A stretch of DNA of 34,899 nt, from positions 1-34,899 of the IMG/VR virus record IMGVR_UViG_3300044608_001602; one strand, written 5' to 3'. Made by a program: the position numbers and the translations under genes. Below are positions 1 to 34,899 of the stretch, in pieces. Below the pieces are notes generated by a model. It was not told the origin of the DNA, did not search any database, and worked only from the letters and a program-made list of their open reading frames with translations. Positions within the stretch are counted from its first letter, which is position 1, and the number at the start of each line of letters is the position of its first letter. The DNA comes from a virus.

Positions 1-276
1 CATATCCTGGTTGACACTCCGCACGAGATCGTTGAGGAGGAAAAGAAACGGTTTTACTTCCGCTTCAACTGCGACGAGGAAAACCCGCACTACAAGAAGG
101 CTATCGCTCAGATTGAGAGGATGCACTCTGCTAGCGCTCTTGTGCCAGAGTATCAACGCATCAAGTGTTTTACATTCCAGCGAAACGATGACTTCATCGA
201 TACGCTCCGGTCGCGAGTTGAGATCGCTCGCAAGATTTACGCCACGCTAACACTGATTGGAGGCAACGATGAGTAA
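1..276 (+). CDS. C-terminal part of an unknown early protein (left-truncated)
   Basis: The first frame is open from base 1 to a TAA at 274-276, so about 91 residues of the carboxyl end of a gene that starts outside the window. The visible part is mostly charged and helical (it begins with ILVDTPHEIVEEEKKRFYF) and has no motif I recognise. Its stop overlaps the start of the ERF-type gene by 8 bases, so the two are translationally coupled. Phage annealing proteins often sit next to an exonuclease, so a recombination nuclease is possible, but the catalytic part is not in view and I do not claim it. Confidence 0.7.
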   Translation, partial: HILVDTPHEIVEEEKKRFYFRFNCDEENPHYKKAIAQIERMHSASALVPEYQRIKCFTFQRNDDFIDTLRSRVEIARKIYATLTLIGGNDE

Positions 277-1111
277 CTTGAATTTGCATCAGCGCATTAT
301 TCAGATAATGAAGACCATGGGGGCTGTCGGAAAGGGCGGGCAGACTAATTACGGCGACAGGTTTTTTTATCATAAGATCGATGATATTGACGACAGATTG
401 CGAATGGCACTGGTTGAACACGGCGTAGTGGCTGTTGTCGATAAGGTAAGCGAGCGTAGACTCGAAGACAAAGAAGATCAAGACAAGTACGATAACCCAA
501 GAACTACTTGGAATGCTGAGTGCTTAGTTACCGTCAAGCTGATTAACGTAGACAACCCAGAAGACACCTTGTCGGTGGTAGGCTGGGGGCAGGGGCTTGA
601 TTACGGAGACAAGGCAACAGGGAAGGCTCTCAGCTACGCGCTGAAATCACTCTACCTCAGTACGTTTCACTTGCGTGGGCAGCCAGACAATGAAGCCGAC
701 GACATGGAAAATGTTGGTGATCGCTCAGCACCGCCCAAAGAGCAACCAAAGCCACCTCCACCAAAGCCAAGTAACAAGACTGCAACGCCTGTAAGGCTGG
801 CGGAGCCAGATTACGACAGCTTGCCAAAGGATACGCAAACCTGGATCGACGGGTTGCGTCAATGCGATGAAGTGGGGATGCTCAACGACTACATGAGCAA
901 GATGCCAAAGGCGACCCAAAGCCAAGTGCGATCGTTCCACTTCAATCACCGCATTGATCTTTGGGGTAGGCAAATGCTGGCTGCTGATTCAATGGAGAAA
1001 CTGAACGTTGTGGCTAGCGATCCATTGCTAAGCAACGAGTCGGAGGAAGTCAAAGCGGCGGTACGCGGCACTTACAACAGTCGTCGCGACCAACTTAACA
1101 AAAAGAAGTAG
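269..1111 (+). CDS. ERF-family single-strand annealing protein
   Basis: A 280-residue protein of the ERF (essential recombination function) type. Such proteins bind ssDNA and anneal complementary strands during phage recombination and replication. The first ~150 residues show the ERF pattern: an N-terminal helix with the IMKTMGAVGKGG stretch, a Tyr/Phe-rich YHKIDDIDDRLRMAL segment, beta strands ending in TVVGWGQGLDYGDKATGKA-like sequence (here SVVGWGQGLDYGDKATGKA), and YALKSLYLSTFHL. A proline-rich linker (near residue 160-170) leads to a divergent C-terminal domain. I place the start at ATG 269 because GGAGG lies five bases upstream; a TTG at 257 would extend the frame by four residues. It overlaps the upstream gene and opens the replication block. 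Confidence 0.85.
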   Translation: MSNLNLHQRIIQIMKTMGAVGKGGQTNYGDRFFYHKIDDIDDRLRMALVEHGVVAVVDKVSERRLEDKEDQDKYDNPRTTWNAECLVTVKLINVDNPEDTLSVVGWGQGLDYGDKATGKALSYALKSLYLSTFHLRGQPDNEADDMENVGDRSAPPKEQPKPPPPKPSNKTATPVRLAEPDYDSLPKDTQTWIDGLRQCDEVGMLNDYMSKMPKATQSQVRSFHFNHRIDLWGRQMLAADSMEKLNVVASDPLLSNESEEVKAAVRGTYNSRRDQLNKKK

Positions 1112-1157
1112 TTTTCAGTTACAGTTAAAAGTTTTCATTGGAAAGGTTTATCGAGGA

Positions 1158-1463
1158 ATGAGCAAAGAAAATCGAGATGCGGTTGTTCACAACAATGAAC
1201 TAGCGGCAATGAAGGACAGCCGAAAACGCGACATGCCGGTGTTTTTGCTGGCTAGAGAGAACGGATCTCCTGATGATGCGGCTCACTTGTGGGTGGTTGC
1301 GGCTAGCGAGCATCAAGCCAAACTGGCGATGGTAGAGCGCGTGTGGCCGATGAGCAAGCTGACCAAGAAGGAAAGGGACGAGCGTTACACGGATTTGCTT
1401 GAAGCCGCGTTCGATCACCCTCCGGTGCAAGAAAGCGAAGCGGAACAGGCGGCAACTGCCTAA
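1158..1463 (+). CDS. small conserved-looking protein of unknown function
   Basis: A 101-residue soluble protein with no family I recognise. The middle has a pattern of a small alpha/beta domain (MPVFLLARENGSPDDAAHLW then VVAASEHQAKLAMVERVWP) followed by an acidic tail. The ribosome site is a weak GAGGA touching the ATG, with GGAAAGG further upstream. The stop codon sits in the loop of a 6-bp hairpin (GGCAAC/GTTGCC, 1452-1469), directly before the first tRNA-like RNA element, so the hairpin may help end the message or separate it from the RNA. Confidence 0.6.
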   Translation: MSKENRDAVVHNNELAAMKDSRKRDMPVFLLARENGSPDDAAHLWVVAASEHQAKLAMVERVWPMSKLTKKERDERYTDLLEAAFDHPPVQESEAEQAATA

Positions 1464-1470
1464 GTTGCCA

Positions 1471-1609
1471 GGATCGGCGGCGTGGCGTAACCACGATTTG
1501 AGACAAGCGGTATCGGCCAGAGAAGCGGAAACGTAGAGACTCGGCAGAGAATCAGGGGTAAACGATTGCATCCTGGAGGCCGTAAGCAGGTGCGATTCCT
1601 GCCCGATCC
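1471..1609 (+). ncRNA. tRNA-like structured RNA element 1
   Basis: A 139-nt element closed by a 7-bp stem, GGATCGG (1471-1477) with CCGATCC (1603-1609). After a 3-nt linker comes a 5-bp hairpin CGTGG-CGTAA-CCACG (1481-1495), in the place of a D arm. At the 3' side is a T-arm-like hairpin GCAGG-TGCGATT-CCTGC (1586-1602) whose 7-nt loop resembles a T loop. About 90 nt in between replace an anticodon arm. TTTT follows. The first 26 nt recur exactly at 24801-24826. It is too large for a normal tRNA, has no group I intron landmarks I can find and no tmRNA tag frame. Folded by eye only. Confidence 0.55.
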
Positions 1610-1611
1610 TT

Positions 1612-1753
1612 TTGAATGACTAGCAATCCCAGTGAAAGCTGGTAAGCCATGAAACGAGATCGATTGCTTGGATCGTTTCCAGGGCCATGCCTGACTGTAG
1701 CGAACGGTGGGTGCGAAGCATGGAGACTGTGACAGCCGGAGAGACGGCGAATT
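1612..1753 (+). other. gene-free stretch with hairpins between tRNA-like elements
   Basis: No gene is evident. Two strong pairings can be seen: GAAACGA with TCGTTTC around 1656-1681, and CCATGC (about 1684-1689) with GCATGG (about 1718-1723). A small GCCG-GAGAGA-CGGC hairpin follows just before element 2. The density of structure suggests that elements 1 and 2 belong to one processed transcript. This is inference from pairing alone. Confidence 0.35.
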
Positions 1754-1852
1754 AGGGATTTGGCAACTTGGAGTTGCGGACTGGGCTGGCTGGACACCAG
1801 CTAGGAGAAATCCGATCCAAACCAGTTCAATCCGTTCAAATCGGGAGTCCCT
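1754..1852 (+). ncRNA. tRNA-like structured RNA element 2
   Basis: A 99-nt element with the same plan as element 1 but different sequence. The closing stem is AGGGATT (1754-1760) with AGTCCCT (1846-1852), 7 bp with one G-U. Two bases later comes the D-arm-like hairpin GCAAC-TTGGA-GTTGC (1763-1777). The middle domain is closed by GGACTGG (1778-1784) with CCAGTTC (1822-1828) and holds GCTGG-CTGGACA-CCAGC and a GGA-GAAA-TCC mini-hairpin. The T-arm-like part is CCG-TTCAAAT-CGG (1832-1844), with a near-canonical T loop. The independent sequence with the same architecture argues against coincidence. Confidence 0.5.
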
Positions 1853-1857
1853 GCTTG

Positions 1858-1880
1858 CCAACCCACTTCGGGGCGGCGGT
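1858..1880 (+). repeat. 23-nt GC-rich hairpin repeat, copy 1
   Basis: The segment starting GCCAACCC and containing CTTCGGGGCGGC follows element 2 and recurs at 2440-2461 after element 4 with a single A/G difference. It can fold as a small CCGC/GCGG-type hairpin. Both copies lie just upstream of a ribosome site and coding gene (1911 and 2503), so it may be a processing or boundary signal between RNA element and message. Confidence 0.5.
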
Positions 1881-1910
1881 TAATGTTTACTTTTACAATC
1901 GGAAAAGATC

Positions 1911-2225
1911 ATGCAAACTCACGAAGATTCGCAACACATTTTTATGCAGGAACTCAGGGAACGCGCAGCCAAGGCGAGGAGTGCATCAGCGTCAGTGATT
2001 GCGGCTGGAGAAAAGAACGAAAAAGAGCTTGGCTCTTGGAAAGCGTCGAACGGCGTTCATTGCAGCCATCTACCTGATGATCCCCAAGGAATCTTGCGAT
2101 TGAGCATCGGAGGTGGCGAGCATCTTCCGGTGACGATGAATTACGTGGTGGTTCGCGGGAAGATCGGACAATGTATCGAGTTGCTAGAAAAGGCTCTTGT
2201 GGCGTTGCGTGAGTGCCCAGAGTAA
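1911..2225 (+). CDS. small protein of unknown function
   Basis: A 104-residue protein lying between tRNA-like RNA elements. The N-terminal third is helical and charged (QELRERAAKARSASASVIAAG). The second half is a beta-rich stretch (GILRLSIGGGEHLPVTMNYVV) followed by a C-terminal helix with leucines. I recognise no family. The start is ATG 1911, preceded by GGAAAAG. The last 65 bases overlap a candidate pairing AGATCGG/CCGATCT (2161-2167 with 2232-2238) that resembles the closing stem of the RNA elements. The stop is followed by CCTGCCCGATC and a T7 run. Confidence 0.6.
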   Translation: MQTHEDSQHIFMQELRERAAKARSASASVIAAGEKNEKELGSWKASNGVHCSHLPDDPQGILRLSIGGGEHLPVTMNYVVVRGKIGQCIELLEKALVALRECPE

Positions 2226-2245
2226 TCCTGCCCGATCTTTTTTTG
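2226..2245 (+). terminator. repeat of the RNA element 3' end followed by T7 (possible terminator)
   Basis: CCTGCCCGATC (2227-2237) is the same 3' end motif seen at 1598, 2424 and 24931, followed here by seven T. It could pair with AGATCGG inside the preceding gene (2161-2167) and end the message of 1911-2225. No complete T-arm hairpin precedes it, so this copy is degenerate. Confidence 0.35.
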
Positions 2246-2276
2246 AATACCGCAAGGAGATCCGCGAGGTAGCCTT

Positions 2277-2316
2277 GAGTGCAAAGCAAAGAAAGGCTTT
2301 CGGGCACTTTGCACTC
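2277..2316 (+). other. strong 10-bp stem-loop
   Basis: GAGTGCAAAG (2277-2286) pairs perfectly with CTTTGCACTC (2307-2316), with a further AAAG/CTTT pairing inside. It lies between the degenerate element end at 2226 and tRNA-like element 4. There is no T-run after it, so it is not a classical terminator; a processing stem or part of a longer structured RNA is more likely. Confidence 0.45.
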
Positions 2317-2329
2317 TAAACAGCGGAGA

Positions 2330-2435
2330 GGGTCGGATTGATGCGATTTACCGCATGGCGTTGCAGGGTTCTACGGGATCACAAACGCCGGAACGTAAAC
2401 AAGTTGATTTGCAGGTAGCCAGTCCTGCCCGATCC
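2330..2435 (+). ncRNA. tRNA-like structured RNA element 4
   Basis: A 106-nt element. Closing stem GGGTCGG (2330-2336) with CCGATCC (2429-2435); compared with element 1 one A-U pair is changed to G-U, which keeps pairing. Next is ATGCG-ATTTAC-CGCAT (2341-2356) in the D-arm place, then a 6-bp middle stem GGCGTT (2357-2362) with AACGCC (2384-2389), then a possible short variable arm, then GCAGG-TAGCCAGT-CCTGC (2411-2428). TTTT follows at 2436. The T-arm-like loop is 8 nt here, so it is not a canonical tRNA. Confidence 0.5.
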
Positions 2436-2439
2436 TTTT

Positions 2440-2462
2440 GCCAACCCGCTTCGGGGCGGCGT
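2440..2462 (+). repeat. 23-nt GC-rich hairpin repeat, copy 2
   Basis: Second copy of the segment at 1858-1880, again placed directly after a tRNA-like element and before the next coding gene (start 2503). The single difference is G for A in the ACCC(G)CTTC part. Confidence 0.5.
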
Positions 2463-2502
2463 TTATGAGAGTAGTTTCTTAGCATTTAATTGGAGTTTGA
2501 TT

Positions 2503-2832
2503 ATGGCTAGACGTAAGAAAGAGCATTGGGCTCCGGCAAATTGGATCGAATTTGGAAATCGAGTGAAAAAGCTGCGAGGTGAGCTTCAGTCGATGCTTAT
2601 GGATGTTCAGTGCGTTTGCCGAGCAAAAGAGTTCAGGGGTCTCATGAGAGTCCTGGAAGGGCTAGACAAGTGGAAATGTTCAATGGAGGACGTTGCTTCG
2701 GAGGACGTTCCAGAAACGATCGTTACTCGAATCTTTTATGGCGATCCGATTCCAAGGGACGACGCAGAGCGCAAGCAATTATTGTCGATCTTTGAGCCTC
2801 CACCAAAAAACTCGGGCTCTACAATTGGGTAG
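2503..2832 (+). CDS. small basic protein of unknown function
   Basis: A 109-residue protein. The N terminus is basic and helical (ARRKKEHWAPANWIEFGNRV), with a helix ending near residue 40, then a Cys-containing stretch and a C-terminal half rich in acidic residues and prolines. No family recognised. ATG 2503 is preferred over the TTG at 2497 because TGGAG lies seven bases before it. It is followed 29 bases later by the helicase gene, so both probably share a message. Confidence 0.6.
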   Translation: MARRKKEHWAPANWIEFGNRVKKLRGELQSMLMDVQCVCRAKEFRGLMRVLEGLDKWKCSMEDVASEDVPETIVTRIFYGDPIPRDDAERKQLLSIFEPPPKNSGSTIG

Positions 2833-2861
2833 TAACAAACATCAAAAGCGTTGACGATAAA

Positions 2862-4433
2862 ATGATTGAGATCCCAACATTACGACCGTACCAAGAAACG
2901 CTCGTTGCCGAACTGCGAAAGGAACTTGCAACGCACAAGAGCGTAATCGCTTGCATGCCTCCTGGTGCTGGCAAGACGATAACCGCCAAGCACATCCTGG
3001 GTGCTTACTTGAATCGACCGAAGCGAGAGAACGAGTCTGGGCGAGCCGCCTTTATGGTTCACCGCCGTGGTCTTGTTCAGAACGCCAGCGATTCGTTCAA
3101 TGAGCATCCTGTGTTACAGCATGGATTGATCATGTCGGGTTGCGACACATCTCCTGGGAGAAAATTGCAAGTCGCCTCGATCGACACCAAGTTAAGTTGG
3201 TACGTTGACAAGGAAAAGTACGCCACCGATCACACATACGATTTTCTGGTGTTCGATGAGATTCATGCGCAGGTGCAGAAGTTCAGGTCGTTCCTATTGG
3301 CGCACAACGCGAAGCGGCAAGAGTTAGGGCTGGCTGAGCCGTTTGTGCTAGGGCTGTCTGCCACACCTCAGCACAAGGAACTGAACAAGATATTCTCAAA
3401 GATCGTCAACGGGCCGTCCCCGTCCTGGCTCATCGACAATGGGTTCCTGTCGTCGTTTAGGTACTTCCAAGCCACCAAAGGCAAGCTAGACGTACTCGTA
3501 AAGAAAGGCGACGAATACACCGAGGACAGCGTTGCAAAGGCTATGGAGGGGCTTGCAGGAGATCTGGTGCGGGATTGGAAGAGGCTAGCCGAGGGCAGAG
3601 CTACGGTCGGGTTCTTCCCCAGGCGATCGCAGGCACAAGAGGCGATGGAGCTGCTTCGACAAAACGGTGTTGATGCCTACTACGTGGACGGGGAGACTGA
3701 GGACGAAGAACGCCAACGGCTATTTTCGCACTTAAACAAAGGTTACATCCAGTATATTTGCAATGTCGGGGTGATCGAGCGAGGGACGGATATCCCAAGG
3801 GTTGGGTGCGTCCAGCTCTGCACCGCAATCGGCAGTGTTGTTCGATATCGCCAGATGGTCGGTAGAGGATCCCGAGTTCATCCCGAAGTGTCCGACTGCA
3901 TTGTGCTCGACCATGCCGACAACATTCGAAAGCACGGATTCTTCGAAGACGACATCGACTGGACGCTGGAATGGGGCGACCGTCCAGCCAAGACGCACGA
4001 AGCCAGGGCTACCGTCGAGTGCCCAAGTTGCGGAGCGATCTACCGTGGCGGCAAGTGCAAGCAATGCGGGTATGAGCCGACTCCAAGAGAGATCAAGTCG
4101 CAGGGATTGGAGTTTGTTGCTGGCGAGATGCGGGAGGTAAACCGAAGTGCTCAGCCAAAAACGAAAAAGCCGACATGCAAGGAGATTATGATCCAAGCCC
4201 TTCGCATGGCTGGAAGTAGCAATCAAAACTTCAGGCAAGCATTAAGGCTTGCGTACATTGAAGCGGGAAAGCACGGCTTAACGTTCAGAGTCCCTGCTAC
4301 ATTTGAAGTGGGCGATTTGGTTTTCAAGCCAATACCAAGAGAGCACCCAGACCAAAAAGTAAAGGTTCGAGCAACCTACGGTTTTACAGTTGGTGACAAT
4401 TCTACGAGTAGAAACCCTTACAGAGTGAGTTAA
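2862..4433 (+). CDS. superfamily 2 DNA helicase with zinc ribbon
   Basis: A 523-residue DEAD/DEAH-type helicase, likely the phage replication or recombination helicase. Visible motifs: a Q-like motif LRPYQ at residues 7-11, Walker A PPGAGKT (33-39), motif II DEIH (132-135), motif III SAT (166-168), and motif VI QMVGRGSR near residue 335. After the two RecA-like lobes a four-cysteine ribbon of the form CPSC-x8-CKQC follows near residue 388-403, then a basic C-terminal tail of about 110 residues. The family is common in phages beside an annealing protein and a primase. The ribosome site upstream of ATG 2862 is weak. Confidence 0.88.
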   Translation: MIEIPTLRPYQETLVAELRKELATHKSVIACMPPGAGKTITAKHILGAYLNRPKRENESGRAAFMVHRRGLVQNASDSFNEHPVLQHGLIMSGCDTSPGRKLQVASIDTKLSWYVDKEKYATDHTYDFLVFDEIHAQVQKFRSFLLAHNAKRQELGLAEPFVLGLSATPQHKELNKIFSKIVNGPSPSWLIDNGFLSSFRYFQATKGKLDVLVKKGDEYTEDSVAKAMEGLAGDLVRDWKRLAEGRATVGFFPRRSQAQEAMELLRQNGVDAYYVDGETEDEERQRLFSHLNKGYIQYICNVGVIERGTDIPRVGCVQLCTAIGSVVRYRQMVGRGSRVHPEVSDCIVLDHADNIRKHGFFEDDIDWTLEWGDRPAKTHEARATVECPSCGAIYRGGKCKQCGYEPTPREIKSQGLEFVAGEMREVNRSAQPKTKKPTCKEIMIQALRMAGSSNQNFRQALRLAYIEAGKHGLTFRVPATFEVGDLVFKPIPREHPDQKVKVRATYGFTVGDNSTSRNPYRVS

Positions 4434-4436
4434 ACC

Positions 4437-4649
4437 ATGGATCCCCATTTCAGCGCATTGAAAGCCAACGGCGAAACCAGGACATGCAAGTTCTGCCATG
4501 CCGACGTTTGGCTCCATAAGATCGAGGGGCGTTATTACGATGTTGGCGGGGAAACCGTACACATCGACAATTGCAAGAGAAAGCAGGAGCACTTTCGAGG
4601 CAAGGCAATGGACGCAGCGGAAACTCGAAGGCAGAAAAGAAAGCGATAG
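4437..4649 (+). CDS. small zinc-finger-like protein
   Basis: A 70-residue protein starting three bases after the helicase stop. It has CKFC near residue 17 and a later H-x3-C pair (HIDNC), consistent with one Cys/His zinc site, then a basic tail (RRQKRKR). Small zinc proteins like this accompany phage replication genes, where they may bind DNA or a partner; no specific role can be read from sequence. It is followed after two bases by the TOPRIM protein. Confidence 0.65.
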   Translation: MDPHFSALKANGETRTCKFCHADVWLHKIEGRYYDVGGETVHIDNCKRKQEHFRGKAMDAAETRRQKRKR

Positions 4650-4651
4650 AC

Positions 4652-5521
4652 ATGGCTAGCGAATGGAAGCGAGTGTCAAAGCGAGAGCCTTGCCCAGTGT
4701 GCGGCAAGCCCGATTACTGCACCAGGACGGTCGACGGAAAAGCTGTCAGGTGCATGAGGGTAGAGTCAGAAAAGACCAGCTCTAGCAAAGACGGTATTAT
4801 GGGATGGCTCCACGTGCTGTCCAACCCGCTTCCGCCAGTGACATTGACCAAGACAGTCGAGAAAAAACCCGACTGGACAAAGGAATGCCGAGCGATGTTC
4901 GAGGATGATAAAGCACATGACAAGCGATGCGAAGTTGCCGAACTGTTGTCGGTAAGTGTCGAGTCGCTTGAATCGCTTCGCGTTGGCATTGGCTGGGACG
5001 AGTGGAACGGTGCCGAGTTTTCGAGTTGGCCGAGTCGCGATCACAATGGGAGGTGCATTGGCTACGTTCGAAGGTACGCTGACAAATCTAAAAGAACCAA
5101 CGAAGGGGGGGCTGTCGGCTTGTTTTACTCACCAGAATGGTTTAGCCGTCGCGGGCCGCTTTGGATCGTCGAGGGGGGATCTGACGTTGCCGCGTGCGAA
5201 TCGGCAGGCTTGGCGGCTATCGGGAGAGGGACGAACACACACGGTGGAGAGCACATCAAACGAATGATAAAGGCGTGCTGCCCCGACAAGAAGGTGATTG
5301 TAGTTGGCGAGAGAGACGAAGCGCCAGAGAGACGCGGGCGAGTGGCTAGCTGTACTCCAAACTGCCGCGGCTGTGCCTACTGCTGGCCTGGGTTATTTGG
5401 CGCAAAGAAGGTCGCTGCGGAGTTGGGTGTCTCTTGGGTGCTCATTCCAAAGCCTTACAAGGATATGCGAGAGTTGCTAGCTGCGGGTGGTCTGTGGCTG
5501 GATTTGGTTGAGTTGCTTTAA
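4652..5521 (+). CDS. zinc-binding TOPRIM protein, primase-like
   Basis: A 289-residue protein combining an N-terminal zinc site (CPVCGKPDYC, residues 14-23, with a later Cys) with a TOPRIM domain. The TOPRIM signature is LWIVEGGSD followed about 50 residues on by VIVVGERDEAPERRG. This order is typical of phage and element primases of the DnaG/gp4 N-terminal type or of DnaB-associated TOPRIM proteins. A Cys-rich patch (CTPNCRGCAYC) interrupts the domain near residue 235. No RNA polymerase core beyond TOPRIM is obvious, so primase activity is inferred. I place the start at ATG 4652, two bases after the previous stop, rather than at upstream codons that would overlap it. Confidence 0.75.
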   Translation: MASEWKRVSKREPCPVCGKPDYCTRTVDGKAVRCMRVESEKTSSSKDGIMGWLHVLSNPLPPVTLTKTVEKKPDWTKECRAMFEDDKAHDKRCEVAELLSVSVESLESLRVGIGWDEWNGAEFSSWPSRDHNGRCIGYVRRYADKSKRTNEGGAVGLFYSPEWFSRRGPLWIVEGGSDVAACESAGLAAIGRGTNTHGGEHIKRMIKACCPDKKVIVVGERDEAPERRGRVASCTPNCRGCAYCWPGLFGAKKVAAELGVSWVLIPKPYKDMRELLAAGGLWLDLVELL

Positions 5522-5534
5522 CAGGAGATAGAGA

Positions 5535-5999
5535 ATGAGTCTAGAATCGAAACAAGAACGAAGGGAAATGCGAGACAGGTTTGCCATGGCGGCAATGCAA
5601 TCCATGATACGCATCCATGCGCTTTTTACAAAAAGCGGTTTAAGTCAGCCGATTTTAAGCTTGGCTGGAGAAGCCACGCAAAGAGGATGGGGTGAATTAC
5701 GAGACACCGGATTCTCGTATGCGGAAGATCTAGCGATCGATGCTTACGCAATTGCGGAAGCGATGATGCTTGAGCGCAATAGGTCTGACCGATTTGAAGA
5801 TGACAATAACAAGAAAAAACACAACGATGAAGAAAAAACCGAAGAGCCCGAAAGTGCCGCGAACCAGAGCGGGCGGGGAAATGACGGAAGCCGAGTTCTG
5901 GAGGTTCCTGCGGGCGAACCTGCGGCTGGCGAGTCGCAAGTGGGCTCCGATCAGCAGGCATGTTTTGAACGCCTGCAAGAGAGTCAGCCAGAGCGATAA
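5535..5999 (+). CDS. phage protein of unknown function, C terminus overlapping HNH gene
   Basis: A 154-residue frame. Residues ~10-90 match a recurring phage pattern (RDRFAMAAMQSMI then YAEDLAIDAYAIAEAMMLERN), also visible in the leftward gene at 10286-10594, so this part is likely a real small helical domain. From residue ~97 on the sequence becomes low complexity and overlaps the HNH gene in another frame for about 170 bases. The ribosome site AGGAGA lies eight bases before ATG 5535. Either the overlap is genuine or the original stop was lost. Confidence 0.65.
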   Translation: MSLESKQERREMRDRFAMAAMQSMIRIHALFTKSGLSQPILSLAGEATQRGWGELRDTGFSYAEDLAIDAYAIAEAMMLERNRSDRFEDDNNKKKHNDEEKTEEPESAANQSGRGNDGSRVLEVPAGEPAAGESQVGSDQQACFERLQESQPER

Positions 6000-6213
6000 C
6001 AAGCGACTCAAGTTTGAACACCAGTGCTCTGCTTGCTCGGGATGGTTCCCGCGAAAGCAAGTGGAAGTCGATCACATCGTCCCTGCGGGTTCGCTGAGAT
6101 CATTCGAGGATATTCCAGGATTCGTACAGCGTTTGTTCTGTGAAGCAGACGGCTTGGTAGTGCTATGCGAGCAGTGCCACCAAGTAAAGACTAAAAGCTC
6201 GATGGAGAAGTAA
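5827..6213 (+). CDS. HNH endonuclease-like protein
   Basis: A 128-residue protein of a family common in phage replication blocks. It begins with a basic segment ending in PRTRAGGEMTEAEFWRFLR, then a helical part, and then a compact zinc HNH unit: CSAC-x7-KQVEVDHIVPAG, and C-x2-C-type VVLCEQCHQ near the end. The DH pair would hold the metal and the catalytic His. It may act as a nicking or resolving nuclease in replication or as a solitary host-attack nuclease. I chose ATG 5827 because family members carry the RTR segment; ATG 5881 with GGGG upstream is an alternative. Confidence 0.75.
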   Translation: MKKKPKSPKVPRTRAGGEMTEAEFWRFLRANLRLASRKWAPISRHVLNACKRVSQSDNKRLKFEHQCSACSGWFPRKQVEVDHIVPAGSLRSFEDIPGFVQRLFCEADGLVVLCEQCHQVKTKSSMEK

Positions 6214-6215
6214 GC

Positions 6216-6479
6216 GTGTCGAACGAATATCAACAAAAAGACAACAATGGAACGTTGTTCAAGAACGATCGCAAGGAGAGCGACAAGCATCCTGACTACA
6301 AAGGAGATGCCATGATCGATGGCAAGCCGATGTGGATCTCAGCTTGGGTCAAAACTGGGAAACGTGGCAAGTTCATGAGCCTGTCCTTCACTCCGAAGCA
6401 GCAAGGCGGAGGCGGTAAGCCTTCGAATCAATCGTCTAGCCAACCCCAAAAGTCGGTTGACGACGACGCTCCATTCTAA
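6216..6479 (+). CDS. small protein with SSB-like acidic C-terminal tip
   Basis: An 87-residue protein starting with GTG (GGAG eight bases upstream) two bases after the HNH stop. Its core, from NGTLFKNDRKESDKHPDYKG to KTGKRGKFMSLSFTPK, is a small beta domain found in phages and plasmids. A glycine/serine-rich linker leads to the end SVDDDAPF. That tip matches the D-D-x-P-F tail by which bacterial SSB recruits its partners, so a role at ssDNA or in docking helicase, primase or nuclease is likely. The placement among replication genes supports this. Confidence 0.7.
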   Translation: MSNEYQQKDNNGTLFKNDRKESDKHPDYKGDAMIDGKPMWISAWVKTGKRGKFMSLSFTPKQQGGGGKPSNQSSSQPQKSVDDDAPF

Positions 6480-6487
6480 GGCAAGCC

Positions 6488-7051
6488 ATGAGACGAATGA
6501 GCGACAAAACGCGCAAACGCTATCTTGAGTGCAAGCCACTACGGGATAGCTTGCGCCAGTCGGTGGGCAAGTGCGAGGTTTGCGGATCCGACTACATCCT
6601 CGATGTCCATGAAATATCTCGGGGTGTTCATCGACAGAAAAGCCTTGATAAACTGTTCTGTTTGCTTGTCGTTTGCCGCAACTGCCACGAGCATCTTGGA
6701 TCTGCTAGCGCGTGGCCGGAAGCACGGCAATTGGCATTGATGGCTGAAAAGCGGTTGTGGGACTGGGATCTTGAGGCATACTTGGATCTTACGAGCCCGA
6801 GAGCGCCCAGGAGAATCGAATTAGAGGAGGTTGTTGCGTACATGAAACCAGAACTCTTGAAAGTGGAAGAGGTTGCGTCCAGGATGCGGGTAAACCGCAG
6901 GACGGTGCAAACGTGGATTGATAGCGGCGAGCTTGAAGCGATCGATGTGCGACCCGATGGTGCCCAGCGATCAATGTGGAGGGTTCAGCCTGCTGACCTG
7001 CTTCGATTTGCGCAAAGGCGGAAGTCGGCAGAGCGAAAGGCTGGGGCTTAG
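6488..7051 (+). CDS. HNH-type zinc protein fused to an excisionase-like HTH
   Basis: A 187-residue protein. Residues ~25-80 carry an HNH-like zinc unit: CEVCG-x8-DVHEIS and VVCRNCHEHLG. A long middle helix follows. Residues ~120-175 form a MerR/excisionase-type winged helix: LLKVEEVASRMRVNRRTVQ, then TWIDSGELEAID and SMWRVQPADLLRFAQ. The combination suggests a site-directed DNA nuclease or binding protein. The start ATG 6488 has AAGG upstream. It precedes the methyltransferase, whose start lies 14 bases after the stop. Confidence 0.7.
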   Translation: MRRMSDKTRKRYLECKPLRDSLRQSVGKCEVCGSDYILDVHEISRGVHRQKSLDKLFCLLVVCRNCHEHLGSASAWPEARQLALMAEKRLWDWDLEAYLDLTSPRAPRRIELEEVVAYMKPELLKVEEVASRMRVNRRTVQTWIDSGELEAIDVRPDGAQRSMWRVQPADLLRFAQRRKSAERKAGA

Positions 7052-7064
7052 GACTAAAGCAACT

Positions 7065-8030
7065 ATGCAAAAGCTGACCTTTGGAAGTCTATTTGCTGGG
7101 ATCGGCGGTATTGATCTTGGCTTTGAGCGTTGCGGTATGGAATGCAAATGGCAGGTGGAGATAGACGATTATGCCCAAAAAGTCCTCGCGAAGCACTGGC
7201 CGAAAGTCCATCGCGAAAGAGATATCCGAGAGTGTTCAGCCAGAAACCTTGAGCGAGTTGACATCATCGCCGGTGGCTTTCCATGCCAAGATATTTCCTA
7301 CGCCGGACTCGGGGCAGGTCTTGACGGAGAGCGAAGCGGATTGTTCTTTGAGGCCATTCGCTTGGTTCGAGAATTGCAACCGAGAGCAGTTGTCTTGGAG
7401 AACGTGGCAGCGTTGCTTACTAGGGGGTTGGATAGAGTTCTCGGGACGCTGGCCGAGGTCGGGTATGATGCTGAATGGCATTGCATACCGGCTGCCTACG
7501 TTGGCGCACCGCATATCAGGGACAGGGTGTTCATTCTTGCCTACGCCAGCTGCAAACGAGCCAGGCATGAAAGCGGATCGATTGGTGGACAAGAATGGAC
7601 AAACGCCGGAACATTTCAACCAGAGGCTTTACGACAACGAGACTGGCAGATTGTGCCAAAAGGGTCTGACTCAGTTTGTTGCAATGTTTCCGACACCCGA
7701 TGCCAATTGCGGAAATCGAGGGCCAGCAAAAGACCCCGCAGCGAAGCACAGGCCAAGCGGGGCTCAACGGCAAATGACGATAAACGATGCGGTGAAAATG
7801 CTGCCTACACCAACATCAAGGATGCACAAGGACAACGGCAAGAGCCCATCGGAATTAAACCGCAATTCAGAGACGCTAGCTATGAAAGCTGGTGGGCAGT
7901 TGAACCCGATGTGGGTCGAGTGGCTCATGGGGTTCCCTCTAGGGTGGACAGACTTAAGGGACTCGGAAACGCAGTAGTTCCACAGGTCGCGGAATTGGTC
8001 GGCAGGATGGTAATTAGCAGGATTGGCTAA
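7065..8030 (+). CDS. C5 cytosine DNA methyltransferase (Dcm/HhaI type)
   Basis: A 321-residue enzyme that transfers a methyl group from S-adenosylmethionine to carbon 5 of cytosine. Motif I is FAGIGG (residues 10-15), motif IV GFPCQ with catalytic Cys74, motif VI ENV (112-114), motif VIII around Arg152 and Arg154, and motif X GN (301-302). Residues ~160-285 are an unusually Arg/Ser/Lys-rich target recognition region. ATG 7065 is chosen because motif I must lie near the start. Most likely it protects phage DNA from host restriction. A second conserved frame is nested inside this gene. Confidence 0.88.
   Translation: MQKLTFGSLFAGIGGIDLGFERCGMECKWQVEIDDYAQKVLAKHWPKVHRERDIRECSARNLERVDIIAGGFPCQDISYAGLGAGLDGERSGLFFEAIRLVRELQPRAVVLENVAALLTRGLDRVLGTLAEVGYDAEWHCIPAAYVGAPHIRDRVFILAYASCKRARHESGSIGGQEWTNAGTFQPEALRQRDWQIVPKGSDSVCCNVSDTRCQLRKSRASKRPRSEAQAKRGSTANDDKRCGENAAYTNIKDAQGQRQEPIGIKPQFRDASYESWWAVEPDVGRVAHGVPSRVDRLKGLGNAVVPQVAELVGRMVISRIG
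7171..7977 (+). CDS. nested methyltransferase-associated phage protein (other frame)
   Basis: A 268-residue frame lying wholly inside the methyltransferase gene, shifted by +1. It is not a random shadow: it has the signature of a phage family that usually sits beside cytosine methyltransferases, including WPRSGMMLNGIAYRLP, a SGTGCSFLPTPAANE block, repeated FPTPDA/LPTPTS modules, and the characteristic end GGQLNPMWVEWLMGFPLGW. The start ATG 7171 has GGAG about ten bases upstream. Function is unknown. The last conserved segment lies on the same DNA as methyltransferase motif X, so both products are constrained there. Confidence 0.65.
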   Translation: MPKKSSRSTGRKSIAKEISESVQPETLSELTSSPVAFHAKIFPTPDSGQVLTESEADCSLRPFAWFENCNREQLSWRTWQRCLLGGWIEFSGRWPRSGMMLNGIAYRLPTLAHRISGTGCSFLPTPAANEPGMKADRLVDKNGQTPEHFNQRLYDNETGRLCQKGLTQFVAMFPTPDANCGNRGPAKDPAAKHRPSGAQRQMTINDAVKMLPTPTSRMHKDNGKSPSELNRNSETLAMKAGGQLNPMWVEWLMGFPLGWTDLRDSETQ

Positions 8031-8037
8031 ACGAAAA

Positions 8038-8069
8038 AACCGCTGGCACCAGGAAAAGTGTCAGCGGTT
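8038..8069 (-). terminator. bidirectional rho-independent terminator
   Basis: AACCGCTGGCAC (8038-8049) pairs with GTGTCAGCGGTT (8058-8069) over 12 bp with one G-U. Read leftward the stem is followed by TTTTTT (8034-8039 on the other strand), so it ends the leftward message from 8107. It also lies eight bases after the stop of the rightward methyltransferase and separates the two converging blocks. Confidence 0.8.
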
Positions 8070-8106
8070 GCGGGGGTTGAGACAACGCAAGTTGAAGTGT
8101 TTTTGG

Positions 8107-9330
8107 CTAGGGCTTTGGAATTTTGCGTACTAGGCAATATCTCCAAGGCCCAAAACCGTCTAGCCACGCACAACCCCACTTACGGTGGAATCGCCAGCCG
8201 AGAAGTTTACCCTCCTCCCAGTCGTGATCATCTGCATCGCGAAACAAAGCTTCCATAGGCTCGCCACTTCGAATGATTTCAGCAATGTCTTCAGGCGTTG
8301 CATCGCGGTAATCCGATCCAGCGATTGACGAATCCTCTGTTGTTGCTTCGGGCTCGACCCACTGAACAAACTTACGAACATCAACACCGAACCAGTTGCG
8401 CATAAGATCGGCAGCCCGTTCGTAAGACTCCTTGTGCGGTGCGCCCGCGTCCTGAGCCATCACCGCAAGATTGCAAAACACCGTCCAAGCGAAATCGCTG
8501 TCAGATTGAACAAGCTTTTGGTACGCATCGACAGTCATGGAGGCTTCTTTGGGTTTGTCGCTTTGAGTCGCTTCAATCGGTCGATAAAACACCCACAATT
8601 CGTTGTACCCTCTGCCTCTTGCCACCGCATTCTTGACCTTCATTCCGATGGTGAAGTTGGCGAGACTACGCGATTGATCGGCGTTTCTCCAAAAGAAATC
8701 TCCAGGTTCGATGGTTTCTTCTTCTGACATCAGCCTACATTGACCTTTGCGATAGATCGGGGCTGGATCATTGATCGGGTCAAATGGTTTTTCCTGGGTG
8801 CCAAACCAACCACCCGCAATCCCTTGGAAGACATCATCAGAAACAGTAGCCAGCCAGCCAGCCTCATCGACCTGAATATTTCCCTCGATCTGGACGCTGA
8901 TGTGCGTTTTTCCGCTTTCGCCAGGATCTTCATCAGGCTCGAACTCGATCCAAGAGAGCGGCCAGAGCACCCTATTCCCTTTGGATCCCTCGCAAATAAA
9001 ACCTTCGTGCTGTCCAGCTTCCTGGTGGAAGCCAACAAGCTTTACCGCGTCCATGTCGGCAGGATCGGCACCAAAATGCCCAACCCTCACCGCCTTTCCG
9101 ATATCTGCTTCGGTGGGTTTACGCCACAGCCTTCCGTTCTTGAGCCACAAGTCGGGCTGCTTACCGTCCCAGGTGGATGCCGCCTTTCGTCGCTCGCCGT
9201 CAGCGATTGACTCTCGGATAGCCGCTACTTGCTTTTGCGCTTCACTCCTGAGCCTAGTCACACAAACGCTCAAGGCGTTTACGAGGTGCTCCACTTCCAT
9301 CAGCCTTTCAAATCGTTGTTCCACACTCAT
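8107..9330 (-). CDS. large protein with a repeated WRDAT-type module, function unknown
   Basis: A 407-residue protein. It starts with a coiled helical part (residues ~1-60), then several beta-rich segments. The last ~75 residues (YRDATPEDIAEIIRSGEP, then EALFRDADDHDWEEGKLLGW, then AWLDGFGPWRYC) are clearly related to residues ~20-90 of the rightward protein at 23131-23862. This points to a small binding module reused within the genome. No catalytic motif is seen. ATG 9330 has GGAGGAGA upstream and is preferred over a start that would add 39 residues. It ends the leftward cluster before the terminator at 8038-8069. Confidence 0.7.
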   Translation of the reverse strand: MSVEQRFERLMEVEHLVNALSVCVTRLRSEAQKQVAAIRESIADGERRKAASTWDGKQPDLWLKNGRLWRKPTEADIGKAVRVGHFGADPADMDAVKLVGFHQEAGQHEGFICEGSKGNRVLWPLSWIEFEPDEDPGESGKTHISVQIEGNIQVDEAGWLATVSDDVFQGIAGGWFGTQEKPFDPINDPAPIYRKGQCRLMSEEETIEPGDFFWRNADQSRSLANFTIGMKVKNAVARGRGYNELWVFYRPIEATQSDKPKEASMTVDAYQKLVQSDSDFAWTVFCNLAVMAQDAGAPHKESYERAADLMRNWFGVDVRKFVQWVEPEATTEDSSIAGSDYRDATPEDIAEIIRSGEPMEALFRDADDHDWEEGKLLGWRFHRKWGCAWLDGFGPWRYCLVRKIPKP

Positions 9331-9400
9331 CGTCCAAATCTCCTCCAGCAACTTGAAACAAGCAACGGTAGACCTGCTGGCGATCTTCCATTGCCAATAA

Positions 9401-9598
9401 CTATTCTTGCCGACCCTTGGTTTCCGAACCAGCGACAAAGCAAACAATGCCGCCTATCAGTAGCCACGAGTACACTTGTCTCGGTTGGTTCCTGACTAAG
9501 CGTTGGTCATGCAGGATTAGGAAAAAACCCGACCCGATGCCAACAAAGCCAACAAGGAACAAAGCGCGGGACACCATACCACAAATCAACCGTTTCAT
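9401..9598 (-). CDS. small two-helix membrane protein
   Basis: A 65-residue protein with two hydrophobic segments, RALFLVGFVGIGSGFFLIL (residues ~11-29) and SWLLIGGIVCFVAG (~44-57), joined by a basic loop. Its ATG directly follows the TAG of the HNH gene (9599), so translation is coupled. It may be an inner-membrane accessory protein. No signature of holin families beyond size and two helices is present, and no endolysin gene is adjacent, so I do not call it a holin. Confidence 0.6.
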   Translation of the reverse strand: MKRLICGMVSRALFLVGFVGIGSGFFLILHDQRLVRNQPRQVYSWLLIGGIVCFVAGSETKGRQE

Positions 9599-10060
9599 CT
9601 ATCGCACCTTTGACCGCATCTGCTCTGCGTGCTTTCTCACCGCAGGGTTCCATGCTGTCCACTTGGGCTTCTTCGGTCGCCACGGGCCGTCGGGATCATG
9701 CCCGATCTTAAAGTGATGCTCAAAGCATAGCGTGATCAGATTGCTTGGCTCCAACTCCAACTCGGGATGGATATGGAACGGTTGGATGTGATGCACGTTT
9801 AGCTTCTCGCGACTCCCGCAGGCTTCGCAGTCGGGGTGCTCAGCAACAAACTCAGCCCTTACCCTCGACCATGCCGACGACCTCTCGCCGAGTGGCTCAA
9901 CCTCGTCAATCGACTCGCGAAGTTCCCTTAGTGGTGGTTCGGGTATTGGATCCAGGGACGCCATCGTACAGATCGCACAACCCACCGCAATGAACGGAGT
10001 CATTGCCGCGAACATTTCAAGGTAGTCAACCCAATCAAGTTTATCTTTCGCCTTCTTCAT
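9599..10060 (-). CDS. HNH endonuclease with N-terminal hydrophobic segment
   Basis: A 153-residue protein. Residues ~13-37 are hydrophobic (FAAMTPFIAVGCAICTMASL) and could anchor it in the membrane. A helical part follows and then an HNH zinc unit: CEACGSREKLNVHHIQPF, then SNLITLCFEHHFKIGH. HH and the later H with N are the expected catalytic and metal residues. Small HNH proteins often lie near phage terminases and are needed for packaging, but this one is 18 kb away. ATG 10060 overlaps the stop of the repressor gene as ATGA and has AAGG upstream. Confidence 0.75.
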   Translation of the reverse strand: MKKAKDKLDWVDYLEMFAAMTPFIAVGCAICTMASLDPIPEPPLRELRESIDEVEPLGERSSAWSRVRAEFVAEHPDCEACGSREKLNVHHIQPFHIHPELELEPSNLITLCFEHHFKIGHDPDGPWRPKKPKWTAWNPAVRKHAEQMRSKVR

Positions 10061-10293
10061 TGCCTTACCCTTTGGTTTGTGGTGCAATACGGATCGGCTC
10101 CGAAAATTGAATTGTAGGCCCGCAGTAACTCGATCGATGGCAATGCGTGACCGTTCTCAAGTGTGCTTATATGCACAACAGAAACGCCTAATCGATTTGA
10201 TAACTCAACTTGAGTCAATCCAGCTTTGACCCTCAACGCCTTTATTGAATCAGCCAAGACTTTCCGAAATTCGTGAATGTCTGAATTACTCAT
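10057..10293 (-). CDS. XRE/Cro-type helix-turn-helix regulator
   Basis: A 78-residue protein made almost entirely of one HTH_XRE domain: LADSIKALRVKAGLTQVELS, NRLGVSVVHISTLENGHALP, SIELLRAYNSIFGADPY. It should bind an operator as a dimer. It is small, like Cro, with no C-terminal cleavage or oligomerisation domain. It overlaps both neighbours (8 bases with the upstream gene, 4 with the HNH gene). It is the only clear DNA-binding repressor in the leftward block and so a candidate for controlling the palindromic region near 18065-18090 or the conserved rightward promoters. Confidence 0.85.
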   Translation of the reverse strand: MSNSDIHEFRKVLADSIKALRVKAGLTQVELSNRLGVSVVHISTLENGHALPSIELLRAYNSIFGADPYCTTNQRVRQ

Positions 10294-10594
10294 TGCTCAG
10301 CCCCTCGTCCAATTCGCGTGAGTACATCGGAAGCAGGTTGAGACCTTCGGCAATGGTGCCGCTACCTTGCGACTCGAACTCTTGCGCAATGGTAAGATAG
10401 TGAACCAATTGATCTGCTTGGTCAATCGCCATCTGCGCGACTCGACCTCGGTTTATGTCGCTAGCCATTCCAGGATTCGCCAATAGCCCCTGCATCGCCC
10501 TCGCTGCGAACAACTCGCGTTTGGTAAGGCCGAATTCAGGATTGTATCGCTCGGGAGCAAAATTGCTCGGATAAGCCGAATCATTACCGTTCAT
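10286..10594 (-). CDS. phage protein of the FAARAMQ type, unknown function
   Basis: A 102-residue protein starting at ATG 10594, with AGGAGG six bases upstream. Its core (FGLTKRELFAARAMQGLLAN, then VAQMAIDQADQLVHYL) follows a widely occurring phage pattern and resembles the first half of the protein at 5535-5999. The C terminus GLNLLPMYSRELDE is shared with the next upstream gene and corresponds to a 28-bp DNA repeat. No function is known to me. Confidence 0.7.
   Translation of the reverse strand: MNGNDSAYPSNFAPERYNPEFGLTKRELFAARAMQGLLANPGMASDINRGRVAQMAIDQADQLVHYLTIAQEFESQGSGTIAEGLNLLPMYSRELDEGLSNE
10320..10347 (-). repeat. 28-bp direct repeat, copy 1
   Basis: A 28-base segment beginning GAGTACATCGG and ending GAGACCTT is identical at 10320-10347 and 10618-10645. 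It encodes the shared C-terminal peptide GLNLLPMYS of two adjacent genes, so it probably marks a partial tandem duplication or a recombination point. Confidence 0.8.
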
Positions 10595-10850
10595 CATTAA
10601 CCTCCTTCGATTCTTGCGAGTACATCGGAAGCAGGTTGAGACCTTGCGCAACTGCGTCATTTACTTCCGCGATCGTCGCATGGTAGCTAGCACCAACAAT
10701 GGTTGGCTGAAATGGACTTATCCTCATGTCAGCCGAAACCATACTAAACGTCAACGCTTGAGGCGGTGGCAACTCGAAAGCCATCACGCAAGCCTCTTGC
10801 ACCTCGTACGGTTGCTGCTTGAACAGAGCAACGAATTCATCTTTGTTCAT
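10584..10850 (-). CDS. small protein sharing a C-terminal peptide with its neighbour
   Basis: An 88-residue protein starting at ATG 10850, directly after the TAG of the small membrane peptide (TAGATG), with GAGGTG upstream. The N-terminal half (KDEFVALFKQQPYEVQEACV) is helical. The C terminus AQGLNLLPMYSQESKEV repeats that of gene 10286-10594. The rest is unlike its neighbour, so the pair may have exchanged ends by recombination at the 28-bp repeat. It overlaps the next gene by 11 bases. Confidence 0.6.
   Translation of the reverse strand: MNKDEFVALFKQQPYEVQEACVMAFELPPPQALTFSMVSADMRISPFQPTIVGASYHATIAEVNDAVAQGLNLLPMYSQESKEVNDER
10618..10645 (-). repeat. 28-bp direct repeat, copy 2
   Basis: Second copy of the segment at 10320-10347, within the end of gene 10584-10850 and at the same reading position, so both genes end in closely similar peptides. 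Confidence 0.8.
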
Positions 10851-10946
10851 CTATTCACCTCTCATAATCAAGTAAAGAACAAACCCTACGCTGACCTCGA
10901 CAACGCCGAGGTAAAGCAGCTCTCGTATGTCAATCATATTGAGCAT
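10851..10946 (-). CDS. 31-residue single-helix membrane peptide
   Basis: A short frame of 31 residues: a polar start (MLNMIDIRE) followed by LLYLGVVEVSVGFVLYLIM, a clear single membrane helix, and a charged end. It overlaps the end of the acetyltransferase gene by 17 bases and stops directly before the next ATG. The tight spacing supports expression. The upstream ribosome signal is weak, so coupling to the acetyltransferase is likely. ATG 10937 is an alternative start. Confidence 0.45.
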   Translation of the reverse strand: MLNMIDIRELLYLGVVEVSVGFVLYLIMRGE

Positions 10947-11388
10947 ACTCAAATAAATACCCGTCCCCGTTCTCGTCCCAATTGCGAATAGTATCGACAC
11001 AAAAGAACTTGACGGAACGAAAGAACACCTGAGCCTGAACGTCGTATTCGCTGACGGTCGTGTAGATAGCCGTCCTGCCTTGAGACGTACCAAGTCTGGT
11101 TTTCAGCGTCTCGATGAGCGCGGTTCCCAAGCCTTGCCCGTGGAACACTGGATCTACCACAAGATGGTAAAGGTCAATCGAGCCCTTTTCCAATGCGTAG
11201 ATCATGTATCCAGCCACAACCTCGTCCAGTTCGACAACCATACCAACTACGTTTCGCTGCCTGAGCATCTTCGTCATGTCTTCTTCAAGCAGTTGGTAAC
11301 TCGCTTCAATGTTTATCTCGTTGATCGCAGGCATCTCCTTGCGAATGAGCCAGCGGACATAGATTACGTTTTTCGTTTTGGTTCCCAT
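10930..11388 (-). CDS. GNAT-family N-acetyltransferase
   Basis: A 152-residue protein of the GNAT fold. These enzymes move an acetyl group from acetyl-CoA to an amine on a protein or small molecule. The acetyl-CoA binding motif A is clear: DLYHLVVDPVFHGQGLGTAL, with Q-G-L-G-T as the pyrophosphate loop. Preceding strands (VVGMVVELDEVVAGYMIYAL) and the late YTTVSEYDVQAQVFFRSVKF segment fit the fold, and the length is usual. The substrate cannot be read; phage GNATs have been linked to host protein modification. It lies just left of a terminator that separates it from the upstream gene. Confidence 0.85.
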   Translation of the reverse strand: MGTKTKNVIYVRWLIRKEMPAINEINIEASYQLLEEDMTKMLRQRNVVGMVVELDEVVAGYMIYALEKGSIDLYHLVVDPVFHGQGLGTALIETLKTRLGTSQGRTAIYTTVSEYDVQAQVFFRSVKFFCVDTIRNWDENGDGYLFEYAQYD

Positions 11389-11412
11389 GGTATCGCCCTA
11401 TGTGTTGACTCC

Positions 11413-11446
11413 AAAAAAGCCGTGCGCCACAGTCAGCACACGGCTT
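11413..11446 (-). terminator. rho-independent terminator (leftward)
   Basis: AAGCCGTG (11417-11424) pairs with CACGGCTT (11439-11446). In the leftward direction the stem runs into TTTTTT (11413-11418 on the other strand). It lies just after the end of gene 11465-11644 and before the acetyltransferase start, so the acetyltransferase group may have its own promoter or depend on read-through. Confidence 0.75.
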
Positions 11447-11464
11447 GAATACATTTTACCAAGC

Positions 11465-11644
11465 CTACTTTGCGATGTAGGCATTGAGTCCGACAATAAC
11501 GGGCTTACCGTCGACCGTAGCCGTCGTCGCCTTATTGCCGCTACTGGTAGCCACAATCAGCGTTTTGCCGCTGCTGCTTAGTCGTGGTGGGCTTTCCACG
11601 GGAATGCGGATAACCAATTCGCCGTTTTCAATCGTAACTTTCAC
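11465..11644 (-). CDS. small conserved beta protein (SSSGKTLIVA type)
   Basis: A 59-residue protein starting with GTG 11644, seven bases after AGGAGA. The middle SSSGKTLIVATSSGNKATTA and the end VDGKPVIVGLNAYIAK form a recognisable short family found in scattered phages and bacteria. It resembles a small beta-sheet domain. The GKT is not a Walker loop in this context because no P-loop surroundings exist. Function unknown. The leader upstream carries the CACTGTGTCGGC box also found before the RadC gene. Confidence 0.65.
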   Translation of the reverse strand: MKVTIENGELVIRIPVESPPRLSSSGKTLIVATSSGNKATTATVDGKPVIVGLNAYIAK

Positions 11645-11701
11645 AATCAAATCTCCTGTAAAAACAAACAACAAGCAATGCCGACACAGTGTCAGCTTGA
11701 A

Positions 11702-12229
11702 TTAGCAGTAGTGGGGCTTGCGGGTTGGATAAGGCTCTGCGGGCCAAGCTTCCACCCTGACAACAAAGTGCCCCTCGGAAATAACAGAACTTGGTGATCG
11801 ACGCGACTGGTTTTCTTCGTCGCACCATTTACGCAATGCCTTAGCGGCGTTCTCGGCTTCAATCGCAGTAGCGAACAAGCCGTGTTTTGGTGGTTCCTCC
11901 ACCCAGTCGCCGTCAGCAGGCGTGTAAGCGTCGTACCACCAACCACCCTCTTCATGTCCTCCGAATACTCGATCCCAAAGATACAAGTTGGCGTACAGTT
12001 CCGGCGTGACATCTTCAAGATCCCACGTTCCGATTTCATCCTCGCCTTCTGTCCTGATCCTTTCCACCCTGCCGTCGTCCCAGCGGATTGTGGCAAAGTC
12101 GTATCGTATGTGCCCGTCGCAATCGTCGACCTCCAAGGCAATCACCGTGCCCTCGGGCTTCTGACTGCATCTTTTCCATGTACCGTCCTCTTGCATTCGC
12201 ATAATCGCGACTCTGCTACCTATTCGCAT
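11702..12229 (-). CDS. protein of unknown function
   Basis: A 175-residue soluble protein. The first ~80 residues look like beta strands with charged turns (RIGSRVAIMRMQEDGTW, VIALEVDDCDGHIRYD, ATIRWDDGRVERIR). The second half is rich in Trp, Asp and Glu (WWYDAYTPADGDWVEEPPKH) and ends with a helix-rich part. No family recognised. ATG 12229 is chosen because AAGGAGA lies seven bases upstream. It overlaps the lipoprotein gene by 14 bases. Confidence 0.65.
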   Translation of the reverse strand: MRIGSRVAIMRMQEDGTWKRCSQKPEGTVIALEVDDCDGHIRYDFATIRWDDGRVERIRTEGEDEIGTWDLEDVTPELYANLYLWDRVFGGHEEGGWWYDAYTPADGDWVEEPPKHGLFATAIEAENAAKALRKWCDEENQSRRSPSSVISEGHFVVRVEAWPAEPYPTRKPHYC

Positions 12230-12362
12230 TGCAAATCTCCTTTGCGTCTTCAAATTCAATACTAATTGCCGGTTCACCTTGAACCCGCGTAAATGTAACT
12301 CTGGTTCGTTGACCTGCACAACCGCACAAGCCAACGATAATCAGCAACATCCATTTTGCCAT
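12216..12362 (-). CDS. small predicted lipoprotein
   Basis: A 48-residue protein with a short signal: MAKWMLLIIVGLCGC followed by AGQRTR. The L-C-G-C at residues 12-15 fits a lipobox with Cys15 as the lipid-bearing residue, after a hydrophobic core and a Lys near the start. The mature part is about 34 residues. AAGGAGG precedes the ATG. Small phage lipoproteins can act in superinfection exclusion or, as Rz1, in outer membrane disruption; no Rz partner is seen here, so exclusion or an unknown role is as likely. Confidence 0.6.
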   Translation of the reverse strand: MAKWMLLIIVGLCGCAGQRTRVTFTRVQGEPAISIEFEDAKEICNANR

Positions 12363-12390
12363 GATCTCTCCCTCCTTGTAATGAAAAAAA

Positions 12391-12594
12391 CTATTTGGTG
12401 TCAATATCGGCATTTTTTGCCGACACTTCCAGCCTGTCTTGGATTCGCAGCGCCTTTTCATGCGCTCGACGCAGCATAAAGACAACGTTATCCCACTCTT
12501 TGGCGTCCATCGCTTTTTCAGCGTAATGCTCAGCCGCTTTGAGCGTGCTGGTTACTTCTGCTCGCCATCCTTCAAGGTCGCTTGAACTAAGCAC
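12391..12594 (-). CDS. small helical protein of unknown function
   Basis: A 67-residue protein starting with GTG 12594, overlapping the end of the upstream gene by eight bases. It is predicted to be nearly all helix (VTSTLKAAEHYAEKAMDAKE, then VVFMLRRAHEKALRIQDRL), like a short helical hairpin. No family recognised. The overlap suggests coupled translation, since no separate strong ribosome site is visible. Confidence 0.5.
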   Translation of the reverse strand: MLSSSDLEGWRAEVTSTLKAAEHYAEKAMDAKEWDNVVFMLRRAHEKALRIQDRLEVSAKNADIDTK

Positions 12595-12826
12595 AAATCA
12601 CCGTCCTTTCCCAAGTTGCCGACATATCGTCGGACAAATCGATGTCAACATCTCCCGGTTGCAAATCCTCCCCGTAGCAGCTTGCCAGCTCGATCAGAGC
12701 ATCCTCAATCTGCTTGTAGGTTGGATTGGTTGGAAGGTATATCGAATACCTAAGCGGTGCCGAAACACCGTCGATGCGTTCGTACCAGCGCTTTCTCGCG
12801 TGACTCCAATAAATTGCAATTTTCAT
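12587..12826 (-). CDS. small protein of unknown function
   Basis: A 79-residue protein starting at ATG 12826, eight bases after AGGAGG. It begins with KIAIYWSHARKRWYERIDG, a strand and basic stretch, then a TYKQIEDALIELASCYGE helix and an acidic segment (GDVDIDLSDD). No family recognised. Its own strong ribosome site and coding pattern make it likely real. Confidence 0.6.
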   Translation of the reverse strand: MKIAIYWSHARKRWYERIDGVSAPLRYSIYLPTNPTYKQIEDALIELASCYGEDLQPGDVDIDLSDDMSATWERTVICA

Positions 12827-12852
12827 CGTCAAAGCCTCCTGTTGTTACTGTG

Positions 12853-13281
12853 TTAAACGACGATCAGAGCCGTGCAGGGCTTCTTCTCGGGTTCCAGTGG
12901 CAAGATTGCTTCGGGCCAGTTGTGTTCCGGTCTTCGCGCTCTTGCCAATGCGTACAAGTGTTCGATGGTTGCGTCATGCTTCCCGCTACGGATCTCGCCT
13001 ACCAGCCTATCGAGCGTTTTATCGGAGAATCTTGAGGCTTGCTCCAGTGTTTCGGTCGGATTACCTCTGCCATCAATCAAGAACTGGCGGAATCCGTCGT
13101 TGCTCAGGCGGTCGTACTGGATACTGATCTCATACCCTCGGGCAAACTCGGCTCCCGTCATAATGCTGGTTCCGCCTTTCGTGTACCGCACAACCAATTG
13201 CAGACGCGGCGTAAGCATCGAGTTGCAATCCTTAAACGGCGGTGCCGTGACGGTTTTCAGTGTAATCGACTGTTCGGACAT
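12853..13281 (-). CDS. protein of unknown function
   Basis: A 142-residue protein. ATG 13281 has ACAGGAGA eight bases upstream; 55 residues of open frame before it are not needed. Residues ~20-60 look like a beta domain (LTPRLQLVVRYTKGGTSIM, GAEFARGYEISIQYDRL). A later helical part (SDKTLDRLVGEIRSGKHDAT) and a Pro/Glu-rich end follow. No family recognised. Confidence 0.65.
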   Translation of the reverse strand: MSEQSITLKTVTAPPFKDCNSMLTPRLQLVVRYTKGGTSIMTGAEFARGYEISIQYDRLSNDGFRQFLIDGRGNPTETLEQASRFSDKTLDRLVGEIRSGKHDATIEHLYALARARRPEHNWPEAILPLEPEKKPCTALIVV

Positions 13282-13384
13282 TGCGCAAATCTCCTGTTTG
13301 CAAGTGTAAGACCGATCCTGACTGCCAGGGGCTCGGGCGCTTAGGGATCGGGCAATCCCCTCGCGTTCGAGTCGCCGACGCGTA

Positions 13385-13789
13385 TCAGTCAGCAATTTCA
13401 AAGGTTGGGAACTCGGGAATCTGCATCTTGGCGATAAACTCGGCAATGGTCATATCGGGGTGCTCTTTCAATTCAGCCAGCCTAACGGCAATGTCTCCAT
13501 CACCAGCCGCGAAAAACTGCTTGTATTCGCCATCCACCCAGTATTCTACGTTTGCCTCTTGCTCCCATTTAGCGTCCCAATGCAAGGACAAGGCGATACC
13601 GTTGGATGTGCAGTAATCAACGATGCCACGGAAGTCGCTGCCAGTGCATTCGGAGAATGCTGCCGAACCGTCATCGTTTAACTCGTCGCCAGACTCTAAG
13701 CAATCCTCTAGCAGTTCTGCGCACTTCTTGAACTGCTTTTGAGTTAGTCTCCCACCCAGATAAACCGTGCCGTAAAATCGATCTGCCAT
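13385..13789 (-). CDS. acidic protein of unknown function
   Basis: A 134-residue acidic protein. It begins ADRFYGTVYLGGRLTQKQF, followed by a helix, an acidic turn and the stretch SLHWDAKWEQEANVEYW. It resembles a small alpha/beta sandwich. The leader ends in ACAGGAGAACAGAACG just before the ATG, almost the same as that of the next gene upstream, which implies duplicated leaders. No family recognised. Confidence 0.65.
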   Translation of the reverse strand: MADRFYGTVYLGGRLTQKQFKKCAELLEDCLESGDELNDDGSAAFSECTGSDFRGIVDYCTSNGIALSLHWDAKWEQEANVEYWVDGEYKQFFAAGDGDIAVRLAELKEHPDMTIAEFIAKMQIPEFPTFEIAD

Positions 13790-13819
13790 CGTTCTGTTCT
13801 CCTGTAATGTGAAAAAAGA

Positions 13820-14137
13820 TTAGTTGTCCAATACCTTGTGAATCGCTTCGCGTGCGATCTCGTTAATATGCTTTAGTCGCCTTTTGGAGTATTCTGGCTT
13901 GCCTGCGTCCATGCTAGATGCGTTATCATCCGTGATGCAACGCAAAAGGGTTGCTAGCAAGTCAGGTGCTGCCGCGATCAATCTCGCGTTGGCTTGTGCC
14001 TCTTCCAGTGGTCGGTTCCACTGCGGGCAGATGTGCTTGTGCAGGACATCTGCGACCATCATCTTTCCGGATTTGTCGCCGATTAGTGTTTTATTGTCGC
14101 CATGGATCGACCACGGGCCGGGGGAGTGTTTAGCCAT
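13820..14137 (-). CDS. widespread phage protein of the HSPGPWS type
   Basis: A 105-residue member of a very common phage family of unknown function. The signature is KHSPGPWSIHGDNKT at the start and QANARLIAAAPDLLATLLRC in the middle, then a short helical end. Family members occur in many unrelated tailed phages and prophages, usually among small early genes. The ribosome site ACAGGAGAACAGAACG precedes ATG 14137, and the leader upstream has the CCTGC-GACGTT-GCAGG hairpin also found, with small changes, before the gp88-like gene. Confidence 0.8.
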   Translation of the reverse strand: MAKHSPGPWSIHGDNKTLIGDKSGKMMVADVLHKHICPQWNRPLEEAQANARLIAAAPDLLATLLRCITDDNASSMDAGKPEYSKRRLKHINEIAREAIHKVLDN

Positions 14138-14164
14138 CGTTCTGTTCTCCTGTGTAATTGTGTT

Positions 14165-14180
14165 CCTGCGACGTTGCAGG
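14165..14180 (-). promoter_or_regulatory. leader hairpin with GCGACGTTGC core, copy 1
   Basis: CCTGC (14165-14169) pairs with GCAGG (14176-14180) around the core GACGTT. A related hairpin CCGC-GACGTT-GCGG lies at 15303-15316 before the gp88-like gene. Both are in the 5' leader of a leftward gene. Purpose unknown: operator or mRNA stability element. Confidence 0.4.
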
Positions 14181-14221
14181 CCGTTGGGGGTTCGGGCGAG
14201 CCCCCTCAGGCGCGAAACGTA

Positions 14222-14359
14222 TCATGTCGATTGATTCGCTTTTGAATTTACAACGGGGCGGTTTAAGCGGTCAAACTTCTTCGCTTGCGCCAAGTTTGGA
14301 AAATGCCTGCCGTGCTTCTTTTGAAGCTTAGCAAGCTGGTTCAGGTAGTTTCTCGTCAC
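14222..14359 (-). CDS. possible 45-residue basic peptide
   Basis: An open frame from GTG 14359 to TGA at 14222, overlapping the end of gene 14328-14627. The product is short and basic: TRNYLNQLAKLQKKHGRHFP then NLAQAKKFDRLNRPVVNSKA. The even codon use and lack of another explanation for this stretch favour a gene. The absence of a good ribosome site and the overlap argue for caution. Confidence 0.35.
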   Translation of the reverse strand: MTRNYLNQLAKLQKKHGRHFPNLAQAKKFDRLNRPVVNSKANQST

Positions 14360-14627
14360 TGGTTGAATATCCTTGCGTGTTGTTGTGATCCTGTGATGTT
14401 GCCGACTGCGGGAAGCATGCCGTAAACGTGCCCGTTCTGTATGTTTTTCCGGGATTCGGGAAAGCGGTTGATTTGTACCAACCTCTCCCGCAATAAACGA
14501 AAATATGCGGACTGTTGGGGAAGCAAAAAAACTCCCCTTTTTTCAGGTCGCATACAAGATGGTTTGCGCCGTAAAATCTCTTGGCACCCCATCTCGCCCC
14601 GTACTCCCTCTGTAAACGCTCGCTCAT
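14328..14627 (-). CDS. phage protein of unknown function
   Basis: A 99-residue protein starting at ATG 14627 with AAGGAGA seven bases upstream. It is rich in aromatic residues in the middle (FPNSPHIFVYCGRGWYKSTA) and has the motif PGKTYRTGTF, which I have seen in other small phage proteins without a known role. It is the first of three genes after the gp88-like gene that read toward lower coordinates. Confidence 0.65.
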   Translation of the reverse strand: MSERLQREYGARWGAKRFYGANHLVCDLKKGEFFCFPNSPHIFVYCGRGWYKSTAFPNPGKTYRTGTFTACFPQSATSQDHNNTQGYSTSDEKLPEPAC

Positions 14628-14644
14628 CGGTCAAATCTCCTTGG

Positions 14645-15268
14645 TTAAAACTTCAAAAAAGCAATGTTGCGATTGGTGGCAAAACAAGCCTTGCACCTTG
14701 CGCAATTGGTTCGGCGCTCTGTTGGTATGCCTTTGCGCTTGGCGGCATCCACTGGGCACACAAATTCGTCTGGTTGCCTATCTGCCAGCTCGTCGATAAC
14801 TCGGGCTGTTCTCCATCCGTTGGCGTTGTGCTCTGCCTTTTGCTTTGCTGTGTCGCAGGATGCGAGGATGTGCAGATTGCTTGGCAGGTCTGCCGGCGTG
14901 ATGCCTGCTGCCTGCCATGCGGTCGCCGCGTGAGTGTATCCCCAACCCGTGAGCCAAGGGCACTTTTTGTGCAATGCGATGACAGCGCGAACGAATACGC
15001 GGTCAAGGATCTTTCGACCGTTCTTAGCTGGTTTGAACCAATCTCCCGAGACTAGGTGGCGGACAAGCGTATTCCCCGCCAATCGCATCAGGTCGTGGTT
15101 GTCATTCTTCGATCTAGCTGCGTGGATTGCTACGTGACCACGTTGCGCGTAGCATCCGTTTCCCAGTAGCGGGCAGGTGTTCGGGCATGTCAGCCCCACG
15201 GGTCGGTAGGTTGTGCCTACTCCTGTGCCTAGTTTGGCGTTGTCGCCTGCTGGTGTGACTTTGAGCAA
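14645..15268 (-). CDS. gp88-like cysteine-rich phage protein
   Basis: A 207-residue protein resembling the phage gene-product-88 family. It has Cys clusters: LTCPNTCPLLGNGCYAQRG at residues ~21-40 and NCARCKACFAT near the C terminus, suggesting metal or iron-sulfur binding. The middle has NDNHDLMRLAGN and WLTGWGYTHAATAW. The start is TTG 15268, because AGGAGA sits seven bases upstream; an earlier TTG at 15274 is one base from the ribosome site, and the open frame before it lacks a signal. Function of the family is not established to my knowledge. Confidence 0.65.
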   Translation of the reverse strand: MLKVTPAGDNAKLGTGVGTTYRPVGLTCPNTCPLLGNGCYAQRGHVAIHAARSKNDNHDLMRLAGNTLVRHLVSGDWFKPAKNGRKILDRVFVRAVIALHKKCPWLTGWGYTHAATAWQAAGITPADLPSNLHILASCDTAKQKAEHNANGWRTARVIDELADRQPDEFVCPVDAAKRKGIPTERRTNCARCKACFATNRNIAFLKF

Positions 15269-15302
15269 TTCCAAGTCTCCTGTTCTCGTTGGTGCATGGT
15301 TT

Positions 15303-15316
15303 CCGCGACGTTGCGG
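15303..15316 (-). promoter_or_regulatory. leader hairpin with GCGACGTTGC core, copy 2
   Basis: CCGC (15303-15306) pairs with GCGG (15313-15316) around GACGTT. It matches the leader hairpin at 14165-14180. Immediately right lies a perfect 7-bp CACTAGC/GCTAGTG hairpin (about 15325-15340) in the same leader. Confidence 0.4.
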
Positions 15317-15361
15317 GCATTCGGCCACTAGCAAGCTAGTGACCTCGTGTCCGAAACGGCA

Positions 15362-16150
15362 CTAATCCATGTTTTCCTTAGCCACGTAGAAACGCCCCTC
15401 GTCGTCGTTGGGGCTTTCGATCCAACCCCAAGCGCCAGCGGCCTGTTCCTCTAGCGTGATCTCGGATGCCAACCAGTCGCAGGCGTGTTTCCATGTTGCG
15501 GCGACGACGTTTCCAGTACCCTCCGTAGCTTCCCATTGGCATTGGATAGCAGCGCCAAGTCGTTCGCTGTTTCGCACTGCCAACTCTTGAAGGCATGACG
15601 GAAGCGAGCTAGCGCCAAGCGTACCCAGAGCCCTAGCGTCAGCGTCGGGCTGGAAAGCGTGCCAAGGGGAATCGTGAACGCCATAGAGTTTGCCGCACCC
15701 AGTGACGTAGCATCCCTCGGTCAAAAACACCTCGGTTTCCACGCCAACAGGCAGGGGCAGGTCGACCAACTCGAAACCCAGCTTAGTGGTGCGGTGATTG
15801 AACTTGCGCAGTTTACCCAACTCCTCCCACTCGTCGCCTTCCACCCAGCGAAAACCCTCGGGTAAATCGTCGGTGTCGATGGTCTTCGGGTCGTGTCCTG
15901 CGGGGCCTGCTAAAGCCCACATTTCAGCCGATAGAGGGTCTAGGTCGTAGATCGCTAAGCCGTCGGTGGTCGTCCAATGGGTGGCGACCGCGTGTCTATT
16001 TTTAGGCTCTATTTCTTCCAGCGTCCAGCCCTCGGGCAGCTCGTCGATGCCGTGATGATTCAGAACATCCTGGAGAACGTCCGCCCTCGTTTCACCTTCG
16101 AGAATTTCATCGTCTCCGCTGTTTCCGGTATCTAGTTTAAATCGTGCCAT
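15362..16150 (-). CDS. large acidic protein of unknown function
   Basis: A 262-residue acidic protein. It contains repeated modules with the pattern LPEGWT or LPEGFRWVEGDEWE and DPLSAEMWALAGPAG, close in style to IPKGWTALSDDEP in the rightward protein at 23131-23862. A Cys-containing central part (TEGCYVTGCGKLYGVHDS) and a helical Trp-rich end (WKHACDWLASEITLEEQAAG) follow. It may be a multi-module binding protein. ATG 16150 has GGAGA upstream, in a leader shared with gene 16192-16356. Confidence 0.65.
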   Translation of the reverse strand: MARFKLDTGNSGDDEILEGETRADVLQDVLNHHGIDELPEGWTLEEIEPKNRHAVATHWTTTDGLAIYDLDPLSAEMWALAGPAGHDPKTIDTDDLPEGFRWVEGDEWEELGKLRKFNHRTTKLGFELVDLPLPVGVETEVFLTEGCYVTGCGKLYGVHDSPWHAFQPDADARALGTLGASSLPSCLQELAVRNSERLGAAIQCQWEATEGTGNVVAATWKHACDWLASEITLEEQAAGAWGWIESPNDDEGRFYVAKENMD

Positions 16151-16191
16151 CGTTCTATCTCCATTGAAAAAAGTGTGAAGCCAAGACCTGC

Positions 16192-16356
16192 TTAATCCTC
16201 GATCCCGCAGTGAGCAATTACGCGATCTCTTTCATCGGTGCCAAGGGATGCTAGCACCCTGTCTTCGGGCCTGGTAGTCCGTACCCATTGCTGCTGGTAC
16301 ACATCCCAGACAGTTACAGAGCCATCGCGGTGGTATCGTGTTGCGTAGTCATTCAT
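16192..16356 (-). CDS. 54-residue small phage protein
   Basis: A 54-residue protein, MNDYATRYHRDGSVTVWDVY then QQQWVRTTRPEDRVLASLG. It resembles short phage and mobile-element proteins with a Y-x2-DGSVTVWD pattern. ATG 16356 is preceded by GGAGACTAGAACG and by TTCACACTTTTTCAA, nearly identical to the leader of gene 15362-16150, so the pair shares a duplicated leader. Fifty more upstream codons are open but include the neighbouring spacer and lack a ribosome site. Confidence 0.6.
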   Translation of the reverse strand: MNDYATRYHRDGSVTVWDVYQQQWVRTTRPEDRVLASLGTDERDRVIAHCGIED

Positions 16357-16474
16357 CGTTCTAGTCTCCATTGAAAAAGTGTGAAAAAAACAGCCGAATA
16401 ACGCATCGGCCAACCGCGCCGGCACTCGTGAGACTTTGCCGCAAGTGTGCCGAGACTTGCGGGAGAACAGGACG

Positions 16475-16969
16475 CTATCGCCAAGAACGCTCCATTTGGT
16501 GCTCAACTATAGACACAACCTTATCCCCGATAACCAAGTGATCAAGCACTTGGATGCCGACGATTTCGCCAGCTTTCTTAAGTCGGTCGGTTACAGCTAG
16601 ATCCTCTTGGCTCGGGGTTGAGTCTCCCGATGGGTGATTGTGTGCCAAAACAACCGCCGCAGCCGCCTGCTGTACTGCAGCACGAAAGACCTCTCGGGGG
16701 TGGACTAGCGACGCGTTGAGGGTTCCACGGGTCGAGCGAATGATATTTATGACATTGTTCTGTGTTCCAAGCAAAACTACGACCATTTCCTCTTGGTCGA
16801 GTTTATCGGCAAACCACGACCGGAGGTGGCTTTCGCCGAATCTCTTAGAATCGTCGGTTCCGCCGAGCTTGACCGATCCGTAATGGGCTGCCGTTTCGCC
16901 GACTCGCACAAGGCTTGTTTGGTAGCCTGCATCGGTTTTGGTCAATCGCGTTTCGTATACGCCATTCAT
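16475..16969 (-). CDS. RadC-family JAMM/MPN protein
   Basis: A 164-residue RadC-like protein. The zinc site of the JAMM fold is complete: VVLAHNHPSGDSTPSQEDL supplies H-x-H and the Asp. Other family marks are VVVLLGTQNNVINI and HPREVFRAAVQQ. The N-terminal helix-hairpin-helix part of chromosomal RadC is missing, which is typical of element- and phage-encoded copies. Its biochemical role is unsettled; anti-restriction or DNA repair functions have been proposed for mobile versions. ATG 16969 has AGGAGA seven bases upstream. Confidence 0.85.
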   Translation of the reverse strand: MNGVYETRLTKTDAGYQTSLVRVGETAAHYGSVKLGGTDDSKRFGESHLRSWFADKLDQEEMVVVLLGTQNNVINIIRSTRGTLNASLVHPREVFRAAVQQAAAAVVLAHNHPSGDSTPSQEDLAVTDRLKKAGEIVGIQVLDHLVIGDKVVSIVEHQMERSWR

Positions 16970-17083
16970 CGTCAATTCTCCTGAAAGCTTGGCAGGGTCT
17001 CACGCCTGCGGTATTGTTCGCCGACACAGTGCCGACGAGGGGACGCGCCCGAAGGCGCCGCACAGAGCCTAACCCCACTCTGC

Positions 17084-17524
17084 CTAAGTCAATTCAGAAA
17101 TCGAGTTTTTCAAATCCTCGATCAACTCCCCAATCTTTGCGACGGCTTGCGGCAGCATCTCGTTAGCTACCTCGGTCAAATAACTGTTATCCGAATCGGG
17201 GTAGTTGGCTTCAATTCCCCACAAGCTTTCTATGTGCCCCCATCGAGCGCCGCATTTGTGGCTGACAGATAGCACAACGCCACAATAGAACCATTCGTCC
17301 CGCGACCATGCGGCACGGGCCTCTAATAGCTTCTTCTGTTGCTCGTCGTCGCATCCGGTGACGTTTTGGTCGGTGTTGTGGCAGTCGTCGTCGTCAATGT
17401 TTCGGTCTTCGTCGTGGCGGATTGTTGCGTCGAAAACAAAATCACCGTGCCGAAATGTAAGCCTATCGCCGACGCATACGAACCGATCAAAACAGGCTGG
17501 GAAGCTTGCGCTCTGGGTGGTCAT
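17084..17524 (-). CDS. conserved mobile-element protein of unknown function
   Basis: A 146-residue protein of a recurring family. The conserved half is WFYCGVVLSVSHKCGARWG, ESLWGIEANYPDSDNSYLTE and VANEMLPQA. The first half is variable and very acidic (DEDRNIDDDDCHNTD). Relatives occur across phages and integrated elements of high-GC bacteria; none has a role known to me. ATG 17524 has AGGAGATTTTGAGG directly upstream. Its leader carries the CAGTGTCTCACTACTG box and two strong hairpins. Confidence 0.75.
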   Translation of the reverse strand: MTTQSASFPACFDRFVCVGDRLTFRHGDFVFDATIRHDEDRNIDDDDCHNTDQNVTGCDDEQQKKLLEARAAWSRDEWFYCGVVLSVSHKCGARWGHIESLWGIEANYPDSDNSYLTEVANEMLPQAVAKIGELIEDLKNSISELT

Positions 17525-17543
17525 CCTCAAAATCTCCTAAAAT

Positions 17544-17559
17544 CAGTGTCTCACTACTG
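17544..17559 (-). promoter_or_regulatory. leader box CAGTGTCTCACTACTG, copy 1
   Basis: A 16-base imperfect palindrome (CAGT...ACTG) located just upstream of the ribosome site of gene 17084-17524. An identical copy lies at 18035-18050 before gene 17626-18012. Two hairpins follow upstream: GCTGTC-ACGC-GACAGC (17563-17578) and GAGGGG-CCAA-CCCCTC (17585-17600). It could be an operator or an mRNA element. Confidence 0.6.
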
Positions 17560-17625
17560 TTTGCTGTCACGCGACAGCGGGGACGAGGGGCCAACCCCTC
17601 CGCACTCGGCCTAACCCCCCCGAGC

Positions 17626-18012
17626 CTAAGAACGGGCACGAATAGCCGCAAAATCGATAACCTCGCCGGTGCCCTCGCATCTTGGGCAGTTGTCACGTTG
17701 CTGACCTGGACGACAGCCACACTTAGCGCCGGTCTTTGGCTGGTACTCAGGCTTCTTGGGTGCAGTCTTTACGATGGAGTCCGCAAAACAAAAGACGTAG
17801 CCGGTCTTGGTTCCACCCCATCGCATGCCGGACAGATCCCAGTCCAGTTGGTATTTAGTCACAAGAGCCTCGACCGCCTTGAAATGGGAAAGTTCAAAAC
17901 TCTCTTCGTGCGGGTAAGAAATCGTCACCGAAAAACCTGTAGATGTCCACGCTTTGATGCGGGACCCTCGGGAGTTGGTAACTGGCAAAAACTTGGTCTG
18001 GATCGCGATCAT
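17626..18012 (-). CDS. conserved mobile-element zinc protein (MIAIQTK type)
   Basis: A 128-residue member of a family found on plasmids, phages and chromosomes. It starts MIAIQTKFLPVTNSRGSRIK and has an alpha/beta N-terminal part. The C terminus carries a DnaJ-like cysteine cluster, CGCRPGQQRDNCPRCEGTG, then VIDFAAIRAR. The cysteines probably hold zinc. Its function is not known to me. The start ATG 18012 follows AGGAGATTTTTAAG. It is the first gene of the leftward block and would be read from the promoter region near 18070-18105. Confidence 0.75.
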   Translation of the reverse strand: MIAIQTKFLPVTNSRGSRIKAWTSTGFSVTISYPHEESFELSHFKAVEALVTKYQLDWDLSGMRWGGTKTGYVFCFADSIVKTAPKKPEYQPKTGAKCGCRPGQQRDNCPRCEGTGEVIDFAAIRARS

Positions 18013-18034
18013 CTTAAAAATCTCCTAGAAAAAA

Positions 18035-18050
18035 CAGTGTCTCACTACTG
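18035..18050 (-). promoter_or_regulatory. leader box CAGTGTCTCACTACTG, copy 2
   Basis: Identical to the box at 17544-17559. Here it lies between the candidate leftward promoter (18077-18103) and the ribosome site of gene 17626-18012, so it would be part of the mRNA leader. Confidence 0.6.
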
Positions 18051-18064
18051 CGGGACGAAGTTGT

Positions 18065-18090
18065 CCCCATGGGGATGGTATACCATGGGG
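18065..18090. promoter_or_regulatory. palindrome cluster, candidate operator
   Basis: CCCCATGGGG (18065-18074) and the perfect palindrome ATGGTATACCAT (18075-18086) lie side by side and are followed by GGGG. The second overlaps the -10 of the candidate leftward promoter. The geometry suits binding of a dimeric repressor such as the XRE protein at 10057-10293, which is inference. Confidence 0.5.
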
Positions 18091-18103
18091 GGAGTATCGT
18101 CAA
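18077..18103 (-). promoter_or_regulatory. candidate leftward promoter of the 8-18 kb block
   Basis: Read leftward, TTGACG (18103-18098) and TATACC (18082-18077) are separated by 15 bases. The spacing is short, so the match is only fair. The position just upstream of the first leftward gene and the overlap with palindromes support it. Confidence 0.45.
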
Positions 18104-18142
18104 GTTGGATCAACCCCAAATAGCAAAATATTTCGGAATTTC

Positions 18143-18171
18143 TTGACGGGGGTCGGATCGGTCGGTAATGT
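18143..18171 (+). promoter_or_regulatory. candidate rightward promoter
   Basis: TTGACG (18143-18148) and TAATGT (18166-18171) are separated by 17 bases. The -35 is good and the -10 is poor. It would read through the hairpin-rich leader 18172-18422 into gene 18423-19139 and is divergent from the leftward promoter. Confidence 0.4.
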
Positions 18172-18422
18172 GTGGGAAATCAAGACGGTTTGCCGCCCCA
18201 CCGAGCATCCAAGGCGAGAGCACAGATCGAGGGGCAGCCGAGGGGACTAGCCGGAGCTAGACCAATCTTTCGGTAAGCAGGCGGAAGCCTACACTGCCGA
18301 ATAAACGCGAGGGGCTGCCGATAGGCTGTTCGGGGGAGCGATCCCGGTTGCGGCGTTGAAAAATAACCAGCGGATATCCCCGGAATCCTTATGCGCTGAC
18401 CTGACACAGAAACGAGCGAACG
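18172..18422 (+). other. gene-free hairpin-rich leader
   Basis: No gene is visible. Hairpins include CTAGC-CGGA-GCTAG (18247-18260) and AGGC-GGAA-GCCT (18279-18290, alternatively closed by GCAG/CTGC). The 13-mer GAGGGGCAGCCGA (18229-18241) recurs at 18309-18321 with one change (T for A). The stretch could be a structured 5' leader, a small RNA, or part of a replication origin; sequence alone does not decide. Confidence 0.35.
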
Positions 18423-19139
18423 ATGGCGGAAAACGACAGCGGAAGCGACCTCGATGCGATCAAGTCGCAAGTGATGACGCGACTCAGAGCGGAAGGGCGA
18501 TGGCTCCAAGCCATGGCCGACCGCGATAGGCTGATGAAGGAGGCTCGAAGCATCGGGCTATCCAAGCACGAGGCGCAAGAGACGACGTACCGCCAACTGG
18601 AAACGCTCTACCCACCACTGACACAAGCGGAGATCGAAGCCGCAAAGGCAGCGATCGAAGCGGCACAACCGGCGATGGAACACGAAACACCGATGGAAGA
18701 ACGACGGGAAGAACAGGTGGGGGGCGACGCCGTTAGCGGCGAGCACCACGCCGAGCCTGTCCAATCGGTCGACGAGTCGCAGGCGCGGGCGCGCAATCAG
18801 GACGCCGGAGTGGTCGGTCTCGACGCGATCCCGGCGGACTGGCCAACACTGCCGCCAAACGCTGCACTTGCGCAGGAAATCCAATGGTGCCAAGCGAACC
18901 GACTTAGCGTCACCAGAACGGTCGATGGGTTGACGATCGTAGACCTGTCACGAGCGCTCCAACCAGCACCGAGTTGGTCGGCGCTTGGATGGTTGGAGAC
19001 TTCGATCCGCGCATATTCCAAATTTGTCGATGTGGCTGCGAAGGCTTCCGCCTCGGTGGAAGACGAGCGGGAGATGGTCAGGCGCGAACGGCTGGCAATC
19101 GATGAGATCCGCGGACTACTCGCCGAGATGCGTGACTGA
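18423..19139 (+). CDS. coiled, alanine/glutamate-rich protein of unknown function
   Basis: A 238-residue protein. The N-terminal ~60 residues are helical (LDAIKSQVMTRLRAEGRWLQ), followed by a long acidic low-complexity linker (residues ~75-125). A conserved-looking C-terminal domain contains NAALAQEIQWCQANRLSVTR and PSWSALGWLETSIRAYSKFV, then a coiled helix. I have the impression that the C-terminal domain recurs in planctomycete phage-like regions, but I cannot name it. It heads the rightward block and lies opposite the leftward promoter. Confidence 0.65.
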   Translation: MAENDSGSDLDAIKSQVMTRLRAEGRWLQAMADRDRLMKEARSIGLSKHEAQETTYRQLETLYPPLTQAEIEAAKAAIEAAQPAMEHETPMEERREEQVGGDAVSGEHHAEPVQSVDESQARARNQDAGVVGLDAIPADWPTLPPNAALAQEIQWCQANRLSVTRTVDGLTIVDLSRALQPAPSWSALGWLETSIRAYSKFVDVAAKASASVEDEREMVRRERLAIDEIRGLLAEMRD

Positions 19140-19421
19140 TTGCCAAATCGGCAGGACGGGACAGGTATAGGCCACGTGGCACGGTCTGACGCGGTGTTTT
19201 TTGTGGTGTTTTCTCAATGTTTTTGAGCGCTCAAGACTTCCGACGCTATTTGTCACGACTCGCGAGCTTGAAACGTGACGCGATGAGCGACGACGCGAGG
19301 CGGACGACGGAAGCGACGAACGACGACGAAGACCCACACCGCACCGGAAAACGATCCAGACCCCACCCCGTCGCGGGGATGTGGCACCGTATACCCCCTT
19401 CTATTGCATGCCTATTTTCGA

Positions 19422-19450
19422 TTGCGTTGTCGGGTCAATGTTTGTTCAGT
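19422..19450 (+). promoter_or_regulatory. conserved phage promoter, copy 1 (degenerate)
   Basis: TTGCGT (19422-19427) followed by the conserved spacer part TGTCGGGTCAAT, but the -10 (TTCAGT at 19445-19450) is poor. The same spacer box occurs at five other sites. No gene follows closely. Confidence 0.45.
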
Positions 19451-19736
19451 AATGACACACCCCCTCTTTTGGGTGGTTTAAGCGGGGCATCATATATGCT
19501 TGTCCCTGCTGGTGTGCCCCCCCGCTGTGTTGTGTGCCTATTAACTCGCTCTATCAGTCAGGCTAATACTGGCTGGCTATACACCTGATTGACGCGTCCT
19601 GGTCGATGTCTGGTATATGTTGGCGCTTTTTCTGGAGCCGAAGTGGAAACGTTACCACCCTGCTGTGTCGAAAACCGCGCGGCATATGGTGGTTGCTGGT
19701 TGCGGGTGCCACTGGCCGATAATCAACCGACTCCTC

Positions 19737-19765
19737 TTGCGTTATCGGGGCAATAGTGATAGTTT
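19737..19765 (+). promoter_or_regulatory. conserved phage promoter, copy 2
   Basis: TTGCGT (19737-19742), the 18-mer TTGCGTTATCGGGGCAAT, and TAGTTT (19760-19765) at 17-base spacing. It lies 50 bases before the DpdA-like gene and should drive it. Confidence 0.6.
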
Positions 19766-19815
19766 GCGTTTTGTGTTGTTTGATACAGGAAGACTTGTAA
19801 GTGAGGTTTTGAAAA

Positions 19816-20520
19816 ATGATAGTTATGCCAGCAAATTCGACTGGATGGTTTTGGCATTGTTTAGCAAGAGAGACTGGAAGAATCGGGCATCTTTACAGTC
19901 CTGGTGCTCAACGTGGGCCGTGGCCTTGGTTTCCTTTCGCATTGGATAATGGCGCATTTTCTTGCTGGGAAAGAAACACCAATGTTTTTGATTTTGAAAT
20001 GTGGAACAAGAAAGAGCAGGAATGGAATGCTTTGATTCGATGGGCGGCTCCATCGGTGCAGCGACCTAGATGGGCGATTGTGCCCGATGTTCCTGGAAAT
20101 GGAGAAGAAACGCTTATACGGTTTGAGAAATACGTTCAACGTGTTATTGATGCCGAGATTTTGCCAGCAATTGCCGTTCAAGACGGCATGACGGCTGAGA
20201 TGGTCAAAGCTTTGCGTCCGTCTCCAGTGGTAATTTGCATCGGAGGGACTGATCAGTGGAAGTGGTCAACCGTCGAAACGTGGGCAGGTGAGTTCAATCG
20301 AGTGCATTTGCTAAGGTGCAACAGTCCATCGAAACTCGAGTATTTAGAAGGTCTTGGAATCGAGTCTTGCGACGGGACTGGCTGGGCTCGCGGAACAAGA
20401 ACTCAAACCGCAGGTCTTGAACGATGGGCTAGGAAACGACCGATCCCAACACAGTCTGAAATCTGGCGGTACACTTCCCGCAAGGAAGATCCCGAGCAAA
20501 CTCAACTTTTTGCCGTGTAA
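19816..20520 (+). CDS. DpdA/TGT-like protein, possible 7-deazaguanine DNA transglycosylase
   Basis: A 234-residue TIM-barrel-like protein resembling phage DpdA proteins, relatives of tRNA-guanine transglycosylase that exchange guanine in DNA for a 7-deazaguanine base. Landmarks: ALDNG (residues 42-46), VPDVPGN (89-95), AVQDG (120-124), CIGGTD (141-146) and CDGTGW (185-190). The Asp residues at 44, 91, 123 and 186 are catalytic candidates. The classical TGT zinc site is not seen. No preQ0 synthesis gene lies in the window, so the base would come from the host. The assignment is from remembered family patterns. Confidence 0.55.
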   Translation: MIVMPANSTGWFWHCLARETGRIGHLYSPGAQRGPWPWFPFALDNGAFSCWERNTNVFDFEMWNKKEQEWNALIRWAAPSVQRPRWAIVPDVPGNGEETLIRFEKYVQRVIDAEILPAIAVQDGMTAEMVKALRPSPVVICIGGTDQWKWSTVETWAGEFNRVHLLRCNSPSKLEYLEGLGIESCDGTGWARGTRTQTAGLERWARKRPIPTQSEIWRYTSRKEDPEQTQLFAV

Positions 20521-20531
20521 AATTTTTGCTC

Positions 20532-20560
20532 TTGCGTTATCGGGGCAATGGTGCTATGAT
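20532..20560 (+). promoter_or_regulatory. conserved phage promoter, copy 3
   Basis: TTGCGT (20532-20537), 17 bases, TATGAT (20555-20560). The first 18 bases are identical to copy 2. It lies 120 bases before the gene at 20680 and gives a leader of about 110 nt that contains GTTGC repeats. Confidence 0.7.
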
Positions 20561-20679
20561 GGCATCGTCTGGTTGGTAGCCGGACAGAACACAAACATTC
20601 CCGCGCGGTGCATCTTTCGCCACTTGTGGCAAACGGCTACCAACCTTGCACCGTTGCGGGTTTTTACAGGAGAGTTGCG

Positions 20680-21042
20680 ATGAGCAATCACAAATGGCAG
20701 ATAGGGCCGGTTAAGCTGGCCAATGGCGAAGAGGCGTTTATTCATCGGTTTTGCGAAAAGCGACAGCGGTACATCGGAGAGCAAACAAGAACGCTCGGGG
20801 GTGTTTATGCTGCCGAGTGGAATACAGCTGGAGAGTATATCATTTCGGGTATAGGTTATCCGTTGTTTAACCTTGCCCCTCCACCAAAAAAGAAGGTGCG
20901 GGTAACGGCGGCGTTTAATGTTTATCCAGACGGCACTTTCTCGCATCACTACACTCGAGAGCAAGCCGATAGAGGTACTGGATCAACTCGCATCGCATGC
21001 AAGGAAATCGACATCGAGGTCGAGGAAGGGGAGGGGTTATGA
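20680..21042 (+). CDS. protein of unknown function
   Basis: A 120-residue protein. The first half has the pattern GPVKLANGEEAFIHRFCEKR with aromatic residues, common in phage proteins that describe small beta-barrels; the second half is basic-Pro (PPPKKKVRVTAAFN) and ends in an acidic helix. ATG 20680 follows ACAGGAGAGTTGCG. The stop overlaps the next start as ATGA. Confidence 0.65.
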   Translation: MSNHKWQIGPVKLANGEEAFIHRFCEKRQRYIGEQTRTLGGVYAAEWNTAGEYIISGIGYPLFNLAPPPKKKVRVTAAFNVYPDGTFSHHYTREQADRGTGSTRIACKEIDIEVEEGEGL

Positions 21043-21422
21043 GCAGGCAGAGTTTTATTGATGCGATCGACAGTTTGAGTATTCACGCCACTGGCAAGTT
21101 GACTTCGAACGTCAATCTTCCGATGAACTTGTTTTTTGAGTCAGAGGCAAGCTACGACTTATCGGATGCAAGACCGAACTACATTCGCGAGTTTGCAATC
21201 TGCGCAAGGTTTGGATCTAGGATGCACATCGACGAATCCGTTATGGGTCATCGAGACATCGCAGAAGTGGTAAACAGAGTGAAAACCTCGATGAAAACCG
21301 TGGCGTTTTCTGATTCGCTGGACTTTGCTCGAAAAGTCGTCGACATTGCGATGAAAAGCGGAAATCGAGAACTTCTAAGTCTGGCTCTCGGCTTTCAAGA
21401 TCGCATTCTAAAGACTCCGTAA
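21039..21422 (+). CDS. protein of unknown function
   Basis: A 127-residue protein translated by ATGA overlap from the gene before, with GGAGGGG upstream. It is mixed alpha/beta: SRQSFIDAIDSLSIHATGK, MNLFFESEASYDLSDARPNY, EFAICARFGSRMHIDE. The second half is helical. No family recognised. Confidence 0.6.
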   Translation: MSRQSFIDAIDSLSIHATGKLTSNVNLPMNLFFESEASYDLSDARPNYIREFAICARFGSRMHIDESVMGHRDIAEVVNRVKTSMKTVAFSDSLDFARKVVDIAMKSGNRELLSLALGFQDRILKTP

Positions 21423-21502
21423 AGCTGTTATTCAGCGCAAGGGGATCTGCCATGTTTAGGGAGCGTGTTAGAAAGTGGACGGAAACAGATTGGAGGTTTT
21501 CA

Positions 21503-21805
21503 ATGTCGAGTTGGAAAGAACGTGTTGCGAAGTGGGCGGAAGATCGAAACTTGGTGGCTGGCTCGAGCCCAACCTTGCAAATGTCGAAACTCTTGGAGGA
21601 AGTCCAGGAGTTGTCGGACGGTTTGCTGCGTAACGACACCACAGAGATCTGCGATGCGATCGGCGACATCCAGGTCGTGTTGGCTGTGATGTGTGCTCAG
21701 CTCGGGCAAGACATCGACGCATGCCGCGAAATGGCGTGGGAAGAGATCAAGGATCGCAAGGGTAAGATGGTCGACGGCATGTTTGTTAAGGAGAAACTGC
21801 CATGA
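21503..21805 (+). CDS. MazG-like nucleotide pyrophosphohydrolase
   Basis: A 100-residue protein of the MazG/all-alpha NTP pyrophosphatase type. It has the KLLEEVQELSDGLL motif with the EE-x2-E metal cluster, and the second acidic cluster in EICDAIGDIQVVLAVMCAQL (E-x3-D-x2-D). It would hydrolyse nucleoside triphosphates or ppGpp-like alarmones, which suits phage control of host nucleotide pools. ATG 21503 has GGAGG nine bases upstream; the frame is open from 21452 but adds 17 residues that look like a partial duplicate of the true start. Confidence 0.8.
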   Translation: MSSWKERVAKWAEDRNLVAGSSPTLQMSKLLEEVQELSDGLLRNDTTEICDAIGDIQVVLAVMCAQLGQDIDACREMAWEEIKDRKGKMVDGMFVKEKLP

Positions 21806-22164
21806 AAGTCGGCGACAAAGTGACGATAACAATGGAGGTCGCGGAAACGCTTGGAGACATGGTGCTTCTTGTTTGCGACGGCAAAAAGATCCGCGGTAGG
21901 GCATGCGGCTGGATGCACTTTGAAGACTGCAAGCCGGTCGAGCCCTATCCGGTTGTCACCGAACTAAAAGTTGGCGATCTGGTCGAACTTAGAGGAAGAA
22001 ATCGTTACAACGGCGCAAGGGGGATTCTTACGCAGCGTAACCCAGACAACGGATGGTTCTGGTTCGAAGCAACCGACCAAAGAAACCGACACATCAGTGG
22101 ATGGAGAGAAGAAACTTGGGAAGACGAGGAATGCGGCACTTTCAGACTTGTAAAGGTTGATTGA
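21802..22164 (+). CDS. small beta-barrel-like protein
   Basis: A 120-residue protein that overlaps the MazG stop as ATGA. It contains two beta-rich units (KVGDKVTITMEVAETLGDMV and LKVGDLVELRGRNRYNGARG) resembling SH3- or KOW-like modules, the second with WFWFEATD. Such domains bind nucleic acid or protein. No specific role is apparent. Confidence 0.65.
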   Translation: MKVGDKVTITMEVAETLGDMVLLVCDGKKIRGRACGWMHFEDCKPVEPYPVVTELKVGDLVELRGRNRYNGARGILTQRNPDNGWFWFEATDQRNRHISGWREETWEDEECGTFRLVKVD

Positions 22165-22165
22165 A

Positions 22166-22708
22166 ATGATCCTTACCGACAAACAAATGCAACTGGCAAT
22201 CAAAGTCGGCAAGATGCGAGCAGATAGCGGTGCTGGTCGTGGCGACTACCTGTCGTGCGATCGGTCTCCGTCTGGTCATTCGCATGTTCAAGCTGCGATC
22301 GCTGAATGCGCAATGGCTTTGTACACAGGGTTCCCGTGGCGAGCTCACAAGCCAGCATCGGAGCACAAGGGCAGGAAGGTTTGCCAAGTTCCAGATGTCG
22401 GCCCGATCGAGGTGAAGTCGATATCCAAGGCTCACCACAAGCTGATCTTGTATTCAACGCCACTGATGGAATCGCCGCATGTCCGATTGCTGGTAAACGG
22501 CTCGGAAGTCACATTCATGGGATGGGCGTTCGGTTTTGAAGTCTGGGATCCGAAGCATTGGGACACAAGCTTGCCGACACCAGCCTACGCTCGACAGCAC
22601 CTCTACGGATCAAAATCGCTATGGAACTGGTGCAGGCAAAGTGGATGGGAAGCCAAACAAGTCGAATACCCGATTTTTGAAGATGGATGGAAACCCACAG
22701 GCTTGTGA
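22166..22708 (+). CDS. PD-(D/E)XK nuclease-like protein
   Basis: A 180-residue protein with the outline of a restriction-endonuclease-like fold. An early acidic helix (IAECAMALYTGFPW) precedes VPDVGPIEVKSISKAHHKLI, where Asp followed by E-V-K would be the P-D...E-x-K active site. VRLLVNG and MGWAFGFEV follow as strands. Relatives appear in many marine and environmental phages with unknown substrates. ATG 22166 is used, since the TTG at 22157 lies in the previous gene. Confidence 0.6.
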   Translation: MILTDKQMQLAIKVGKMRADSGAGRGDYLSCDRSPSGHSHVQAAIAECAMALYTGFPWRAHKPASEHKGRKVCQVPDVGPIEVKSISKAHHKLILYSTPLMESPHVRLLVNGSEVTFMGWAFGFEVWDPKHWDTSLPTPAYARQHLYGSKSLWNWCRQSGWEAKQVEYPIFEDGWKPTGL

Positions 22709-22709
22709 C

Positions 22710-22738
22710 TTGCGTTTGTGGGGCAATGATGCTACAAT
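22710..22738 (+). promoter_or_regulatory. conserved phage promoter, copy 4
   Basis: TTGCGT (22710-22715), 17 bases, TACAAT (22733-22738). The spacer reads TTGTGGGGCAAT, with the GGGGCAAT part conserved. It lies 47 bases before the gene at 22785. Confidence 0.65.
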
Positions 22739-22784
22739 GGTGGCGTGTTGGTTGTTTTGTGTTTTGCAATAGGCATGAAGATTG

Positions 22785-23036
22785 ATGGGTAGCCTAGCAA
22801 CATTCGAGTTCTTTGGAGGCCCACACGACGGAGCAATTGAGCATTTCCCAAGCGACATTCATTACACATTAACAACGTGGATGTCGATTGAAGGAGGGTT
22901 TAGAGTTTTTCAGCAAGAGCAGTTGTATGTCGTGCGAGAGTTAAACGGCGATGCTGTGCAATTGCCAAACGGATGCTTCGCGATGGATTACGTTCAGCAT
23001 GGACAACAAAAACCAAAGTGGACGCCAGGACAATGA
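22785..23036 (+). CDS. small phage protein (FGGPHDG type)
   Basis: An 83-residue protein beginning GSLATFEFFGGPHDGAIEHF, which matches a common phage pattern of F-x-GGP-x-DG at the start of short beta proteins. The rest is beta-rich (GGFRVFQQEQLYVVREL). Function unknown. It overlaps the following coiled-coil gene as ATGA. Confidence 0.65.
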   Translation: MGSLATFEFFGGPHDGAIEHFPSDIHYTLTTWMSIEGGFRVFQQEQLYVVRELNGDAVQLPNGCFAMDYVQHGQQKPKWTPGQ

Positions 23037-23185
23037 ACGACAAAGACAAGATTCAAAAACTTGAAGATGAAGTGTTTTGGTTAAAGACAAAGATTAAGGT
23101 TTTACGGGAGCGAAACAAGGAGCTTAGGCAATGGATAGTCAAACTGACGAACAAAGATCATCCGGCGAGAAAGTCGGCGAAGTGA
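23033..23185 (+). CDS. 50-residue coiled-coil peptide
   Basis: Starts at ATG 23033 in an ATGA overlap. The sequence IQKLEDEVFWLKTKIKVLRE then RNKELRQWIVKL has leucine/isoleucine heptads for about 35 residues, so a dimeric coiled coil. The end overlaps the next gene by 55 bases. It could be an oligomerisation partner of a neighbour. Confidence 0.55.
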   Translation: MNDKDKIQKLEDEVFWLKTKIKVLRERNKELRQWIVKLTNKDHPARKSAK

Positions 23186-23862
23186 AGATCGAACAATTTT
23201 GGCGGGATGCAACCGCCGGGGATGTCGCCCGAGCGATGAAGGGCGAGAATGTCGAGGCAAGGTTTCGGGATGGGGATGACGAAAAATGGAGAGATGGTGA
23301 GTTTCTTGGTGGGTTCCGTACTTTTCGCTCTATTCCTTTAGCGTGGATCGACCTCGATGGGGTGCAATGGGCTCACTGCCAAGTCTACGAGCCTCAACAA
23401 TGGTGGCTCAACAAGCCCGATCCAGGGCCGGGGTGGAGGTTGCTTGAGAAGTTTCCAGCGGAAGATTTGCAACCCGGTGATGAGTGGTTTGAACCTAGTC
23501 CGCTTGAGACAGGATGGAAAGTGTCGCACAACGAAAGGCAAGCAGACACCCTATGGTATCGCCGACGCATCGAGCCGGTGAAACAGGATGCCGGATCGAC
23601 TTGTGCAAGCAACATACCTAAAGGCTGGACGGCTCTTTCGGATGATGAGCCTCGATTGGAATCGGATGCGTTTTGGTCGGTAGGTGCGAAAGACTGGGTA
23701 ATCATCGATGAATGCAGGGTCGAGTACGCCAACCGCGACAAGTGGCCAGCGATTCGGCAAGTCGAGACGCATAAGACCATGCAACTAATGGAAGGTTGCT
23801 TTTACAGGCTTCCCAATGGCCAGGGCATCAAGGTCACAAAGCAAGGCTTTGAGTTGCAATAG
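23131..23862 (+). CDS. modular protein sharing a domain with the leftward 8107-9330 protein
   Basis: A 243-residue protein. Residues ~20-90 (WRDATAGDVARAMKGENVEA, RFRDGDDEKWRDGEFLGG, AWIDLDGVQWAHCQVYEP) match the C-terminal module of gene 8107-9330. A second unit near residue 100 (PGWRLLEKFPAEDLQPGDEW) and a third near 165 (IPKGWTALSDDEPRLESDAF) resemble parts of gene 15362-16150. It thus seems built of short repeated beta modules. ATG 23131 has AAGGAG eight bases upstream. Confidence 0.65.
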   Translation: MDSQTDEQRSSGEKVGEVKIEQFWRDATAGDVARAMKGENVEARFRDGDDEKWRDGEFLGGFRTFRSIPLAWIDLDGVQWAHCQVYEPQQWWLNKPDPGPGWRLLEKFPAEDLQPGDEWFEPSPLETGWKVSHNERQADTLWYRRRIEPVKQDAGSTCASNIPKGWTALSDDEPRLESDAFWSVGAKDWVIIDECRVEYANRDKWPAIRQVETHKTMQLMEGCFYRLPNGQGIKVTKQGFELQ

Positions 23863-23873
23863 GCTGCCTGTTC

Positions 23874-23901
23874 TTGCGTTGTCGGGTCAATACGGTATAA
23901 T
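23874..23901 (+). promoter_or_regulatory. conserved phage promoter, copy 5
   Basis: TTGCGT (23874-23879), 16 bases, TATAAT (23896-23901), a perfect -10. The spacer TGTCGGGTCAAT is the same as in copy 1. It lies 54 bases before the secreted-protein gene. Confidence 0.75.
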
Positions 23902-23955
23902 GCGATGGTCAAAGTTTGAGTTGGTTTCAGTTTCCAGTTTATGGAGGATGGTCAA

Positions 23956-24639
23956 ATGAAGTTTTCTAAGTTGAAAGCTGTGGCGTTGGTGCTTGTGGTT
24001 TTTTTGCTGTCGGGGCTGAGCTATGGACAAGAATGCGCAAACGGACAATGCTACAGGCAAAGCGGTGTCGCTCGACAAGTGGTCGGAAATACTGTCCGAG
24101 GTACGGCGCAAGCAGTCGATCGAGCCGGCACAATTGCAGTACACGCCACTGGAGCCGTCATTGAACGAGTCGTCGATGCAACGGGACAAATTCTTACTGC
24201 AACAGTCGATACAACCGGCAATGTTGTCTACGCGGCAGCTCGTGTCGCTACAGCCCCGGTTCGAGTAGTTTCGGCTGGTCTTGCTCAGTCAAAAGCAGAG
24301 CGTCAAGCATCCTCGAATCGTCTGTACCACGTTGGCGGCGGGTTCGGCGGTGGCTGTGCTGAGGGCGTTGGGTTCTCGACAAGCTCACCTGATAGAGCGA
24401 TTCGAGCGTGCTGTTACTGGGGCAAATTGCCAGTCCAGGAGATTGGCGTAGCGCGTGGCCGTAACGGATGGTACGCGACCGTGATTTACAGCCAGCGTGC
24501 GACAGGCCCAAGTAGGCAACAAGTAACACAGTACATGCAGTCGAATAACGGCTCTGCACCCCCGGCTAGTTGGTATCCAAACGGCGATCCCTGGAGGAAC
24601 CTGACAGCCAAGGAGGTCAACGAAGCGTTTGGCGACTAG
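23956..24639 (+). CDS. secreted protein with planctomycete-type C-terminal domain
   Basis: A 227-residue protein with a signal peptide (MKFSKLKAVALVLVVFLLSG then LSYGQ). The middle (residues ~30-120) is a Val/Ala/Thr repeat-like stretch (VGNTVRGTAQAVDRAGTI, TATVDTTGNVVYAAARVA). The C terminus has EGVGFSTSSPDRAIRACCYW and VQEIGVARGRNGWYATVIY, a motif I associate with planctomycete exported proteins. It may act in the envelope, for example in surface modification. ATG 23956 follows GGAGG by nine bases. Confidence 0.7.
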   Translation: MKFSKLKAVALVLVVFLLSGLSYGQECANGQCYRQSGVARQVVGNTVRGTAQAVDRAGTIAVHATGAVIERVVDATGQILTATVDTTGNVVYAAARVATAPVRVVSAGLAQSKAERQASSNRLYHVGGGFGGGCAEGVGFSTSSPDRAIRACCYWGKLPVQEIGVARGRNGWYATVIYSQRATGPSRQQVTQYMQSNNGSAPPASWYPNGDPWRNLTAKEVNEAFGD

Positions 24640-24730
24640 CAGTTCATGCTCGGCAGTCGGAGGGAGAGGATCGGCTGTCGAGAGTGTACGGTGCAAAGAG
24701 CGCACGCCGGACAAACGTAACCGGCAACAT

Positions 24731-24797
24731 TGCGGGTGGGCTAGGCCCATCAGAGCCTCATAAGCTCCGACTGCTAGGTGCGATTCCTAGACTCGCA
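24731..24797 (+). tRNA. tRNA-like gene with CAU anticodon and reduced D arm (candidate)
   Basis: A 67-nt fold: acceptor TGCGGGT (24731-24737) with ACTCGCA (24791-24797), 7 bp with one G-U; a tiny GGGC-TAG-GCCC arm; anticodon stem GAGC/GCTC with the 7-nt loop CTCATAA, giving CAT at 24759-24761; variable loop GACTG; and T arm CTAGG-TGCGATT-CCTAG. The loop start T-G instead of T-T, and the short D arm, are unusual. No CCA is encoded. The anticodon region also takes part in a competing 10-bp pairing with 24653-24662. A tRNA search would settle it. Confidence 0.45.
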
Positions 24798-24800
24798 ACT

Positions 24801-24942
24801 GGATCGGCGGCGTGGCGTAACCACGACGCAGTACGGCAAAGCGTCATCTCACAATCGGCGAAACCCTGCTAGGACACGGCGGCAGGGAAAGTTGGTGCCA
24901 TCGTGAAGTGAGAAGCAGCAGGTATACAAACCTGCCCGATCC
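24801..24942 (+). ncRNA. tRNA-like structured RNA element 6
   Basis: A 142-nt element starting three bases after the CAU tRNA-like gene. Closing stem GGATCGG (24801-24807) with CCGATCC (24936-24942); D-arm-like CGTGG-CGTAA-CCACG (24811-24825); middle stems ACGC/GCGT, TCTCAC (24847-24852) with GTGAGA (24908-24913), and CCCTGC (24864-24869) with GCAGGG (24882-24887); and T-arm-like GCAGG-TATACAAA-CCTGC (24918-24935). TTTT follows. Both ends repeat element 1 while the middle is unrelated, as expected for a conserved scaffold with a variable insert. Confidence 0.55.
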
Positions 24943-25080
24943 TTTTGAAGTTAGGAGAGTGTGGCTCAGATCAGTAATGAGATGGGTGGCTGGTCACAGG
25001 TCAGATACGACCCTTAGTTAGCATCATAGTGCGAAAGGCACAGTATACACCCTGGCTTCTTTTTCAAAACAGGAGAGTTT

Positions 25081-25599
25081 ATGATGACATTTCAAAGTTT
25101 GGTGTTTGCGTTTGCTTGCGGCAAAGGCGGCGTGATCGTACTCTCCGCCTTGCTTGCTGTTGCGCTCAGGATCGCCTTGTGGTCGCTCAGTTTGAGGGAC
25201 TTGGCGATTGCTGGCTCGATTGTCTTGGCGTGGCCGACACTCGAGTACGTCTTCCACAGGTGGTTTTTCCACGAATGGTCTTGGACTCCGTTCCGCAAAA
25301 CGCATGATCGGCACCACGACTACCCGACGACCGACACAGGGCTACCCGACTGGTGGGTTATCTGCATGTACTTCGTAAACTCGGCGCTGTTCGCGTTTAC
25401 CACTCCAGGGCTTTATACAGCGCATTGCACGGTGCTTGTGCTTCTGTCGGCATACGAGTTCATCCACTTCTCGTGCCACTGCAACTACACTCCAAAGACT
25501 TGGTGGGGCTGGTCGGTGAGGATCAACCACCTTCAGCATCACAAGTTGCAAAACGCTGACAGGTACGCCATGTCCTTGCCAATCTTCAGGTCGAAATGA
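25081..25599 (+). CDS. fatty-acid hydroxylase / sterol-desaturase-like membrane protein
   Basis: A 172-residue membrane protein with the histidine motifs of the fatty-acid hydroxylase superfamily, which binds two irons: YVFHRWFFHE (residues ~57-66), THDRHHDYP (~74-82), EFIHFSCHCNY near 122 and INHLQHHKLQ near 146. Hydrophobic segments flank the motifs (VIVLSALLAVALRIALW, FVNSALFAF). The enzymes hydroxylate or desaturate lipids, carotenoids or sterols. In a phage this would be an auxiliary metabolic gene acting on host lipids. The ATG follows ACAGGAGAG. It overlaps the next gene as ATGA. Confidence 0.7.
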   Translation: MMTFQSLVFAFACGKGGVIVLSALLAVALRIALWSLSLRDLAIAGSIVLAWPTLEYVFHRWFFHEWSWTPFRKTHDRHHDYPTTDTGLPDWWVICMYFVNSALFAFTTPGLYTAHCTVLVLLSAYEFIHFSCHCNYTPKTWWGWSVRINHLQHHKLQNADRYAMSLPIFRSK

Positions 25600-26252
25600 C
25601 AAGCCAAGAAAACTATCTAAATGTAAACATTCCGTTTTTCTGGGGATTCCTCGACACGGCGTTCCTATACGACAGGGAGCCAAGTGCCGCAAACGAGCGG
25701 ATCCCGATGGAGTTTTTCCTCTACACCTCCATCCCGAATCGATGTGGACTATTCACCGGCATGAGCGAGTGGGGGACTCAACACGCCAGGATCCCGATCC
25801 ATTACATCCACACCGAGCCCGAGGGCGGGATAGACTACCCGCTGGACTTTCTCCAGCTTTGGGACAGTTTTAGCTACCACTGCTCGGCTCTTACGATCGA
25901 CTACATCAAGAACCGAAGCTGCAAGGTGCTCCTGAAAGACCGATCGATCATCGATGGAACCTACATGTTCACCCTCGATTGGTGCAACGGAGGGTACAGC
26001 GAGATCGCTGCGGGGCACAAGACGGGTCATGTGATCAACGCCAATGGACGCGTTTTCATCCAGCCGAACAACCGTATCGTGCGATGGAACGACGGAGGGG
26101 CGTTTACGAGCAAAACGCTCAAAGGTCGCCCCGACTGGAAAGTTTTCAGCCAAGAGTTCAGTTGCGAAGCCTCGGCGAGCCGCTGGGTGGCCGACAGCGA
26201 TGACGAGCTGTATTGGTACGGGTTTACAAAAACAGAGGAAGCTGAATCTTGA
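25596..26252 (+). CDS. protein of unknown function coupled to the hydroxylase
   Basis: A 218-residue protein that starts inside the hydroxylase stop. It is aromatic-rich and looks soluble (VNIPFFWGFLDTAFLYDREP, YPLDFLQLWDSFSYHC, GTYMFTLDWCNGGYSEIAAG). It resembles phage proteins with a beta-sandwich but I cannot assign a family. Tight coupling suggests joint work with the hydroxylase, although a shared role is not demonstrated. Confidence 0.6.
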   Translation: MTSQENYLNVNIPFFWGFLDTAFLYDREPSAANERIPMEFFLYTSIPNRCGLFTGMSEWGTQHARIPIHYIHTEPEGGIDYPLDFLQLWDSFSYHCSALTIDYIKNRSCKVLLKDRSIIDGTYMFTLDWCNGGYSEIAAGHKTGHVINANGRVFIQPNNRIVRWNDGGAFTSKTLKGRPDWKVFSQEFSCEASASRWVADSDDELYWYGFTKTEEAES

Positions 26253-26563
26253 TCGAAGTGCTATTCATCGGTGGAAGCAGGGACAGAACTTTATCAAAGG
26301 TTCCAGCGAAAAAAACGAACAGAAGGATACCTGATATCGTTCGACTGCCCTTGCCATTACTAGAAGAAGCCATCAAGTCACGCGGAGATGCGTTTTATCT
26401 TGAGTGGTACGAACTGCAATTGGTTTCCTTTTGGGGGAGATCGCTATGGGTCTACGTCTTGGAAGGTCTGCTAGGATCGCAACAACGCGATGACTTCCTG
26501 AAAAGAAGCGAAGTTAGCCAAAAGCTAAGGGATCTGGTTGACATCCAAGAAGAACCAAGATAG
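26249..26563 (+). CDS. small protein of unknown function
   Basis: A 104-residue protein with a TTG start overlapping the previous stop (TTGA) and GAGGAAG upstream. It starts IEVLFIGGSRDRTLSKVPAK, a strand-loop pattern, then a helical part with many aromatic residues (AFYLEWYELQLVSFWGRSLW). It is the last rightward gene before the structured stretch at 26564-27087. Confidence 0.55.
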   Translation: MIEVLFIGGSRDRTLSKVPAKKTNRRIPDIVRLPLPLLEEAIKSRGDAFYLEWYELQLVSFWGRSLWVYVLEGLLGSQQRDDFLKRSEVSQKLRDLVDIQEEPR

Positions 26564-27087
26564 TATTGGAAGTGCTGAGTGGTTTCAGCGCAGACAGGAT
26601 TTCAGTTCGACTCCAAAAATTCGCCTCAAGGCGTTTTCTCGTGCGTAATCCTGTCGCACAGCTCTCCCCCAAAACCACATCCTGGGGGAGAGCACGTAAA
26701 TGGCATGAGTGTAATGCCGGGGATCCGGCGCTTGTGCCTGCAATCGTTTGAGCTAGTTGCCCGATCTGTGGAAGACCGCCAAAGTGCATGGGATTGAGTA
26801 AGCGAAGCGTCCTGCGGCGTGGATATGCTCTTAACCTCAAGGGTCGAACAGGTGCAGCAGGCTGGCGATGGGTGGACGCTGGTCAGGCAAACGGCGATAA
26901 GGGGATGCAGGTCTCCCGCCTCTTACCCTTTCCGAATAAGCCCATTGGTCAGTTCCAGGAAAAAACCCCTGGATTCCGGCAGGTAGCGAGATTGCATACT
27001 ATTTATGGGCCTGGGGTGCGCTTGTACCTGTCGCGTTTCGCAGTTGCCTGCAAAACGCTGTCTGGTTGTAGTCTTGCTTGCGTCAGA
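26564..27087 (+). ncRNA. large hairpin-rich non-coding region, candidate structured RNA
   Basis: A 524-base stretch with no convincing gene. Visible stems, in order: GCTGA/TCAGC (26574-26589), GACAGGATT/AATCCTGTC (26593-26655) around CGCC-TCAA-GGCG, an 11-bp GCTCTCCCCCA/TGGGGGAGAGC (26661-26693), GGCAT-GAGTGTA-ATGCC (26702-26718), GCCGG-GGAT-CCGGC (26716-26729), TCCAGG/CCTGGA (26954-26973), CAGGTA/TACCTG (26980-27030), and GCGTTT-c-GCAG-TTGC-CTGC-a-AAACGC (27033-27058). It lies between convergent genes, so some stems may be terminators. The strand is assumed. Confidence 0.45.
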
Positions 27088-27675
27088 TTAAGCAGTCTTG
27101 AGATACCTGTAGACAGTTCTACCGCTGACTCCAAGGATTTTCGCTACTTCATCAATGGATAAACCTTTCTCGATAAGCTTCGGCGCCTTCGATATGTCAA
27201 CGCCAGCTTTGACAGCGCCCTTTTTCCTACCTTGGTAAATTCCTTTCTCCTTCGCTGCGGCGATACCTGCTGCCTGTCGCTCCCTTCGGGTGTTAGTTTC
27301 CATCTCGGCAACAGCAAACAGCACCGCAGCGATAAGCTGACCGATCGTACCAGTGAAATCGATCTGTTGAGAAGTTGAGACCACTCGAATACCTTTCCTG
27401 CACCACGAACAGAGTGTGTCTACTCCATCCTGTAGAGATCTCGAAAGTCGATCGAGCTTGTAGACAACCACGGTTTTGATTGCGCCATTGAAGATATCGC
27501 GCTGAAGCTGCTCAAGTTGAGGTCTCGCAAGGGTTTCGCCGCTCTCCTTGTCGATGTACCAAATCACCGTATCCGGATTGATACCGTTTCCAGTGAGCCA
27601 CTTGATAATCTCGCGCTTTTGACCAGCAAGATTCTGTTCAGCCGTACTAACTCGAACGTAAACCGCCACACACAT
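27088..27675 (-). CDS. serine recombinase of the resolvase/invertase type
   Basis: A 195-residue Tn3/gamma-delta-like serine recombinase. The catalytic Ser10 lies in YVRVSTAEQNL, with Arg8; DRLSRSLQDGVDTL supplies conserved Arg residues; the long E helix (LIAAVLFAVAEMETNTRRER) follows; and the C-terminal helix-turn-helix is SIDEVAKILGVSGRTVYRYL. The length is usual for resolvases and too short for a large serine integrase. It could resolve multimers, invert a segment or serve integration. No terminal inverted repeats or transposase are seen. ATG 27675 has AGGAGG six bases upstream. Confidence 0.9.
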   Translation of the reverse strand: MCVAVYVRVSTAEQNLAGQKREIIKWLTGNGINPDTVIWYIDKESGETLARPQLEQLQRDIFNGAIKTVVVYKLDRLSRSLQDGVDTLCSWCRKGIRVVSTSQQIDFTGTIGQLIAAVLFAVAEMETNTRRERQAAGIAAAKEKGIYQGRKKGAVKAGVDISKAPKLIEKGLSIDEVAKILGVSGRTVYRYLKTA

Positions 27676-27721
27676 AGCAAACCTCCTGAATTAAAAGAAA
27701 CAATCGAACCATGCGCAAAGA

Positions 27722-27749
27722 AGAATATGCGCTTTGAATGTATAGTCAA
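27722..27749 (-). promoter_or_regulatory. promoter of the resolvase gene
   Basis: Read leftward, TTGACT (27749-27744) and TATTCT (27727-27722) are 16 bases apart. The site lies 47 bases before the resolvase ATG and is divergent from the conserved rightward promoter at 27779. Confidence 0.6.
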
Positions 27750-27778
27750 GTAGGGTGGTATCCAAAATGTCAAGATAG

Positions 27779-27806
27779 TTGCAATATCGGGGCAAAGAGG
27801 TATATT
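27779..27806 (+). promoter_or_regulatory. conserved phage promoter, copy 6
   Basis: TTGCAA (27779-27784), 16 bases, TATATT (27801-27806). The spacer TATCGGGGCAAA keeps the box of the other copies. It lies 47 bases before the 42-residue gene at 27853 and opens the late side of the map. Confidence 0.65.
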
Positions 27807-27852
27807 CATTGCGCAATGTTCCAGGTTGTCGATCTTTTCAAAGGTAGATGTC

Positions 27853-27981
27853 ATGAAAAACGGAAGATGCTGGCAAGGCTATGAACCTGTGAAGGGTAAG
27901 AAGCCTTACAGTCAAGGGAGTTGCAAGAAGTCTTCGTCGTCGAAGAAAACTCAGTCGAAGCCGAAACCAAAGGGAAAGTGA
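27853..27981 (+). CDS. 42-residue basic peptide (CW-x-GY type)
   Basis: A short frame encoding MKNGRCWQGYEPVKGKKPYS then QGSCKKSSSSKKTQSKPKPK. The start resembles small basic phage proteins with a C-W-x-G-Y motif and a second Cys near residue 24. AAGGTAG lies five bases upstream, and the conserved promoter copy 6 is just before it. The Ser/Lys tail suggests nucleic-acid binding. Function unknown. Confidence 0.6.
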   Translation: MKNGRCWQGYEPVKGKKPYSQGSCKKSSSSKKTQSKPKPKGK

Positions 27982-28012
27982 TCGTTAAATCGCTTAGGAA
28001 GTTGGATTACTG

Positions 28013-28309
28013 ATGCGTCGAACGGTTGTTCCTGCTGGATCGAAATACGGAAATTTGACGGTAGTTCGCGAACACTACTCGACAGGCAAGCGAAAATTCC
28101 TGTGCAAGTGTTCGTGTGGAAACGAAGTCGAAGTGAGGCTCGATCACATGCAAAGCGGACACACCTCGTCGTGCGGAAGTTGCGGAATCGAGCACGCCGG
28201 CAAGAAAATGAGCCTCAAGCAGTGGGCTTTCGCCTACGGAATCAAGGAATCGACGCTCAGGGCAAGACTCAAGACGATGAGCATGCAAGAGGCTCTTGAA
28301 AGGCGATGA
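28013..28309 (+). CDS. zinc-ribbon plus HTH DNA-binding protein (HNH/AP2-associated type)
   Basis: A 98-residue protein. The first 60 residues (PAGSKYGNLTVVREHY, then CKCSCGNEVEVRLDHMQSGH, then CGSC) match the zinc-ribbon start of phage AP2/HNH homing proteins. The rest (SLKQWAFAYGIKESTLRARL then MSMQEAL) is like the small HTH found in the same proteins. The nuclease part is absent, so this is likely a reduced DNA-binding derivative. It might regulate the late genes, or serve in a small-terminase role, but neither is shown. Confidence 0.65.
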   Translation: MRRTVVPAGSKYGNLTVVREHYSTGKRKFLCKCSCGNEVEVRLDHMQSGHTSSCGSCGIEHAGKKMSLKQWAFAYGIKESTLRARLKTMSMQEALERR

Positions 28310-28315
28310 TGGCTG

Positions 28316-28343
28316 TTGACATCAAAAAGTCGTCGGTTATAGT
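28316..28343 (+). promoter_or_regulatory. strong sigma70-like promoter before the short RNA unit
   Basis: TTGACA (28316-28321), 16 bases, TATAGT (28338-28343). It overlaps the end of neither neighbour and would start transcription near 28350. It lacks the conserved TCGGGGCAAT box, so it is probably controlled differently. Confidence 0.75.
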
Positions 28344-28349
28344 AATTGC

Positions 28350-28412
28350 ACCTCACTCCATTGTGAGCAAGTCTCCTGTAGGCTGCGTGACGAAAGTTGC
28401 GTAGCCTTTTTT
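28350..28412 (+). ncRNA. short RNA: hairpin, single-stranded anti-ribosome-site linker, terminator
   Basis: From the expected start near 28350 the transcript holds CTCAC-TCCATT-GTGAG (28352-28367), the linker CAAGTCTCCTGT (28368-28379) and a terminator ending near 28412. The whole unit is about 63 nt. The linker is complementary to AGGAGA ribosome sites of this phage and, over 12 bases, to the site of the gp88-like gene. It may be a trans-acting small RNA, or an attenuator leader for the head operon. Confidence 0.55.
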
Positions 28413-28413
28413 T
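28381..28413 (+). terminator. rho-independent terminator
   Basis: GGCTGCGTGAC (28381-28391) pairs with GTTGCGTAGCC (28396-28406) over 11 positions including three G-U pairs, with a GAAA tetraloop, followed by seven T (28407-28413). Classical geometry. It stands before the terminase gene. Confidence 0.85.
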
Positions 28414-28491
28414 ATGCACAAAGCCCTAACCAACCCGAACTTTTTCGAAGCCCTTAGATTCGGTGAGTTGGTGGGGCAAAAACAAGGTTGA
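28414..28491 (+). CDS. possible 25-residue leader peptide
   Basis: A short frame directly after the terminator T-run that stops (TGA) immediately before the terminase ATG at 28492: MHKALTNPNFFEALRFGELV then GQKQG. There is no ribosome site of its own. It could couple translation of terminase to read-through, or it may be chance. Confidence 0.25.
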   Translation: MHKALTNPNFFEALRFGELVGQKQG

Positions 28492-30405
28492 ATGTCGGTA
28501 ATGTCATCGCTGTATTACGACCTAGTTCCAAAAGATCCTGTGGAAAACCTCGAGTGGCGTATCGCTTGCAGGGAGCGAGCCTTGGTCGACGAGCGATTCC
28601 GAAGTGCTTTGCTGCAAGCCTGCGAGACTGATGTTCTGTTTTTCTTCGCGTTTGCCCTTTGGGTGCATGAGCCGAGAGCGAAAGTCAAAACCAAGCCGTT
28701 CATCCCATGGAAGCACCAAGAAGCGGTGATCCTTGCGATGGATGACGCGATCACCGAGGCGATGGCTACCGAGCATCCGGTGTCGGTGACACTCAAGAAG
28801 AGCCGAGCTCAAGGCGGAACCTACACGTACCTTGGAGTGCAGATACGTAGGGCGCTCACTGAAAAGGGGTTTTCATCAGGTCTTGTTACTCGAAACGAGA
28901 AAACGGTCGATTCGAAGGATCCGTCGGCGGTGATGAACAAGCTTTCAGACATGCTTGATAAGCTGCCGGTATGGATGATGGACGGCAAACCATACGAAAG
29001 GAACATCACCGACCATACGATCAGGATCCCAAAAACCGATGCGATATGGATCGGGTACTCTGCGACAGCCGACGTTGCGCGGGGCGGTAGAACCACGCTC
29101 TTTGCGTTCGACGAAGTTGGATCGGAGGAGTTCATTGCCAATGGAATCGATTACAGGATCATGAGCTCGGTGGCTCACGTTACCAACTGCATATTCCTCT
29201 GTTCGACGTTCGGTGCCGATACGGGTGTGTTTTACGAGTCGGCAACCGATCCGGACAACACAAGAGTCTACGCACTTGATTGGAAGGAGAACCCAGAACA
29301 CGCAAAACTGGCGTACATCAAAAAAGACGGCGTTTTGACGGCAATTAACCCAGACGAACAGGAACAGGTCGAAAAGTACGTCTCTACGCACGAAAGGGAG
29401 TTGCGAGCGATCGAAAGGAGAGGGCACAAGATCGAAGGCAAGTTCAGATCGCCCTGGTACGACTCTCACTGCCTGCTTCCCGGGGCTACGCCTCGGTACA
29501 TCGCACGCGAGCTCGACATGGATGCCAAGGGATCCTCTGGTAAGGTTTTCTCGCCAGATCTGCTCGATCGGATGAAGAAAAACCACGGAAAGAAGCCTGT
29601 TTGGAGAGGAACGCCGATATTTGACAGCGAAACGCTCGAGCTCAAGGGTCTCGTTCCTCGGGATGATGGGCCGCTGTCGCTGTGGTTCAAGCCCGGGATA
29701 GACAACAGTCCACCGCTTGGGCCGTTTGCGATCGCTTGCGACATTGCCTCTGGTGGTGTCGGCGCCTATTCATCCAACTCGGTAGCCTCTGGTATCGATT
29801 ACCGCACAGGCGAAGAAATTCTCGAGTATGTCATCAAGGGGCTTGAGCCACGGCCATTCGCTAGGATGGTCGTCGGCTTGTGCCTTTGGATGCGCAAAGC
29901 ATTGCTTGGCTGGGAAGACTCAGGTGTCTCGGGAGGTTTCGCCAAAGAGGTCGTCGAAGTGTGCAACTACGGAAACGTCTTCTATCGAGACGTCACGCAG
30001 CTCGGATCGCAGAAAAAGTCCAGGAAGGCTGGTTTTCCTTGCAGGGATGCCGACAAAGCCGATATGTTTGAACAGTTTGCCTTGGCGATGGAAAAGGGCG
30101 ATTACACTCCAAGATCGGAAGAAATGCTCAAGGAGTGCGGCGAGTACGAGTGGGAAAACGGGAGGATTATCCACTCTCCAACGAAGAACAAGGGTGCGAC
30201 CGAAAAGAACCACGGAGACCGAGCGATCGCTGCTGCTGGTGCTTGGTTGGTATTTTCTGGTGAGAATTTGGATTCTAAAGTTGACAGCGATATTGAAAAC
30301 GGACAGATTCCAGAGTATGGTAGTTTTTTATGGAGAGAACGCCAGGAACGACGAGTAGTCAGTTCTGGCAGCCCGAAGTTCGGAATACGTGATGTATTGC
30401 GATAG
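28492..30405 (+). CDS. terminase large subunit
   Basis: A 637-residue packaging motor with N-terminal ATPase and C-terminal nuclease. The deviant Walker A is KSRAQGGT (residues 103-110) and Walker B TLFAFDEVG (202-210). The nuclease domain begins at FAIACDIASGGVGAYSSNSV, with Asp417 as a likely metal ligand, and a late motif NHGDRAIAAAGAWLVF lies near residue 590. The length and order are typical. It cuts and translocates the genome into the prohead with the portal. ATG 28492 has AAGG upstream. No small terminase is obvious in the window. Confidence 0.88.
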   Translation: MSVMSSLYYDLVPKDPVENLEWRIACRERALVDERFRSALLQACETDVLFFFAFALWVHEPRAKVKTKPFIPWKHQEAVILAMDDAITEAMATEHPVSVTLKKSRAQGGTYTYLGVQIRRALTEKGFSSGLVTRNEKTVDSKDPSAVMNKLSDMLDKLPVWMMDGKPYERNITDHTIRIPKTDAIWIGYSATADVARGGRTTLFAFDEVGSEEFIANGIDYRIMSSVAHVTNCIFLCSTFGADTGVFYESATDPDNTRVYALDWKENPEHAKLAYIKKDGVLTAINPDEQEQVEKYVSTHERELRAIERRGHKIEGKFRSPWYDSHCLLPGATPRYIARELDMDAKGSSGKVFSPDLLDRMKKNHGKKPVWRGTPIFDSETLELKGLVPRDDGPLSLWFKPGIDNSPPLGPFAIACDIASGGVGAYSSNSVASGIDYRTGEEILEYVIKGLEPRPFARMVVGLCLWMRKALLGWEDSGVSGGFAKEVVEVCNYGNVFYRDVTQLGSQKKSRKAGFPCRDADKADMFEQFALAMEKGDYTPRSEEMLKECGEYEWENGRIIHSPTKNKGATEKNHGDRAIAAAGAWLVFSGENLDSKVDSDIENGQIPEYGSFLWRERQERRVVSSGSPKFGIRDVLR

Positions 30406-30440
30406 GATTCAAGGATAAAACCTGAAAGAAGTGGTGTAAG

Positions 30441-30614
30441 ATGGAAGCCGAGTTGAACGAAAAGCTGGATCAGGCGATTGCAAAGATGGCAGACCAAGCA
30501 AAGGCTCAGCCCGATGCTCAAAAGGCTCTGCATTTTTCTCAATCCGCTTTAAACCTCGCACAAACAAAGTCGGTGCTCGAAGGTGCCAAGTCGGCATCTG
30601 CGACCAAGAAGTAA
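30441..30614 (+). CDS. 57-residue helical head-region protein
   Basis: A short frame between terminase and portal: MEAELNEKLDQAIAKMADQA then QKALHFSQSALNLAQTKSVL, alanine- and lysine-rich and predicted to be helical. GAAGTGG lies upstream of the ATG. Position and composition resemble small accessory head proteins, for example a minor head or ssDNA-binding protein; no homology is recognised. Confidence 0.55.
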   Translation: MEAELNEKLDQAIAKMADQAKAQPDAQKALHFSQSALNLAQTKSVLEGAKSASATKK

Positions 30615-30706
30615 ATCCATCGCCAAGTAGGCGAAGTGGTGCAATAGGCTGGAGATAAAACCCAGTCGAAATTGACCGGAAAATTCCGAAGTTAATTCGA
30701 CTGGTA

Positions 30707-32497
30707 ATGTTTGACCTATCAAACCCTGAAAAACGAAGCAGACTTCTAAAAGCGATTCGCTCGTCTCGCGATGCGATGGAGCCATTCCGTCGCGTCCGCA
30801 AAGAGTTAATCAGGGATTATGTTGGTTCTTGGTACGCCGAATCAGGCGCAGAGAACAAGACTCTCGTCAATCTGATGAACCAGACGGCACGTATCTATAC
30901 GGTTGCCCTCGCAGCCAACAACCCGAGCGTGTTGGTGTCTACCTCAAGAATGGAAATGCTTCCATTTGCAAGGCGTTTTGAGGTAAATCTCAAGAAACTC
31001 ATCAGCGACATGGCTCTCGACAAGACGTTTCGAGCCATCGTTATGGATGCGTTCTTCTGCCTTGGCTGTGGCGTAGTCATGATGCGAGACACTGACACTC
31101 GCTTCCATGGACTGCTAGAAGCCGAGGAAGATGTTTGGCTCGATCCAGGTGAGCCGTGGTTCAATCGCGTATCGATCGACGATTTGATACTCGACATGCC
31201 AGCCCGAGAGCTCAGCAAGATGCGGTATTGTGGTCATCGCTACCGAGCTGACTACGAAAAGGTGATGGACGAGCCTGGGTACGACAAGAAGGTCAGGGAT
31301 AAGCTGAAACCAACCTCCAGGCAGCATCAGGATTCTGTTGGTGCGGTCAGGGATATTGGATCTGACTGGGGTAGCGCCGAGGATGACGACCTGAAGGATA
31401 TGGTTTGGTTGATGGACGTATGGATCGCAGAGAACAACTCCATTGCGACCATGGTGTGTGATCAGCAAGATTTGCCGCCTCTAATCGAGCGCGATTGGAT
31501 CGGATCACAAGCTGGCCCATACAAGTTCCTGTCGCTTGGTGACACTCCAGACAATGTGATACCAACGTCTCCAGCGATCAACCTTAAAGGGATGCACGAT
31601 CTACAGAACCGCTTGCACAGGCGAATGGAGGATGATTCTGACTCCCATCGCAAGGTGAATATCTATCCACCAGGAATGGAAGACGACGCGGAGCGAATCA
31701 GGACATCAGAGCGCAACGGTTGGTACAGAGGTCGAAGTCCAGATCAGATCAAGCAGTTCGAGGTTGGCGGTATCGACCAAAGAGACATGGCTTTGGCTAC
31801 CTTCTTACAGTCGGAATACGATCGATTCGCTGGAAACCTTCAAGCGATGGGTGGGCTTGGTCAGCAGGCATCGACACTCGGCCAGGAAGAACTGATTCAC
31901 GGAAACGTATCGAAGAACGTAGCGGACATGCGAATGTCTGTTGTTTCGTTTGCTTCGGAGTGCATCTTGGATCTTGGTCGTCTCATGTGGGAGGATTCGA
32001 CACTTGAGCTCAAAACATCTATGCCTGTTGGTAACACTGGTATCGAAGTTAATTCAGATTGGACTCCAGGTTACAGGGAAGGAAGCTTTGACGATTATGA
32101 GTTCCGAGTGGAACCGTACTCCATGGTTTTCAAAACTCCCGAGCAGAAGCTTCAGGAGCTCTTCCAGGTGTTGCGTGAGATCGCACCGCTTTGGCCGATG
32201 TTCCAGGCATCGGGAGCCTCGATTGACGCAGAGGCAATTGTTGACGAGATCGCAAGGCTGAAAAATCGACCAGAGTTTAAGCGATTCATCACGTTTGCAA
32301 ACCCTTCGGACATGTTAGGTGGCGACGAGAACACGATTCGCCAGTCTCCGACGACGACCAGGGAGACAATCCGAAGGAATATCAGTAGTGGTGGAACAGA
32401 AGCCGCCAGAAACAACGCATTGATACAAACCTTGATGGGCGGAAACCCGCAAATCAATTCGCAACAAAGAAACTCGATGTTGCAGGGGGCTGGATAA
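30707..32497 (+). CDS. portal protein
   Basis: A 596-residue protein between terminase and scaffold. It matches portal proteins by position, length and pattern: an N-terminal helical part (MEPFRRVRKELIRDYVGSWY), a region with ARIYTVALAANNPSVLVST, the beta-rich middle (DMVWLMDVWIAENNSIATMV) and a crown/stem part with PTSPAINLKGMHDLQNRLH. It would form the dodecameric DNA gate of the head. The ribosome site upstream of ATG 30707 is weak. The last base of its stop codon (TAA, 32495-32497) is the first base of the next gene's ATG. Confidence 0.8.
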   Translation: MFDLSNPEKRSRLLKAIRSSRDAMEPFRRVRKELIRDYVGSWYAESGAENKTLVNLMNQTARIYTVALAANNPSVLVSTSRMEMLPFARRFEVNLKKLISDMALDKTFRAIVMDAFFCLGCGVVMMRDTDTRFHGLLEAEEDVWLDPGEPWFNRVSIDDLILDMPARELSKMRYCGHRYRADYEKVMDEPGYDKKVRDKLKPTSRQHQDSVGAVRDIGSDWGSAEDDDLKDMVWLMDVWIAENNSIATMVCDQQDLPPLIERDWIGSQAGPYKFLSLGDTPDNVIPTSPAINLKGMHDLQNRLHRRMEDDSDSHRKVNIYPPGMEDDAERIRTSERNGWYRGRSPDQIKQFEVGGIDQRDMALATFLQSEYDRFAGNLQAMGGLGQQASTLGQEELIHGNVSKNVADMRMSVVSFASECILDLGRLMWEDSTLELKTSMPVGNTGIEVNSDWTPGYREGSFDDYEFRVEPYSMVFKTPEQKLQELFQVLREIAPLWPMFQASGASIDAEAIVDEIARLKNRPEFKRFITFANPSDMLGGDENTIRQSPTTTRETIRRNISSGGTEAARNNALIQTLMGGNPQINSQQRNSMLQGAG

Positions 32498-32820
32498 TGA
32501 GCATAGTCAAATACAAGTACAAAGGCAAGTTTGTCACCGAGCAAGAGCTTGAAAAGCTTGTTCCTCGCAAGCCAGATTGGCTCGAAAAACCATCCATGGC
32601 GGCAAACACCTACACCGAGCACGACCCGCTTTTTTCAGATGGATGCGGTGTCATGAAAAGCCAAGTTGGCGAAACTCGAGATCTGATCAAAAAGCACAGG
32701 ATTCAGGGTGCCGCTGTAATGGATAGCGGTCAGGTGCGATTCACAAGTCGTCGCGCACGCAACGAATTTCTGCGAATGCGCGGTTTCAGGGATTTAGACG
32801 GAGGCTATGGGGATGAGTAA
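32497..32820 (+). CDS. head-module protein of unknown function
   Basis: A 107-residue protein with one-base overlap to the portal. It starts SIVKYKYKGKFVTEQELEKL and has IQGAAVMDSGQVRFTSRRAR then NEFLRMRGFRDLDGG near the end, a pattern of phage proteins that sit between portal and scaffold in many tailed phages. Function not established. It may bind scaffold or portal. Confidence 0.65.
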   Translation: MSIVKYKYKGKFVTEQELEKLVPRKPDWLEKPSMAANTYTEHDPLFSDGCGVMKSQVGETRDLIKKHRIQGAAVMDSGQVRFTSRRARNEFLRMRGFRDLDGGYGDE

Positions 32821-33778
32821 GACTATCGAATTAAACGAAGACATGACGAGCGATGAAATCAAGGATTATGCCAATACTGTTGCCAAAGAAGTGGCAGAAG
32901 AGCGCATGGGCGATCGCAAGTCAGATGCGGAAGTTGTCAGTGACACTGCATCAATCAACAAAACACCTGCTGAGGACAATTCCAGCAGTGCCGCCGATGA
33001 TGATGATCAAGGCGAGGTTTCCGGCGACGAGTCGCGTGCTCCCAAGTGGGTCAACGACAAGGTGATAGCCGAGGTTGCCGCGTATGGCATCGACGAGTCA
33101 GACTTGTCGGAGTTTGCCAGTCGCGAGGAGTTAGATAGGGCTTTGAAGTTGCTTGATAAGAAGGCGTTTGAAGCTGGACGCAAGGCGTTGGCTGACAACG
33201 ACGAAGGCTCGACTCGAAACGAGAAGGGTCAATTCAGCAAGAAAGAAGCCAAGCAAGAAGATGCTGTTGGAAAGGGTAGCAATCGGTATGAGGTTTCACT
33301 TAGCAAGGATCTCTATGACGACGAGATCGTCGACGAGTTTACGCGACTAAACGATCATTACGAATCGCGACTGTCGGTGCTCGAAGCGAGGTTTGCTGAT
33401 GTGAATGCTCAAGCCGAAGAGCAACAGTTCGACAGTTACGTCGATCAACTTGGATTTTCCGATCTTTTCGGGAAGACCGGGAGTGAGTCCGACGAAGAGC
33501 TCGAGCGGCGCAGAGAACTTCATGTTGCTGTCAAAGCGCAACTGATCGGTCTTGAACGCCTCGGTCGTCCTGCGGAACTAAACGATAATCTAGTTGGTAA
33601 AGTAGCCAACATGGTTTTCGCGGACGAAATCACCAAGAAACGTTTGAAACAGCAGACCCAAAAAGTATCAAGGCAGAGCCAACTTCGTCAGGGTGGAAGC
33701 CCGACAAGACCGCAGCCTCCACGCGAAGATCCTCGCGATGAAGCGGATCGGCTCTATCGAGAGCTCGAAGGGTCGTAA
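32813..33778 (+). CDS. scaffold protein (head assembly)
   Basis: A 321-residue acidic, helical protein with low-complexity N-terminal part and a basic C terminus, as in scaffolds that guide capsid assembly. Recognisable stretches: ADDDDQGEVSGDESRAPKWV, ELDRALKLLDKKAFEAGRKA, EVSLSKDLYDDEIVDEFTRL, and LKQQTQKVSRQSQLRQGG near the end. It precedes the capsid gene, as scaffolds usually do. ATG 32813 has GGAGG eight bases upstream. Confidence 0.75.
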   Translation: MSKTIELNEDMTSDEIKDYANTVAKEVAEERMGDRKSDAEVVSDTASINKTPAEDNSSSAADDDDQGEVSGDESRAPKWVNDKVIAEVAAYGIDESDLSEFASREELDRALKLLDKKAFEAGRKALADNDEGSTRNEKGQFSKKEAKQEDAVGKGSNRYEVSLSKDLYDDEIVDEFTRLNDHYESRLSVLEARFADVNAQAEEQQFDSYVDQLGFSDLFGKTGSESDEELERRRELHVAVKAQLIGLERLGRPAELNDNLVGKVANMVFADEITKKRLKQQTQKVSRQSQLRQGGSPTRPQPPREDPRDEADRLYRELEGS

Positions 33779-33797
33779 CCAGTAAAGGAGTTGCCAA

Positions 33798-34899
33798 ATG
33801 GCACTATCGATTGAGCAAATTGACGATTTCGTCAACAGTATTCACCAGAAGTTCGCTGGTGAGGAGATGCTTGCAGCACAGGATTTGTCCTTGTCGTTGC
33901 AGGAGTACAAGTATGCTTCGCGTCTTTTCTTGGGCAACCTGAAAAAAGACACGATGAGTACGTCGCAGTGCAAGTGGAAGGTCAAAGTCAACACCAACGA
34001 CAACTTCCAAACGGTCGGATTGTATCACCGAGACTCATCGACTCGCGTGAACACTCTGGACGAGGGCGAGTTGAAGTGGGCGTTGACCACGAACAACTAC
34101 CACTACGACATCGATGAAGAGATCTTCCGCACTGGCGGTCGGCAGATTTATGATTACATCGAGGATAAGGAGCGAGATCTCATGACCTCGTTCTACACGG
34201 GCATGGAAGACTTGGTGTTTGGCCCTGGGCCGACTGCACCAACCCAGACCCCGTTCTCGGTCGCATCGTTGCTCTGGTGGATCACTGCCACGAATGACAG
34301 TGTGACGGAGAACAACGCTCCGGAAGGGTTCAATGGCTTCGAGCCTGTTGGTTGGAGCGCTAACGGTGTTGGAGGTATTTCCTGCACCCAGTATCCACAA
34401 TGGCGAAACCGCACGTTCCCTTACACTTCGGTGAGCCGCAGTGATTTTGTCGAGAAGGTTATCAACTCGATGGATCTTTGCCAGTTTACGCCTCCTGTTC
34501 AGCGTCCTGACATCGTTAGCCAAAAGCGAAGCGATTGGGAATTGTTGACCACTCACAGCGTCTTGGCTTCAGGTCGTCGATTGCTCCAACTCGGCAACGA
34601 TAACATCGGTGACGACATGGCTGCTCACAGCGGAACCGTGTACGTCCGTGGTGTTCCGATGACTTGGGTTCCAGCTTGGACGAACCAAAATAGCGTCAAT
34701 GCTCGCACCGATGGTGTCATCCTCGGCGTGAACTGGGCGACCTTCAAGGCTTACTACGCTGCTGGCCGGCAGATGCGTAAGCGAAAGGCGTTCCAGCACC
34801 CAGAGATGAGCAACGTTCGCGTTCGTTGCATGGACGACTCGGTTCAAATGGTTTGCTTCAATCGTCGCGGTAACTTCCGTGGCTATTGCACTCAAACCG
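33798..34899 (+). CDS. major capsid protein (right-truncated)
   Basis: An open frame from ATG 33798 (AAGGAG seven bases upstream) to the window end, at least 367 residues. It follows the scaffold gene with the spacing typical of head modules. Sequences such as LQEYKYASRLFLGNLKKDT, NNYHYDIDEEIFRTGGRQI and LTTHSVLASGRRLLQLGNDN are consistent with an HK97-fold capsid, and large ratio of Asn/Thr/aromatic residues fits. The C terminus is missing. Confidence 0.75.
   Translation, partial: MALSIEQIDDFVNSIHQKFAGEEMLAAQDLSLSLQEYKYASRLFLGNLKKDTMSTSQCKWKVKVNTNDNFQTVGLYHRDSSTRVNTLDEGELKWALTTNNYHYDIDEEIFRTGGRQIYDYIEDKERDLMTSFYTGMEDLVFGPGPTAPTQTPFSVASLLWWITATNDSVTENNAPEGFNGFEPVGWSANGVGGISCTQYPQWRNRTFPYTSVSRSDFVEKVINSMDLCQFTPPVQRPDIVSQKRSDWELLTTHSVLASGRRLLQLGNDNIGDDMAAHSGTVYVRGVPMTWVPAWTNQNSVNARTDGVILGVNWATFKAYYAAGRQMRKRKAFQHPEMSNVRVRCMDDSVQMVCFNRRGNFRGYCTQT

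Follow-up and report, generated by a model that had tools for sequence, protein, structure and literature searches.

What kind of RNA, if any, is encoded where a phage genome carries sequences that fold like tRNAs around a large central insertion, and do such sequences form a family? The question is posed by the window, a 34.9-kb IMG/VR fragment analysed over its full 34,899 nucleotides, which encodes Erf, a helicase and a DNA methyltransferase, together with an SU10-like portal match falling just under the Pfam cut-off. A first-pass annotation, made from sequence alone, had described three elements here, at 1471-1609, 1754-1852 and 2330-2435, as one family with a shared plan. The coordinates and the plan were confirmed, and MFE folds of all three reproduce it (13, 4 and 1 of 200 shuffles of the three elements folded equally well). 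The proposed family of three held only in part: 1471-1609 (element 1) and 2330-2435 (element 3) belong to it, but membership of 1754-1852 (element 2) is unproven. A repeat search of the window recovered a further element at 24801-24942 (element 4), whose leading 26 nt are identical to 1471-1496, and elements 1, 3 and 4 very likely represent one RNA family.

Architecture of the window elements

All four elements lie on the forward strand. Elements 1, 3 and 4 consist of a 7-bp acceptor-like stem, a D-arm-like hairpin, a middle of 54-92 nt replacing the anticodon arm, a T-arm and a terminal TTTT. In element 1 the acceptor (1471-1477/1603-1609; GGATCGG...CCGATCC) encloses the hairpin CGTGG-CGTAA-CCACG (1481-1495), the middle (1496-1585) and the T-arm GCAGG-TGCGATT-CCTGC (1586-1602), with TTTT from 1610. 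Element 3 combines an acceptor (2330-2336/2429-2435; GGGTCGG...CCGATCC) with the hairpin ATGCG-ATTTAC-CGCAT (2341-2356), a middle at 2357-2410 and the T-arm GCAGG-TAGCCAGT-CCTGC (2411-2428), again followed by TTTT, while element 4 has the acceptor GGATCGG/CCGATCC, the hairpin CGTGG-CGTAA-CCACG, a middle at 24826-24917, an 8-nt loop in the T-arm and TTTT. Element 2 also has a tRNA-like fold, with the hairpin GCAAC-TTGGA-GTTGC, an inner 5-bp/7-nt hairpin (GCTGG-CTGGACA-CCAGC) and the T-loop TTCAAAT, but its acceptor (AGGGATT/AGTCCCT) is unlike the others, it has no homologue among the related loci compared, and the T-run claimed for most of the elements, present after elements 1 and 3, is absent here. 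A covariation-like signal had also been claimed within this one genome; it is weak, because the change from GGATCGG to GGGTCGG is merely a G-U variant and element 2 lacks a homologue, and decisive covariation was found instead in the copies of other phages.

Other RNA features adjoin these elements. Directly 5' of element 4 is a probable tRNA-Met (CAU; 24731-24797, forward strand) with a reduced D-arm, which ARAGORN calls in relatives and misses in the window, and 5' of this the non-coding stretch 24645-24728, 81-98% conserved in seven related loci, is possibly another RNA. A second RNA element (element X; 1612-1748, forward strand) adjoins element 1, with homologues at about 87% in four other loci (L481, L352, L322 and L057), and ends in GTGACA-GCCG-GAGAGA-CGGC (1729-1748). 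This motif occurs at 26 further sites in other loci, often 2-7 nt 5' of tRNA-like elements or tRNAs, and it also precedes genes in many unrelated phages, being found in at least 119 viral stretches. Its GAGAGA-loop hairpin covaries (148 of 165 sites are fully paired, with nine stem types), in four loci Rfam gave it no match at E<=1, and most exact matches in isolate phages carry no annotation. Elsewhere in the window, 26540-27080 is mostly without an obvious gene and about 77-100% conserved across many relatives, and the protein encoded at 19816-20520 matches a PHROG family without assigned function and has a weak match to queuine tRNA-ribosyltransferase.

The elements in the window went unrecognised by every annotation tool applied, and the claim that they are neither standard tRNA nor tmRNA, nor any known class, held. 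ARAGORN found no tRNA and no tmRNA in the whole window, and no Rfam model reached its gathering score there. Over 1000-3000 the tRNA, tmRNA, GOLLD, ROOL and intron models were all without a match at E<=5, and HDV-like models were silent both there at E<=5 and over 24600-27100 at E<=10. A weak local likeness to RAGATH-21 (RF03097) near the T-arm of element 1 (19.9 bits, E 2) does not meet the gathering score of 70.3. Family members were likewise absent from 50,697 phage records (INPHARED) and 72,556 plasmids (PLSDB), BLAST matches to phage and plasmid records being confined to T-arms or unrelated genes, and none of the 80 bacterial chromosomal loci examined, from at least 118 stretches reported, holds a full element. 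The class is absent from the RNA databases searched. In a literature search that left most subscription papers outside its coverage, the tRNA-like phage RNAs described were GOLLD and ROOL, theta ribozymes and non-canonical tRNAs, all of which are different.

Pairing and covariation in related viruses

A structural descriptor specifying a 7-bp acceptor and a 5-bp T-arm with a TNCRANN loop, run on 1.05 Mb of related contigs, returned 26 matches where two Markov shuffles gave 10 and 5; adding a D-arm to the requirement left 17 matches, with 5 and 0 in the shuffles. A separate T-arm/acceptor pattern was found in 95 viral stretches, many with the 5' side GGATCGG-CG-GCGTG and with middles very different in length and sequence; in the relatives L005 and L006, elements of 56-80 nt replace the longer ones of the window at the Erf-helicase locus. 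The D-arm signature CGGCGTGGNGGGAACACG, a search key that places no requirement on the acceptor or T-stem, marks 76 viral stretches in IMG/VR. The T-loop was then taken as the first TTCRAAT downstream, with no pairing demanded, and 18 more signature sites without TTCRAAT, several of which have variant T-loops, were excluded from the core set. At least six of the seven acceptor positions pair in 45 of 47 distinct cores, compared with 69 of 4,960 control placements (1.4%), and at least four of five T-stem pairs form in 45 of 47, where only the T-loop was used for placement. For 38 distinct cores the covariation score of the named structure was 0.580, against 0.144 +- 0.014 in shuffles and no more than 0.091 for slid partners, and both sides change in 11 of 17 pairs, comprising all seven in the acceptor and four of five in the T-stem. 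In this test the D-arm, having served as the search key, cannot vary; it does so in the GGATCGG set, where its pairing is preserved.

A covariance model trained with element 1 included and element 4 left out found copies in 16 of 20 virus records, 1-8 in each, so that what had been noticed as a left cluster in a single genome extends to covarying copies in many phages. Element 4 matches the model with an E-value of 1.5e-7; element 3 scores just 9.2 bits, and is placed in the family because its acceptor and T stems are identical and a homologue exists. We conclude that the family is very likely a real RNA with a tRNA-like outer frame, in the absence of transcript data. As sequence comparison establishes, the acceptor stem, D-arm and T-arm of tRNA are kept and the anticodon arm is replaced by a structured middle of widely varying length. 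No CCA is encoded in any of 72 members and it would therefore need to be added.

The loops of the two arms vary in a linked manner. In the GGATCGG set, D-loops with GG accompany T-loops starting TT, and other D-loops accompany TG, TA or CG. Under a strict GG rule the association gave counts of 32/9/5/19 for all members (Fisher p 8.6e-6) and 17/8/3/18 for non-canonical members (p 3.2e-4), and p 3.2e-6 with CGGYAA loops set aside; since the association was noticed before testing and the classes were partly set post hoc, these values are descriptive. Single cases fitting a moved pair are GACGGTGA with TTC, GACAGTGA with TGC and GACAACGA with TGT. The canonical GG and TT are both missing in about half of non-canonical members, window elements 1, 3 and 4 included. 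D- and T-loops change together, as would be expected if their contact persists in many members, and this linked change amounts to a natural experiment on the tRNA elbow. As a separate observation, a tRNA-Thr (GGT) at L112:3927-4004 has the T-loop TTGGAAT and the D-loop GCC, a candidate C19-G56 swap of the elbow pair.

That these are intron-interrupted tRNAs, with an insert in the anticodon arm whose splicing would yield decoding tRNAs, is suggested by the 56-80-nt forms with tRNA-like loops in L005 and L006, and by tRNA-like genes with long inserts and canonical D-arms in L087 and the L037 group. However, anticodon-arm-like hairpins are not enriched in the middles (4 observed against 2.9 expected in 77), and the idea of an anticodon arm concealed there was dropped on this count; the minimal members, at 64-65 nt, are too short for such an arm, and Rfam intron families give no match in the window stretches scanned. 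We regard this explanation as very improbable for the family. The L037-type genes, found in nine loci (L037, L059, L064, L069, L080, L089, L090, L099 and L101) with a canonical-looking D-arm and an insert of roughly 90-110 nt, may themselves be tRNAs with an intron.

Turnover of the middle and genomic context

At a given locus, close relatives carry entirely different middles: when the window is compared with L006, L112 or L115, the flanks are mostly 84-96% identical and the middles at matching loci cannot be aligned. Where homologues exist the fold is kept, and the same middle recurs in otherwise different phages. The element 1 middle recurs in L310, L075 and L045 at 94-98% with its fold intact, so that it is found in four phages with four different D/T-loop pairs; 159 of 160 cells are paired among these homologues and no pair is changed on both sides. 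The homologue of element 3 in L135/L140 (79%) and that of the element 4 middle in L046 (92%) each differ from the window copy by two double compensatory changes, of which one falls within the middle. These two tests rest on two sequences each, which leaves the shuffle control with low power; slid structures pair 29-48% of cells. The mean folding z for 77 middles is -0.75 (s.e. 0.11), the middle alone being ordinary in element 1 (-1.03) and giving no signal in element 4 (0.11). An antisense role was not supported (the longest stretch complementary to the own locus was 10.0 nt, where 9.7 was expected; p 0.05), and there was no clear sign that the ends are copied from ARAGORN-called tRNAs at the same locus: at least 6/7 of the 5' strand of the acceptor was shared in 2 of 25 cases, and in 20 of 618 controls. 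In the 204-kb virus record of L046, a tRNA called SeC (TCA anticodon; 3354-3428) has the same acceptor and T-arm as nearby elements.

The large flanking ORF is co-directional with the element in 66 of 78 cases upstream and 59 of 76 downstream, and a mechanical ORF of at least 100 aa overlaps 27 of 90 elements. Flanking genes have replication, recombination and head functions, and no dedicated partner gene common to the neighbours emerged. Among 294 genomes sampled from the phylum to which a genome titled Planctomycetota belongs, one holds a full element, within a prophage that lies beside a tRNA-Leu and carries integrase, repressor, antirepressor, Gam-like, Sak4-like, SSB, helicase and primase genes; we infer from this only that the window's own phage may infect Planctomycetota.

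One possible, though rather unlikely, explanation of this arrangement is tRNA punctuation, in which the elements only mark cut sites in long phage transcripts and the middle is passive filler. In animal mitochondria, tRNAs mark sites of transcript cutting, and the present elements are mostly intergenic and co-directional with genes; that of the prophage sits between two early genes, gam-like and sak4-like. Filler would be expected to drift, however, and the middles are structured, keep their pairing in homologues and are nearly unchanged in different phages.

A second alternative, which we think unlikely, is that the elements act at the DNA level as cassette boundaries, with cargo genes recombining or attaching at the tRNA-derived repeats and the RNA fold surviving merely as a relic. 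In its favour, the 3' remnant of an element with its downstream flank (2226-2274, forward strand; repeat-search fragment 2226-2242) abuts the stop codon of ORF 1911-2225, L075 and L481 having complete elements at the matching place; a beta-helix-type gene in L006 is flanked by elements; and distant sites have identical ends. Against it, diverse stem sequences stay paired and loops covary, neither of which a DNA site needs, and the neighbours examined are mostly genes usual for phages rather than integrases. Integron attC sites were rejected as an explanation, the attC core not being seen and the T-arm being left unexplained.

tRNA-derived scaffolds and known systems

The reading we prefer, and one that the evidence leaves evenly poised, is that these are a family of tRNA-derived scaffold RNAs encoded by phages of uncultured bacteria, each with an exchangeable payload; processing and payload function are inferred, without transcript, end-mapping or protein-partner data. 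The elements would be transcribed together with neighbouring phage genes, released by host RNase P and 3'-end enzymes acting on the tRNA-like ends, and given a CCA, the result being short stable RNAs in which the middle is the active payload. Identical ends would allow the phage to swap payloads through single-strand annealing recombination, and the Erf gene lies next to the left cluster. The outer frame and the gene order make excision by tRNA enzymes plausible, a proposal that could equally prove right or wrong; such processing is uncertain for about half of the non-canonical members, those of the window included, because the T-loop sequence that the enzymes contact has been lost. We lean modestly towards a payload role, also inferred, because the middles have conserved folds and are exchanged between phages. 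The payload would most likely act against varying host factors, which we propose because the middle turns over quickly; defence systems are one example, and counter-defence as its purpose is a guess that can be called no more than possible. The first-pass annotation had suggested decoys or substrates of the tRNA machinery as possible roles; the data favour a scaffold with an exchangeable structured insert.

A bolder and tentative version holds that phages use a worn-down tRNA as a natural scaffold on which a library of interchangeable RNA effectors is displayed, these acting on host factors, for example against defence. If true, the family would parallel, at the RNA level, the variable pockets of anti-defence genes in phages. 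With its tRNA top half and interchangeable payload it would also be a natural equivalent of the tRNA scaffolds used in laboratories and a new way for phages to present effectors, and it would test how much alteration a tRNA tolerates before processing fails.

Among known systems, tRNA itself (RF00005; non-canonical tRNAs, PMC7609411) shares the 7-bp acceptor stem, the D-arm, the 5-bp T-arm, the TTCRAAT T-loop of many members, the covariation of D- and T-loops and the tRNA neighbours. It differs in that the elements lack an anticodon arm and have a middle of 14 to about 180 nt, and those of the window match neither ARAGORN nor Rfam RF00005; ARAGORN calls one L006 element tRNA-Pyl. tmRNA (RF00023) similarly joins a tRNA-like end domain to an extra domain, but the elements are far shorter, give no tmRNA match by ARAGORN or Rfam, and lack the G3:U70 feature of alanine charging in all 72 members. 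YrlA, a bacterial Y RNA, has a tRNA-like fold without decoding, and the elements might be phage relatives of such RNAs, which tether the Ro60 protein. A TROVE (Ro60) protein is encoded in one of 28 records (L335, record G328, 22406-23422), a phage record in which the D-arm signature is present too; the match is missing in the other 27, which may be fragments, and Rfam scans gave no Y RNA family, making this relationship very unlikely. GOLLD and ROOL (PMC12286853) likewise come from phages and prophages, have no known function and often lie near tRNA islands, but they are far larger (many GOLLD RNAs exceed 800 nt), with an elaborate fixed architecture, and their Rfam models do not match the elements. 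Theta ribozymes (PMC10879173) resemble the elements as phage RNAs adjoining tRNAs, but theirs is an HDV-like self-cleaving fold beside a tRNA end, whereas the elements described here contain the tRNA-like arms themselves.

Follow-up and report, generated by a model that had tools for sequence, protein, structure and literature searches.

The locus studied here raises the question of what kind of RNA is encoded by a stretch in which a gene resembling a CAU tRNA stands just before a longer structured element, and whether ten bases upstream of both compete for the tRNA fold. The window, by which we mean the whole stretch of DNA analysed (34.9 kb), is an IMG/VR virus record that encodes a helicase, a terminase large subunit, a portal protein and an Erf-like annealing protein. 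The tRNA-like gene and the element behind it (element 6) are flanked by an ORF ending at 24639 and a fatty-acid-hydroxylase-like ORF that starts at 25081. Neither ARAGORN in its default setting nor Rfam (E ≤ 1) gave a match anywhere in the window. The features are listed below; "cargo" denotes the domain found at the place of the anticodon arm, and R1 is a covariance model described with the element family.

1471–1609, + strand: element 1, same scaffold as element 6, cargo type A (R1 81.4 bits; cargo in eight further contigs)
2330–2435, + strand: element 4, scaffold plan as in element 6, acceptor GGGTCGG (R1 25.7 bits; homologs in L084 and L066)
24649–24682, + strand: leader hairpin CTCGGCAGTCG/CGGCTGTCGAG, a fold that contains 24653–24662; its pairs are changed but kept in contig L044
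24653–24662, + strand: GCAGTCGGAG, 5' half of the 10-bp pairing put forward as a switch, regarded as a coincidence
24731–24797, + strand: aberrant tRNA-like gene with anticodon CAU, short D-loop and T-loop TGCGATT; conserved variants
24765–24774, + strand: CTCCGACTGC, downstream half of the proposed switch, in the anticodon stem and variable loop
24801–24942, + strand: element 6, whole tRNA-scaffold RNA, cargo type B (R1 66.6 bits; homologs in L009, L027 and L054)
24801–24807, + strand: element 6 acceptor 5' strand GGATCGG, pairing with 24936–24942
24811–24825, + strand: element 6 D-arm-like hairpin CGTGG-CGTAA-CCACG (pair change in L054)
24826–24917, + strand: element 6 cargo domain at the place of the anticodon arm (compensatory changes)
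24918–24935, + strand: element 6 T-arm-like hairpin GCAGG-TATACAAA-CCTGC
24936–24942, + strand: element 6 acceptor 3' strand CCGATCC, then TTTT
24947–25059, + strand: element 7, folded RNA closed by 9 bp, of non-tRNA plan, adjoining element 6

Several smaller features accompany these. A three-hairpin leader (24649–24728) precedes the tRNA-like gene and is conserved in L136, L139 and L044, and small GCCG...CGGC hairpins seem to stand before many other elements too. Element 7 measures 113 nt and is followed by TTTTT; its homolog in L092 has a closing stem that is changed yet paired. The window also holds a tRNA-Ser(GGA)-like RNA with irregular arms (1754–1852; acceptor AGGGATT/AGTCCCT), a homolog of which lies directly 5' of an element in L009. 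A candidate third element at about 2161–2238 (AGATCGG...CCGATCT) was missed by R1 and was not retained.

The CAU gene and the proposed folding switch

The first-pass annotation of this DNA placed a 67-nt tRNA-like fold with anticodon CAT at 24731–24797, with element 6 three bases further on, and both the sequence and the conserved homologs confirmed it. The fold has an acceptor TGCGGGT/ACTCGCA with one G-U pair, an anticodon loop CTCATAA and a T-arm CTAGG-TGCGATT-CCTAG, and the spacer ACT separates it from element 6. ARAGORN, which the annotation had proposed as a check, gave a divided answer: the default run called no tRNA, whereas relaxed scoring (-ps90) named the 67-mer tRNA-Met(cat).

A homolog search with the T-arm pattern returned 12 contigs, from which L134 was excluded as a chance T-arm in a different tRNA. 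The CAU gene is conserved in the 11 further IMG/VR contigs, mostly with an element behind an ACU spacer, and the tandem unit of CAU gene and element that had been described in the window is thus kept in most of them. A second pattern, independent of acceptor and T-arm, recovered nine of these 11 contigs. In the nine distinct variants, the window included, the anticodon CAU and T33 are invariant, the loop CTCATAA is almost so, 97% of the cloverleaf pairs are formed, and one acceptor pair switches from G-C to A-U. The gene has the features that define a CAU tRNA, i.e. a cloverleaf, a 7-nt anticodon loop, U33 and the anticodon CAU. The canonical elbow (G18 G19 in the D-loop, TTC in the T-loop) was absent from all nine variants; the usual elbow contact is missing because the D-loop has only three or four bases (TAG(Y) or AAGT) and the T-loop is TGCGATT. 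These results indicate that 24731–24797 is a true, though aberrant, tRNA belonging to the array of element 6. It may be a reduced Met or Ile tRNA with anticodon CAU, or a decoy for an anticodon nuclease.

It had further been claimed that GCAGTCGGAG (24653–24662) and CTCCGACTGC (24765–24774) form a perfect 10-bp complement and that the transcript could therefore switch folds. The complement is exact, one segment being the reverse complement of the other. A transcript that alternates between the tRNA fold and this long-range helix could control maturation of the tRNA-like RNA, and in the window the two folds come out equal in predicted energy (native –61.1, alternative –60.9 kcal/mol), with a probability of 0.68 for the 10-bp pairing. 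However, L136 and L139, close relatives of the window, are the only homologs with the complement, and their intact acceptor lowers the predicted pairing probability to 0.004; in the folding model, the high value in the window is apparently due to one C-to-U change in its acceptor. The complement is broken in L044 (probability 0) and reaches at most 7 bases in the remaining homologs. Furthermore, such complements occur at chance frequency: the window has seven 10-bp complementary pairs within 150 nt, and 20 shuffled versions averaged 5.3. The upstream half is also part of a separate conserved hairpin of 11–12 bp, which L044 keeps via changed pairs. An RNA switch calls for two mutually exclusive folds that are both conserved. 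Of the grounds for refutation that the annotation had itself named, half is borne out: homologs retain the tRNA fold, which favours the tRNA, and do not retain the switch pairing, which speaks against the switch. The complement is probably a chance feature of the window's lineage and not a conserved switch, and a transcript that regulates its maturation in this way is very improbable.

The scaffold of element 6 and its relatives

The first 26 bases of element 6 had been reported to equal those of element 1 (at 1471), and AGGTGCGATTCCT to be common to the CAU gene and element 1; the former identity is exact and the latter was also verified. Five other viral contigs contain the exact 26-mer, in every case forming the 5' end of a closed element, and since it recurs in the same kind of element, element 6 is not a chance fold. 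From 5' to 3', family members begin with one strand of a 7-bp acceptor and the bases C8 and G9; then come a D-arm-like hairpin, whose sequence is GCGTG-GTGGGAA-CACGC, CGTGG-CGTAA-CCACG or a variant of these, and a domain that varies between members, before a T-arm (5 bp, loop of 7 or 8 bases) and the second acceptor strand. Most members are 66–182 nt long.

A scan with a 3'-end pattern gave at least 117 stretches. Among 138 copies, 113 have a perfect 7-bp acceptor yet receive no ARAGORN tRNA call, although a few of these 113, with canonical D-arms, are a separate and more tRNA-like group. The covariance model R1, built from 52 copies, found elements 1, 6 and 4 in the window at 81.4, 66.6 and 25.7 bits. 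Its matches numbered 128 in 100 loci, a few of them ordinary tRNAs, and 1 to 8 per record in 18 whole records. A loosened D-arm core also matched coding sequence (L010, L012–L020), where R1 gave at most 19.6 bits, and these were chance matches. The searches indicate that the design of the element recurs in well over a hundred uncultured viruses. In Rfam searches no family member reached a cut-off (YrlA at 25.9 bits, SNORA71, and tmRNA at 16.9 bits, all far below). We found no account of the family in the open-access papers searched, and within that scope it is apparently a previously undescribed class.

The 97 flanking proteins that were compared are mostly from replication and recombination genes, and no neighbour gene common to family members was found among them. 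BLAST against cultured phages returned nothing for the window array; two family members gave matches that were either of T-arm size or due to chance. A search for hosts with two patterns had no match in 84,980 GTDB genomes; both patterns included acceptor letters, so that other scaffolds could escape. Similarity of the terminase extended to Vibrio and Acinetobacter phages, at about 25% identity, and names no host.

To avoid circularity, IMG/VR was also scanned without bias, using the D-arm motif alone (CGGCGTGGTGGGAACACGC), which makes the D-arm invariant by selection and the scan uninformative on the D-arm itself. Of 57 distinct copies, 43 close with a complementary acceptor directly behind the T-arm (lengths 93–245 nt), against a mean of 2.1 (0–8) when acceptors were shuffled. 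The acceptors are diverse (e.g. GTTAGTG/CACTAAC, GCCCCGG/CCGGGGC, CCCCGGG/CCCGGGG and GGCATGG/CCATGCC). Across 38 distinct scaffolds, 98.8% of the cells pair and two-sided changes occur at 11 pairs, namely all seven of the acceptor and four of the five of the T-stem. The covariation score of the scaffold (n = 38) was 0.561 against 0.129 in shuffled versions (0/500), and slid versions gave at most 0.08; the set compared contains only copies that passed the acceptor and T-arm filter, which by the shuffled-acceptor control few pass by chance. As in tRNA, the 7-bp acceptor of element 6 and its kin is directly stacked on a 5-bp T-arm.

The loops also vary together. GG-type D-loops (GTGGGAA and similar) associate with canonical T-loops TTCRAAT, and non-GG D-loops with T-loops TGCGATT, TGAAAAT, TAGCCAAT or TGTAATT (11/2 vs 4/27; Fisher p about 1e-5, an optimistic value, since related rows were counted and the D-loop classes were chosen with the data in view). 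Such an association is what would be expected of a tRNA-like elbow contact. An encoded CCA at positions 74–76 was found in 0 of the 43 D-arm copies. The TTTT that stands 3' of many elements could also be terminator-like.

The domain in place of the anticodon arm

No anticodon stem-loop was found between the D- and T-arms of element 6 and its kin, either by ARAGORN, whose intron mode scarcely or not at all outdid shuffled cargo, or in the 66-nt members, which have one hairpin only between acceptor and T-arm. In its usual mode ARAGORN called a tRNA in 0 of the 43 D-arm copies. When introns were allowed, it called 30 of the 43 and proposed an anticodon for each, as might be expected of tRNAs with an intron or a long arm that still decode after their insert has been cut out or folded aside. 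However, 19–27 copies were still called with shuffled cargo, and at lower stringency (relaxed scoring) the calls were 42 with native and 42–43 with shuffled cargo. Near-identical copies also received different anticodons (gga in L147 and cag in L149; tgc in L193 and cgt in L195), and the 66-nt members have no room for an insert. We regard tRNAs of this kind as quite unlikely here, and element 6 and its kin are very probably not decoding tRNAs.

The cargo folds more stably than its shuffled versions in 41 of the 43 copies (mean z –1.0). Type A, the cargo of element 1, recurs in the eight other contigs listed, and type B, that of element 6, in L009, L027 and L054, with a consensus fold in which five pairs are changed on both sides. 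In addition, single cargo types are found in different acceptor scaffolds, with compensatory changes, as in the set L030, L194 and L218 and the set L044, L116 and L185, and across contigs the cargo of element 1 occurs with four different T-loops. The mosaic pattern first seen between elements of the window is real and, because cargo types occur in varied scaffolds and with varied T-loops, is a general property of the family. These comparisons indicate that cargo and scaffold are exchanged independently and that no anticodon is kept. The helices of acceptor, T-arm and cargo very likely exist as RNA structure. In L143 (8888–9029) and L136 (3276–3388), a D-arm or T-arm of what looks like a further tRNA lies within the cargo, which gives the impression of tRNAs nested in the scaffold.

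Decaying phage tRNA genes with random insertions, devoid of function, might likewise show odd elbows, lack anticodon arms and be missed by tRNA finders. Yet the acceptor, T-stem and cargo carry compensatory changes, identical cargo types stand in many contigs and in different scaffolds, and the cargo is more stable than shuffled sequence, all of which makes mere degeneration hardly credible.

The best reading, to which we give about two chances in three, takes element 6 and its kin as natural scaffolds of tRNA type that carry an effector cargo: the acceptor stem, the D-arm-like hairpin and the T-arm are kept, and the cargo stands where the anticodon arm would be. Host tRNA machinery would excise each unit from a common transcript and stabilise it, through RNase P at the 5' end, 3' trimming and perhaps CCA addition and T-loop modification. 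Function would lie in the cargo, which most likely binds a protein or a second RNA. Among the neighbours of elements 1, 4 and 6, which are ordinary replication and recombination genes, there was no candidate for a cargo partner.

Alternatively, the tRNA-like ends, together with the CAU anticodon loop, could be the active part, binding host tRNA enzymes or antiphage anticodon nucleases, with the cargo serving for spacing or stabilisation. A role of phage tRNAs against anticodon nucleases has been proposed (PMC10264068), which would suit a decoy, as would the loop CTCATAA, nearly unchanged in all variants of the CAU gene. However, the cargo is conserved by type and covaries beyond the needs of a spacer, and most members of the family lack an anticodon loop; we consider a decoy role rather unlikely.

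Known RNAs of similar layout

The scaffold with an effector cargo can be compared with several known systems. The natural elements resemble in layout an engineered tRNA scaffold, in which the acceptor, T- and D-arms are retained and a foreign structured RNA replaces the anticodon stem-loop and is protected in the cell (PMC3753655), and by analogy they probably work like it. The engineered version is a laboratory construct, whereas the natural elements have a strongly conserved D-arm sequence and an evolved cargo. Like the family, tmRNA (RF00023) has a tRNA-like acceptor and T-arm and a long non-tRNA domain replacing the anticodon arm; the family differs in its size (66–182 nt in most members) and its strong D-arm-like hairpin, and for the window elements and those D-arm copies that were tested, neither Rfam nor ARAGORN gave a match to tmRNA. 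Phage-encoded tRNAs share arrays and acceptor/T-arm modules with the elements, and the CAU gene is one such tRNA. Elements 1, 4 and 6 differ from them in that the anticodon arm is absent and the elbows are altered.

YrlA, a bacterial Y RNA and tRNA mimic, is a modular RNA of 90–150 nt; its tRNA-like part is similar to acceptor, D and T arms, and its 5' and 3' ends form a Ro-binding stem (PMC8394870). Its topology is the reverse of that of the family, whose ends pair as the acceptor stem and whose additional domain takes the anticodon position. The YrlA model (RF02553) gave no match in the window at E ≤ 1, and its best score elsewhere, the 25.9 bits given above, compares with a cut-off of 69. 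A gene for Ro60 (TROVE and vWA domains) was found in two of the 19 records searched, both of them large phage records that carry family members; the TROVE gene was absent from the window record, which may be a fragment, and from 16 of the 18 other records searched. Directly upstream of Ro60, each of the two records has a tandem pair of tRNA-like RNAs whose acceptors differ but whose cargo core (TTTTTTACTATGTACG...GATTAAC) is the same:

L232: 5907–6024 and about 6212–6340
L233: 5302–5419 and the next copy

These are candidate phage Y RNAs on a scaffold of tRNA topology. Ro60 is the likely cargo-binding protein in these two records, the sole case with an evident candidate partner, and its position directly behind RNAs that share a cargo favours the view that the cargo binds protein.

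RNA C of phage T4 (species 1 RNA, rnaC; AF158101, 71046–70908) is a 139-nt RNA encoded among the clustered tRNA genes; its annotation is that of a small, stable RNA. It has a canonical T-arm, CCGGG-TTCGAAT-CCCGG, immediately adjoined by an acceptor-like strand whose seven positions pair with the 5' end. This acceptor has two U-U mismatches in T4; in Yersinia phage phiR1-RT all seven positions pair, and four pairs are changed on both sides among the RNA C sequences of five phages. Like the family, RNA C has an acceptor and T-arm that enclose a large structured domain other than an anticodon arm; unlike the family, it is without a D-arm-like hairpin behind the acceptor, and its cargo is different. 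R1 scored T4 RNA C at 13.5 bits (E 0.01 in 3.3 kb), so that descent of RNA C and the element family from a common ancestor is only a possibility. According to a review of post-transcriptional control in T4 (PMC3014915), what RNAC and RNAD do is unknown. RNA D (L180, 1554–1672), which adjoins RNA C, is without the acceptor/T-arm layout.

We see about even odds that these RNAs represent a widespread phage class, in which tRNA scaffolds with exchangeable effector domains at the anticodon position are arrayed with normal and reduced tRNAs, and which covers both T4 RNA C and the Ro60-linked phage Y RNAs. If so, phages would produce and shield regulatory RNAs by way of the host's tRNA maturation. 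The family provides T4 RNA C with well over 100 comparison sequences of similar layout, a predicted fold and swappable cargo types, and it makes testable whether phages send structured RNAs through host tRNA maturation for protection. Gene finders overlook these RNAs, as the absence of ARAGORN calls among the 43 unbiased copies illustrates, and no Rfam cut-off was reached where searched.

A different group of tRNA-like RNAs, 160–170 nt long, was observed in L041 (7759–7920), L056 (1316–1475), L073 (5907–6071), L085, L109 and L125. Its members have canonical D- and T-arms, an enlarged anticodon region and ACCA immediately behind the acceptor, possibly an encoded CCA.
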